39,244 nt of DNA from a virus, in the IMG/VR virus record IMGVR_UViG_3300042543_000481, positions 1 through 39,244 of that record. The stretch is one strand, 5' to 3'. A program made the position numbers and the translations under genes. This document shows positions 1 to 39,244 of this stretch, in pieces. Position 1 is the first letter of the stretch. Every line of letters begins with the position of its first letter. The notes under the pieces were generated by a model. The model did no database searches. It had not been told where the DNA came from and saw only the letters and a program-made list of their open reading frames with translations.

Positions 1-69
1 ACTGTCGTCAGTAAGTTTTCACATAACAGCATGAGCGTCAATTACTACATCGCCGTCACTAAGAACTGA
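1..69 (+). CDS. 45: Sliding clamp gp45, 3' end only (partial)
   Basis: An open frame enters from the left edge and stops with TGA one base before the clamp-loader start. Only 22 residues are visible, ending NYYIAVTKN. The tail is compatible with the C-terminus of T4-type clamps, but the main argument is position: in T4-like phages gene 45 lies directly upstream of 44 and 62. The clamp is a trimeric ring that tethers the gp43 polymerase to DNA and, in T4, also activates late promoters. The assignment is by synteny and is not proven by this fragment. Confidence 0.6.
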   Translation, partial: TVVSKFSHNSMSVNYYIAVTKN

Positions 70-70
70 C

Positions 71-1024
71 ATGACCAACAACACTACACTGACTGATTTG
101 GTTTGGGTGGAAAAGTATCGCCCTAAGACCATCAACGATTGTCTTTTGCCTGTTGAACTCAAGAAGACATTTACGGGTATTGTAAAGACCGGTAAAATGC
201 CAAACTTGATGTTTTCTGGAAAGCCCGGGACAGGAAAGACCACTGTTGCCCGAGCCCTATGTGCGGAACTTGGGATAGACTACATCATCATTAACTGCTC
301 TGAAGAGCGTGGCATTGACACTCTACGTACCACTATTCGATCTTATGCTTCTACCAAGTCATTGACCGGAGGCAAAAAGGCTATCATTCTTGACGAGTTT
401 GATTACGCTAATCCGCAATCAATGCAACCAGCCCTGCGTGGAGCCATCGAAGAGTTCGCACCAAATTGCAACTTTATCATGACCTGCAACTACAAAAGCA
501 GGATCATAGAAGCACTCCACAGCCGCTGCACGGTAATTGATTTTACGTTTCCTCCCGATGAGCGTGAAATCATTGCCAAAAAAATGATGACACGATGTGG
601 GGCTATTCTTGATAGCGAAAAGATTACTTACAATCCTGCTGTCTTGGCAAATTTGATTGTAAAGCATTTTCCTGATTTTCGCAGAATTATCAACGAACTG
701 CAAAGATATTCATCACATGGCGAAATCGATGTAGGTATTCTTGCAAATAAGGGTGATGCTGATGTCAAGGAGCTTTTAGGCTTCATGAAGAACAAAGACT
801 TTGCCTCTTGCCGTAAGTGGATCGCGCTAAGTGCAGAAGTTGGATCTCCAGACTTTTTTAGAAAGTTGTACGACTCACTCTACGGAGCGCTTAAGAAGCA
901 GTCTATTCCTACAATGGTATTGATTGTTGCTGACTACCAATATAAGGCAGCATTTGTTGCAGATCAAGAGATCAACTTGACAGCAATGGTATGTCAACTC
1001 ATGATGGAATGTGAGTTTGAATAA
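71..1024 (+). CDS. 44: Clamp loader large subunit gp44 (AAA+ ATPase)
   Basis: This is the ATPase of the clamp loader, which opens the gp45 ring and places it on primer-template junctions together with gp62. The 317 residues show an RFC-type N-terminus (VEKYRPKT), Walker A GKPGTGKT at about 50-57, Walker B IILDEFD with D108/E109, a sensor-1-like TCNY near 138-141 and the arginine-finger SRC motif at 151-153. The length matches T4 gp44 (319 residues). It starts one base after the putative gp45 stop and ends in a TAATG overlap with the next gene, which suggests translational coupling that would help balance gp44 and gp62 levels. Confidence 0.95.
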   Translation: MTNNTTLTDLVWVEKYRPKTINDCLLPVELKKTFTGIVKTGKMPNLMFSGKPGTGKTTVARALCAELGIDYIIINCSEERGIDTLRTTIRSYASTKSLTGGKKAIILDEFDYANPQSMQPALRGAIEEFAPNCNFIMTCNYKSRIIEALHSRCTVIDFTFPPDEREIIAKKMMTRCGAILDSEKITYNPAVLANLIVKHFPDFRRIINELQRYSSHGEIDVGILANKGDADVKELLGFMKNKDFASCRKWIALSAEVGSPDFFRKLYDSLYGALKKQSIPTMVLIVADYQYKAAFVADQEINLTAMVCQLMMECEFE

Positions 1025-1404
1025 TGGAACTTAAAGACTTTTTGTCCAGTATCAATACAACCAAGCAAAACCTAATTGATAGCGACCCAAAGGCAGAAAA
1101 GTTATATCTACCTTTTATCGTTAACAAATGCTTGTCCTACTTTCCAGACACAATCATGGCTGTCAATGAGGTCAATTGTTTGGGCTTTGCTGACAAAAAG
1201 ATGCAATATGACTATCTCTTAAATGCCATAAGAGCCAAGAAACGATTTGCCCCTTGGCAAAAAAAGATACAAGATGCGGATGTGGATCTGGTAAAGCAGG
1301 CATACTCTCTTTCTGAAAAAAAAGCACTAGAATTACTGCCACTTTTGTCTCCAGAAAAACTTGAGACAATTCGCAAAACTCAATTTACTGGGGGACATAA
1401 ATAA
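1024..1404 (+). CDS. 62: Clamp loader small subunit gp62
   Basis: This is the non-ATPase partner of gp44 in the clamp loader. The 126-residue protein has the segment PFIVNKCLSYFPDTI near residues 30-45, which I recognise from gp62 of aquatic T4-like phages. It is shorter than T4 gp62 (187 residues), as is common in those phages. The ATG overlaps the gp44 stop (TAATG), and the next gene is regA, so the T4 order 44-62-regA is kept. There is no catalytic motif to check; the call rests on sequence impression plus order. Confidence 0.88.
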   Translation: MELKDFLSSINTTKQNLIDSDPKAEKLYLPFIVNKCLSYFPDTIMAVNEVNCLGFADKKMQYDYLLNAIRAKKRFAPWQKKIQDADVDLVKQAYSLSEKKALELLPLLSPEKLETIRKTQFTGGHK

Positions 1405-1425
1405 CTCTGTTCGTTAGGAGTTATT

Positions 1426-1845
1426 ATGTCTACTTCAGATATTTTTAAGGGTGTAGGGGTTCCTGTGAAACTTACCAAAAAAGAAAATTATTTGGTAATC
1501 AAAGAAACCTTAGAGCGCATTGGCGTTAGCCCAAAAAACAAAAAAGTATTGTACCAATCATGTCACATTGTTCATAAAAATGAACAATACGTAATAGCCC
1601 ATTTCAAAGAATTATTTAAATTGGACAATTTAAAGTCCGAGGTTAGCGACGAAGATATTCAACGTCGAAATGCCATAATAAACTTGCTAGAAGAGTGGGG
1701 TCTGATTAAAGTCCAAGATTCAAACATGATTGAAAATCGAATGGGCATTAACGGAGTAAAAATTTTAAGATACGACGAAAGAGATGATTGGGATTTAATT
1801 CCAAAATTTAATACAGGAACATTGAGAAAATTTTTCGCGGAGTGA
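1426..1845 (+). CDS. regA: RegA translational repressor
   Basis: RegA binds around the start codons of early phage mRNAs and blocks ribosome binding, switching off replication genes and itself. The 139-residue protein carries the family core at about residues 27-70: KETLERIGV, then KVLYQSCHIVHK, then YVIAHFKELFKLD, followed by RRNAIINLLEEWGLI. T4 RegA is 122 residues; the extra length here is mostly N-terminal (about 19 residues before the core). A good Shine-Dalgarno (TAGGAG, 1415-1420) precedes the ATG. In T4 the next gene is 43; here gene 43 is displaced to 13655 by an island of virion genes. Confidence 0.93.
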   Translation: MSTSDIFKGVGVPVKLTKKENYLVIKETLERIGVSPKNKKVLYQSCHIVHKNEQYVIAHFKELFKLDNLKSEVSDEDIQRRNAIINLLEEWGLIKVQDSNMIENRMGINGVKILRYDERDDWDLIPKFNTGTLRKFFAE

Positions 1846-1849
1846 ATAT

Positions 1850-3151
1850 ATGCATAAATTAACACTGTGTATGATCGTAAAGGATGAGTCGCACATTATC
1901 AAAGAATGTTTGCAGTCTACTGCAAAATTTATTGATTACTACATTATTTGTGATACTGGGTCGTCGGACAATACAAAGCAGATTATCAAGGATTACTTTG
2001 ACTCTGTTAATATTCCCGGCGAAATTCATGATCATACTTGGGTAGACTTCGGAAACAATAGAAGCCAAGCTTTGGCTTTGTGCAAAGGCAAGACAAAGTG
2101 GGCAATCATGATTGATGCCGACGATTATATTGAAGGTGATCTGCCTACCAATTTTGATGATAGTATCGATGGGTATACTACTCGGATTAAACGTGGAAAT
2201 TTTGAATGGAAGCGCGTTCAAATTTTTAATATTGACAAAAAGAATTGGCGATACGAGGAGCCTATTCACGAATACCCAATTGCAGAACTTCCAATGAACA
2301 TTCAGCATTTGGATGGCAATTATGCATTCCAAGTCCGTACAGCTGGATATCGAACTATTTCCTGTGCAACCCAACAGGAAAAGTATTGGAAAGATTATTT
2401 GCTACTCCAAGAAGCAATTAAAAAGGACCCTACTTCTCACCGTAAACAATTTTACTTGGCACAATCAGCATTTGATTCCCATAAGTTTGACTTGGCTGAG
2501 CAAGAATATCAAAAGCGTGTAGACATGGGTGGGTGGGACGAGGAAATGTTCTTCTCTCAGATGCGTGTAGGACTTTGTCGGGAATTGCAGAATAAGCCAG
2601 TCGAACAAACCGTAGATGCCTTGCTAAAGGCATGGGAGATGCGTCCCATTCGTGCGGAGCCACTGTATCACATCTCTAATGTGTACCGCAAAAATGGACG
2701 CCCTGCTGCAGCATTTGTGGTAGCGTTCCAAGCCCTATCGATTCCAAAACCTCAACAAGATATTTTGTTTGTCGATGGTGACCCATATCATTGGGGAATT
2801 TTGGATGAAATTGTATCTACTGCACATAGTGTCGGAAAGTTTCATTTGGGACTCCAAGCAGCAGACAAGCTTCTCAATGAAAGCCGATTGCCCCCTGAAC
2901 AAGTTGAACGAGTGCAAAAGAACCGTCAATCATACTACAATAAGGTTATGGAACTTCAGGCACACATGGCTCAGGTTCAGCAGCAGCAAGCAGCCGCACA
3001 AGCCAAAGTCCAAATGCCTGTAACTCCAGCGACAACTCTTAATTTAAATAACGTTGTAACTAAAATGCATGATGTTAAAACAGTATATGGGCAGGATGCT
3101 GCCGACAACGTAGCTGTTAAAAATTTCAAAAAGCGTAAAGTAAAACGATAA
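1850..3151 (+). CDS. Family 2 glycosyltransferase with C-terminal TPR-like repeats
   Basis: A GT-A fold glycosyltransferase. The N-terminus LTLCMIVKDESHII, CDTGSSDNT at 34-42 and the metal-binding DADD at 89-92 are GT2 hallmarks. From about residue 200 the sequence turns helical and repetitive (HRKQFYLAQSAFDSHKFDLAEQEYQKR), as in TPR proteins, and the last 70 residues are Gln/Ala-rich with a basic tail. GGAG at 1839-1842 is a good ribosome site. It sits between regA and the fibre genes, so it may glycosylate a virion fibre or a host surface sugar; acceptor and donor cannot be told from sequence. The GT2 call is firm, the TPR call moderate. Confidence 0.85.
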   Translation: MHKLTLCMIVKDESHIIKECLQSTAKFIDYYIICDTGSSDNTKQIIKDYFDSVNIPGEIHDHTWVDFGNNRSQALALCKGKTKWAIMIDADDYIEGDLPTNFDDSIDGYTTRIKRGNFEWKRVQIFNIDKKNWRYEEPIHEYPIAELPMNIQHLDGNYAFQVRTAGYRTISCATQQEKYWKDYLLLQEAIKKDPTSHRKQFYLAQSAFDSHKFDLAEQEYQKRVDMGGWDEEMFFSQMRVGLCRELQNKPVEQTVDALLKAWEMRPIRAEPLYHISNVYRKNGRPAAAFVVAFQALSIPKPQQDILFVDGDPYHWGILDEIVSTAHSVGKFHLGLQAADKLLNESRLPPEQVERVQKNRQSYYNKVMELQAHMAQVQQQQAAAQAKVQMPVTPATTLNLNNVVTKMHDVKTVYGQDAADNVAVKNFKKRKVKR

Positions 3152-3163
3152 GCTTCAGCACCC

Positions 3164-3171
3164 CTAAATAT
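3164..3171 (+). promoter_or_regulatory. T4-late-like promoter box CTAAATAT
   Basis: The box lies in the short gap between the glycosyltransferase stop and the collagen-like gene, 28 nt before its ATG. It resembles the T4 late consensus TATAAATA and matches the CTAAATA boxes upstream of several other genes in this window. No -35 element is expected, because T4-type late promoters use the gp55 sigma factor. Confidence 0.5.
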
Positions 3172-3199
3172 TAGGCCCGAAGTTGGATATTTGCCTACC

Positions 3200-5137
3200 A
3201 TGCCTAATATCAGAGATACTGTAACGCTAATAAAAGAATGTCAACATCTAGAAATGGGTGTTGACTATTTTATTGTTGAAAATGTGACCGATCCAACGGT
3301 AATTAAGGTAGGATCCGGTCTATCTAAATTAAAATTACAAGATAAATTTGGAAAAAGTTATCTTTTAGAAGGTAATTCTCAAAAGATAGCTTCTTTATTT
3401 AAAGTTTCTGATTTATATTCAAAAATCAACTCAGACGTTTGGAGCCTTAAAGAGTCTTTTGGTTATTTTCCGCAGGGTGCAAAATTTAAAGAATATACTG
3501 ATGCTTCTAATCCTGAATATGCAGTAAAAATTGGAGTTGGCGTTTCAGAAAAAATTTTAGTAGAACAGACAACTAATAAAATTATTAAATTAGTTGGTAA
3601 TGGTGATAAGATCAAATCAATGTTTGATCGAACACTTTCATCACCACAAACTAAACCAACCGTAATTGAACAAAAAATACCTCAATATATTCCCGGCCCA
3701 CAGGGTCCAATTGGTATCCAAGGAGAAATGGGTCCTGTTGGGCAAATAGGTTTACCGGGTCCCAAAGGAGACAAAGGAGATGCAGGACCACAAGGAAACA
3801 CGGGCGACAGGGGTGAACAAGGAGAAATTGGTCCGCAAGGAGAACAAGGTGCACAGGGAGAACCTGGCATACAAGGTCCAGTGGGCCATCAAGGTAATGT
3901 GGGCGAGCGTGGACTGCCAGGTCCACAGGGTTTGGTTGGCCCTCAAGGAACACAAGGACCGATGGGTCCAATGGGTCCGAGGGGTGCAAAGGGAGATAGA
4001 GGAGAAAAGGGTGATACGGGAGAGGCTGGTTCGGACGGTGCGCAAGGTTCGGTGGGCCCAAAGGGTGATATCGGAGAAAAGGGCGAAAGGGGAGATAGAG
4101 GACTTATGGGTCCTCAAGGCCCTGTTGGACCTAGAGGAGAGAAGGGGGAACCGGGAACTCAAGGTCCTATCGGGCCTCAAGGCTCACAAGGACCCGCCGG
4201 AGAATCGCCAGTCTTAACTGCGGAATATCCTTTAAAGTTAGAAAATAACAAACTAACTTTTGATTCAGATAAGTTTACAAAGCTTATAGACAAATATAGA
4301 AACACTGATATTCAAAAAGCAATTGACGCCATTGGCAAAACAATGCCTGATGGTGGCGGCGCAGTTGGCATTAAGTTTAATGGATCGAATCTTATTAAAT
4401 CTGTCAGTGATATTAATTTTACTGGCAATGGGGTGACTGTCACCCAACAAGGTAAAAATGTAGAAGTTAATATTCCGGGTGGTTTTAGTCCTCTTATTGG
4501 TGTTGCTCAAATTGTTGCAGGATCGGGAATTACATTATCTCCCGAAGATGGCATTGGAATTGTAACAATAACAGCTACAGGAAGTGGTACTGTTGGAAAT
4601 ACTGGTGCTACTGGTCCCCAAGGGCCGCAAGGAAACACTGGTGCTACTGGACCAGCTGGAGCCGCTGGTGCTGGAGGAACTTATTATTATCAACTTAATG
4701 CACCAACAGATCCCGGTATTACAATGGGATTCCGCTGGATGGCTTCCGATACTGGTATTGAGTATGTTTATATAAACGATGGAAATACAAATCAATGGGT
4801 CCAACCAACAAATACTGGCGGATCCAGCACAACTTCAATATCAATTCTTGCAACGACTGCCGTAACTGGTGCTACCTACACAGCTCTTTCGTCTGATTAT
4901 TATATTGGAGTTAGTTATGCGGGTCCAGTTACAGTAACTCTTCCAGTCAATCCAGAGACTGGAAGAGAAATAGTGGTAAAAGACGAATCAGGAAACGCGG
5001 GAGCTGGAGTTACGCGGCAAATAACTATTGTCGGAGCCACGGCAGCACACACAATCGACAACCAAAGTTCAGCAATAATTAATCTAGACAATGCCGGGTT
5101 ACATTTCATTTACAGAAATGGATGGAGAATAATATAA
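3200..5137 (+). CDS. Collagen-like fibre/virion surface protein
   Basis: About 645 residues. After a 165-residue N-terminal domain there is an unbroken run of about 57 G-X-Y triplets (nucleotides 3694 to about 4205) rich in GPQ, GEK and GDR, which should form a collagen triple helix without hydroxyproline. A linker, a second short G-X-Y run near 4597-4680 and a beta-rich C-terminal domain follow. Trimeric collagen stalks of this kind occur in phage tail and head fibres. An in-frame TTG at 3191 is possible, but ATG 3200 is the conventional choice. It ends in a TAATG overlap with the next gene. Fibre role inferred; exact position on the virion unknown. Confidence 0.8.
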
Positions 5138-6372
5138 TGTCATACCTATTTAACGATCTTGTGGGATTCAAAGGAAATGTTGTAGATGCTTTCAATCGTC
5201 TAAAGGTTAGCAATCCTTTTACCTTATTTGACAGTCAGCAAAGATATACACTCAGTGATAAATGGGATTATGTTGGAGTGAGTGGTGGTACCTATTCTTA
5301 TAATCCAGTAGAAAGCACAGTATCTCTAACTTCAGGAACTACAAGTGGTTCTAAGATGTATGTGGAAACTAAAAGAGTGTTTCCATACCAACCTGGAAAA
5401 TCTTTGACTATTGTTGATTCATTTGCAATGGCCCAACCAAAAAGTGGATTGCGCCAAAGGGTTGGTTATTTTGGAATAACGGGCGGTGTTACAGCTGGAA
5501 CGCCATATAACGGAGTATACCTACAGCAAGATGGATTGACATTGTCGGTTTGCTTGACATCGGCTTCACTCGGAACCACACAAACGGTAACACAATCAAA
5601 TTGGAATGGTGATAAATTTGATGGAACTGGTGATTCTGGTGTTACGATAGATGTGACAAAAGGAAATATTTTTTGGCTAGATGTTGAATGGTTGGGTGTG
5701 GGTGATGTCCGCACTGGATTCTTTATAGATGGTAAACCTGTTGTGGCACACACATTTTATAATACAAATAAAAATTCAACAACCTATATGTCAACTGCAT
5801 GTTTGCCTTTGCGATACGAGATTGAAAATACTGCTGGTCAAACAGGCAGCAGTACCATGAGACAAATTTGTTCAACGATATTGTCTGAAGGTGGATATGA
5901 AGGATTCAGCAGAAGATACAACGTAACCCACAGTGGAACTACACCCCATACTTTAACAACAGCAGGAACTCAATATCCACTGGTTGCAATACGAATGGCC
6001 CCCGATAGATTGGATAGTATTATTGTGCCGTCAAATATTAGTGTGGCAATAGAGCCGGGAACAAATAACAAACCATTAGTAGTGCAATACAGAATTTTAT
6101 TGAATCCAACTTTAACGGGAGGCGCGTGGCAAACACATTTCAATGGAAATGTTCAATATAATATTACGGCTACGGGGGTTACTGGTGGAACTGATATTAT
6201 CGGTGAGTATATAAGTAGCTTCGGAACCTTGGATGTATCTAGCATAAATGATTTTAATTTTCAAATAGGAAGAACACAACTGGGAGTAAGTGATACATTT
6301 GTTCTCGTACTGGTTCCTACGACAAATAACACACAAGGTTATACAGATCTTTCATGGTTTGAAATCATATAA
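5137..6372 (+). CDS. Putative virion surface protein, beta-rich
   Basis: A 411-residue protein starting [14 protein letters not shown] 5137 is preferred over ATG 5122 because it overlaps the previous stop (TAATG) and has GGAG at 5124-5127 at proper spacing. It is rich in Thr, Ser, Gly and aromatic residues, with no membrane segment or known catalytic motif. The centre (FWLDVEWLGVGDVRTGFFIDG) looks like a laminin-G or concanavalin-like beta sandwich and resembles the middle of the paralogues at 8134 and 9935 (HYLIAFHNDVVRFWINDVLV). Its place between two collagen-type fibre genes suggests a receptor-binding or decoration protein. Function inferred from context. Confidence 0.65.
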   Translation: MSYLFNDLVGFKGNVVDAFNRLKVSNPFTLFDSQQRYTLSDKWDYVGVSGGTYSYNPVESTVSLTSGTTSGSKMYVETKRVFPYQPGKSLTIVDSFAMAQPKSGLRQRVGYFGITGGVTAGTPYNGVYLQQDGLTLSVCLTSASLGTTQTVTQSNWNGDKFDGTGDSGVTIDVTKGNIFWLDVEWLGVGDVRTGFFIDGKPVVAHTFYNTNKNSTTYMSTACLPLRYEIENTAGQTGSSTMRQICSTILSEGGYEGFSRRYNVTHSGTTPHTLTTAGTQYPLVAIRMAPDRLDSIIVPSNISVAIEPGTNNKPLVVQYRILLNPTLTGGAWQTHFNGNVQYNITATGVTGGTDIIGEYISSFGTLDVSSINDFNFQIGRTQLGVSDTFVLVLVPTTNNTQGYTDLSWFEII

Positions 6373-6375
6373 ATA
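6368..6375 (+). promoter_or_regulatory. T4-late promoter box TATAAATA
   Basis: A perfect match to the T4 late consensus. It overlaps the stop codon of the upstream gene (TAA at 6370-6372) and ends 7 nt before the ATG at 6383. With the T4 geometry, initiation would fall one or two bases before the start codon, so the mRNA would be almost leaderless. Confidence 0.7.
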
Positions 6376-6382
6376 TTAAGAC

Positions 6383-8119
6383 ATGCCATTAGATTTTCCT
6401 CCATCCCCATCACTAAACGAAATTTACACCTTTGGTGGTCGTTCTTGGCAATGGAACGGAACTGCGTGGGATGTTTATAATCCTGCGGGTGGTTTGACGC
6501 AATATGTTTCACAATTAAATGGTCTTTGTGGATCAATTAATATTGCTGCAGGAACTTCTATATCTGTAACCCCAACGGGAAATACTCTAACAATTGCCTA
6601 TACTGGTGGAGGCGGTGGCGGTGGAGCTACGGGTGCTACTGGAGCCACTGGAGCCACTGGAGCCACTGGTCCACAAGGAAATACAGGTGCTACTGGAGCC
6701 ACTGGTTCTCAAGGTATTCAGGGAAATACAGGAAACACTGGTGCCACTGGTCCACAGGGAAACACTGGTGCTACTGGTGCCATACCCACTGATTATGTAA
6801 TTTCTTTCAATGGACTTACAGGTGCAGTCACAGGTGTAGCATCTATTCGTGGTCTTACTGGTGCTGTTGGAATCACCAATGGTACTGGAATCGGTCTGAG
6901 TGTATCTGGTCAGACTATGACCTTCAGTAATACTGGAGTATTGAGTATTAATGGTGGTACTGGTGCCGTTGCGAATGTTGCAAGAACAAATGTAGATAAT
7001 AATTTTAGTACTGCTCAAACCATAGATGCACCAGGTGCATATCTTGAAATAATTGGTAGTGCTACCGCCTTTACTCTTACTCCTGGTGTGGGTATTGCAG
7101 TTAGTGATTCAGTTAATTTTCCTCAAACATTACAGTTTAATCAGACAGTTACTGCTACTACAGTTACTCTTCCTAATTATACTACAACTTTAGCAGGTCT
7201 TTCTGGTAATCAAACCTTCACCGCACTCAACACATTCTCTGCGGGGATTAGCGCTTCGGGTGGTGTGACTCTTGCAGGAACATTACAGGGAACAACTGCA
7301 AACTTTACAGGTCTTGTATCTTCCACTGTAGGTTTCTCTGGATCTGGAACCAATCTTACCAATATTGTTAAAACTATAAATGGTCTTTCTGGTGGTGTAA
7401 CTTTTGCAGCAGGAACAAACATCACCCTGACGCCAGTAGGCAATACAATCACAATTGCCTCTTCTGGTGGCGGTGGTGGAAGTCCAGTATATGGTGTTAC
7501 AACCAGCATTGATTTTTCTGAACAAATAAATCAAATAAAAGTAAGAGTCTATGGACCCAGTGTATTTTTTGGTTTTCAGCCTTCTATATTCAGCACAGCC
7601 GATTCAATAACAGACATAAGATTATCTACAGACAGTGTTTCGGAAATAATAACTTTTTCTAATATTGTAAGTTATGTTGCCAGTTATGCATCTGATTTAA
7701 ATGCTTGGGTTGTAGAAATTACTGCAAAACCTCCATTTAAATTTAATACAACCGCAGAAACAATATATAGCAGTCAATTTTTTAATAATTTATCAGCATC
7801 TTGGACGGTTGGTGCATTAAGTTTTCAAGATTCTTGGGCGGATGGTGATGGAGGAGTTTTTGATAATGTTGAACTTATTCACAAGCCAGAAACTTTTGTG
7901 ACAAAAACTTTGACAGGAATCACCTGGGCCAATGCAAGTTCTTTCATAACCTGCAAAGTCATGGGGCTTACATCTGCAGACCATACGGCAGAAGATGCCA
8001 TAATCGAAGGCGTTCAGTTTGAGATAAATAATATAGTTGGAGGCACAGGCTTTGATATTATCGGCCATGCCCCAGAAGAAACATACGGAAAATACACGAT
8101 TGAGTGTTTAGGTCAATAA
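6383..8119 (+). CDS. Collagen-repeat tail fibre-like protein
   Basis: A 578-residue protein. The N-terminus (PPSPSLNEIYTFGGRSWQWNGTAWDVY) is the kind of short beta module found at the head of phage fibre proteins. A collagen-like run of about 18 G-X-Y triplets, mostly GAT and GNT, follows at nucleotides 6630-6785. Repeated units such as INGLSGGVTFAAGTNITLTPVGNTITI then recur (compare about residues 45-75 and 330-360), as in trimeric beta-helix fibres. The C-terminal 200 residues are a separate globular domain. It follows a consensus late promoter, which fits a structural gene. Fibre call good, receptor unknown. Confidence 0.8.
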   Translation: MPLDFPPSPSLNEIYTFGGRSWQWNGTAWDVYNPAGGLTQYVSQLNGLCGSINIAAGTSISVTPTGNTLTIAYTGGGGGGGATGATGATGATGATGPQGNTGATGATGSQGIQGNTGNTGATGPQGNTGATGAIPTDYVISFNGLTGAVTGVASIRGLTGAVGITNGTGIGLSVSGQTMTFSNTGVLSINGGTGAVANVARTNVDNNFSTAQTIDAPGAYLEIIGSATAFTLTPGVGIAVSDSVNFPQTLQFNQTVTATTVTLPNYTTTLAGLSGNQTFTALNTFSAGISASGGVTLAGTLQGTTANFTGLVSSTVGFSGSGTNLTNIVKTINGLSGGVTFAAGTNITLTPVGNTITIASSGGGGGSPVYGVTTSIDFSEQINQIKVRVYGPSVFFGFQPSIFSTADSITDIRLSTDSVSEIITFSNIVSYVASYASDLNAWVVEITAKPPFKFNTTAETIYSSQFFNNLSASWTVGALSFQDSWADGDGGVFDNVELIHKPETFVTKTLTGITWANASSFITCKVMGLTSADHTAEDAIIEGVQFEINNIVGGTGFDIIGHAPEETYGKYTIECLGQ

Positions 8120-8133
8120 GGAGAATATGAAAA

Positions 8134-9633
8134 ATGGGCGTTAATATAAAAGGCGGAAACGATTCAGCAGGTTTGGCAAACGTAAGTTCAAATTATGAAC
8201 TTCAGGTAGTTACTCCTCAAATTGAAGAAAATGCTGGATTCGTTCAACTGAGCACCGAGGTTGATCCCGGTGATGTCTTGGGAACAAGAACAGTTATTGC
8301 GGCTGAGTGTTCGGATGACTATAGACTTCGCGTTGGCGTTGACCAAACAATTTTTAATGCTTCGTTTGAAGGAACTTCAATTCTCACCACTACGTGGAGC
8401 CAGTTGCTGACATCCATGACAGCTACCCAGTCAAGCAACTTCTTGACTTTAAACGCCGGTTCATCAACTACATCAGGACACGCAGCATACATTCGTACGC
8501 ACAGACATATTCCGACATTTGGAACATATCCAACTTATGTTGATATGTGGATTCGGGAAGTGAATGTTACTACAACTAATGCTGTTAGTGAATGGGGTCT
8601 CCTTTATGTAACTACAGCAGCAACAGCACAGCCGATTGATGGTATATTTTTCCGTCGTCTTTCTGCTGGAGTTTTGAAAGCAATAATTACAAATAACTCT
8701 GTTGATATTGCAGAAGCCATAATTACTACAACAAATGTACCTCCACGTGATGGTTCTGGAACCTTTGATCCTACTGAAGCAAACCACTATCTGATCGCAT
8801 TCCACAATGACGTAGTCAGATTCTGGATAAACGACGTACTTGTAGCGGAAATCGAATGTCCGGGTGCACAAGCACAGTTCTCGGCATCTTCTTCCAATCC
8901 TGTTGGATTTAGAGTAGTAAACACAGGTACAGTATCTCCATCCGCTCGCCAGCTCTTGGTTGGATACGTAAACGTAGGTATTGGTGATCAAAACACAAAC
9001 AAGCCATGGTCCCACGCAATGTGCGGTCTTGGAAACGGAGCATATCAGCTTGCCCAAGGCAACACTCCCGGCCCAACAGTCACACGTGCTTCGGGTGCAG
9101 CAGGCCACCCCGCAAGCGGTACTGCACGTGCTGCAGGTACATGGACTGCCACATCTGCTCCTGCACTAAACAACTTGGGTGGTCTATGGACATCACCAGC
9201 AATATCCACTCTTGCATCCGATGCAGATTATCCAGTATTTGCTTTCCAAAATCCGACAGGAACCGCAACCCTTCCCGGAAAGACTCTGTATATTACTGGT
9301 ATTCGTGTAGGTGAAGCATATGTTTCAGCAGCAGCGTCAACTAACTCAATTTTATTGTCTTATATCGTAATGGTCGGATCCAGTGCAGTTGCAACCAGCA
9401 CAGCTGATGCAGCCACAACTGTTTCTGGTAAATCTATTACTGTAGGCGGTCACGGATTTCTTTCAACCGAAGTGGTTGGAAACTATAAACCCGGCTTTGA
9501 AGTAAGATTTGATTCACCGTTAATGATTCCGGCTGGCCATTACTTTACCTTTGTTGTACGTCCCTTCGGTACCGTAACAAGCAATACTCTTGTTGTCACA
9601 AGCAGCCTTGCAGTCAATGGATATTTTGAATAA
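8134..9633 (+). CDS. Putative virion/fibre protein, paralogue A
   Basis: A 499-residue protein starting MGVNIKGGNDSAGLANV. It is homologous along its whole length to the product of 9935-11437; the two share N-terminus, centre (NTPGPTVTR, GHPASGTAR) and C-terminus (VRPFGTVT, NGYFE). It is Thr/Ala/Gly-rich and predicted beta, with no membrane segment or enzyme motif. AAGGAG at 8118-8123 sits 10 nt before ATG 8134; an ATG at 8127 opens only a five-codon frame. It lies in the fibre island, so a decoration or tail-surface protein is likely. Confidence 0.7.
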   Translation: MGVNIKGGNDSAGLANVSSNYELQVVTPQIEENAGFVQLSTEVDPGDVLGTRTVIAAECSDDYRLRVGVDQTIFNASFEGTSILTTTWSQLLTSMTATQSSNFLTLNAGSSTTSGHAAYIRTHRHIPTFGTYPTYVDMWIREVNVTTTNAVSEWGLLYVTTAATAQPIDGIFFRRLSAGVLKAIITNNSVDIAEAIITTTNVPPRDGSGTFDPTEANHYLIAFHNDVVRFWINDVLVAEIECPGAQAQFSASSSNPVGFRVVNTGTVSPSARQLLVGYVNVGIGDQNTNKPWSHAMCGLGNGAYQLAQGNTPGPTVTRASGAAGHPASGTARAAGTWTATSAPALNNLGGLWTSPAISTLASDADYPVFAFQNPTGTATLPGKTLYITGIRVGEAYVSAAASTNSILLSYIVMVGSSAVATSTADAATTVSGKSITVGGHGFLSTEVVGNYKPGFEVRFDSPLMIPAGHYFTFVVRPFGTVTSNTLVVTSSLAVNGYFE

Positions 9634-9917
9634 TGGCTTTTTTACAAATAATTCAAACTTCTCACGGTGTTCCTGCTCTATATTGGAAACTTACATCCGT
9701 TACTTTTAATTTAAATCGCTCTTGCACATTGACATTGAGCGGTTATTACGATGAAAATGCAAGATTAAATAACAATGAAAAAATGAAAGAAATTTCATAT
9801 ACTGTTGAAGTAGGTAACATGGCAACGGTATTTCCTACTGGATTTAATCTTATTGATGCGTATAACTACATTAAGACACAACCAGAGTTTTTATTTGGTG
9901 CAGAATCTTTGTTATGA
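9633..9917 (+). CDS. Small conserved-type phage protein between the two paralogues
   Basis: A 94-residue protein (MAFLQIIQTSHGVPALYWKL) that I do not recognise. Its ATG overlaps the stop of paralogue A (TAATG), and paralogue B starts 17 bases after its end, so the three are probably co-translated. It has alternating hydrophobic residues suggesting beta strands, no Cys, no membrane helix and an ordinary charge. It may be a small virion component or a folding partner of the neighbouring fibre proteins; this is inference from position only. Confidence 0.6.
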   Translation: MAFLQIIQTSHGVPALYWKLTSVTFNLNRSCTLTLSGYYDENARLNNNEKMKEISYTVEVGNMATVFPTGFNLIDAYNYIKTQPEFLFGAESLL

Positions 9918-9934
9918 ATTGAAAAGAGGAAAAA

Positions 9935-11437
9935 ATGGGTGTAAAGATCATAGGTGGAAATAGTTCAGATAATTTGGTGGATGTTGATGAATTTAATCAA
10001 ATAAAAGTCGTAACACCACAGAGTGACACCGGAATGACTGCTGGTTACGTGCAAATGAGCACAGAATTGGATGAGGGAGATAGCAGGGGAATTCGTAGTC
10101 TGATTGCCCTAGAGGCATCTGACGATTATCGCCTTCGTGTTGGAACTGATCAATCGGTATTTAATGCAACCTTTGAGGGGACTATAGTTAATACAGTACT
10201 CTTTTCTAGCACTACATCCATAACTAGCGCCGCGCAAGCTAACGGATTTTTAACTTTAAACTCTGGTAATGCAACTACAGCATTTGCAGCTGCATATGTT
10301 AGAAGTTACAGACAATTTCCATTATTCGGAACTTATCCAACCCATGCAGATATTTGGATGGCGGAAGGTAGCCCAAAAGCAACAAATGCAATTAGTGAAT
10401 GGGGATTCCTGTACCTTACGACAATTGGTACTCAACAACCGCTTGATGGCATTTATTTCAGACGCATTGGTGGTGGACAACTTAAGGGAATCATTACACG
10501 CAACGCAATTGATGTCGCAGAAGTTTCATTGAATGCTTCTCCGGTCCCTTCACGCGATGGAACTGGTCTTTTTGATCCTGAAGAAGTGAATCACTATATA
10601 ATAGTCGTATATAATGACGTTGCAAGATTTTGGATAAATCATGTTTTGGTTGGAGAAATTCTCTGTCCCGCAGATGCTCCACAATTTTCAGGATCATGCA
10701 ACGTTCCTCTGGGATTCAGAACGAATAATATCGCTGCCACATCTGGAATAAGAACATTATCAATTGGATGTATTAACGTAGGTTTTGGAGATCAAAACAT
10801 AGTAAAGCCATGGTCACATGCAATGACAGGAATGGGCGGTGGTGCATACCAATTGCAGGCAGGAAACACTCCGGGACCAACCGTAACACGTACTGCACCC
10901 GGTCAAGGACACCCCGCAAGCGGTACGGCTCGTATTGCCGGTACATGGACTGGTACTTCTGCACCCGTTCTTAGCAATTTAGGTGGTCTTTGGACTAGTC
11001 AGGCAATCAGCTCCTTAGCATCAGACGTAGACTATCCAGTATTTGCTTTCCTAAATCCTGCAGGCTCACAAACAAGACCGGGAAAGACACTGTATGTCAC
11101 AGGAGTTCGCATAGGAGATACAGTTCCTAGCGCTGCAGCAGCAACCAACCCAATCTTTATATCTTATATTGTAATGGTTGGTGCAAGCGCATCTGCAACC
11201 AATACAGGCGATGCAGCCACAACTGTATCAGGAAAATCAATCGTAATAGGTGGCCATGGATTTTCAGCAACGGAAGCTGCAGGAAGCCATAAAGAAGGAT
11301 TCAGCATGGACTTTACATCACCTTTGATGGTTCCTGCTGGACACTATATTACTTTAGTTGTACGTCCATTTGGTACGGTTACGCTTAATACGATGGTATT
11401 GAGAGGAAGTGTTCAATTTAACGGATACTTTGAATAA
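9935..11437 (+). CDS. Putative virion/fibre protein, paralogue B
   Basis: A 500-residue protein starting MGVKIIGGNSSDNLVDV, the tandem paralogue of 8134-9633 with equal length and the same order of conserved blocks. Residues around 285-350 and the last 60 residues look most conserved between the two; residues 60-110 differ most, so the variable part probably faces the host or solvent. AGAGGA just upstream serves as ribosome site. After its stop comes the strong sigma70-type promoter of dut, so the late-type structural run ends here. Confidence 0.7.
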   Translation: MGVKIIGGNSSDNLVDVDEFNQIKVVTPQSDTGMTAGYVQMSTELDEGDSRGIRSLIALEASDDYRLRVGTDQSVFNATFEGTIVNTVLFSSTTSITSAAQANGFLTLNSGNATTAFAAAYVRSYRQFPLFGTYPTHADIWMAEGSPKATNAISEWGFLYLTTIGTQQPLDGIYFRRIGGGQLKGIITRNAIDVAEVSLNASPVPSRDGTGLFDPEEVNHYIIVVYNDVARFWINHVLVGEILCPADAPQFSGSCNVPLGFRTNNIAATSGIRTLSIGCINVGFGDQNIVKPWSHAMTGMGGGAYQLQAGNTPGPTVTRTAPGQGHPASGTARIAGTWTGTSAPVLSNLGGLWTSQAISSLASDVDYPVFAFLNPAGSQTRPGKTLYVTGVRIGDTVPSAAAATNPIFISYIVMVGASASATNTGDAATTVSGKSIVIGGHGFSATEAAGSHKEGFSMDFTSPLMVPAGHYITLVVRPFGTVTLNTMVLRGSVQFNGYFE

Positions 11438-11442
11438 TATAA

Positions 11443-11470
11443 TTGACAAATATTTTTAATGTGATATAAT
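11443..11470 (+). promoter_or_regulatory. Sigma70-type promoter of dut
   Basis: TTGACA at 11443-11448, a 16-nt spacer and TATAAT at 11465-11470. The dut ATG begins 6 nt after the -10 box and no Shine-Dalgarno sequence lies between, so transcription should start at or next to the start codon. The host sigma70 holoenzyme should recognise it, marking an early or middle gene. Confidence 0.85.
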
Positions 11471-11476
11471 TTTTAT

Positions 11477-11998
11477 ATGTACCTAAACTACCACAAAGCC
11501 GATCCAAGCGTTGTAGATCCCAATTATCAAACCCAGCTTGCCGCATGCTTTGATCTTGCTGCGTATATTCCAAAAGAAGAAAAGGTAAAAGTTTGGGAAG
11601 GCAAGGATACTACTGAGATCGAACCTCAGTATGATTACGACAAGGATTCTCACTACATTCTTTTGATGCCCGGAGAGCGAGCCTTGGTTCGAACTGGGTT
11701 GACTTTTGATATCCCGAGTGGTTATTCAATCAGACTTCATCCTAGGTCTGGCATGGCTTTAAAGTACGGTCTCGCGCTGGCAAATTGCGAAGGTGTGGTC
11801 GATGAAGATTATACCTACGAAACAAAACTAATAATGATTAATACCAATCTCCAAGAGCCTATTAAGATTTACAATAAGGATAGAATTGCTCAGGCTGAGA
11901 TTGTAAAGTACGAGCAGATGAGACTTATCGAAATTTATAATACGCCTGATCTAAAGTCAGACCGAATCGGTGGGTTCGGAAGTACCGGAAGATCCTGA
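11477..11998 (+). CDS. dut: dUTPase
   Basis: Trimeric deoxyuridine triphosphatase: dUTP to dUMP plus pyrophosphate, keeping uracil out of DNA and feeding dUMP to the ThyX encoded at 20488. All five family motifs are visible in 173 residues: 1, AACFDLAAYIP at 22-32; 2, HPRSGMALKYG at 88-98; 3, GVVDEDYTYE at 106-115 with the Asp that orients water; 4, IYNKDRIAQAE at 131-141; 5, RIGGFGSTGRS at 163-173. About 25 extra residues between motifs 1 and 2 (33-58) are an insert relative to minimal dUTPases. The 3' end overlaps the convergent gene at 11957 by 42 nt. Confidence 0.95.
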   Translation: MYLNYHKADPSVVDPNYQTQLAACFDLAAYIPKEEKVKVWEGKDTTEIEPQYDYDKDSHYILLMPGERALVRTGLTFDIPSGYSIRLHPRSGMALKYGLALANCEGVVDEDYTYETKLIMINTNLQEPIKIYNKDRIAQAEIVKYEQMRLIEIYNTPDLKSDRIGGFGSTGRS

Positions 11999-12223
11999 TT
12001 TCTTTTTGGGCCACCGGACGGATTTGAATTCCTTCCAAACGGCATAAAAAGTAATAAGGCATATTACGACGTACCAAAAACTCCATTCAGAACCTTGATT
12101 TGGTGCTCCGAAGAAAGGTTCTTTTAGTACGCTATGAACTGCATTCCCTTGTTTGTCCAATGGAGAAATAATCTGAGGTGTAGTGCAGGAGGCCAATAAA
12201 ATCAGAGGTAAGAGATATTTCAT
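11957..12223 (-). CDS. Small lipoprotein with C-terminal membrane helix, spanin candidate
   Basis: An 88-residue protein with a lipoprotein signal MKYLLPLILLASC (lipobox L-A-S-C, acylated Cys13), a 35-residue polar linker, a membrane helix at about 48-64 and a basic cytoplasmic-type tail (KEFKSVRWPKKK). A lipid anchor at one end and an inner-membrane helix at the other is the plan of unimolecular spanins, which fuse inner and outer membranes in the last step of lysis. The linker is short compared with T1 gp11, which weakens the call. Its ATG overlaps the stop of the holin-like gene (ATGA), supporting a lysis cassette. Confidence 0.6.
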   Translation of the reverse strand: MKYLLPLILLASCTTPQIISPLDKQGNAVHSVLKEPFFGAPNQGSEWSFWYVVICLITFYAVWKEFKSVRWPKKKSGSSGTSEPTDSV

Positions 12224-12654
12224 GATTTATTTCCTCCTGCGGCTGTGCCAAAGTAGAAGCCAACAACGGCCAAAAGAACTTGACGGTTTTCTTCAGCAAA
12301 GAGATATCCGGGGATTTCTACAAAATACTTTCGGGTTGTCTCCGGCACTAAGCTAAAGAAACTCTCTGGTTGTTTTTGAGTAAACTCTGCAAACGTAGAG
12401 ATTCCAAAGAATGGCAGAACAAAGGGTGCGGCAACCACGGCAAACAAGCAAGCGAGAACAATAATTTGTCTTACGCCTTTACCGACATCTAATGGAACTC
12501 TCTGTGCTGCTTTGTCCTGATTGTCTGTAGTCTGTTTGTTGGCTTCAATTGCCATCTTAAACATGTCTTTTTGGTCTTGGGCCCTTTGTGCCCAGTAACG
12601 GAACAGAAATCCCGTCACTCCTCCACCCAGTAAAGATATTAATTCTGTCGGCAT
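12220..12654 (-). CDS. Holin-like membrane protein, three predicted helices
   Basis: A 144-residue protein with hydrophobic segments at about 5-19, 61-83 and 126-141; the last ends FYFGTAAGG, a glycine-rich end seen in three-helix phage holins and the GTA-type holin family. Between the first two is a charged, Gln-rich cytoplasmic stretch. GAGGT precedes the ATG. It is coupled to a candidate spanin downstream and a membrane-anchored protein upstream. A holin forms lesions in the inner membrane to time lysis. No endolysin gene is recognisable beside it, so the call rests on topology and neighbours. Confidence 0.55.
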   Translation of the reverse strand: MPTELISLLGGGVTGFLFRYWAQRAQDQKDMFKMAIEANKQTTDNQDKAAQRVPLDVGKGVRQIIVLACLFAVVAAPFVLPFFGISTFAEFTQKQPESFFSLVPETTRKYFVEIPGYLFAEENRQVLLAVVGFYFGTAAGGNKS

Positions 12655-12660
12655 TTTACC

Positions 12661-13269
12661 TCAATTCCTTTGGTATGAAAGTTGCAATTCTATTGAGCCA
12701 CGAATTTCTTCAAAATGGTTTATCATGATTTCTTCTTGGGCTAAATTTGGCTCATAGTCTTTATGCCATTGAACCAAGATAAATCCTACATTTATGCTTT
12801 TATTTTTGATCGGAAGGCATGCAATGTGTGAAATGAATTCATCTTCAAAGAAATGTTTAGCAAAACTATTTTCAGGCAATGCTTGAACGGAATAAATCAT
12901 TGATCTGTTTTCCAAAACTTTTGTAAGCAATGGAACAAACAAAGAACACAGAGTATTTTTAAATTTTAATGCTTGTGAAGTATAGCCTTTATGGGAAGAC
13001 TCATGGGAGACAGAAAACTTTCTCATAGAAATTCCATCCATATAATATTCACCATTATGGAATTGCATTAGGCTGGCACGCATAGCATTAGAAGCAATTC
13101 GGAGTTCCGTTAATCTTTCATTGATTTCACTGTGAATTAATATAAAATTGTCAGTTTTAGTTTTTGATTTCCAGAAACGGTGAACGCCTACTCCTATTCC
13201 TAGGCTTCCGGCAATCCACCACGCTATACTTTCAATTGTTTTTGGTACTTCTAGAAATCCAAATGACAT
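12661..13269 (-). CDS. Membrane-anchored protein with GAF-like FHNGEYY motif
   Basis: A 202-residue protein: one N-terminal membrane helix (about 13-30, IAWWIAGSLGIGVGVHRFW), a basic stretch, then a soluble domain. Residues near 68-88 read MQFHNGEYYMDGISMRKFSVSHE; an RxxxxxFHNG...SxxHE pattern recurs in uncharacterised phage and bacterial membrane proteins with a GAF-type sensor fold. Near residues 135-165 is IACLPIKNKSINVGFILVQW, another GAF-like strand. It is first in a three-gene minus-strand run with the holin-like and spanin-like genes, behind a late-type box at 13288-13295. It could sense a ligand to tune lysis; that role is speculative. Confidence 0.6.
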   Translation of the reverse strand: MSFGFLEVPKTIESIAWWIAGSLGIGVGVHRFWKSKTKTDNFILIHSEINERLTELRIASNAMRASLMQFHNGEYYMDGISMRKFSVSHESSHKGYTSQALKFKNTLCSLFVPLLTKVLENRSMIYSVQALPENSFAKHFFEDEFISHIACLPIKNKSINVGFILVQWHKDYEPNLAQEEIMINHFEEIRGSIELQLSYQRN

Positions 13270-13287
13270 TAAAATCTCCCTGTCTGA

Positions 13288-13295
13288 ATATTTAG
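13288..13295 (-). promoter_or_regulatory. T4-late-like promoter box CTAAATAT for the lysis-type cassette
   Basis: Minus-strand CTAAATATT, 18 nt before the ATG at 13269, followed by a good ribosome site (GGGAG) in the leader. It is divergent from, and only a few bases away from, the sigma70 promoter at 13300-13328. Confidence 0.6.
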
Positions 13296-13299
13296 GTTA

Positions 13300-13328
13300 T
13301 TGACTTTTAGGCTTAAATAGGTTATAAT
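13300..13328 (+). promoter_or_regulatory. Sigma70-type promoter of the nucleotide-metabolism/polymerase run
   Basis: TTGACT at 13300-13305, a 17-nt spacer and TATAAT at 13323-13328. The ATG of the next gene is at 13335, 6 nt after the -10 box, with no Shine-Dalgarno sequence. It would drive the pyrophosphohydrolase-like gene and gene 43. Confidence 0.85.
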
Positions 13329-13334
13329 AATCAT

Positions 13335-13655
13335 ATGACTAGAGATGAATTATTTCAATTGCACGCAGAATTGTGCAATCGTTCTTTAATTTTAATGAAA
13401 CAAAAGTCCGCAGACTATGCAACAGGATCTGATCCCTTTGCCAACTTCAAAAGAGGTGAAATTTTAGGGTTTGCCACAGCCGAAGAAGGGCTTATGCTTC
13501 GTGTTGTGGACAAAATTTCCCGGATTTCAACCTTCCTACAGCGTGGAGAGCTAAAAGTGGAAAACGAATCGGTCGCGGACAGCGTGATGGACGTGATCAA
13601 TTATATGGTTTTGCTGCAAGGTATGTTGGAAGATAAATCTAAAAAGGCTAAGTGA
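13335..13655 (+). CDS. MazG-like / DUF1599-type nucleotide-associated protein
   Basis: A 106-residue all-helical protein. The pattern HAELCNRSLILMKQKSADYA, DPFANFKRGE, then LRVVDKISRIS and ESVADSVMDVINYMVLL resembles the DUF1599 (nucleotide modification associated domain 1) branch of MazG-like NTP pyrophosphohydrolases; the acidic D/E residues of the second helix pair would bind metal. Such proteins may clear non-canonical or competing nucleotides. It is expressed from its own promoter and ends in a TGATG overlap with the polymerase gene, so nucleotide clean-up and DNA synthesis are co-expressed. Family call moderate, substrate unknown. Confidence 0.75.
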   Translation: MTRDELFQLHAELCNRSLILMKQKSADYATGSDPFANFKRGEILGFATAEEGLMLRVVDKISRISTFLQRGELKVENESVADSVMDVINYMVLLQGMLEDKSKKAK

Positions 13656-16150
13656 TGAAATTTTATACAGCGTGTACCATCAAGGGCAACAAAATTCTAG
13701 TTCGTGGCTACGACAAGGGTGTTCGATTTACTGAGACTGTTTCTTTTAAACCCTCCCTTTTTGTAAAGTCCGACAAACCGAGTTCTCACAAAACCTTGCG
13801 AAACGTTAATGTTCGCAGAGTTAAGTTTGACACGCTGTATGAATGCCGAGAGTTTCTTGACCAGTACAGAGATCTAGAGGACACCCCCATTTATGGAAAC
13901 ACTGATTTTGTCACTCAATATCTCATGGAGACTTATCCGTCTGAGGTGGAATACGATCTTTCCAAAATCAAGATAGCATACATTGACTTGGAATGTGAGA
14001 CTGAAAATGGTTTTCCAGATCTAGAGAGACCAAATGAGCGCATCAATTTGGCGACCATTCGGATTGGAAACACTAATAATGTAATCTCTTTGCATGATGT
14101 AAATCTCCCGGACTGCAAAGTCTATGTTGAAGATACAGAGAAAGATCTCATTGGTCGTATCTTTGATATTCTAAAGAAAGAGGATGTGGACATCATCACT
14201 GGATGGAATATTCGCCTGTTCGATATTCCCTACATCATGGGTCGTGCAAAGCTTTTCTTTGAAGAGAAAGAAATTGCTGCATGTACGCCTTTTAACATGA
14301 TAAAGGAAAGGCAAATCAAGATCGGAGAGCGAGCGTACACAGTGTACGAAATGCCGGGTTATACTATTCTAGATTACTTGGATCTTTATAAAAAGTTTTC
14401 TGGTACCAACCAAGAAAGTTATGCTCTAAACTTCATCTCGCGAGTAGAGTTGGATGAGCAAAAACTTGACTATAGCGAATATGGTTCTATGAAAGAGTTT
14501 TATACTCAAAACTTTCAAAAGTTTGCTGAGTATAACGTCAAAGATGCTGTGCTCGTTGAACGGTTGGACAACAAACTAAAACTAATTGATCTGGCTGTCT
14601 CCATTGCATACGAAGCAAAGATTGGATTCGATACTGTATTCTTCGCAACTCGCATCTGGGAAACCATCTGCTGCGATTATCTTCTGAAAAATAATATCGT
14701 CCCACCGCTCAAGACAAAGTACGCCAAGGATGACCAATTTATTGGTGCGTATGTAAAAGAAGTCATACCCGGCCTTTACAAAAACATTGTTAGCTTTGAT
14801 GCTACAAGTCTATACCCAAGCATCATCATGGGATGGAATATTTCTCCGGATACTTGCATCAAGTCTGATTGCTCTTTTAATGCCGATGACTTTCTTAGAA
14901 GCAAGCGCAAAGAAATTCCAAGTCTGTTGGAGGAGGCAGAAGAAAACGACGCATGCCTTGCCTGCAACGGAAGTATGTTTACTAAAAAAGCCCGAGGCTT
15001 TATTCCTATCTTGATTGAAACTACATTCAATCAACGCCAAGAAGCAAAGAAGAAGATGATCCAACTGGAAAAGCAGTATGAGTCAAACAAGGATGCTTCT
15101 TTATTGCCTCGGATTTCAGCGCTAAAGATTCGCCAATCAGTAAAAAAGATTTTGGCTAACAGTTTGTATGGTTGCCTTGGAAATCCTGCTTTTACATATT
15201 CATCTCCTGAACTGGCAACAGCCGTTACTGTCACTGGACAGGTTATTATTCGCCAAGCAGAAATAGAAATGAATGGCTTTTTGAACTCATTGGTTAATAG
15301 CAGCAACGACAAAGACTACGTCATTGCTGTCGATACAGACTCAGTATATCTAAACCTTGAAGACCTAGTAGCCAAGGAGAATCCAGTTGACCAGACTGAT
15401 TTTGTAAACAATGTCTGCGAAACTCAGATTCAGGCTAAACTGAACTCAGTCATGGAAAACCTTTCACAAACCCTGAAGTGCAAAGAGAACAAGATCTTCT
15501 TCAAGCGAGAAGCAATCGCTGCCGTTGGGATGTTTGTCGCAAAGAAGCGATATGCTCTTCTTGTAAATGATCTAGAAGGAGTTCGGTTTGCCGAACCAAA
15601 ACTAAAGATCATGGGTATGGAGACTGTCCGAAGCAGTACTCCGCTGATTGTCCGAAATAAACTGAAGGACTGTATTAAGATCATTCTCACCAAGACTCCT
15701 GATGAACTTAAAAAGTATGTCCAAGATTTCAAGAAGGACTTCATGAAGCTTCCTTTGGTTGAAATTGCATCGCCACGTAAAGTCTCTGGTATGGATAAGT
15801 ACAAAGATAACTTTACAATTTACAAGCAAAGCACTCCGATTGCTACTAAAGCATCTTTGCTTTACAATGCACATCTTAAGAAGTTGGGTCTTGATAAATC
15901 ACATGCCCCGATCAAGGAAGATGATAAAATTAAGTTTGTGTTTATCAAGATTCCAAATCCGTATGGCAAGGGTGGGCGAGATGCGGTTATAGCCTTTGTC
16001 TCTGACCCCCCACCCGAGTTTGAACTAGATAAGTATGTGGATCGCGAAAGGCAGTTTGAGAAGACCATGCAGGAACCATTGGACAATATGCTTACGGCAA
16101 TTAATTGGTCAATTAGTGATCATCCAACCCTTGAATCTTTTTTTGGATGA
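13655..16150 (+). CDS. 43: DNA polymerase gp43 (family B)
   Basis: Replicative polymerase with proofreading exonuclease, 831 residues. Exo I is YIDLECE (D111, E113), Exo II GWNIRLFDIPY (D190) and Exo III YNVKDAVL (D297). Polymerase motif A is SFDATSLYPSI (D382), motif B KKILANSLYG (about 497-506) and motif C VDTDS (D560, D562). It is slightly shorter than T4 gp43 (898). ATG 13655 overlaps the preceding stop (TGATG); a GTG at 13652 is in frame but less likely. It is intact with no intein or intron visible. It works with gp44/62, gp45, gp41 and gp61, nearly all encoded in this window. Confidence 0.97.
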   Translation: MKFYTACTIKGNKILVRGYDKGVRFTETVSFKPSLFVKSDKPSSHKTLRNVNVRRVKFDTLYECREFLDQYRDLEDTPIYGNTDFVTQYLMETYPSEVEYDLSKIKIAYIDLECETENGFPDLERPNERINLATIRIGNTNNVISLHDVNLPDCKVYVEDTEKDLIGRIFDILKKEDVDIITGWNIRLFDIPYIMGRAKLFFEEKEIAACTPFNMIKERQIKIGERAYTVYEMPGYTILDYLDLYKKFSGTNQESYALNFISRVELDEQKLDYSEYGSMKEFYTQNFQKFAEYNVKDAVLVERLDNKLKLIDLAVSIAYEAKIGFDTVFFATRIWETICCDYLLKNNIVPPLKTKYAKDDQFIGAYVKEVIPGLYKNIVSFDATSLYPSIIMGWNISPDTCIKSDCSFNADDFLRSKRKEIPSLLEEAEENDACLACNGSMFTKKARGFIPILIETTFNQRQEAKKKMIQLEKQYESNKDASLLPRISALKIRQSVKKILANSLYGCLGNPAFTYSSPELATAVTVTGQVIIRQAEIEMNGFLNSLVNSSNDKDYVIAVDTDSVYLNLEDLVAKENPVDQTDFVNNVCETQIQAKLNSVMENLSQTLKCKENKIFFKREAIAAVGMFVAKKRYALLVNDLEGVRFAEPKLKIMGMETVRSSTPLIVRNKLKDCIKIILTKTPDELKKYVQDFKKDFMKLPLVEIASPRKVSGMDKYKDNFTIYKQSTPIATKASLLYNAHLKKLGLDKSHAPIKEDDKIKFVFIKIPNPYGKGGRDAVIAFVSDPPPEFELDKYVDRERQFEKTMQEPLDNMLTAINWSISDHPTLESFFG

Positions 16151-16158
16151 GATATAAT
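16131..16158 (+). promoter_or_regulatory. Sigma70-type promoter upstream of 16166
   Basis: TTGAAT at 16131-16136, a 16-nt spacer and TATAAT at 16153-16158. The -35 lies inside the 3' end of gene 43. The next ATG (16166) begins 7 nt after the -10 box without an intervening ribosome site. It would drive the small coiled-coil gene and uvsX. Confidence 0.75.
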
Positions 16159-16165
16159 ATACATT

Positions 16166-16522
16166 ATGTCAAGTGACAATTACACAGAAGAAATTTCATA
16201 TGTTTTGGAAGATCCTGTCATATCAACAAAAAGCATCGACGATATAATGGCATACTGTTATCCAAACGCGTTTACATCACAAAAAAAGCTGTCCAATAAA
16301 CAGATTTACAAAATGGATTTTGATTACAACGAAGAACTAGATGGACCAATCGTTTCCACTCATGATTTTCTTGATTGGAAAAAAAAGGCCGAGGGTTATC
16401 GAAAAGAATGTGACAATTTAAAATCATTGATTAGTAAAATTAATGAAGAAAATCAAAGTCTCAAGGAACAAATTCAAGAACTAAAAGAAGAGTTGCGCGA
16501 TTTGAACGCACTCTTAGATTAA
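16166..16522 (+). CDS. Small protein with C-terminal coiled coil
   Basis: A 118-residue acidic protein between gene 43 and uvsX. The first 75 residues have no family I recognise; from about residue 78 there is a clear heptad coiled coil (ECDNLKSLISKINEENQSLK, then a Glu/Leu-rich helix to the end). It probably forms a dimer or binds a partner helix. Its place inside the replication-recombination run, behind its own promoter, suggests an accessory to replication or recombination, but there is no direct evidence. The stop is 5 nt before the uvsX ATG. Confidence 0.65.
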   Translation: MSSDNYTEEISYVLEDPVISTKSIDDIMAYCYPNAFTSQKKLSNKQIYKMDFDYNEELDGPIVSTHDFLDWKKKAEGYRKECDNLKSLISKINEENQSLKEQIQELKEELRDLNALLD

Positions 16523-16527
16523 AAACT

Positions 16528-17550
16528 ATGTCAAAATATCTACAAACTTTAATTAACAAACTAAACAATCCAGACGCTGCAATCGTGGCAAATGGACTAG
16601 AAGGCTCAGATGTAACCGGGTTCATTGATACCGGTTCCTATGTGCTTAATGCTTTGCTTTCGGGCTCCATTTATGGAGGCTTGCCAAGTAACAAGATTAC
16701 TTGTTTGGCTGGAGACCCAGCAACGGGCAAAACTTTTTATGCTATTGGTATTGCAACACAGTTTTTGCAAAGCCATAAAGAAGGAGTCGTAGTTTACTTC
16801 GACACCGAACAAGCCGTAACCACTGAGATGTTTGAGAAGCGTGGTGTAGACACTAGCCGCATTGCAGTGGTTCCAGTGGCTACTATTGAAGACTTCAAGA
16901 CTCAAGCTTTAAAATTGGTAAACGATATTCTGGAAACACCAGAGGAAGATCGTAAACCTATTTTCATGATTCTTGATTCATTGGGGATGTTGTCTACCGA
17001 AAAAGAAATGAATGATTCGGCTGAAGGTAAGAATGTACGCGACATGACCAAAGCACAACAGACAAAAGCAACGTTTCGCGTGTTGACTTTAAAGTTGGGC
17101 AAGGCAAAAATTCCAATGTTGCTGACCAACCATACGTATCAGGTAATCGGTGCTTATGTTCCCACCAAGGAATTGGGTGGTGGCATTGGTCTTAAGTATG
17201 CAGCCAGCACTATTCTGACTCTTTCCAAAAGCAAGGATAAGACTGAAGATGGCGTTGTTGGTAACTTTATCAAGTGCACTAACTACAAGAACCGATTTGT
17301 TAAGGAAAATACTCAGGTAGAAACCCGCCTAAACTATACTACTGGGCTTAGTCGATATTACGGACTGACTGACCTTGCTATAAAATATAATATATTCAAG
17401 AAGGTCTCAACCCGTATTGAACTGCCGGATGGGACTAAGGTATTTGAGAAAAATATCGATGAAGATCCCGAAAAGTATTTTACCAAAAACATTCTTGATC
17501 AGATTGACGCGAATGTTCAAAAGGATTTTAAATATGGCTCCAACGACTGA
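16528..17550 (+). CDS. uvsX: UvsX recombinase (RecA-like)
   Basis: A RecA-family ATPase that coats single-stranded DNA and drives strand exchange in recombination-dependent replication. Of its 340 residues, Walker A is GDPATGKT at 62-69, the catalytic Glu lies in FDTEQAV near 91-97, and Walker B is IFMILDSLGML (D150). LLTNHTYQVIG and GLKYAASTILTLSKSK correspond to the DNA-binding loop region. It is shorter than T4 UvsX (391) but of the usual size for aquatic T4-like phages. The 3' end overlaps the next gene by 17 nt. No uvsY is recognisable beside it. Confidence 0.95.
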   Translation: MSKYLQTLINKLNNPDAAIVANGLEGSDVTGFIDTGSYVLNALLSGSIYGGLPSNKITCLAGDPATGKTFYAIGIATQFLQSHKEGVVVYFDTEQAVTTEMFEKRGVDTSRIAVVPVATIEDFKTQALKLVNDILETPEEDRKPIFMILDSLGMLSTEKEMNDSAEGKNVRDMTKAQQTKATFRVLTLKLGKAKIPMLLTNHTYQVIGAYVPTKELGGGIGLKYAASTILTLSKSKDKTEDGVVGNFIKCTNYKNRFVKENTQVETRLNYTTGLSRYYGLTDLAIKYNIFKKVSTRIELPDGTKVFEKNIDEDPEKYFTKNILDQIDANVQKDFKYGSND

Positions 17551-17902
17551 GAGTACCAGCTATAAGTTTATTGACACTGATCCAAAGTATGCTGATTTGG
17601 ATACAATGCCAATTAAAATTGTCACAGGTGAGTATGCAAATGTAGAATTTCGTTTCAAAAGAATTAGCATTTCTCCTACTGACGATAATCTTAACGTAAC
17701 ATTTGATGTTGAAGTTCTTCAAGCCCCGAAAAATGTAAATGTGGATTTAAATCACCAACCATTCATTGACTTCTTGGGCGAAATCCTGTATGATATAATG
17801 GTAAACAGAGAAGACATCGAAACACAGGTCGATAAGCGGGATGAGCCCGTTGATCTAGAAGCCGATGTCCACGAAGATCCACATGGAAAAGATCATCCTT
17901 AA
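17534..17902 (+). CDS. Hypothetical protein between uvsX and the gp41 helicase
   Basis: A 122-residue protein from ATG 17534 (MAPTTESTSYKFIDTDPKYA). A longer frame opens at 17417 but runs deep inside uvsX, so the later ATG is preferred. The centre looks beta-rich (VEFRFKRISISPTDDNLNVTFDVEVLQ) and the C-terminus is strongly acidic with His (EADVHEDPHGKDHP). A small gene in this slot is common in aquatic T4-like phages. The acidic tail could interact with the recombinase or a DNA-binding partner; function unknown. It overlaps the helicase start by 20 nt. Confidence 0.7.
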   Translation: MAPTTESTSYKFIDTDPKYADLDTMPIKIVTGEYANVEFRFKRISISPTDDNLNVTFDVEVLQAPKNVNVDLNHQPFIDFLGEILYDIMVNREDIETQVDKRDEPVDLEADVHEDPHGKDHP

Positions 17903-19286
17903 GAATCTGGTTAAGCGAGACGATTATGCAAGCAAAGTACTCCCCTTCCTCAAGGAGGAGTACTTTTCTTCTAAGGTAGAGCGCATCGTATTTAATACGG
18001 TGTCGCAATTCATCAGCAAGTACAATGCACTTCCAACTAAGGATGCACTTGATCTTATTCTGGAAAACCAGAAGGGTCTGAGCGAGGAAGAGTATCGTGG
18101 TTCAGCCAAGTTGATTTCCGAAGTCTACAGCAATAATGATGGCGAAGATATCAATTGGCTGTACGATAGCACTGAAAAGTTTTGCAAAGATAAGGCATTG
18201 CACTTGGCTATCCTTAGTTCCATCAATATTTTGGATGGCAAGGAGCAGAATCTTTCAGAGACTGCAATCCCCGATATTCTTAGCAACGCCTTGGCTGTGA
18301 GTTTTGATACTCGCGTAGGTCACGACTTCATGGAAGATGCTCATTCTCGCCATGATTTCTATAATAAGACTGAACGTCGCGTTCCATTTGATCTTGATTA
18401 TTTCAATATGGTGACTGGCGGCGGTACTCCTACCAAAACCCTCAACATCATTATGGCCGGCACTGGTTGCGGTAAGAGTCTTTTCTTGTGCCACCATGCA
18501 GCGGCATGCTTGATGAATAACCTCAATGTGCTTTACATCACTATGGAGATGGCAGAAGAGCGCATTGCTGAGCGCATTGATGCTAATCTTCTGGACATGC
18601 CTGTCCAAGATCTTCGCAGCATGTCCAAGGGGACGTATCATAAAAAGATCGATGAACTGAAGCATCGATGCCAAGGAAGACTCATCATCAAGGAATATCC
18701 GACTGGCGAGGCTAACGCTAATCATTTTCGTATTCTCTTGCAGGAGTTGGCAACAAAGAAGAAGTTCAAGCCTGATATCATCTTCATTGACTACCTGAAT
18801 ATCTGTTCTTCGGCCCGAATTAAGAATACCGGAAACACGAATAGTTACCATTACATCAAGTCTATTGCCGAAGAGCTTCGTGCATTGGCTGTTCAGTTTG
18901 ATGTCCCGGTGTTCAGTGCAACTCAGGTCAACCGTAGCGGATTTGCAAGCACCGATATTGGTCTTGAAGATACTTCGGAATCTTTTGGTCTTCCTGCTAC
19001 TGCAGATTTCTTTGCTGCTCTTATTCGTACTGATGAGTTGGATGATGCAAATCAACTTATGGTCAAGCAGTTGAAGAATCGATACAACAGCACGGCAAGC
19101 AACCGTAAGTTTGTAATTGGAGTGTCGTTTGCCAAGATGAAGTTGCACGACGTAGAACAAGACGACCAGCCAGTTATGGTCAGTTCCAATCAGACGGATA
19201 CGAAAAAGAAGAAGAGTGACGAGGATGATTACTACCGCGCAGTCTCCAAGACGGCGCGTAAGGTTGGTCTTGATTGGCAAGTCTAA
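17883..19286 (+). CDS. 41: Replicative helicase gp41 (DnaB-like)
   Basis: A hexameric 5'-3' helicase that unwinds the fork and forms the primosome with gp61. It has 467 residues from ATG 17883, whose MEKIILKNLV start resembles the T4 protein; ATG 17865 adds six residues and cannot be excluded. An N-terminal helical domain is followed by a RecA-like domain with Walker A AGTGCGKS at 192-199, the TMEMAEERIAERIDANLL segment at about 220-237, Walker B PDIIFIDYLNIC (D303) and FSATQVNRSGF (motif H4 type). It ends in a TAATG overlap with the primase gene, coupling the two primosome subunits. Confidence 0.95.
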   Translation: MEKIILKNLVKRDDYASKVLPFLKEEYFSSKVERIVFNTVSQFISKYNALPTKDALDLILENQKGLSEEEYRGSAKLISEVYSNNDGEDINWLYDSTEKFCKDKALHLAILSSINILDGKEQNLSETAIPDILSNALAVSFDTRVGHDFMEDAHSRHDFYNKTERRVPFDLDYFNMVTGGGTPTKTLNIIMAGTGCGKSLFLCHHAAACLMNNLNVLYITMEMAEERIAERIDANLLDMPVQDLRSMSKGTYHKKIDELKHRCQGRLIIKEYPTGEANANHFRILLQELATKKKFKPDIIFIDYLNICSSARIKNTGNTNSYHYIKSIAEELRALAVQFDVPVFSATQVNRSGFASTDIGLEDTSESFGLPATADFFAALIRTDELDDANQLMVKQLKNRYNSTASNRKFVIGVSFAKMKLHDVEQDDQPVMVSSNQTDTKKKKSDEDDYYRAVSKTARKVGLDWQV

Positions 19287-20278
19287 TGTACAACATAGTT
19301 GACAAAAAATTCATTAATATGATTTCTGGGTCACTTGAAAAGTTTAAGTGGCGTAGAGACAATATTGCTACGTGCAGATGTTTCATGTGCGGGGATTCTA
19401 AGAAGAATAAAAGCAAAACCCGTGGTTATTTCTACATGAACAAAGGACAGTACTTTTACAAGTGCCACAATTGTGGATTTGCTTGTACGGTAAAAACTGT
19501 CTTGGATAATGTAGCACCTGAGTTAGCGTTGGAATATACGTTGGAGACTTACAAAGGGTTTACCTTTGGAGCCAAAGAAGCCTACATAGCAAGCAAACCG
19601 GAAGTAATAGTGCCTGATTATATCGGTACTTGTATAACGGATTTGCCACTTGCACACAATGCAAGAAGCTATGTTTCCAAAAGACAAATTCCTGTTGATA
19701 AACAGTCATTGCTATATTACTGCTCTGATTTTTCAAAGATTGCAAGCCGTTTCTTAAAAGAAGCAACTGTCGAATCTCGGCTTGTAATTCCATTTTTTGA
19801 CGAAAATAAAACTATTATTGGAGTGCAGGGTCGGGCATTGTCGCCTACCGCTAAGGTGCGATACATCACCTATAAAAGTCCTCACATTGAGCGACTGTGG
19901 TATGGACTAGATCGTGTTAACACTCTTAATGATGTGTATGTCGTGGAAGGACCACTGGATTCACTTTTCCTTCCCAATGCAATTGCAATGGTTGGTTCAA
20001 GTTATCCTGAGTTGTTGCCCAACAAACTTCAAAATGCAAAATTAATTTTTGCCTTTGACAATGAACCACGGAACGCAGAATTACACCACATGATGGAAAA
20101 AGCCATTGAACATGGTCACCGTATTGTGATATGGCCAAACATCCCAGAAAAAGACATCAATGAGATGGTGATAAACCATGGGTACGGAAAGACTAAAGAG
20201 ATGCTAGATAGTAATACGTACTCAGGTAATATTGCCAGACTTAAATTTTTAACATGGAGAAAATCAAATGGAAGATAA
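19286..20278 (+). CDS. 61: DNA primase gp61
   Basis: Primase that makes RNA primers for lagging-strand synthesis. Of 330 residues, the N-terminal zinc ribbon uses C32/C35 (CFMC) and C60/C63 (CHNC). The Toprim domain has the catalytic Glu in VVEGPLDSLF (E221) and the metal-binding Asp in FAFDNEPR (D258). ATG 19286 overlaps the gp41 stop (TAATG); an upstream in-frame TTG at 19274 is less likely. It is close to T4 gp61 in length (342). The next gene begins inside its last codons. Confidence 0.93.
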   Translation: MYNIVDKKFINMISGSLEKFKWRRDNIATCRCFMCGDSKKNKSKTRGYFYMNKGQYFYKCHNCGFACTVKTVLDNVAPELALEYTLETYKGFTFGAKEAYIASKPEVIVPDYIGTCITDLPLAHNARSYVSKRQIPVDKQSLLYYCSDFSKIASRFLKEATVESRLVIPFFDENKTIIGVQGRALSPTAKVRYITYKSPHIERLWYGLDRVNTLNDVYVVEGPLDSLFLPNAIAMVGSSYPELLPNKLQNAKLIFAFDNEPRNAELHHMMEKAIEHGHRIVIWPNIPEKDINEMVINHGYGKTKEMLDSNTYSGNIARLKFLTWRKSNGR

Positions 20279-20486
20279 TCATGATGACGAAGCATATGCT
20301 GACGCACAGTTGAAGGTATGTCAAGCATTTTTGCAGTTTAATTCGTTCTTTACCGAATATGTCAAAGAACTTGACCCAGAATTATGGAAAAAAGCTTTGG
20401 AATATGCAAAAGATAGCATCGACATTCCCGGAGTAGAACTTCGTTTTATTGATGAAGATGAAAACGGCGACGAAATAAAGGATTAA
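20268..20486 (+). CDS. Small acidic hypothetical protein
   Basis: A 72-residue, strongly acidic protein (MEDNHDDEAYADAQ at the N-terminus, DEDENGDEIKD at the end) with a helical middle containing aromatic residues (FLQFNSFFTEYVKELDPELWKKALEYAKDS). The start overlaps the gp61 end by 11 nt and the stop is 1 nt before thyX, so it is part of the same translational chain. I do not recognise the family. Small acidic phage proteins can act as DNA mimics or inhibitors of host factors, but nothing here shows that. Confidence 0.65.
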   Translation: MEDNHDDEAYADAQLKVCQAFLQFNSFFTEYVKELDPELWKKALEYAKDSIDIPGVELRFIDEDENGDEIKD

Positions 20487-20487
20487 A

Positions 20488-21216
20488 ATGTTAAAGCGTG
20501 TGAGTGTTTTAGATAAAGGTCATGTAGATTTAATTACTGTTATGGGCAACGATTTGACTGTAGTCAACGCTGCCAGGGTTTCCTTTAATAAGGAAAGCAA
20601 CTGGGGAGGTACGCAAGAAGATTATACTGAACTTCCCGGAAAAGATGAACCATTTTCTTCTTATCTTTCAAACAAAGATGAAAAACTTATTTCATATCTT
20701 GCAAAGCATAAACATTGGACTCCTTTTGCACATCCTCAGATAAGTCTTCGCATCAAGGCTCCAATTTTTATTCGCACACAGTTGTTTAAGCACAAAGTTG
20801 GATTTGTTGAAAATGAAGTTAGTCGTCGTTATGTCACGGATCCACCAGAAGTTTATATTCCGAGATGGAGACTTGCTCCAACAGATGGAGCTAAACAAGG
20901 TAGTTCGGATTTTATTCAAGACGAGATAGTTGAAGTTAACTTGAATATGCAGTATAATAGTGTTATTACAGGAGCAGTTAAAACATATGAAGATCTTTTG
21001 GAACAAGGTGTCGCCCCAGAACAGGCAAGGTCAGTCCTCCCCCAAGGTACTTACACAGAATGGTGGTGGACAGGATCTCTTGCAGGATACGCTCGCGTCG
21101 TACAGCAGAGGTCAGACCCGCATGCACAGTGGGAAGTTCGCGAATACGCGAATGCTATCGGGAATCTTATACTTCCATACTTCCCAGTCTCATGGGCAGC
21201 TTTAACTGCTAAATAA
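20488..21216 (+). CDS. thyX: Flavin-dependent thymidylate synthase ThyX
   Basis: Makes dTMP from dUMP with methylene-tetrahydrofolate, FAD and NADPH. In the 242 residues the signature region IRTQLFKHKVGFVENEVSRR (95-114) is the phage variant of the ThyX motif: canonical RHR becomes KHK and the spacing to the Ser is one residue longer. HWTPFAHPQISLRI at 76-89, YIPRWR and EQARSVLPQGTYTEWWWTG are further conserved blocks. AAGGA precedes the ATG. Its substrate is supplied by the dUTPase at 11477, and it lies beside the reductase gene, forming a dNTP module. Confidence 0.93.
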   Translation: MLKRVSVLDKGHVDLITVMGNDLTVVNAARVSFNKESNWGGTQEDYTELPGKDEPFSSYLSNKDEKLISYLAKHKHWTPFAHPQISLRIKAPIFIRTQLFKHKVGFVENEVSRRYVTDPPEVYIPRWRLAPTDGAKQGSSDFIQDEIVEVNLNMQYNSVITGAVKTYEDLLEQGVAPEQARSVLPQGTYTEWWWTGSLAGYARVVQQRSDPHAQWEVREYANAIGNLILPYFPVSWAALTAK

Positions 21217-21237
21217 AACACCAACCAAGGAAACCAT

Positions 21238-23124
21238 ATGCAAAATTTACCAGCCTTTCAGGAATTTATTTTTATTTCTCGCTATTCTCGCTGGATTGAA
21301 AGTGAGAATCGCAGAGAAACATGGGAAGAGTGTGTAGACCGATGGTGGAATTACTTTACCAATAAAGTTCCCCACCTTGCATCTAGACGCGATGTACGCG
21401 AAGCCATTCTAAACATGGAAGTTCTTCCTTCTATGCGCAGTCTCATGACGGCTGGTCCTGCATTGGACCACGACAATACTTGCATATACAATTGCTCGTA
21501 TCTGCCTATTGATTCCATCGATTCGTTTGCAGAGTTGTTTGTTGTATTGATGAATGGCACTGGAGTTGGATACAGTGTTGAGCGTCAGTATACAGATAAG
21601 CTTCCAAGCATTGCCGACAAAATTGAAAAGAATTTTGATGTCGTTATTCATGTGGAAGACTCCAAAGAAGGTTGGGGCAATGCACTAAAGAATCTGTTAG
21701 AAGAACTTTACCGAGGCAATCACGTAAAGTGGGATGTTTCAGAAGTTCGTCCTGCTGGAGCAAGGCTAAAAACATTTGGTGGTCGTGCCAGTGGTCCAGC
21801 CCCGCTTGATAATCTGTTTAAGTTTATCGTAAAGATTTTTTATTCAGCACAAGGTCGCAGACTTACTGCACTGGAATGTCATGATATCTGCTGTGCGATT
21901 GCCAACGCTGTAATTGTCGGTGGAGTTCGTCGTTCTGCAATGATTTCATTGAGCGATCTTTCTGACCGTGAAATGGCACTGTGCAAAAGCGGTGCATGGT
22001 GGGAGCAGGCTGGCTTCCGTTCATACGCTAACAACTCAGCAGTATACCGAGGTCGCCCTCCAATGGGTCAGTTCCTTGAGGAATGGACTTCGCTCTACAA
22101 CAGCCACAGCGGTGAGCGTGGAATGATTAACCGTCAGGCACTTCAGGCACAGGCTGTGAAGAGCGGTAGAGACGGAAAGTGTGAGTACGGTACCAATCCA
22201 TGCTCAGAGATTATTTTGAAGCCATTTGAGTTTTGCAATCTTTCAACTGTCGTGGTTCGCCCCAACGATACCCGCGCTTCTTTGAAAAAGAAGATTGAAA
22301 TTGCAACCATCATTGGTACTGTTCAATCTACTTTCACCTACTTCCCATATCTTCGTCCCGAGTGGAAAAAGAACTGCGAAGAAGAGCGCCTACTGGGCGT
22401 GTCGATGACAGGTATCTTTGACAATAAACTTACAAGTGGCCTTGAAGGTAAGCCAAAGCTTATTCAACTTCTCCAGACTCTGCGTGAGCATGCAACGTTG
22501 ACTAATCTACAGTGGTCTGAGACCTTGGGAATTAGCCCTAGTAAGTCAATTACTTGCGTCAAGCCCGAGGGCACCACTTCATGCTTGGTCGATTCTGCCT
22601 CTGGTCTCCATCCGAGATATGCAGACTACTACTACCGTAGAGTTCGCATTGACAAAAAGGATCCCATCTATCAGTTGATGAAAGACCAAGGGGTTCCGTG
22701 TGAGGACGATGTAATTAATCCTAACAATACAGCAGTCTTCACATTTGCAATGAAGGCATCTGCTGGTACCGTAACCACAGAAGACCTTCGTGCGTTGGAT
22801 CACTTGGACCTGTGGAAGACTTACCAAGAGCATTACTGCGATCACAAGCCATCTATCACAGTCAACTATCGTGATAGCGAATTCCTTGAAGTCGGAAACT
22901 GGCTATGGGAAAACTTTGATTGTGCTACCGGAATTTCTTTCCTACCCGGTGGTGATTCACACTCTTATGCACAGGCACCGTTTGAAAGGATCGATGCAAG
23001 TACATATGAGATGCATCCTCAGATCAAGGTAGACTTTAATAAACTTTCTACGTATGAACAAGAAGACAACACCGAATCTGCAAAAGAATATGCTTGCCAA
23101 GGTGGAGCCTGCCAAATTATGTAA
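21238..23124 (+). CDS. nrdJ: Ribonucleotide reductase, probable class II (adenosylcobalamin-dependent)
   Basis: Reduces ribonucleotides to deoxyribonucleotides. In the 628 residues the catalytic loop is TNPCSEIILKPFEFCNL: N320, thiyl C322 and E324, with C333 as one of the redox pair and C82 or C86 (CIYNC) as the other. The C-terminal shuttle cysteines are C620 and C625 (ACQGGACQIM). NPC.EI, KTFGGRASGP and GTGVGYSVE resemble the monomeric Lactobacillus-type triphosphate reductase (739 residues). No NrdB and no NrdD-type glycyl-radical tail is present, so class II is the best fit. AAGGAA precedes the ATG. The last 35 bases are shared with the HNH gene. Confidence 0.85.
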   Translation: MQNLPAFQEFIFISRYSRWIESENRRETWEECVDRWWNYFTNKVPHLASRRDVREAILNMEVLPSMRSLMTAGPALDHDNTCIYNCSYLPIDSIDSFAELFVVLMNGTGVGYSVERQYTDKLPSIADKIEKNFDVVIHVEDSKEGWGNALKNLLEELYRGNHVKWDVSEVRPAGARLKTFGGRASGPAPLDNLFKFIVKIFYSAQGRRLTALECHDICCAIANAVIVGGVRRSAMISLSDLSDREMALCKSGAWWEQAGFRSYANNSAVYRGRPPMGQFLEEWTSLYNSHSGERGMINRQALQAQAVKSGRDGKCEYGTNPCSEIILKPFEFCNLSTVVVRPNDTRASLKKKIEIATIIGTVQSTFTYFPYLRPEWKKNCEEERLLGVSMTGIFDNKLTSGLEGKPKLIQLLQTLREHATLTNLQWSETLGISPSKSITCVKPEGTTSCLVDSASGLHPRYADYYYRRVRIDKKDPIYQLMKDQGVPCEDDVINPNNTAVFTFAMKASAGTVTTEDLRALDHLDLWKTYQEHYCDHKPSITVNYRDSEFLEVGNWLWENFDCATGISFLPGGDSHSYAQAPFERIDASTYEMHPQIKVDFNKLSTYEQEDNTESAKEYACQGGACQIM

Positions 23125-23542
23125 AGTTTGCACCGAGTGCAATATTACCAGACCGGTTGAGTGTTTTGCTAAAGTAAAAAACAAAACATCTCACCCGGTC
23201 TGGAGGCGCAATGTGTGCAATGAATGCAGAGATCGCCAGCGGACTCCTGAGCAGCGGCTATTAAAAGAAGCCAAATACAGAGCAAAGAAAAAAGGGCTTG
23301 CGTTTGATTTAGAGTTATCTGACATTGTTATTCCTGCAACGTGTCCTGTATATGGAATGCCTATGCAATACAATACGGGATGGAACTCGCCTTCCATTGA
23401 CAGGATAGAAAACAATAAAGGTTACACCAAAGACAATATTATAATTGTTTCGGTAAAGGCAAACAGCCACAAAAGTACTGCGACTCTAGATGAGTTAAAA
23501 CAACTTGTATTATTTTATGATAAATTAATGTCCCATAAATAA
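23090..23542 (+). CDS. HNH / endonuclease VII-like nuclease overlapping the reductase tail
   Basis: A 150-residue protein from ATG 23090; an ATG at 23054 is possible and lies further inside the reductase gene. The N-terminal zinc ribbon has LCKVCTEC near 10-17 and NVCNECR near 42-48. The nuclease core has CPVYG, then SPSIDRIENNKGYTKDNI, then VKANSHKSTAT with a final EL helix. The SxDRI...GYTxxNI...AN..K layout is typical of free-standing phage HNH enzymes, often mobile. It is read in another frame from the reductase it overlaps, a usual habitat for homing endonucleases. Nuclease call good; homing is inferred. Confidence 0.8.
   Translation: MLAKVEPAKLCKVCTECNITRPVECFAKVKNKTSHPVWRRNVCNECRDRQRTPEQRLLKEAKYRAKKKGLAFDLELSDIVIPATCPVYGMPMQYNTGWNSPSIDRIENNKGYTKDNIIIVSVKANSHKSTATLDELKQLVLFYDKLMSHK
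23534..23541 (+). promoter_or_regulatory. Late-like CATAAATA within a small palindrome
   Basis: CATAAATA lies in the palindrome TCCCAT-AAATA-ATGGGA (23531-23547), just upstream of the RuvC-like start at 23547. It could be a weak late promoter or a hairpin near the start codon; its spacing to the ATG is only 5 nt, so either role is uncertain. Confidence 0.3.
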
Positions 23543-23546
23543 TGGG

Positions 23547-24107
23547 ATGTTTCATACAATTGTTGGTATTGACTATTCAATGACTTCGCCTTGCTTGTGT
23601 CTCTTTGACACAAGACTTAAATTTTGTTTTGAAAATTGTCAATTTTATTTTTTGACAGACACAAAGAAGTATGCTAATAAATTTTTAGGCAATGTCAATG
23701 GTGAAATGTTTGATACCTACAACCATGACACTGAAAGATTTGATACTATATCTGAGTGGGCTATAAATCTTTGCATCGGTGCTGCCGAAGTAAGCTTAGA
23801 AGGATATGCATACAATTCTACTGGACGAATTTTTCATCTAGCAGAAAACGTTGGAATATTAAAGCATAAGCTTTACAAGAATGCAATTCCAGTAAGCGTG
23901 ATTGAGCCAAGCCGTGTTAAGAAATTAGCCACAGGCAAAGGCAATGCGGACAAACAAATGATGTTTGATGCGTTTGAGGCTGAGACTCACGTAGACTTAA
24001 AGTCCGCTCTGTCCCAAAAAACACTATCGAATCCTGTTACGGATATTATCGATAGTTTTTATATTGCTAAAATTTTAGCCGAGTCAAAACTTAATCAAGA
24101 ACCTTGA
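23547..24107 (+). CDS. RuvC-like Holliday junction resolvase
   Basis: A 186-residue RNase H-fold nuclease that should cut recombination and replication junctions before DNA packaging, the job of gp49 in T4. Acidic catalytic residues are at the expected places: D9 in IVGIDYSMTSP, E85 in VSLEGYAYNS, and D166/D169 in PVTDIIDSFYIA. FHLAENVGILKHKLY and PSRVKKLATGKGNADKQMM are the helix and the substrate-binding Lys-rich loop. The start is just past a small palindrome, and the 3' end overlaps the convergent gene at 24091 by 17 nt. Resolvase role inferred from family and phage type. Confidence 0.85.
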   Translation: MFHTIVGIDYSMTSPCLCLFDTRLKFCFENCQFYFLTDTKKYANKFLGNVNGEMFDTYNHDTERFDTISEWAINLCIGAAEVSLEGYAYNSTGRIFHLAENVGILKHKLYKNAIPVSVIEPSRVKKLATGKGNADKQMMFDAFEAETHVDLKSALSQKTLSNPVTDIIDSFYIAKILAESKLNQEP

Positions 24108-24474
24108 CGCTGAACGACTCAACGATGGGTGCTGGCAGGGATTGAAGAATTTCATAATTATCCCAGTTTTCCTTTAGTACGCCCTTCTTTACCAGGTCAG
24201 CAATTGTCGCTTTCAATTTATCATCGATATTTTGAAAGTTGATATGGTTTTTGCCATTGTCAAGAGCAAGCTTTATAGCCATGGCTACACTATCCCCATA
24301 TGGGAAGTCGTCAAAGCTTTGTTTTCTCACATCTGGTAAGATGTAATAAAGGAATCCAGCAATGTCCTGTTTTGGTACAATAGTAGAATGACGAGCATTG
24401 CTGCCCCCACATCCCATGTTATATACAACATGGGTTTCCATAAGATATTTTTCTATGATAATCTTTCTAGCCAT
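24091..24474 (-). CDS. Hypothetical protein, last gene of the 25448-24091 minus-strand run
   Basis: A 127-residue soluble protein I do not recognise. The N-terminus is MARKIIIEKYLMETHVVYNM, then a Gly/Cys/Ser patch (GCGGSNARH) and a helical C-terminal half (IDDKLKATIADLVKKGVLKE) that may form a winged-helix-like fold. There is no Shine-Dalgarno sequence; a late-type CTAAATAT box lies immediately upstream. It is convergent with, and slightly overlaps, the RuvC-like gene. Function unknown. Confidence 0.65.
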   Translation of the reverse strand: MARKIIIEKYLMETHVVYNMGCGGSNARHSTIVPKQDIAGFLYYILPDVRKQSFDDFPYGDSVAMAIKLALDNGKNHINFQNIDDKLKATIADLVKKGVLKENWDNYEILQSLPAPIVESFSVKVLD

Positions 24475-24481
24475 TGCGTAA

Positions 24482-24489
24482 ATATTTAG
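24482..24489 (-). promoter_or_regulatory. T4-late-like promoter box CTAAATAT
   Basis: Overlaps the stop codon of the FmdB-like gene (24488-24486) and ends 7 nt before the ATG at 24474. No ribosome site follows. Same geometry as the boxes at 6368, 25456, 25468 and 30584. Confidence 0.6.
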
Positions 24490-24776
24490 CTTCCGCCTCT
24501 TCGCTCTGTCGCGGCGTCTAGATTTCTCCTAAACCGCTTAGGCATTCCTGGCTTCATCTTGGACATTAGTTCATTCCAAGCTCCCCCAGTGGCTTTATTG
24601 GGGCTTAAAGTGGCATCCATAGCCATACCTACGGCTTCAGACCCATAATCACGAATTACCTTATTAGCTTTGCAGCTGGGGCATGGGTTTTTTAGGGGAA
24701 CGTCATTCTTTGCCATGGTTAGGCTTTCCTCAAATTGATGATCACACTTTTCACATTTAAACGCATAGATTGGCAT
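24486..24776 (-). CDS. FmdB-type zinc ribbon protein
   Basis: A 96-residue protein beginning MPIYAFKCEKCDHQFEE, with a second pair CPSCKANKVIRDYG: the CxxC...CxxC zinc ribbon of the FmdB putative regulatory family. The rest is basic and Met/Arg-rich (MKPGMPKRFRRNLDAATERR), suggesting nucleic acid contact. Its ATG overlaps the stop of the HNH gene upstream (TAATG). Such zinc ribbons occur in many T4-like phages, often near regulatory or nuclease genes; function unproven. Confidence 0.8.
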   Translation of the reverse strand: MPIYAFKCEKCDHQFEESLTMAKNDVPLKNPCPSCKANKVIRDYGSEAVGMAMDATLSPNKATGGAWNELMSKMKPGMPKRFRRNLDAATERRGGS

Positions 24777-25267
24777 TATGTTATCCTTAAAAAAAACTGT
24801 ATAGCTTCTTCAAAAATTAAATTTTTAGTCGGTTCTTTTGGCTTGTTTCGCAAAACCATTCCTGCTTCTTTCGGTGTCTTATTTCCTTTGGACAAGTTGC
24901 AGTCTCTGCAGCAAGCCACCATATTGACCCAACTATTCGATCCACCTCGGTGGCGAGGCACTACGTGGTCAATGGTGGCATTATCCTCAAGATCAATATT
25001 ACAATACTGACAGACATATTTATCTCGTCTGAAAATATTCTTTTTACTGGGAAATGACTTCCGATTTGGTACTTTGATGTAATATTTTAAAATTAAAACT
25101 CTGGGAATTTTAATTTCACCGGACAAAGCCATAAATTTTAAATTTGTCTTTGTATCTGGATCAAAGTAAACTTTATTTTTGCTGATAAGATCCAATGCCC
25201 GTCTCATTGAAATAATATTCAAAGGACTTTGATCAAAATTTAAAAGTAGAACGGAGTTTTCAAGCAT
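24776..25267 (-). CDS. HNH endonuclease (McrA-type)
   Basis: A 163-residue protein from the ATG at 25267 (MLENSVLLLNFDQSPLNIIS). A longer frame exists to 25381, but it overlaps the real small gene upstream. The pattern is the common phage and bacterial HNH family: RRALDLISKNK, IPRVLILKYY, IFRRDKYVCQYC, then DHVVPRHRGG (His metal ligand), WVNMVACCRDCNLSKGNKT and an AGM..L...P tail. Four cysteines (CxxC twice) bind structural zinc. It may be a homing enzyme or act in host DNA degradation or packaging; its neighbours do not decide. It is translationally coupled to the FmdB-like gene. Confidence 0.88.
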   Translation of the reverse strand: MLENSVLLLNFDQSPLNIISMRRALDLISKNKVYFDPDTKTNLKFMALSGEIKIPRVLILKYYIKVPNRKSFPSKKNIFRRDKYVCQYCNIDLEDNATIDHVVPRHRGGSNSWVNMVACCRDCNLSKGNKTPKEAGMVLRNKPKEPTKNLIFEEAIQFFLRIT

Positions 25268-25448
25268 TGCTTGAGAGGTATTCCGTGAAAGACAGAATTT
25301 TGCTCTCGTTAGCTTGCTGGCGCTCTGCCTTCGAAGCTTCGATGGCTTGCAATTGACGGATTGCTTCTTTTTTAGACTCATGCTTACCTAAAATCTTTTC
25401 ACCTGTAGAGTCAGTAACTACGTATTGATCGCCTGATTTCTTTATCAT
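25260..25448 (-). CDS. Small lysine-rich conserved-type phage protein
   Basis: A 62-residue protein: YVVTDSTGEKILGKHESKKE folds as a beta hairpin, followed by an AIRQLQAIEASKAER helix. I recognise this short hairpin-helix plan (GKHxSKKxAxxQLxAIExSK) from many aquatic phage genomes, where it is unnamed. The tail ESKILSFTEYLSSNA is an extra helix. It is first in the minus-strand run, behind a perfect late box TATAAATA. Its stop overlaps the HNH start by 8 nt. Confidence 0.75.
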   Translation of the reverse strand: MIKKSGDQYVVTDSTGEKILGKHESKKEAIRQLQAIEASKAERQQANESKILSFTEYLSSNA

Positions 25449-25455
25449 GCAATAT

Positions 25456-25463
25456 TATTTATA
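25456..25463 (-). promoter_or_regulatory. T4-late promoter box TATAAATA (minus strand)
   Basis: Perfect late consensus on the minus strand, ending 7 nt before the ATG at 25448, with no ribosome site. It lies 4 nt from a plus-strand CTAAATAA box, giving back-to-back late promoters. Confidence 0.7.
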
Positions 25464-25467
25464 GAAC

Positions 25468-25475
25468 CTAAATAA
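25468..25475 (+). promoter_or_regulatory. T4-late-like promoter box CTAAATAA (plus strand)
   Basis: Ends 8 nt before the ATG at 25484; would drive the small gene and the large capsid-type gene at 25672. Divergent partner of the box at 25456-25463. Confidence 0.6.
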
Positions 25476-25483
25476 TTTAAGCC

Positions 25484-25675
25484 ATGAATAAAGCGGTTTT
25501 ATCCCATTTAAATAATCTTAGCAAACGTGCTGAAAAGATACATCAGCCTACCGTGGCCCAATACAAGCCATTTTCACCTTTTAGAACAAACACTGTTCAA
25601 AAAATTCAAGAAAATGTTTCTCCAAGTATTGGTTTTAAATTGTCTGACATTTTAAATAAATTAAACAAACCATGA
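25484..25675 (+). CDS. Small hypothetical protein ahead of the 1193-residue protein
   Basis: A 63-residue basic protein (MNKAVLSHLNNLSKRAEKIH; C-terminus IGFKLSDILNKLNKP). Two helices flank a Pro/Phe-rich linker (YKPFSPFRTN). The stop overlaps the next ATG (ATGA), so it is translated together with the large protein and is probably also a late virion or assembly factor. No family recognised. Confidence 0.6.
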   Translation: MNKAVLSHLNNLSKRAEKIHQPTVAQYKPFSPFRTNTVQKIQENVSPSIGFKLSDILNKLNKP

Positions 25676-28600
25676 AAATCTTTAATCAACTTCTAAATGA
25701 AGCGTTATCTGCTCAGGTAAATACAGATTATACTAGATTTCTTGTCGAGAAGCAATACGCCTTGACCAAAGAGACTGCTCGTATTTTGCTGGAACAGGAC
25801 GAAGATGAAGATGGTGATGGCGCTCCAGATGTTCCATTTACTAGAACATATAAAGGAAACAAAATATATGTTCATTTGGACGTAGGTGGTCGTCGTGAAA
25901 TACAAGTAGTAGACAGCTTGGACGATGCAAAGATTTTAGCAAGAAACTATGGAACTGGCATTGCATATGATAATAGTGGTAATGAATTAGATCTAAACGA
26001 AGCTTTAGAGGATGGAGTGGACAGAGATTATACTTCTTCGTTTAGACCACAGAAAAGAGATCGGACAAAATCTCCACTTTCAGCTAAAATGTCAAAAACT
26101 TATGAAACTCTCAGAGCAAAATTAGAAAAAGACATTGCAGCAAATGTCGCCGACATTACTGATAAAGAAGAGCAAATTGTTGGAAAGGGAAAAGGAAATG
26201 CGGAAAGTATTAAAAATTCTGCATTCTGGAAAGCTGTTTATGATGATCCCAGCCTTGCCTCTGTTTTAGATGTAGAAGAATATGAAAAATCGGGGTTTAA
26301 AGCAGACGAACCACTCAACATAAGAAAAGTTGGTGGACACACTTATGTTCCGTCAAGACAAATGGATCTCAGTGATCTTAAACCAGCTTCTCGTCCATAT
26401 GCTTCAGGAGAAGCCGTTGGTCCAGTAAATCCAGAAGATGTTCCAGATGTAAAATTTATTGCTCCGGCGCACCCAAGTTTTGAACAAAAAGGTGGATTTG
26501 AACAGACAGCTACAAAGGCGGCGCGCTGGTTTGAAAAGCCAGAAAATATTAAAACAGCGCTGAGCATGGGCATCGGCGTTGGAGGTGCTTTAGGTTTAGC
26601 CAGAGCAGGTCTCTCTGCCATACCAAAAGTTGGACCCAGCCTTGCACCTTGGCTTATCGGCGCTGCAGAAGTTGGTTTAGGTGGATTGTATGGAATGCAT
26701 CTTAAACAAGGTATCGAATCAGAAATCGAACAAGCAGAAAAAGGAAAGGGAGTGACTGTAGGGCAAGCTACTGCTGGTCAAGCTGCTGCTGAATTTCCTG
26801 TTGCCGCTGCAGGTGCAAAAATAGGTGGAGGAGTATTTAAACCTAGAACTCCAAGGCCAGCCGAGTTGGTAGAACCAAAAACCAAAGTAGCAAAACCTGA
26901 ATCACCAAAGACTGATACATCGGCGAGATGGGATGTTCCGGGAACTAAAGACTATTCTGCTATTCTTAGACAACAGAGAGAAACATTTAAGGGAGATCCT
27001 TCACTGGAACCCGCATCTGTAGCTATGTTGAGAGAGTTGCCAACAAGCTATGGTAGAGAAAGTGCTTTAGCAGCCAAATTTAAAATTGGAAAAGATAAAG
27101 TTTCTATGGGAGAAATGACTCCCGGCGAACGTATAAACACATGGAGAAATCTGTTTAGATTTGGCCCAAAGGGAGCTTCCAAAAAAACTCCAACGTCTGC
27201 TTTAGATAAATTTGAACTTGTTAATCCATTAGAAGCTAAACCAGAAACATTTGTTGAACCACAAACTCCATTTGCTCCCGAAGCTTCCAGTTCAGGAACT
27301 GCGATAACACTTCCAAGGGGATTCCGAGGAAGACCGCCAAACTTTGTAGGATTCCCCTTTACTCCTCCTGCAGCATTACCAAAAAGACCATCAGAATTTG
27401 AATCTCCTGCAGATTATCAACGATCAAAAGAGGAAAACTTAGGTAGGGCTTTAACTGATAAAGAAGCAAAGGCATCTGCAGAAGAATTTGCAAAAGATTT
27501 AAGACAGGTTGAGGCTTCTAGAGTATCAGATAGAAGCACGCTTTTTGGAGACAGAGGTCCTGTCGCAATGAGTTCTACCGGAACTCCAAGTCGGGCTTCT
27601 GTGCTCGCAAGGATTCAACAATCTCCAGTCACTAAAGCAGCAGGGGTGATGGCTTCTGTTCCAAGTGTAGCCGACATGGCAGCAAAAGAAGCGTCTACAA
27701 TTCCTGCAATAGTTGCAAGAGCACTTGAAACAACACGAACCCCTGCTGAACCGGCAGGTGTTCTACGGACTGCATACAGAGAATTAAAAGTACCAGAAGT
27801 AAAAACAGGCAAACCAGTAGAAGCACCCAAAATAGAAGCACCATCTTCAAAAGATATACCGGCTGGTTATGGGTTAATGAATCAGCCTGCAGATATTTCT
27901 CAATTTCCTGATGATGAGCCAGTTAGTTATGAATTGATGAATCAGCCTATGGAATTACCTCCTTCTTCGGATGAAGAAAAAACAGATTCTCCAGTTGCCG
28001 TTCCAGCTAACAGACCAAAAGCTTTACCGCAGCCGTCTGCAACACCAAGTACTGAAGCTCCAACCGCTTCACAGCAATCTCTTTTAAATGCAATTAAATC
28101 TGCCAGAAAAAACATAAAACTAGTTTCTGCTAAACCATCTGAGACTCCAGAAGCAATACCAGACCGTTCTATGGATTCTGTTGAAGCCGCTAGAGCTGCT
28201 GCTTCTTGGAGAGCACCTGAAAAATCAACAATATCTTTTGGCACTTCTGGTAAACCTAGTGGGTCTGATGGGGTAGCACTTCAACCACCAAAAATAGAAA
28301 CTTTAAAACCAACAAAAGACGAAATAAAATCTTTTGCTGATTTGTTTAAATATCAAGTGGGGGGAGATGTTCCTTTGGATCGTTCTATGGATTCTGTTGA
28401 AGCCGCTAGATCCAATATTAAATGGCCAACTCCACCAGATCGTTCTATGGATTCTGTTGAAGCCGCTAGAGCTGCTGCTTCTTGGAGAGCACCTGAAAAA
28501 TCAACAATATCTTTTGGCACTTCTGGTAAACCTAGTGGGTCTGATGGGGTAGCACTTCAACCACCAAAAATAGAAACTTTAAAACCAACAAAAGAAGATA

Positions 28601-29253
28601 TTAAAAAGTTTACAGATCTATTTAAATACGAAATTGGTGGAACAAGTCTTCCTCCAGATCGTTCTATGGATGATATTGAAGCCGCTAGATCTAATGTCAA
28701 GTGGGCTACACCGCCAGATCGTTCTATGGATGAAATTGAAGCTGCAAGAGCCCAAGCAAAGTGGCCTACACCTCCAGATCGCTCTATGGATGATGTTGAA
28801 GCTGCCAGAGCTCAAGCAAAGTGGGCTGCATCACCAGATCGTTCTATGGATGAAATTGAAGCTGCAAGAGCCCAAGCAAAGTGGGTCGATGATTCCATAA
28901 AGGCCGAAGCACCTAAAAAAGAAGTATCAAAAGAAATACCTGATAACTCTCAAAATCAAAACCAAACTTCCGGAGTTAGCGATTCTATAATTGCAGTTGC
29001 TCCAGTTGTTCAGGCAATTTTGAATCAAATTAGACAGTCTGGAAGTGGCAATACTAACAGAGGCACTCCAAATAGAAAAATATCAAGAAACGAACCACCA
29101 ACACCAAAAGCTGGGGGAATTCCTTTTGGAGGTAGTGACGTTACAGGAACTGAACCAGCCGAGTCAGCATCAGCATCTAAGCCCGGTCCAGACAATTGGG
29201 ATCTCTTTATGAAACAAATTTACGGTAAGAAAGCAGCAACTCTCACTAAATAA
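25672..29253 (+). CDS. Large repeat-containing protein with capsid-targeting-like N-terminus
   Basis: A 1193-residue protein with no recognised enzyme motif. The N-terminus MKIFNQLLNEALSAQ resembles the T4 capsid targeting sequence (IPIII: MKTYQEFIAEA) with a prohead-protease-type site LNE|A after residue 10 and another LNE|A after 110. Residues about 290-345 form a Gly/Ala-rich hydrophobic region (GIGVGGALGLARAG, LIGAAEVGLGGLYG) that could enter membranes. The C-terminal third is Pro/Ser/Thr-rich and holds seven RSMDxxEAAR repeats. A late promoter lies upstream. The best guess is an internal or ejected virion protein; an outer structural protein is the alternative. Confidence 0.7.
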   Translation: MKIFNQLLNEALSAQVNTDYTRFLVEKQYALTKETARILLEQDEDEDGDGAPDVPFTRTYKGNKIYVHLDVGGRREIQVVDSLDDAKILARNYGTGIAYDNSGNELDLNEALEDGVDRDYTSSFRPQKRDRTKSPLSAKMSKTYETLRAKLEKDIAANVADITDKEEQIVGKGKGNAESIKNSAFWKAVYDDPSLASVLDVEEYEKSGFKADEPLNIRKVGGHTYVPSRQMDLSDLKPASRPYASGEAVGPVNPEDVPDVKFIAPAHPSFEQKGGFEQTATKAARWFEKPENIKTALSMGIGVGGALGLARAGLSAIPKVGPSLAPWLIGAAEVGLGGLYGMHLKQGIESEIEQAEKGKGVTVGQATAGQAAAEFPVAAAGAKIGGGVFKPRTPRPAELVEPKTKVAKPESPKTDTSARWDVPGTKDYSAILRQQRETFKGDPSLEPASVAMLRELPTSYGRESALAAKFKIGKDKVSMGEMTPGERINTWRNLFRFGPKGASKKTPTSALDKFELVNPLEAKPETFVEPQTPFAPEASSSGTAITLPRGFRGRPPNFVGFPFTPPAALPKRPSEFESPADYQRSKEENLGRALTDKEAKASAEEFAKDLRQVEASRVSDRSTLFGDRGPVAMSSTGTPSRASVLARIQQSPVTKAAGVMASVPSVADMAAKEASTIPAIVARALETTRTPAEPAGVLRTAYRELKVPEVKTGKPVEAPKIEAPSSKDIPAGYGLMNQPADISQFPDDEPVSYELMNQPMELPPSSDEEKTDSPVAVPANRPKALPQPSATPSTEAPTASQQSLLNAIKSARKNIKLVSAKPSETPEAIPDRSMDSVEAARAAASWRAPEKSTISFGTSGKPSGSDGVALQPPKIETLKPTKDEIKSFADLFKYQVGGDVPLDRSMDSVEAARSNIKWPTPPDRSMDSVEAARAAASWRAPEKSTISFGTSGKPSGSDGVALQPPKIETLKPTKEDIKKFTDLFKYEIGGTSLPPDRSMDDIEAARSNVKWATPPDRSMDEIEAARAQAKWPTPPDRSMDDVEAARAQAKWAASPDRSMDEIEAARAQAKWVDDSIKAEAPKKEVSKEIPDNSQNQNQTSGVSDSIIAVAPVVQAILNQIRQSGSGNTNRGTPNRKISRNEPPTPKAGGIPFGGSDVTGTEPAESASASKPGPDNWDLFMKQIYGKKAATLTK
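28165..28319 (+). repeat. 155-bp perfect direct repeat, copy 1
   Basis: Identical base for base to 28441-28595 (offset 276). It encodes an RSMDSVEAAR unit plus an EKSTISFGTSGKPSG linker. Identity at synonymous positions points to a recent duplication or ongoing gene conversion inside the 25672 gene. Confidence 0.95.
28441..28595 (+). repeat. 155-bp perfect direct repeat, copy 2
   Basis: Second copy of 28165-28319. The frame is kept, so homologous recombination between copies would add or remove 92 residues without a frameshift, making length variants of the large protein likely in a population. Confidence 0.95.
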
Positions 29254-29254
29254 C

Positions 29255-29283
29255 TTGTATTTGTTGTGATCTTTTGATATAAT
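29255..29283 (+). promoter_or_regulatory. Sigma70-type promoter of the exonuclease gene
   Basis: TTGTAT at 29255-29260, a 17-nt spacer and TATAAT at 29278-29283. Here a normal leader follows with ribosome site TAAGGA (29286-29291) before the GTG start. It marks a switch from late virion genes to an early or middle nuclease gene. Confidence 0.75.
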
Positions 29284-29296
29284 TGTAAGGAATAAA

Positions 29297-29971
29297 GTGT
29301 TACCTGTTAAAAAATATAATCACGATACTATCTCTATTACTGGCAGTCTTCAAGAAGCCACAACTGAGTCTGGGCGATCATACGCTACTCCCGAAGGAAC
29401 TTTTCCATCGGTGACTACTGTTGTTGGTTTTGAAAAACAAAAGTTTTTTGCTGAGTGGAGAAAGAAGAATCCAAAAGAAAGTTTGCGCGTAACCAAACGC
29501 GGAACGGACTTTCATGCACTTATTGAAAAATATGTCAACAACGAAGATATAAATTTTGATGAACTTATGCCAAATATGTTGGACATTTTTGTCCTCATGC
29601 AACCCCTATTGCATCGCATAGACAATATTCGAATGATAGAAGCCCCATTGTGGTCTTCGTTGCTAGAATTGGCCGGAAGAACAGATTGTATTGCTGATTT
29701 TGACGGAGTGTTGTCTATCATTGACTACAAAGCAAGTACAAAAGAAAAAAGAAAACAAGATATTGAAAATTATTTTATGCAAGCTACTGCGTATGCAATG
29801 ATGTTGCAAGAACGCACAGGCATAAAAGTTGAACAATTTGTAATTTTGATTGCGTGCGAAGATGGCACTTCACAGGTGTTTATCGATAAGCCCATCAATT
29901 ATGTCAAAAAACTAAGCGACATTATACACAAATATAAGGACCACGTCAATGCACAAAGAGCGAATAGTTGA
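29297..29971 (+). CDS. PD-(D/E)XK exonuclease, MGME1/Cas4-like
   Basis: A 224-residue single-strand-type exonuclease of the RecB/Cas4/MGME1 group. Motifs: RGTDFHALIEKYV with H73, GRTDCIADFDG with D130, then SIIDYKAST giving D143 and K145, and MQATAYAMM with Q162/Y166, the full motif set of the family. The start codon is GTG with TAAGGA in front. It likely trims or recycles DNA during recombination or host DNA breakdown. It has its own sigma70-type promoter and overlaps the next gene by 23 nt. Confidence 0.88.
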   Translation: MLPVKKYNHDTISITGSLQEATTESGRSYATPEGTFPSVTTVVGFEKQKFFAEWRKKNPKESLRVTKRGTDFHALIEKYVNNEDINFDELMPNMLDIFVLMQPLLHRIDNIRMIEAPLWSSLLELAGRTDCIADFDGVLSIIDYKASTKEKRKQDIENYFMQATAYAMMLQERTGIKVEQFVILIACEDGTSQVFIDKPINYVKKLSDIIHKYKDHVNAQRANS

Positions 29972-30587
29972 TATTGCGGAAAGAGTAAACAAACGTAACA
30001 CAAAATTATGGTTTATGATGAACGAAAATTCTCGTTCATCTTTGCACCGAGAACAGTTTGTAAACGCAAATGGCGGTATGTTTTACCAGAATGACCGCGG
30101 TGAATGGCTATGGCGAAGCGAATTTTTGGTAAAAAACGGATACTGGCTAATGCGACAAGATACCGGAGAAAAGGTATTCTTTGAAAATATGAGTGAGTTC
30201 TGCCGAAAGCATGATCTATCCATTGTAAAGATATGTGAGATCATGAACGGTAAGCGCAAGAGCTACAAGGGGTGGGTGCCAGTAGAGGTTCGTCCTGTGA
30301 AAGATGGTCCCGGATCACACAAGAATATAGGCGAAAACCCGGACAACAAACCAAAATATGAGGTTGTATACCAGACAGCAATCTTCAAAAACTGGCTAAC
30401 CAATGAAATTGTGCTAGTTACCAATATTCCGGACTTTGCCAAAAAAATTGATGGTGACTTCAAAGAACTGTACAATTTAGCACAAGGTAAAAAGAAATTC
30501 TACAAAGAATGGACGCTTGCCACCTCCACTGAAGCTCCCCCGGCAGTCACTAAGGTCAAAAAGAAAGTTTCCAAGAAGGAAACCTAA
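29949..30587 (+). CDS. DNA-binding-type protein with two NUMOD-like repeats
   Basis: A 212-residue basic protein. FENMSEFCRKHDLSIVKICE followed by IMNGKRKSYKGW (about 77-108) matches the NUMOD/IENR1-like helix pair found in homing endonucleases, where it grips DNA. A second, diverged copy is VTNIPDFAKKIDGDFKELYN followed by LAQGKKKFYKEW (about 157-190). No nuclease domain is present. The tail is Lys-rich. The start overlaps the exonuclease gene. It may be a stripped-down homing enzyme or a phage regulator; I favour a DNA-binding role without being sure of the target. Confidence 0.65.
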   Translation: MHKERIVDIAERVNKRNTKLWFMMNENSRSSLHREQFVNANGGMFYQNDRGEWLWRSEFLVKNGYWLMRQDTGEKVFFENMSEFCRKHDLSIVKICEIMNGKRKSYKGWVPVEVRPVKDGPGSHKNIGENPDNKPKYEVVYQTAIFKNWLTNEIVLVTNIPDFAKKIDGDFKELYNLAQGKKKFYKEWTLATSTEAPPAVTKVKKKVSKKET

Positions 30588-30591
30588 ATAT
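30584..30591 (+). promoter_or_regulatory. T4-late-like promoter box CTAAATAT
   Basis: Overlaps the stop codon of the NUMOD-like gene (30585-30587) and ends 8 nt before ATG 30600, which has no ribosome site. Same geometry as the other late boxes here. Confidence 0.6.
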
Positions 30592-30599
30592 TATGACCA

Positions 30600-32969
30600 A
30601 TGGACTTTACATCAAAAATCTTAAAATACATCTTTGAAGCGACCTCAAATGAGCCGATAGACACAGGCACAAGTCTCCGTAAGGAGACTAAAATGTCTTC
30701 CGCGACAGATAAGCGTAGTCGTGATGCTGCCCGTAAGCGTGCAGAGCGTGCATCCAAACCAAAAAAGAGTCAGCTATCCTCTGCTGAATTAATTACACAG
30801 GTTATAGCTGTCCGTACAGGTGAAGGTGCTACCGAGCTAATTTACAAAGATTCGTATAATCCAAATTACCACGAACTTATCAATCCAGAAAAAGATCTGT
30901 CGATTGAGGATGCTAAGGCATACACCAAAGATGAAACCTTCATTCAGACTCAAGCATCACAGCAACTCTTCGGCGACCTAAAGAAGAAGGCAGAAGCCCA
31001 AGAACGTAAACGAGCTTCTGACGAGGTAAAGGCAGCAGAAGGCGAAGAGGGTGGGGAGCCAGGTCCCGAGGTAGAAGAGCCAAAGTTTGTTAAGCCTAAG
31101 AAGATGTCCATCCAAGACCTGCTCGCTAGCATGTCTGGAATGGAAGCTGGGCAACTTGGTTCTATTCCATTCGAATTACGCCAAGAGTACTTTTTGCAAA
31201 ACCGAGATCCAATGGATGCTGAGGACTTTGATAACCTCACATTCGAAACGGTTGCAAATAAATTTGGTATTACAAAAGTAGATCTTCCTTTTAACGAACA
31301 AGTTAAGAATGCTTTGATCATGATGTCTCGGATTAAGGCTGGTGCTTCTGACCAAGAGCTGTCTTTCGTAACTAACTTGAAGAATGGAATGTTTACTCAA
31401 TTCGGTCGTGAAGCCTTTGAACAAGCCAAAAAGATTTTGTCACAAGTTGGGGACGAGTGTCTACAACTTATGGTTTCTGCTTCAGAAGCTGGTCTTGCTG
31501 GTGTTTCTGCCGAAGGTAAGACAGACTTCAAGTGTGGTGGAATAAAATTTGCCGTAAATGCACAGGGTGAAATTTCTTTGTCCAGCGGTGATCCTACTCA
31601 ACAAGGCAAAGAAGTAAAGAAAAACATTCAACGTAGCTTGGTTCAAACCATGCAGGATCCTAGCTTGGCAGAAAGAGATCCAATCTACCGAGAAGCCATC
31701 AGCACAGTGAATGATATGATGGCTATGGCGCCAACTGGTCTGATCAGCGATTCCTCATTTGAGCAACTGTCAAAGGATCCAAACGTATTTGCATTTATGC
31801 AGAATGAGCCAGTTATCTCTGCTACCGGTCAAAACTTAGGACCAATGGTAATGCCAAGTGGAGAATTAAATCCTGCAATTTCTTATAAGAAGTTTGAAAG
31901 CGACATGGAAAGAGTCGTAGATCGATTTATTGCGCAAGAGAAAGGCAAAAAAGCTCCATTCATGCGTTCCTTTGTAAAGGCTGCTGTATCCAATCAAATT
32001 CGGGGTGATGGTTCAGCTGATCCAGAGTCTACCCCATCTCACTTGGTTACTAGTGATGGTATTTTCCCAATGAGTGATGAGTATTTCTCCTCAGTCTCTA
32101 GTAACAGTGACATTAATATTTCAAAGGCAAATGGCAAGGACAAAGGCAAAAATCACGATATTAATAAGTTTAAAGTAATGATTGAGCAGGCTCAAGTCAT
32201 GCCAATGGATCCGAATCAACAAATTCGCGATTTAATTGCCTCGGTCCTCACCCCAGTTGGTGCATCTCCGATTGAAGTTTTAGCAAATACACTCACTAAA
32301 AACTACAACTTTGACATGAATGTCAGCCTGTTGCCGGGAGTTAAGCCAAAAGACATTCACGGAGTAGAGTACAATTATATAAATGTTCAAGGCAAAAAGT
32401 TTAAAATTCCAGTAATCCGCGATCAAGAACTTGTTGCTGCAAAAATAGAAGAATCTTATCTAGCAGCCAATGATATTCTTTTGGAAAGCATGGAAAACAA
32501 TGATGTTTTGCGAGCCATATACTTTACAAAAATAATTAATTTTGATCAAGCAGAATCAATTGTTGCTAGCAGGAAGATGTCATTACATGAAGCTACTTCC
32601 ATCTTGGGTCAATTGGTAAATGTTGTAGCAGAAGCAATTGCATCCAGACCATCGGCGTTGTCAGAGTGCATAGAGTACATAGAAGAATCAAAGAAAAGAA
32701 AGCGCAATTACAAAAGAGAGTATAAACTGTTCCACGGCAAGCCATCTCAAATTAAAAAGCGTGCAAAGCGCGTTCAAGCTCGCCGCGACATGGAAGATGA
32801 AGGCAAAGTACACAAAGGTGACGGCAAAGATGTAGACCACAAAAAGCCTTTGCGCAATGGTGGAACCAGTGCTCGTAAGAATTTACGGGTAAGAGATCGC
32901 GGTGAGAACCGTTCTGACAATGGTAAATATAAAGGTCAACCCGCAGACAAACCAAGGACAGATGAATGA
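30600..32969 (+). CDS. Large virion-type protein with HNH-like C-terminal domain
   Basis: A 789-residue protein. The N-terminus MDFTSKILKYIFEATSNE resembles a capsid targeting peptide with a prohead-protease-type IFE|A site. A second in-frame start at 30693 has a strong AAGGAG, but that lies inside a hairpin. The middle is helical and acidic with no known motif. The last 90 residues are very basic and end with KGDGKDVDHKKPLRNGG, then SARKNLRVRDRGENRSDN: the HNH-like pattern of many phage proteins, lacking the zinc CxxC pairs. It may package with DNA as an internal protein or nuclease. It overlaps the next gene by 4 nt. Confidence 0.7.
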   Translation: MDFTSKILKYIFEATSNEPIDTGTSLRKETKMSSATDKRSRDAARKRAERASKPKKSQLSSAELITQVIAVRTGEGATELIYKDSYNPNYHELINPEKDLSIEDAKAYTKDETFIQTQASQQLFGDLKKKAEAQERKRASDEVKAAEGEEGGEPGPEVEEPKFVKPKKMSIQDLLASMSGMEAGQLGSIPFELRQEYFLQNRDPMDAEDFDNLTFETVANKFGITKVDLPFNEQVKNALIMMSRIKAGASDQELSFVTNLKNGMFTQFGREAFEQAKKILSQVGDECLQLMVSASEAGLAGVSAEGKTDFKCGGIKFAVNAQGEISLSSGDPTQQGKEVKKNIQRSLVQTMQDPSLAERDPIYREAISTVNDMMAMAPTGLISDSSFEQLSKDPNVFAFMQNEPVISATGQNLGPMVMPSGELNPAISYKKFESDMERVVDRFIAQEKGKKAPFMRSFVKAAVSNQIRGDGSADPESTPSHLVTSDGIFPMSDEYFSSVSSNSDINISKANGKDKGKNHDINKFKVMIEQAQVMPMDPNQQIRDLIASVLTPVGASPIEVLANTLTKNYNFDMNVSLLPGVKPKDIHGVEYNYINVQGKKFKIPVIRDQELVAAKIEESYLAANDILLESMENNDVLRAIYFTKIINFDQAESIVASRKMSLHEATSILGQLVNVVAEAIASRPSALSECIEYIEESKKRKRNYKREYKLFHGKPSQIKKRAKRVQARRDMEDEGKVHKGDGKDVDHKKPLRNGGTSARKNLRVRDRGENRSDNGKYKGQPADKPRTDE
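30673..30688 (+). promoter_or_regulatory. Hairpin that sequesters the AAGGAG site of an internal start
   Basis: GTCTCC-GTAA-GGAGAC: a 6-bp stem closed by a GNRA-type tetraloop. The 3' arm contains the GGAG that pairs with 16S rRNA for the in-frame ATG at 30693. In RNA the site would be hidden until unfolded, for example by ribosomes coming from 30600. Confidence 0.6.
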
Positions 32970-34180
32970 ACTGGAAAGATGAATATAAAAATTTATTGAG
33001 TGAGAAGGTCTACAGTGATTCTGGACTAGGTAAATGGTTCAACCGGGAATCTGCAGGCGGTGGTCCGGGATGGGATCGTTATGATTCTACTGGCAAGCGA
33101 GTAGGTAAATGTGGTGACTCTAAAGAAGGAGCACCTTATGCTGCTTGTCTTAGTAAGCAAAAAGCCAAAAAACTCGGTAAAGCAGGAATTTCTAAGTTTG
33201 TAAAACGTAAAAGATCTGCACAAAATGCCAGCGGAAGAGGAACCAAGGGAGCCGGACCCAAAGGTAAGAAACCAATCTTTGTAGAGACCGGAGCTGCAAA
33301 CAAAGTAGAGGAACAATATATGCCAGATACATTTATCGTAGAGGGATTTGCTGGAATCAAAATGAAATTTCCAGCAATTCAAGCTGCTGAGTTTGAACCA
33401 TATGACATTATTATTGACAAGAAAGGCAATCTTTTTGAAGTCAATGACGTTGAAATTGTAAACAATACTGCTTACGTCAACGTATCCGGCCTTAGCACCA
33501 TCGTTGAAGATGTAGATGCTCTTGTTACCTTTAAGCTCAACGAAGAGTATGGGCTTTACGGGGAGGCTCCTTCAAACATGATTAATGAATGGGGTGAGCT
33601 AGAGGAGGCTGCTGAGGCAGGAAGTAAGAAGGTGAAGCTCAACAAGATCATGCGTGGTGATGTTAAGAAATATAAAGTTTACGTAAAGAACGACAAAGGC
33701 AATGTTGTTAAGGTAAACTTTGGTGACCCAAACATGGAAATCAAGCGAGACGATCCTGCTCGCAGACGTAACTTCCGCGCTCGCCATAACTGTGACAATC
33801 CTGGACCTCGCTGGAAAGCCAGATACTGGGCCTGCAAGACTTGGAGCAGACAATCGGTCACTTCTATGTTGAAAGAAGATAACTTAACCGAGGCTAAAAA
33901 CAAGGCAAAGAACCCCAAGAAGTGGCAGTCTTGCATTGCACAAGCAAAGAGTAAGTTTGAAGTATATCCTAGCGCATATGCCAATGCTTGGGCTTCAAAG
34001 TGCTACAAAAAAAAGAAAGGCAAATGGAAAAAAGTTGCTGAAAGCTTTGCTGAGAACATTCTAAAAGAATCCAAAATCAATCCCGCTGCTTCAATTTCTT
34101 CGATGGAAAATACAATCGATGCCGAAAAGAACGGCATAAAGCAAACCATCACTTATCTAAAGCAGTTTTTTAACAAATAA
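32966..34180 (+). CDS. Multi-module basic virion protein with candidate protease sites
   Basis: A 404-residue basic protein of separate modules. About 18-85: GKWFNRESAGGGPGWDRYDS...CGDSKEGAPYAACLSKQKA, a small Gly/Cys domain common in phages. About 115-200: a beta-rich domain. About 220-300: DPNMEIKRDDPARRRNFRAR-HNCDNPG..KARYWACKTW, a conserved Cys/Arg domain. About 315-355: KKWQSCIAQAKSKFEVYPSA-YANAWASKCYKKK. Prohead-protease-like sites lie between them: IVE|G (126), LEE|A (214), LTE|A (309). It could be a precursor cut into DNA-binding internal peptides. Module recognition is moderate; processing is inference. Confidence 0.7.
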   Translation: MNWKDEYKNLLSEKVYSDSGLGKWFNRESAGGGPGWDRYDSTGKRVGKCGDSKEGAPYAACLSKQKAKKLGKAGISKFVKRKRSAQNASGRGTKGAGPKGKKPIFVETGAANKVEEQYMPDTFIVEGFAGIKMKFPAIQAAEFEPYDIIIDKKGNLFEVNDVEIVNNTAYVNVSGLSTIVEDVDALVTFKLNEEYGLYGEAPSNMINEWGELEEAAEAGSKKVKLNKIMRGDVKKYKVYVKNDKGNVVKVNFGDPNMEIKRDDPARRRNFRARHNCDNPGPRWKARYWACKTWSRQSVTSMLKEDNLTEAKNKAKNPKKWQSCIAQAKSKFEVYPSAYANAWASKCYKKKKGKWKKVAESFAENILKESKINPAASISSMENTIDAEKNGIKQTITYLKQFFNK

Positions 34181-34182
34181 AT
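34175..34182 (+). promoter_or_regulatory. Late-like promoter box AAATAAAT/AATAAATA
   Basis: AATAAATA around the stop codon of the upstream gene, 16 nt before the ATG at 34199. It is a weaker match to TATAAATA, followed by a modest ribosome site (ATAGGAA). Confidence 0.4.
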
Positions 34183-34198
34183 ACAATAGGAACAATTT

Positions 34199-34720
34199 AT
34201 GAAATTCAAAGAACTCAATCGTAAACTTCAAAAGTTACAAGAATCAGGAGAGCACACTGAAGGCGGAAGCCTTCAAGGTGGCGATCCACGCGGAACAAAT
34301 ATTTCCGCTATCAGCGATTATGGAACTCACCGCCTTGAAAATGACGCTATGTTGGATCGCGTAAATGCATTCCTCCATGCATACAGTGGCAAAGAATTCT
34401 TGGATCCAGATGGTGCACTTAACGTAATCAAGAATAAGTTAAACATCATCGGTCTTGACTTCAAGCCCACTAAACTAGCTTCCGGAGTTAACATCCTCAA
34501 ACTATATCAATATGGTTCCCCGGCTCTTGGCGTTTTCGGCGTTGCGAAAAATCTCATGACGGACTTCACAAAGGAACCGTTCAGTTCAACAGCCGGTCTG
34601 GAACCAGCGTTTGATTACAACTTGGTAATAATGGTTGCCAAAACACCTAATTATCTTGTCAAGTTTGACATGAAAGTAGTACGAAACGGTGAAGAAGTTG
34701 ACTGTGGTTGCCAGCACTAA
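34199..34720 (+). CDS. Hypothetical virion-associated-type protein
   Basis: A 173-residue protein starting MKFKELNRKLQKLQESGEHTEGGS, a charged amphipathic helix ending LQE|S, loosely like the capsid-targeting peptides of neighbours. The body (ALNVIKNKLNIIGLDF, then KLYQYGSPALGVFG) appears as an alpha/beta domain and the end has GEEVDCGCQH. I recognise the overall type from aquatic T4-like phages but not a function. It is likely late-expressed with the genes on each side. Confidence 0.65.
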   Translation: MKFKELNRKLQKLQESGEHTEGGSLQGGDPRGTNISAISDYGTHRLENDAMLDRVNAFLHAYSGKEFLDPDGALNVIKNKLNIIGLDFKPTKLASGVNILKLYQYGSPALGVFGVAKNLMTDFTKEPFSSTAGLEPAFDYNLVIMVAKTPNYLVKFDMKVVRNGEEVDCGCQH

Positions 34721-34733
34721 CCGAAAAAGGCTA

Positions 34734-35123
34734 ATGGAAGAAGAAAATGATGACATATTCGTGGCATACGCGAAGAAACATTATTTTAATCCAAGCTGCG
34801 CTTCATACAGTGAATTTTTAGAAGATCTCAAACGCATCAAATATGTTAAAAGACTGTTGTATAGATTTCATAAAGCAAAGACACTGAAGTCTATAAAAGA
34901 AAGATTGATTCTTAATCATTTAATTGTTTTGCAGAATGTGTTTGGTGGCGAAGCTACGGCAAAACTTTTAGTGATGAAGCATGAAGAGAAGTTCCACAGT
35001 TACTTAAAAAGTTTTATGGTCTACATGGAGTTTGATGCGAAGGTAATGAAAACCATAGGATTTGAGAAACTGCACACAGATCCAAGAATAGATCGCAAAC
35101 TAGGACAGATTACCGACAAATGA
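34734..35123 (+). CDS. Conserved-type helical phage protein
   Basis: A 129-residue protein from ATG 34734 (MEEENDDIFVAYAKKHYFNP). A GTG-started longer frame from 34689 overlaps the previous gene and is not preferred. Helical, with SEFLEDLKRIKYVKRLLYRF, then LKSIKERLILNHLIVLQNVF and a third helix; this IKERLILNHLIVLxNVFG pattern is familiar from T4-like phages next to head genes, without a known function. The stop overlaps the next ATG (ATGA), so the pair is coupled. Confidence 0.75.
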   Translation: MEEENDDIFVAYAKKHYFNPSCASYSEFLEDLKRIKYVKRLLYRFHKAKTLKSIKERLILNHLIVLQNVFGGEATAKLLVMKHEEKFHSYLKSFMVYMEFDAKVMKTIGFEKLHTDPRIDRKLGQITDK

Positions 35124-35935
35124 ACAATCCTTTAAACTTAATGATCAAGCCCAACACAGTGTATAAGTTTGCTGAATTGCTCAGCAAGCCATATACTCAA
35201 TATGATGCATACCGTAAAGGGTTAATCAATGAACAGGGACGCTTTCTCAATAAGGGTGGCGACCTAGACGGGTTGGAATATATTGCACTCCGAGTAAAAA
35301 AACTATTTGAGGAGTTGCTCCCCGGACAGAATAAATTTTATCTTTCCACACTGGCAGGAACTTTAAAAATATTCAATGAAGAATTTTCTAAGATGGGGAT
35401 TCATCGAAGTGATGTGAATGTCATTGTAGAACAGTATGTCTTTGAACGTACAAATGGTGACATTAGCTATTTGGATTATCTTCTGGAAGAAGCTACAGTT
35501 CGTTATATTACAGAAGATTTAGGAATGGGAATGATGTCTGGAGCAGAAGGTGGACTTTCCAGCGCAACATCTAATACTTTTCAAGGCGGTATTGCTTCTT
35601 ACGACAAACCGATGAAATTTAGATATAAAAAGAGAAGCAAAGATAAAGTACGCAGAGACTCTACACAGATCACTGTAGTAGAACAAATTGCACCACCAGC
35701 GCAGCCACCTAGCCCTTATGTCACTCTTCAAGTAGATCCAATGGACTACGAAGAAATAACACGGGCTACGACTCCCAGCGGGGAATTTGATTCAACGCAA
35801 TTAACAAAACCTGCTCTGAAGAAGTATTTCAATCGTTTGAGTGAACGTTCTTCAAACAAGCAGGTTTTTGTTATCGGCAATAATCAGCAGCCACCTTACA
35901 TGCTGAAAATGCCAATGAAAAAGAAGAAATCTTAA
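35120..35935 (+). CDS. Hypothetical phage protein, last of the plus-strand virion run
   Basis: A 271-residue protein, helical in its first half (NTVYKFAELLSKPYTQYDAY, then LDGLEYIALRVKKLFEELLP) with a disordered Gly/Ser/Pro and basic second half ending KMPMKKKKS. Residues around 145-165 are Gly/Met/Ser-rich. It starts in an ATGA overlap with the preceding gene. Its stop codon shares TTAA with the convergent gene at 35932. Probably a structural or assembly protein given its neighbours; not recognised otherwise. Confidence 0.65.
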   Translation: MNNPLNLMIKPNTVYKFAELLSKPYTQYDAYRKGLINEQGRFLNKGGDLDGLEYIALRVKKLFEELLPGQNKFYLSTLAGTLKIFNEEFSKMGIHRSDVNVIVEQYVFERTNGDISYLDYLLEEATVRYITEDLGMGMMSGAEGGLSSATSNTFQGGIASYDKPMKFRYKKRSKDKVRRDSTQITVVEQIAPPAQPPSPYVTLQVDPMDYEEITRATTPSGEFDSTQLTKPALKKYFNRLSERSSNKQVFVIGNNQQPPYMLKMPMKKKKS

Positions 35936-36171
35936 TCGCTCAGGAACACCTGAGAAGAGTTTTCATGGGCTTCCTTGTAGAAAGGATGTCCATTTAAAAG
36001 ACTACCGGTCTTTGTTCTCTTTTCGTTTTCCACGATATGCTGATGGCAATCATTAAAACCCTTCATGTATTCCTCATGCAGGATTCCAACGAAGCAAGAG
36101 TGGTTAGCTTGATAGCCAGCAGTTCGATCCCCCCAACCTCTACGATATGCATCACCGGGCTGATATGACAT
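35932..36171 (-). CDS. Small hypothetical protein, last gene of the 37010 operon
   Basis: A 79-residue protein (MSYQPGDAYRRGWGDRTAGY) with many aromatic, His and Gly residues, e.g. HEEYMKGFNDCHQHIVENEK. Its ATG overlaps the stop upstream (TAATG). The YRRGWxDRxxGY pattern recurs in small phage proteins of unknown role. Only 2 Cys, so zinc binding would need His. Confidence 0.65.
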   Translation of the reverse strand: MSYQPGDAYRRGWGDRTAGYQANHSCFVGILHEEYMKGFNDCHQHIVENEKRTKTGSLLNGHPFYKEAHENSSQVFLSD

Positions 36172-36539
36172 TACATTCCCTCCGATGGTTTAACTGTTCC
36201 AATAATCTTATTGATTGTTTCGACGTACTCAGGACGATTGGTGTTCTTAAATAACCCTCTCATTTCAATGAGATTCTCGTAGTCATCCTCAAACATGATT
36301 ACCATACCAGAAGGTGCTGGACCCTTTGCAGCTTTCTTTTGCATATTTTTCATGAATCTATCCCAATCTTCGTTACTCATGTTCTCTTTGGCCTTCTTAA
36401 AAAACTCATCAAAATTTTCTGAAAACTGCATTTCATCATCCTTTAAATATTCTGACAGACGGTGCTTTGGCACTCGCTTATTGTATTTGCTCCAGTCGTT
36501 GAACCAAGAACTTGGGTCATAATTGTTTGGTTTATCCAT
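36171..36539 (-). CDS. Hypothetical charged helical protein
   Basis: A 122-residue protein from ATG 36539 (MDKPNNYDPSSWFNDWSKYN); a frame reaching 36575 lies entirely inside the upstream gene and is not preferred. The middle is strongly charged (ENFDEFFKKAKENMSNEDWD, then RFMKNMQKKAAKG) and the end reads VIMFEDDYENLIEMRGLFKN. It overlaps the upstream gene by 8 nt and the downstream ATG by 1. No family recognised. Confidence 0.65.
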   Translation of the reverse strand: MDKPNNYDPSSWFNDWSKYNKRVPKHRLSEYLKDDEMQFSENFDEFFKKAKENMSNEDWDRFMKNMQKKAAKGPAPSGMVIMFEDDYENLIEMRGLFKNTNRPEYVETINKIIGTVKPSEGM

Positions 36540-36849
36540 GTGTTTCTTTCTGGGTTGTATCGAAAAAGTTTTCATACATTACACGTCCGTCAGACGATGT
36601 TGCGGACAAATAACGAATGTGTTGATTGACGGCATCTTCTAGTGTAAGTGCGTGGTTTACGCCAAAGGAAAAGCTCTTAATCCATGCTGGGCAACCACCA
36701 ATAGTGATTCTGATCTCGGTTCCATCTAAAGATGTTCCATAAAAATCAAAGCTGCTGTTATCACCATCGTAATAAGTGAAAAAACATTCTATCTGACCAT
36801 ACTTGGAACGAACTTCTGGAAGTTCCATGGTCTTCATTGCTTTCTTCAT
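36532..36849 (-). CDS. Hypothetical protein
   Basis: A 105-residue protein with a likely beta-sandwich core (IECFFTYYDGDNSSFDFYGT, then SLDGTEIRITIGGCPAWIKS) and a helix (ALTLEDAVNQHIRYLSA). Its ATG overlaps the stop of the small basic gene (ATGA). Second gene of a four-gene operon driven by the promoter at 37030-37058. Function unknown. Confidence 0.65.
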   Translation of the reverse strand: MKKAMKTMELPEVRSKYGQIECFFTYYDGDNSSFDFYGTSLDGTEIRITIGGCPAWIKSFSFGVNHALTLEDAVNQHIRYLSATSSDGRVMYENFFDTTQKETHG

Positions 36850-37010
36850 AATCTAGATTCCTTGACAGAGATGGGAAGACATCCAATCTTATCCAATGCA
36901 ACGAGCGTGGATTTCTTGGCTTCCATCATACTTTTGGCTCGGTTTCTCTTGAGCCGTTCGTTACGCTTCTTGTGTTTTCTTGCTGTAACTCTTTGTTTAG
37001 AATTTGGCAT
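36846..37010 (-). CDS. 54-residue basic protein, first gene of the operon
   Basis: A short, very basic protein: MPNSKQRVTARKHKKRNERL, then KRNRAKSMMEAKKSTLVALD and a tail with GCLPISVKESRL. A ribosome site AAGGTGAT stands 4-5 nt before the ATG, behind a textbook sigma70-type promoter. It overlaps the next gene by ATGA. The Arg/Lys-rich helix suggests RNA or DNA binding, as in small early phage effectors. I see no Cys/His pattern for zinc. Confidence 0.75.
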   Translation of the reverse strand: MPNSKQRVTARKHKKRNERLKRNRAKSMMEAKKSTLVALDKIGCLPISVKESRL

Positions 37011-37029
37011 ACATCACCTTTAAAACTAT

Positions 37030-37058
37030 ATTATACATTATCCGACATACGTTGTCAA
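37030..37058 (-). promoter_or_regulatory. Sigma70-type promoter of the 37010-35932 operon
   Basis: On the minus strand TTGACA (37058-37053), a 17-nt spacer and TATAAT (37035-37030), followed by a normal leader with AAGGTGAT before the ATG at 37010. The best consensus promoter in the window. It lies just downstream of the tmRNA terminator, so the operon is insulated from it. Confidence 0.88.
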
Positions 37059-37069
37059 ATATTTATGAA

Positions 37070-37106
37070 ATAAAAACCCCGGTTTTTCAGATGCGGGAAA
37101 ACCGGG
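37070..37106 (-). terminator. Rho-independent terminator after the tmRNA
   Basis: On the minus strand CCCGGTTTT (37106-37098) pairs with AAAACCGGG (37086-37078) around an 11-nt loop, followed by GTTTTTATTT. A 9-bp stem plus T-tract, placed directly after the tmRNA coding piece. Confidence 0.9.
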
Positions 37107-37485
37107 AAACCCCACTGCTTTAAGCAGCTATTGCTAATTCGTTAGCAATTATTTTTTGCAACTGTTTATTTACGACACTTGTTACCCGTGTCGGGTATCT
37201 CCTTCTTCATTACTTTGCGCCAATCGATTCCTTTCGACCCCGTGACCCGAAGCCTAGGACTTCGGGAAATGCCCCGCTGCTACGAGGACTTGGCTCGCCG
37301 TTTTCAGAGGATTGCAGATTCTCTGACTTAGGCTAATGGAGTCGGGGGGATTCGAACCCCCGTCTTGTACGCATTTCAATCCAATATCAACAATACCAAA
37401 AGCGTAGTGGAGGACTTGCACCTCTATTGCTCTGTATCAGATTGCTTTGATCAAAGCAACCCTAGCAGCCTGACGCTGTCTACGC
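37107..37485 (-). ncRNA. ssrA: Circularly permuted tmRNA (ssrA)
   Basis: In minus-strand order the tRNA-like 3' part comes first: T arm GGGGG-TTCGAAT-CCCCC (37361-37345), then acceptor strand CGACTCC and discriminator A (37344-37337), no encoded CCA. After a 95-nt linker (37336-37242, with a 7-bp hairpin at 37246-37266) comes the 5' part: acceptor strand GGGGTCG (37241-37235), pairing 7/7 with CGACTCC and keeping the G3-U pair AlaRS requires. AAAGGAATCG then resembles the tmRNA D region. GCAAAAAATAATT leads into the tag frame GCT..TAA at 37146-37120, coding ANELAIAA. The stop sits in a CTGCT-TAA-AGCAG hairpin before the terminator. The 5' limit is uncertain. Confidence 0.85.
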
Positions 37486-37491
37486 GTAAAA

Positions 37492-37499
37492 TTATTTAG
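37492..37499 (-). promoter_or_regulatory. Late-like box CTAAATAA ahead of the tmRNA
   Basis: Includes the stop codon of the upstream gene. With T4-late spacing, initiation would fall at about 37486-37485, where the GCGTAG arm of the structured RNA begins. ACTAAATAA also occurs at gene ends by chance, so moderate confidence only. Confidence 0.4.
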
Positions 37500-38058
37500 T
37501 CGGTTTTATATCATAGTAATAATTGTCATCGTGGTCATCAATGATCCAACGATCACTTTCACCTTCGCACTTCCACGCCTTATTGTCAACCTTGAAATCA
37601 GGTTTTTCTGGGAAGGGCTTTGTAACAAACGACATGTTTTTCCAAAATATTCTGTTATTTGGCTGGAGTGTATAGTTTCCGTTGTCCAGCGCAATCATAT
37701 GAAGGCACTTATATTGCGTAGGTTCCTCTGAATAGGCATTTCTATACCAATCAAAGGTCATTACATAATCGCCCCAGTGCTCGGTCTTGTCTTTCAGAAC
37801 AACTTTTGCTCTGCAATCAAAAAGAGCATCATATTCAACCGTGGATACATTTTCATGGAAACAATCCCAAAGTTGCAGGTGATCTAGGGGCATCAAAGGA
37901 GCCTCTGGCTTCCAGCATAGCATATGAATAGGGACTCTGCTACGAACGATTCCATAGTCAGTCATGACATGAAAGGTCATGGCATATCCAGCGCAAGACT
38001 GTGCGCCAAATACTAAAACCTTGTCAAATTCTCCCTTATGCTGGTCATGTTGGTACAT
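37492..38058 (-). CDS. Conserved-type phage protein of unknown function
   Basis: A 188-residue protein from ATG 38058 (MYQHDQHKGEFDKVLVFGAQ) with AAAGAG just upstream. The frame stays open to 38232, but that extension reads through tRNA-Tyr; ATG 38109, 2 nt from the tRNA 3' end, is a less likely start. The sequence is rich in aromatic, His and Cys residues (SCAGYAMTFHVMTDYG, HMLCWKPEAP, DHLQLWDCFHENVS, HWGDYVMTFDWY, LQPNNRIFWKNMSFVTKPF). I recognise it as a protein common in aquatic T4-like phages, unnamed. The tail is acidic (DDHDDNYYYD). No catalytic motif is certain. Confidence 0.75.
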   Translation of the reverse strand: MYQHDQHKGEFDKVLVFGAQSCAGYAMTFHVMTDYGIVRSRVPIHMLCWKPEAPLMPLDHLQLWDCFHENVSTVEYDALFDCRAKVVLKDKTEHWGDYVMTFDWYRNAYSEEPTQYKCLHMIALDNGNYTLQPNNRIFWKNMSFVTKPFPEKPDFKVDNKAWKCEGESDRWIIDDHDDNYYYDIKPTK

Positions 38059-38111
38059 GTGCTCTTTACGAAGATAACAATAAAAATGTGGTATGTTCAC
38101 ATTGTGCATAA

Positions 38112-38193
38112 TGCGAGCTGAAGGATTTGAACCTTCGTAGGCAATGCCAGCAGATTTACAGTCTGCCCTCGTTGACCGCTTGAGTAAACTCGC
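38112..38193 (-). tRNA. tRNA-Tyr (anticodon GTA)
   Basis: A complete cloverleaf on the minus strand: acceptor GCGAGTT / AGCTCGC (7 bp, one G-U), D arm CTC..GAG, anticodon arm GCAGA-CTGTAAA-TCTGC (anticodon GTA), a long class II variable arm as expected for bacterial tRNA-Tyr, T arm GAAGG-TTCAAAT-CCTTC, discriminator A. CCA is not encoded. It supplies TAC/TAT decoding and lies between two protein genes in the same orientation. Confidence 0.95.
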
Positions 38194-38344
38194 TAATGTC
38201 GGGCATTGAATCCTTTTTCCAGCCCTGATCAAGGTCTGGGAAGTATAGTACTAGCCCTGCGCGTTCTTCTACGGTATTCGCGCCCCACCGCTGATTGCTG
38301 CTAGGGTATCAGTTATCCCCACACAGCTTTATGAAGAATTTAAT
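38194..38344 (-). other. Intergenic stretch with start-less open frame and possible RNA structure
   Basis: No normal gene. On the minus strand the frame of the upstream gene (after its TAA at 38347-38345 and a TGA at 38311-38309) stays open from 38308 to a TAA inside the tRNA-Tyr anticodon loop (38158-38156), giving 50 protein-like residues (NTVEERAGLVLYFPDLDQGW) without a usable start. The same DNA can pair CTAGC/GCTAG and, nested, GCGCG/CGCGC. Either a gene remnant or a structured RNA; I cannot decide. Confidence 0.4.
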
Positions 38345-38638
38345 TTAAGGTTTGGGTCGAAGTTTTATTTCAACTTTTGCATAACCAGCGCGATCACACT
38401 GCAAGAACTTAACAGATTCCACCAATCTATTGTCTGGGATATCTGCAAGTCTTGCCGGAAGATTGGTTTCGATGTATGGCCCACCTTCAAAGTCTGCCAT
38501 AGTTCCATCGGTAGTACCGCGAGTGAAGGTGCTTTCTCCTTCGATGGTGTACGTATTTGCATCAACCTTTCGGACGAGGCGCTCTACGTGATACCGACTT
38601 AGCATTCTTGCTACAATTGGATGTTCTGTCTGTTGCAT
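38345..38638 (-). CDS. Hypothetical phage protein
   Basis: A 97-residue protein from ATG 38638 (MQQTEHPIVARMLSRYHVER). A frame reaching 38686 exists, but its extra residues lie over the preceding gene, so the later start is chosen. Probably a beta-rich fold: VDANTYTIEGESTFTRGTTD, then a strand ending KVEIKLRPKP. It overlaps the GAGKGD gene by 77 nt in another frame, a large overlap, so start and reality of one end are not certain. Function unknown. Confidence 0.6.
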   Translation of the reverse strand: MQQTEHPIVARMLSRYHVERLVRKVDANTYTIEGESTFTRGTTDGTMADFEGGPYIETNLPARLADIPDNRLVESVKFLQCDRAGYAKVEIKLRPKP

Positions 38639-38738
38639 CAGTTTTCTTTTTAAAAATCGAATCCCAGTTTTTAGACCAGTTTTCATAGTTCACACTGCGA
38701 TATCTATCGCCTTTACCAGCACCGTGCTGACCTTCCAT
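38562..38738 (-). CDS. Small GAGKGD-type phage protein
   Basis: A 58-residue protein: MEGQHGAGKGDRYRSVNYEN, then WSKNWDSIFKKK. This HGAGKGDxYRxVxxxxWxxxWxxIFxKK plan is one I recognise as a frequent tiny protein in aquatic phages, of unknown function. ATG 38738 is chosen over 38744 because it lies 6 nt after the TATAAT box, like other leaderless candidates here; 38744 abuts the box directly. The last 25 residues overlap the next gene. Confidence 0.7.
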   Translation of the reverse strand: MEGQHGAGKGDRYRSVNYENWSKNWDSIFKKKTDATDRTSNCSKNAKSVSRRAPRPKG

Positions 38739-38744
38739 ATGCAT

Positions 38745-38772
38745 ATTATATCACAACTGCACTAAATGTCAA
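38745..38772 (-). promoter_or_regulatory. Sigma70-type promoter of the GAGKGD gene
   Basis: Minus strand TTGACA (38772-38767), a 16-nt spacer and TATAAT (38750-38745). The start ATG at 38738 begins 6 nt downstream with no ribosome site between. The -35 box begins just after the stop of the upstream gene (38773). Confidence 0.85.
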
Positions 38773-39012
38773 TTAGTTAAGAGCCCAAACAGTAACGTTT
38801 GCTGGTGATGCTGAAGTCCAACTTTTTACATAAAAAGGAATAATGTTGTTTCCAACACCAAGTGATAAGGCGACTGATACGTCGTTTCCATTTGGATCTA
38901 AGCAAGTAAATGTAACGGTTGTAGTGGTAGTAACGATTTTTACTAAAACACCTTTATTGTTTGGGCTTCCTGTGCTTATTGCAAGTGATTGTACTCTACG
39001 ATATGTTCTCAT
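38773..39012 (-). CDS. Small beta-rich phage protein
   Basis: A 79-residue protein (MRTYRRVQSLAISTGSPNNK) with strands VLVKIVTTTTTVTFTCLDPN, VSVALSLGVGNNIIPFYVKS and a final ANVTVWALN. AAGGA stands before the ATG. The composition (Thr/Val/Ser-rich, single compact beta domain) is typical of small virion decoration or tail-associated proteins. The upstream truncated gene ends 12 nt before its ATG, so they are co-transcribed. Function inferred from composition only. Confidence 0.6.
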   Translation of the reverse strand: MRTYRRVQSLAISTGSPNNKGVLVKIVTTTTTVTFTCLDPNGNDVSVALSLGVGNNIIPFYVKSWTSASPANVTVWALN

Positions 39013-39024
39013 GGTAATTGGTCC

Positions 39025-39244
39025 TTAAAAAAGCAGATATGCAATACAAGGTGACGCTGGATCATCAATATATAATGCGTTAATGTTTACTAGGTTGAGA
39101 GGATAAAAATATGCATTTGTAAAAGCTGTAACATTATTTTCTTCCAAATAATTTATTCCAGTAGCTAAATTTGTTTCAAACATCATTGGATTTAAGGTGC
39201 TAAAATTGCTATGGACAATATTGTAAGTATTGCCTAGAGTATCC
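39025..39244 (-). CDS. Hypothetical protein, C-terminal part only (runs off the window)
   Basis: The last 72 residues of a minus-strand gene whose start is beyond position 39244. It contains LNPMMFETNLATGINYLEEN, then NVTAFTNAYFYPLNLVNINA, and ends with ASPCIAYLLF. No family recognised; mainly beta-like with many Asn and aromatic residues, similar in flavour to phage structural proteins. It lies upstream of the small beta-rich gene, in the same orientation and spaced for co-translation. Confidence 0.6.
   Translation of the reverse strand, partial: DTLGNTYNIVHSNFSTLNPMMFETNLATGINYLEENNVTAFTNAYFYPLNLVNINALYIDDPASPCIAYLLF

Follow-up and report, generated by a model that had tools for sequence, protein, structure and literature searches.

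Accounts of leaderless initiation in phages usually deal with individual genes. Among the phage transcripts known as leaderless is that of the lambda regulatory gene cI (PMC9031893). Among bacteria, Caulobacter has 375 leaderless mRNAs, whose translation is roughly as efficient as that of leadered mRNAs (PMC4117421), and every mapped leaderless start in Sinorhizobium meliloti is an AUG (PMC3616915). Searches of open-licence literature turned up no description of a leaderless mRNA in a T4-type phage. Leaderless phage mRNA being already known, what looks new in the locus described here is its lineage-wide form, in two promoter classes, in phages of the T4 type.

The window (the whole stretch of DNA analysed, a virus record of 39,244 bases) encodes T4-type replication genes, namely a family B DNA polymerase (gp43), uvsX, the gp41 helicase and the clamp loader gp44, along with a class II-like ribonucleotide reductase and a thymidylate synthase. 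These core genes, and the gp20, gp23 and terL genes of its relatives, assign the record to the T4 superfamily. Among named phages, cyanophages have the most similar polymerases, with no more than 43% identity; gp41 is closest to that of Pelagibacter phage HTVC008M (57%), then to that of Methylophilales phage Melnitz (55%). In relatives G001 and G002, gp20 (portal protein), gp23 and terL are 43-51% identical to their HTVC008M counterparts, and the gp23 and terL of the relatives are no closer to HTVC008M than are those of Caulobacter phage Cr30; thus, the window seems to belong to an uncultured lineage of its own. We infer a freshwater source for the record from earlier literature on related groups. 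The window also carries two collagen-like repeat proteins (3191-5137 and 6383-8119), probably tail fibres, and a stretch of about 420 bases repeated at 70% identity (9214-9634 and about 11018-11438), each copy forming the 3' part of one of two neighboring genes that are probably structural.

Sigma70-type promoters at start codons in the window

The initial annotation had proposed that four sigma70-like promoters end only a few bases before an ATG, with no Shine-Dalgarno (SD) sequence between. Inspection of the sequence and promoter scans found all four in place (Table 1), with 6, 6, 7 and 6 nt separating the -10 hexamer from the ATG (the gap, hereafter) and no SD ahead of any of the four starts. 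Each has a hexamer pair within the 16-18 nt spacing of sigma70 promoters, and the start codon is ATG in all four genes. We refer to such promoters, and to the genes that they precede, as fused.

Table 1. Promoters and associated genes in the window
Feature	Coordinates	Strand	Details
Sigma70-type promoter TTGACA-16-TATAAT with TGn	11443..11470	+	12/12; ATG at 11477, gap 6; before dUTPase gene
dUTPase-family gene	11477..11998	+	PF00692, 3.6e-15; N-terminal residues conserved from Met; predicted leaderless, +1 = 11477
Sigma70-type promoter TTGACT-17-TATAAT	13300..13328	+	11/12; ATG at 13335, gap 6
Small gene, weak DUF1599 (nucleotide modification associated domain) similarity	13335..13655	+	PF07659, 3.3e-4, below cut-off; phrog_1485; predicted leaderless
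Family B DNA polymerase (T4 gp43-like)	13652..16150	+	PF00136, PF03104; up to 43% identity to cyanophages
Sigma70-type promoter TTGAAT-16-TATAAT, overlaps polymerase stop codon	16131..16158	+	10/12; ATG at 16166, gap 7
Small coiled-coil-like ORF, 118 aa, upstream of uvsX	16166..16522	+	Predicted leaderless; weak HALZ similarity below cut-off
Late-promoter-like CATAAATA	23534..23541	+	Ends 5 nt before ATG 23547 of RuvC-like resolvase gene (phrog_159)
Contrast promoter, weak -35 (TTGTAT, 3/6)	29255..29283	+	About 9/12; gap 13 to GTG; not listed by scan
Contrast promoter TTGACA-17-TATAAT	37030..37058	-	12/12; gap 19 to ATG; leader about 13 nt with AAAGGTG
58-aa ORF, starts MEGQHGAGKG	38562..38738	-	Predicted leaderless; N-terminus common to orthologs from 38738 Met
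Sigma70-type promoter TTGACA-16-TATAAT with TGn	38745..38772	-	12/12; conserved ATG at 38738, gap 6

The small gene behind the second promoter is the first of an operon that includes the DNA polymerase gene, whose start overlaps the stop of the gene upstream and which has no promoter of its own. Close orthologs of this second promoter are likewise fused, with gaps of 6-7, as is the minus-strand promoter in five orthologs, also with gaps of 6-7. At the latter site, a second in-frame ATG (38744) abuts the hexamer, the Met common to relatives being that at 38738. The third site counts against the leaderless reading, its promoter being weaker, its gap 7 and its ORF poorly conserved (a homolog was seen only in near-identical contigs). 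In two relatives (L193 and L037), the homolog of this promoter is fused directly to uvsX with a gap of 5; in the window, the 118-aa ORF with its own fused ATG sits between the promoter and uvsX.

Two further promoters had been set apart as having normal leaders. This description holds for the minus-strand one at 37058-37030; it fails for 29255-29283, where the predicted +1 falls within the AAGGA itself and leaves a leader of about 7 nt. The view that fusion is specific to certain genes within the genome was borne out, 743 of the 799 called genes of the group being not fused.

Sigma70 RNA polymerase has its preferred start 7 bp past the -10 hexamer (PMC5730371), so that a 6-nt gap places +1 on the A of the ATG. 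The reading that we favor, with a probability of roughly 85%, is that early and replication genes of this phage, and some late genes in its relatives, are expressed from leaderless mRNAs. Host-type sigma70 promoters would be positioned so that RNA polymerase starts on the first base of the ATG, making the mRNAs of the dUTPase, the small gene ahead of the polymerase, the ORF ahead of uvsX and the 58-aa ORF leaderless or nearly so (0-1 nt). The host ribosome would bind the 5'-terminal AUG by the 70S initiation route, with no SD pairing, and would have to translate such mRNAs efficiently; genes further downstream in each operon would initiate through an SD or by coupling. The start at the A of the ATG put forward in the initial annotation thus gains support, as a prediction from sequence, from the conservation of the gap, the lack of SD, the bias toward ATG and the existence of a second promoter class (see below).

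Conservation of the gap in related phages

Thirty-six related loci were fetched and ten of their contigs were taken whole. When 14 distinct and divergent regions upstream of dUTPase orthologs were aligned, with starts placed by BLAST, a hexamer resembling a -10 element occupied positions -12 to -7 in all 14. The hexamer averages 1.88 bits of information over these sequences, the spacer 0.89 and the six bases of the gap 0.82, indicating that the distance is preserved while the sequence drifts. A fixed gap of varying sequence is also found in the mazG-like, gp41, uvsX and 58-aa genes. The gp41 promoter is fused in ten relatives and not in the window; that of uvsX is fused in two relatives, at a gap of 5. 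In the group as a whole, a core SD precedes 4 of 56 fused genes against 179 of the 743 others, and ATG is the start codon of 54 of 56 against 552 of 743. Folding at the 5' end was only slightly weaker in fused genes than in the others (p 0.06), which was counted against the leaderless reading.

These data bear on two alternatives in which the promoters are real and the mRNAs carry leaders. In the first, read-through from promoters further upstream dominates, the fused promoters are minor, and most of the mRNA has a long leader devoid of SD. In its favor, phage genomes are tightly packed with genes, and in Zymomonas roughly half of the leaderless units are also transcribed from a start further upstream (PMC7566282). 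A long leader would, however, bring no gain to starts that no SD precedes, and the promoter cores stay near consensus in the relatives; we consider this explanation improbable. The second has the true start codons further downstream, so that the mRNA has an ordinary leader and the fused ATG goes unused. ORF callers do pick the first ATG, the protein starts used here are predictions, and the minus-strand site offers two in-frame ATGs. Yet the proteins are conserved directly from the Met onward in the dUTPase (MFLDYFKVSPN...) and in the mazG-like gene (M(T/N)(R/K)DELF...), which supports the annotated start; the next Met of the window's dUTPase lies deep inside the domain, and a constant 6-nt gap to an unused ATG would lack explanation. 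Downstream starts thus appear very improbable, slightly more so than read-through.

Late promoters and positional enrichment

The initial annotation overlooked that the pattern marks the lineage and that it extends to late promoters in the relatives. There, 19 copies of the late promoter TATAAATA end exactly 5 nt before a start codon, the next-best gap having 3 sites; 22 sites lie at gaps 4-6, where about 0.05 would be expected per gap position. Variants such as CATAAATA peak at gaps 5 and 7. The window has no perfect TATAAATA at gap 5, a point against the leaderless reading, and one CATAAATA variant there, ahead of the resolvase gene (Table 1); genes similar to this resolvase (187 aa, start ATGTTTCAT) in L167 and L177 have TATAAATA at gap 5. 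Genes resembling gp55 were found in G001, G002, G004 and G006, and a gp33-like protein in G002. In the cultured phage HTVC008M, five genes (starts at 6280, 7562, 31132 and 49760, and a minus-strand gene at 18392-18916) have a TATAAATA late promoter at gap 5, and a few sigma70 sites have a gap of 6.

A T4 late promoter extends from -13 to -6, so that a 5-nt gap again places the predicted +1 on the A of the ATG. A review places the T4-type late promoter roughly one helical turn ahead of the start of transcription (PMC2988020). In the wider lineage the phage late promoter TATAAATA, which a gp55-type sigma would serve, is fused in the same way with a gap of its own. Two classes of promoter having different gaps and the same predicted +1 are hard to explain otherwise than by leaderless transcription.

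The count of TATAAT-to-ATG distances proposed with the initial annotation also came out in its favor. With a sigma70-like site taken as a match of at least 10/12 at a gap of 5-7 before an ATG, such sites precede 3 of 38 called start ATGs of the window and 1 of 1382 non-start ATGs (Fisher p 7e-5); for the window and relatives together, the figures are 36 of 609 and 53 of 22,864 (p 8e-34). Because the related contigs are not independent, these p-values overstate the number of independent events, and the ortholog alignments are the stronger argument. The gap distribution of the sigma70 sites has a sharp mode at 6.

Several phages served as controls. Neither T4 nor Syn9 has a fused site of the sigma70 or the late type; S-PM2 and Cr30 have one fused sigma70 site each, C48C1 has two, and Melnitz has two plus two late ones. 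The DNA polymerase gene of C48C1 (OQ984149, loci L249-L256) has a fused promoter (TTGACA...TATAAT, CTCCTAC, ATG; gap 7); most other promoters of this phage are leadered. Overall, the window yields only slightly more promoter-like hits than shuffled sequences do (60 vs 48; 48 vs 43), which locates the signal in the strong matches and their position. That AT-rich spacers ahead of genes merely resemble promoters, at coincidental distances, would fit this modest total, but the chance of it is negligible given 36 sites at gaps 5-7 against 0.94 expected from their density, the one-position peaks at 6 and 5 for the two promoter classes, the absence of such a peak in T4 and Syn9 despite ample promoter-like sites, and the contrary evidence of the relatives.

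Fusion was also sought in a collection of viral contigs, scanned at three gaps. Among the matches listed, 44 of 87 at gaps 5-7 were at or near gene starts (2 with an SD), compared with 18 of 82 at gaps 9-11 (2 with an SD) and 37 of 82 at gaps 25-27 (21 with an SD). The contigs collected for the other gaps contain at least eight strict promoters at gap 6 and, among the matches listed, none at 5, 7 or 8; fused promoters are thus not confined to this lineage. The other viral contigs concerned (L039-L118, L377-L443 and L484-L544) have strict sigma70 promoters at a gap of exactly 6, and their starts at gaps 5-7 rarely have an SD among the matches listed.

Host, significance and comparison with known systems

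The window contains a permuted (two-piece) tmRNA (37120-37397, minus strand) with the predicted tag ANELAIAA; the tmRNAs of G002, G003 and G007 have different, longer tags (ANKQLQTMIANQLAMAA, VVNKPLQKLIAAPMAMAA and VNKQLQTMIANQLAMAA, respectively). Two-piece tmRNAs have already been reported in aquatic phages, and a permuted tmRNA is compatible with alphaproteobacteria and with some betaproteobacteria or cyanobacteria (PMC9004378). None of the loci searched contained an exact match to the tmRNA acceptor arm, which was dropped as a guide to the host. SAR11 was considered as a model of a leaderless host and set aside: 624 kb of its DNA (410 called genes; a small sample taken around the 16S gene) gave no gap-6 peak, and the strict fused pattern was absent from six SAR11 genomes. 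In the class to which SAR11 belongs, the strict fused pattern has 7 matches in 6 of 115 genomes (none for a reversed-pattern control), which is too sparse for naming a host. These host-side results were weighed against the leaderless reading. Ribosomal protein S21, considered as a phage-encoded aid to leaderless translation, was likewise discarded: HTVC008M and Melnitz carry it, and it was not found in this group.

It seems conceivable, on evenly balanced odds, that an uncultured freshwater T4-type lineage shifted the first genes of many early (sigma70) and late (gp55-type) units to leaderless initiation through loss of the leader, the gap being fitted to each form of the polymerase; the phage would then need a host whose ribosomes efficiently accept 5'-terminal AUGs. 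An entire T4-type lineage appears to use leaderless initiation in two temporal classes, whereas the model phages T4 and Syn9 use leaders; comparing the two is a natural way to ask how a phage benefits from it. Since the cultured relative HTVC008M has the late-class form, the prediction is directly testable. Gene callers that score the SD may misplace or miss fused starts, which the fused promoter can itself help to locate.

T4, Syn9, S-PM2 and C48C1 resemble this group in having early promoters of the sigma70 type and late promoters of the TATAAATA type. They differ in that most of their promoters are separated from the nearest start by more than 15 nt, with zero to two fused sigma70 sites and no fused late site in each. 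HTVC008M shares with the group its late promoters at gap 5 and a small number of sigma70 sites at gap 6. Melnitz has a two-piece tmRNA, as does the window (PMC9004378); most of its promoters have leaders. The leaderless mRNAs of Caulobacter crescentus, S. meliloti and Zymomonas mobilis start at the A of the AUG, as predicted here, have no SD and nearly always use ATG; their 5' ends have been mapped, whereas those described here are predicted, belong to phage genes and involve two classes of promoter. In lambda cI, too, a phage promoter stands at the start codon, but of one gene with a regulatory role; here the arrangement affects replication genes and, in relatives, late genes, and it recurs across a T4-type lineage.
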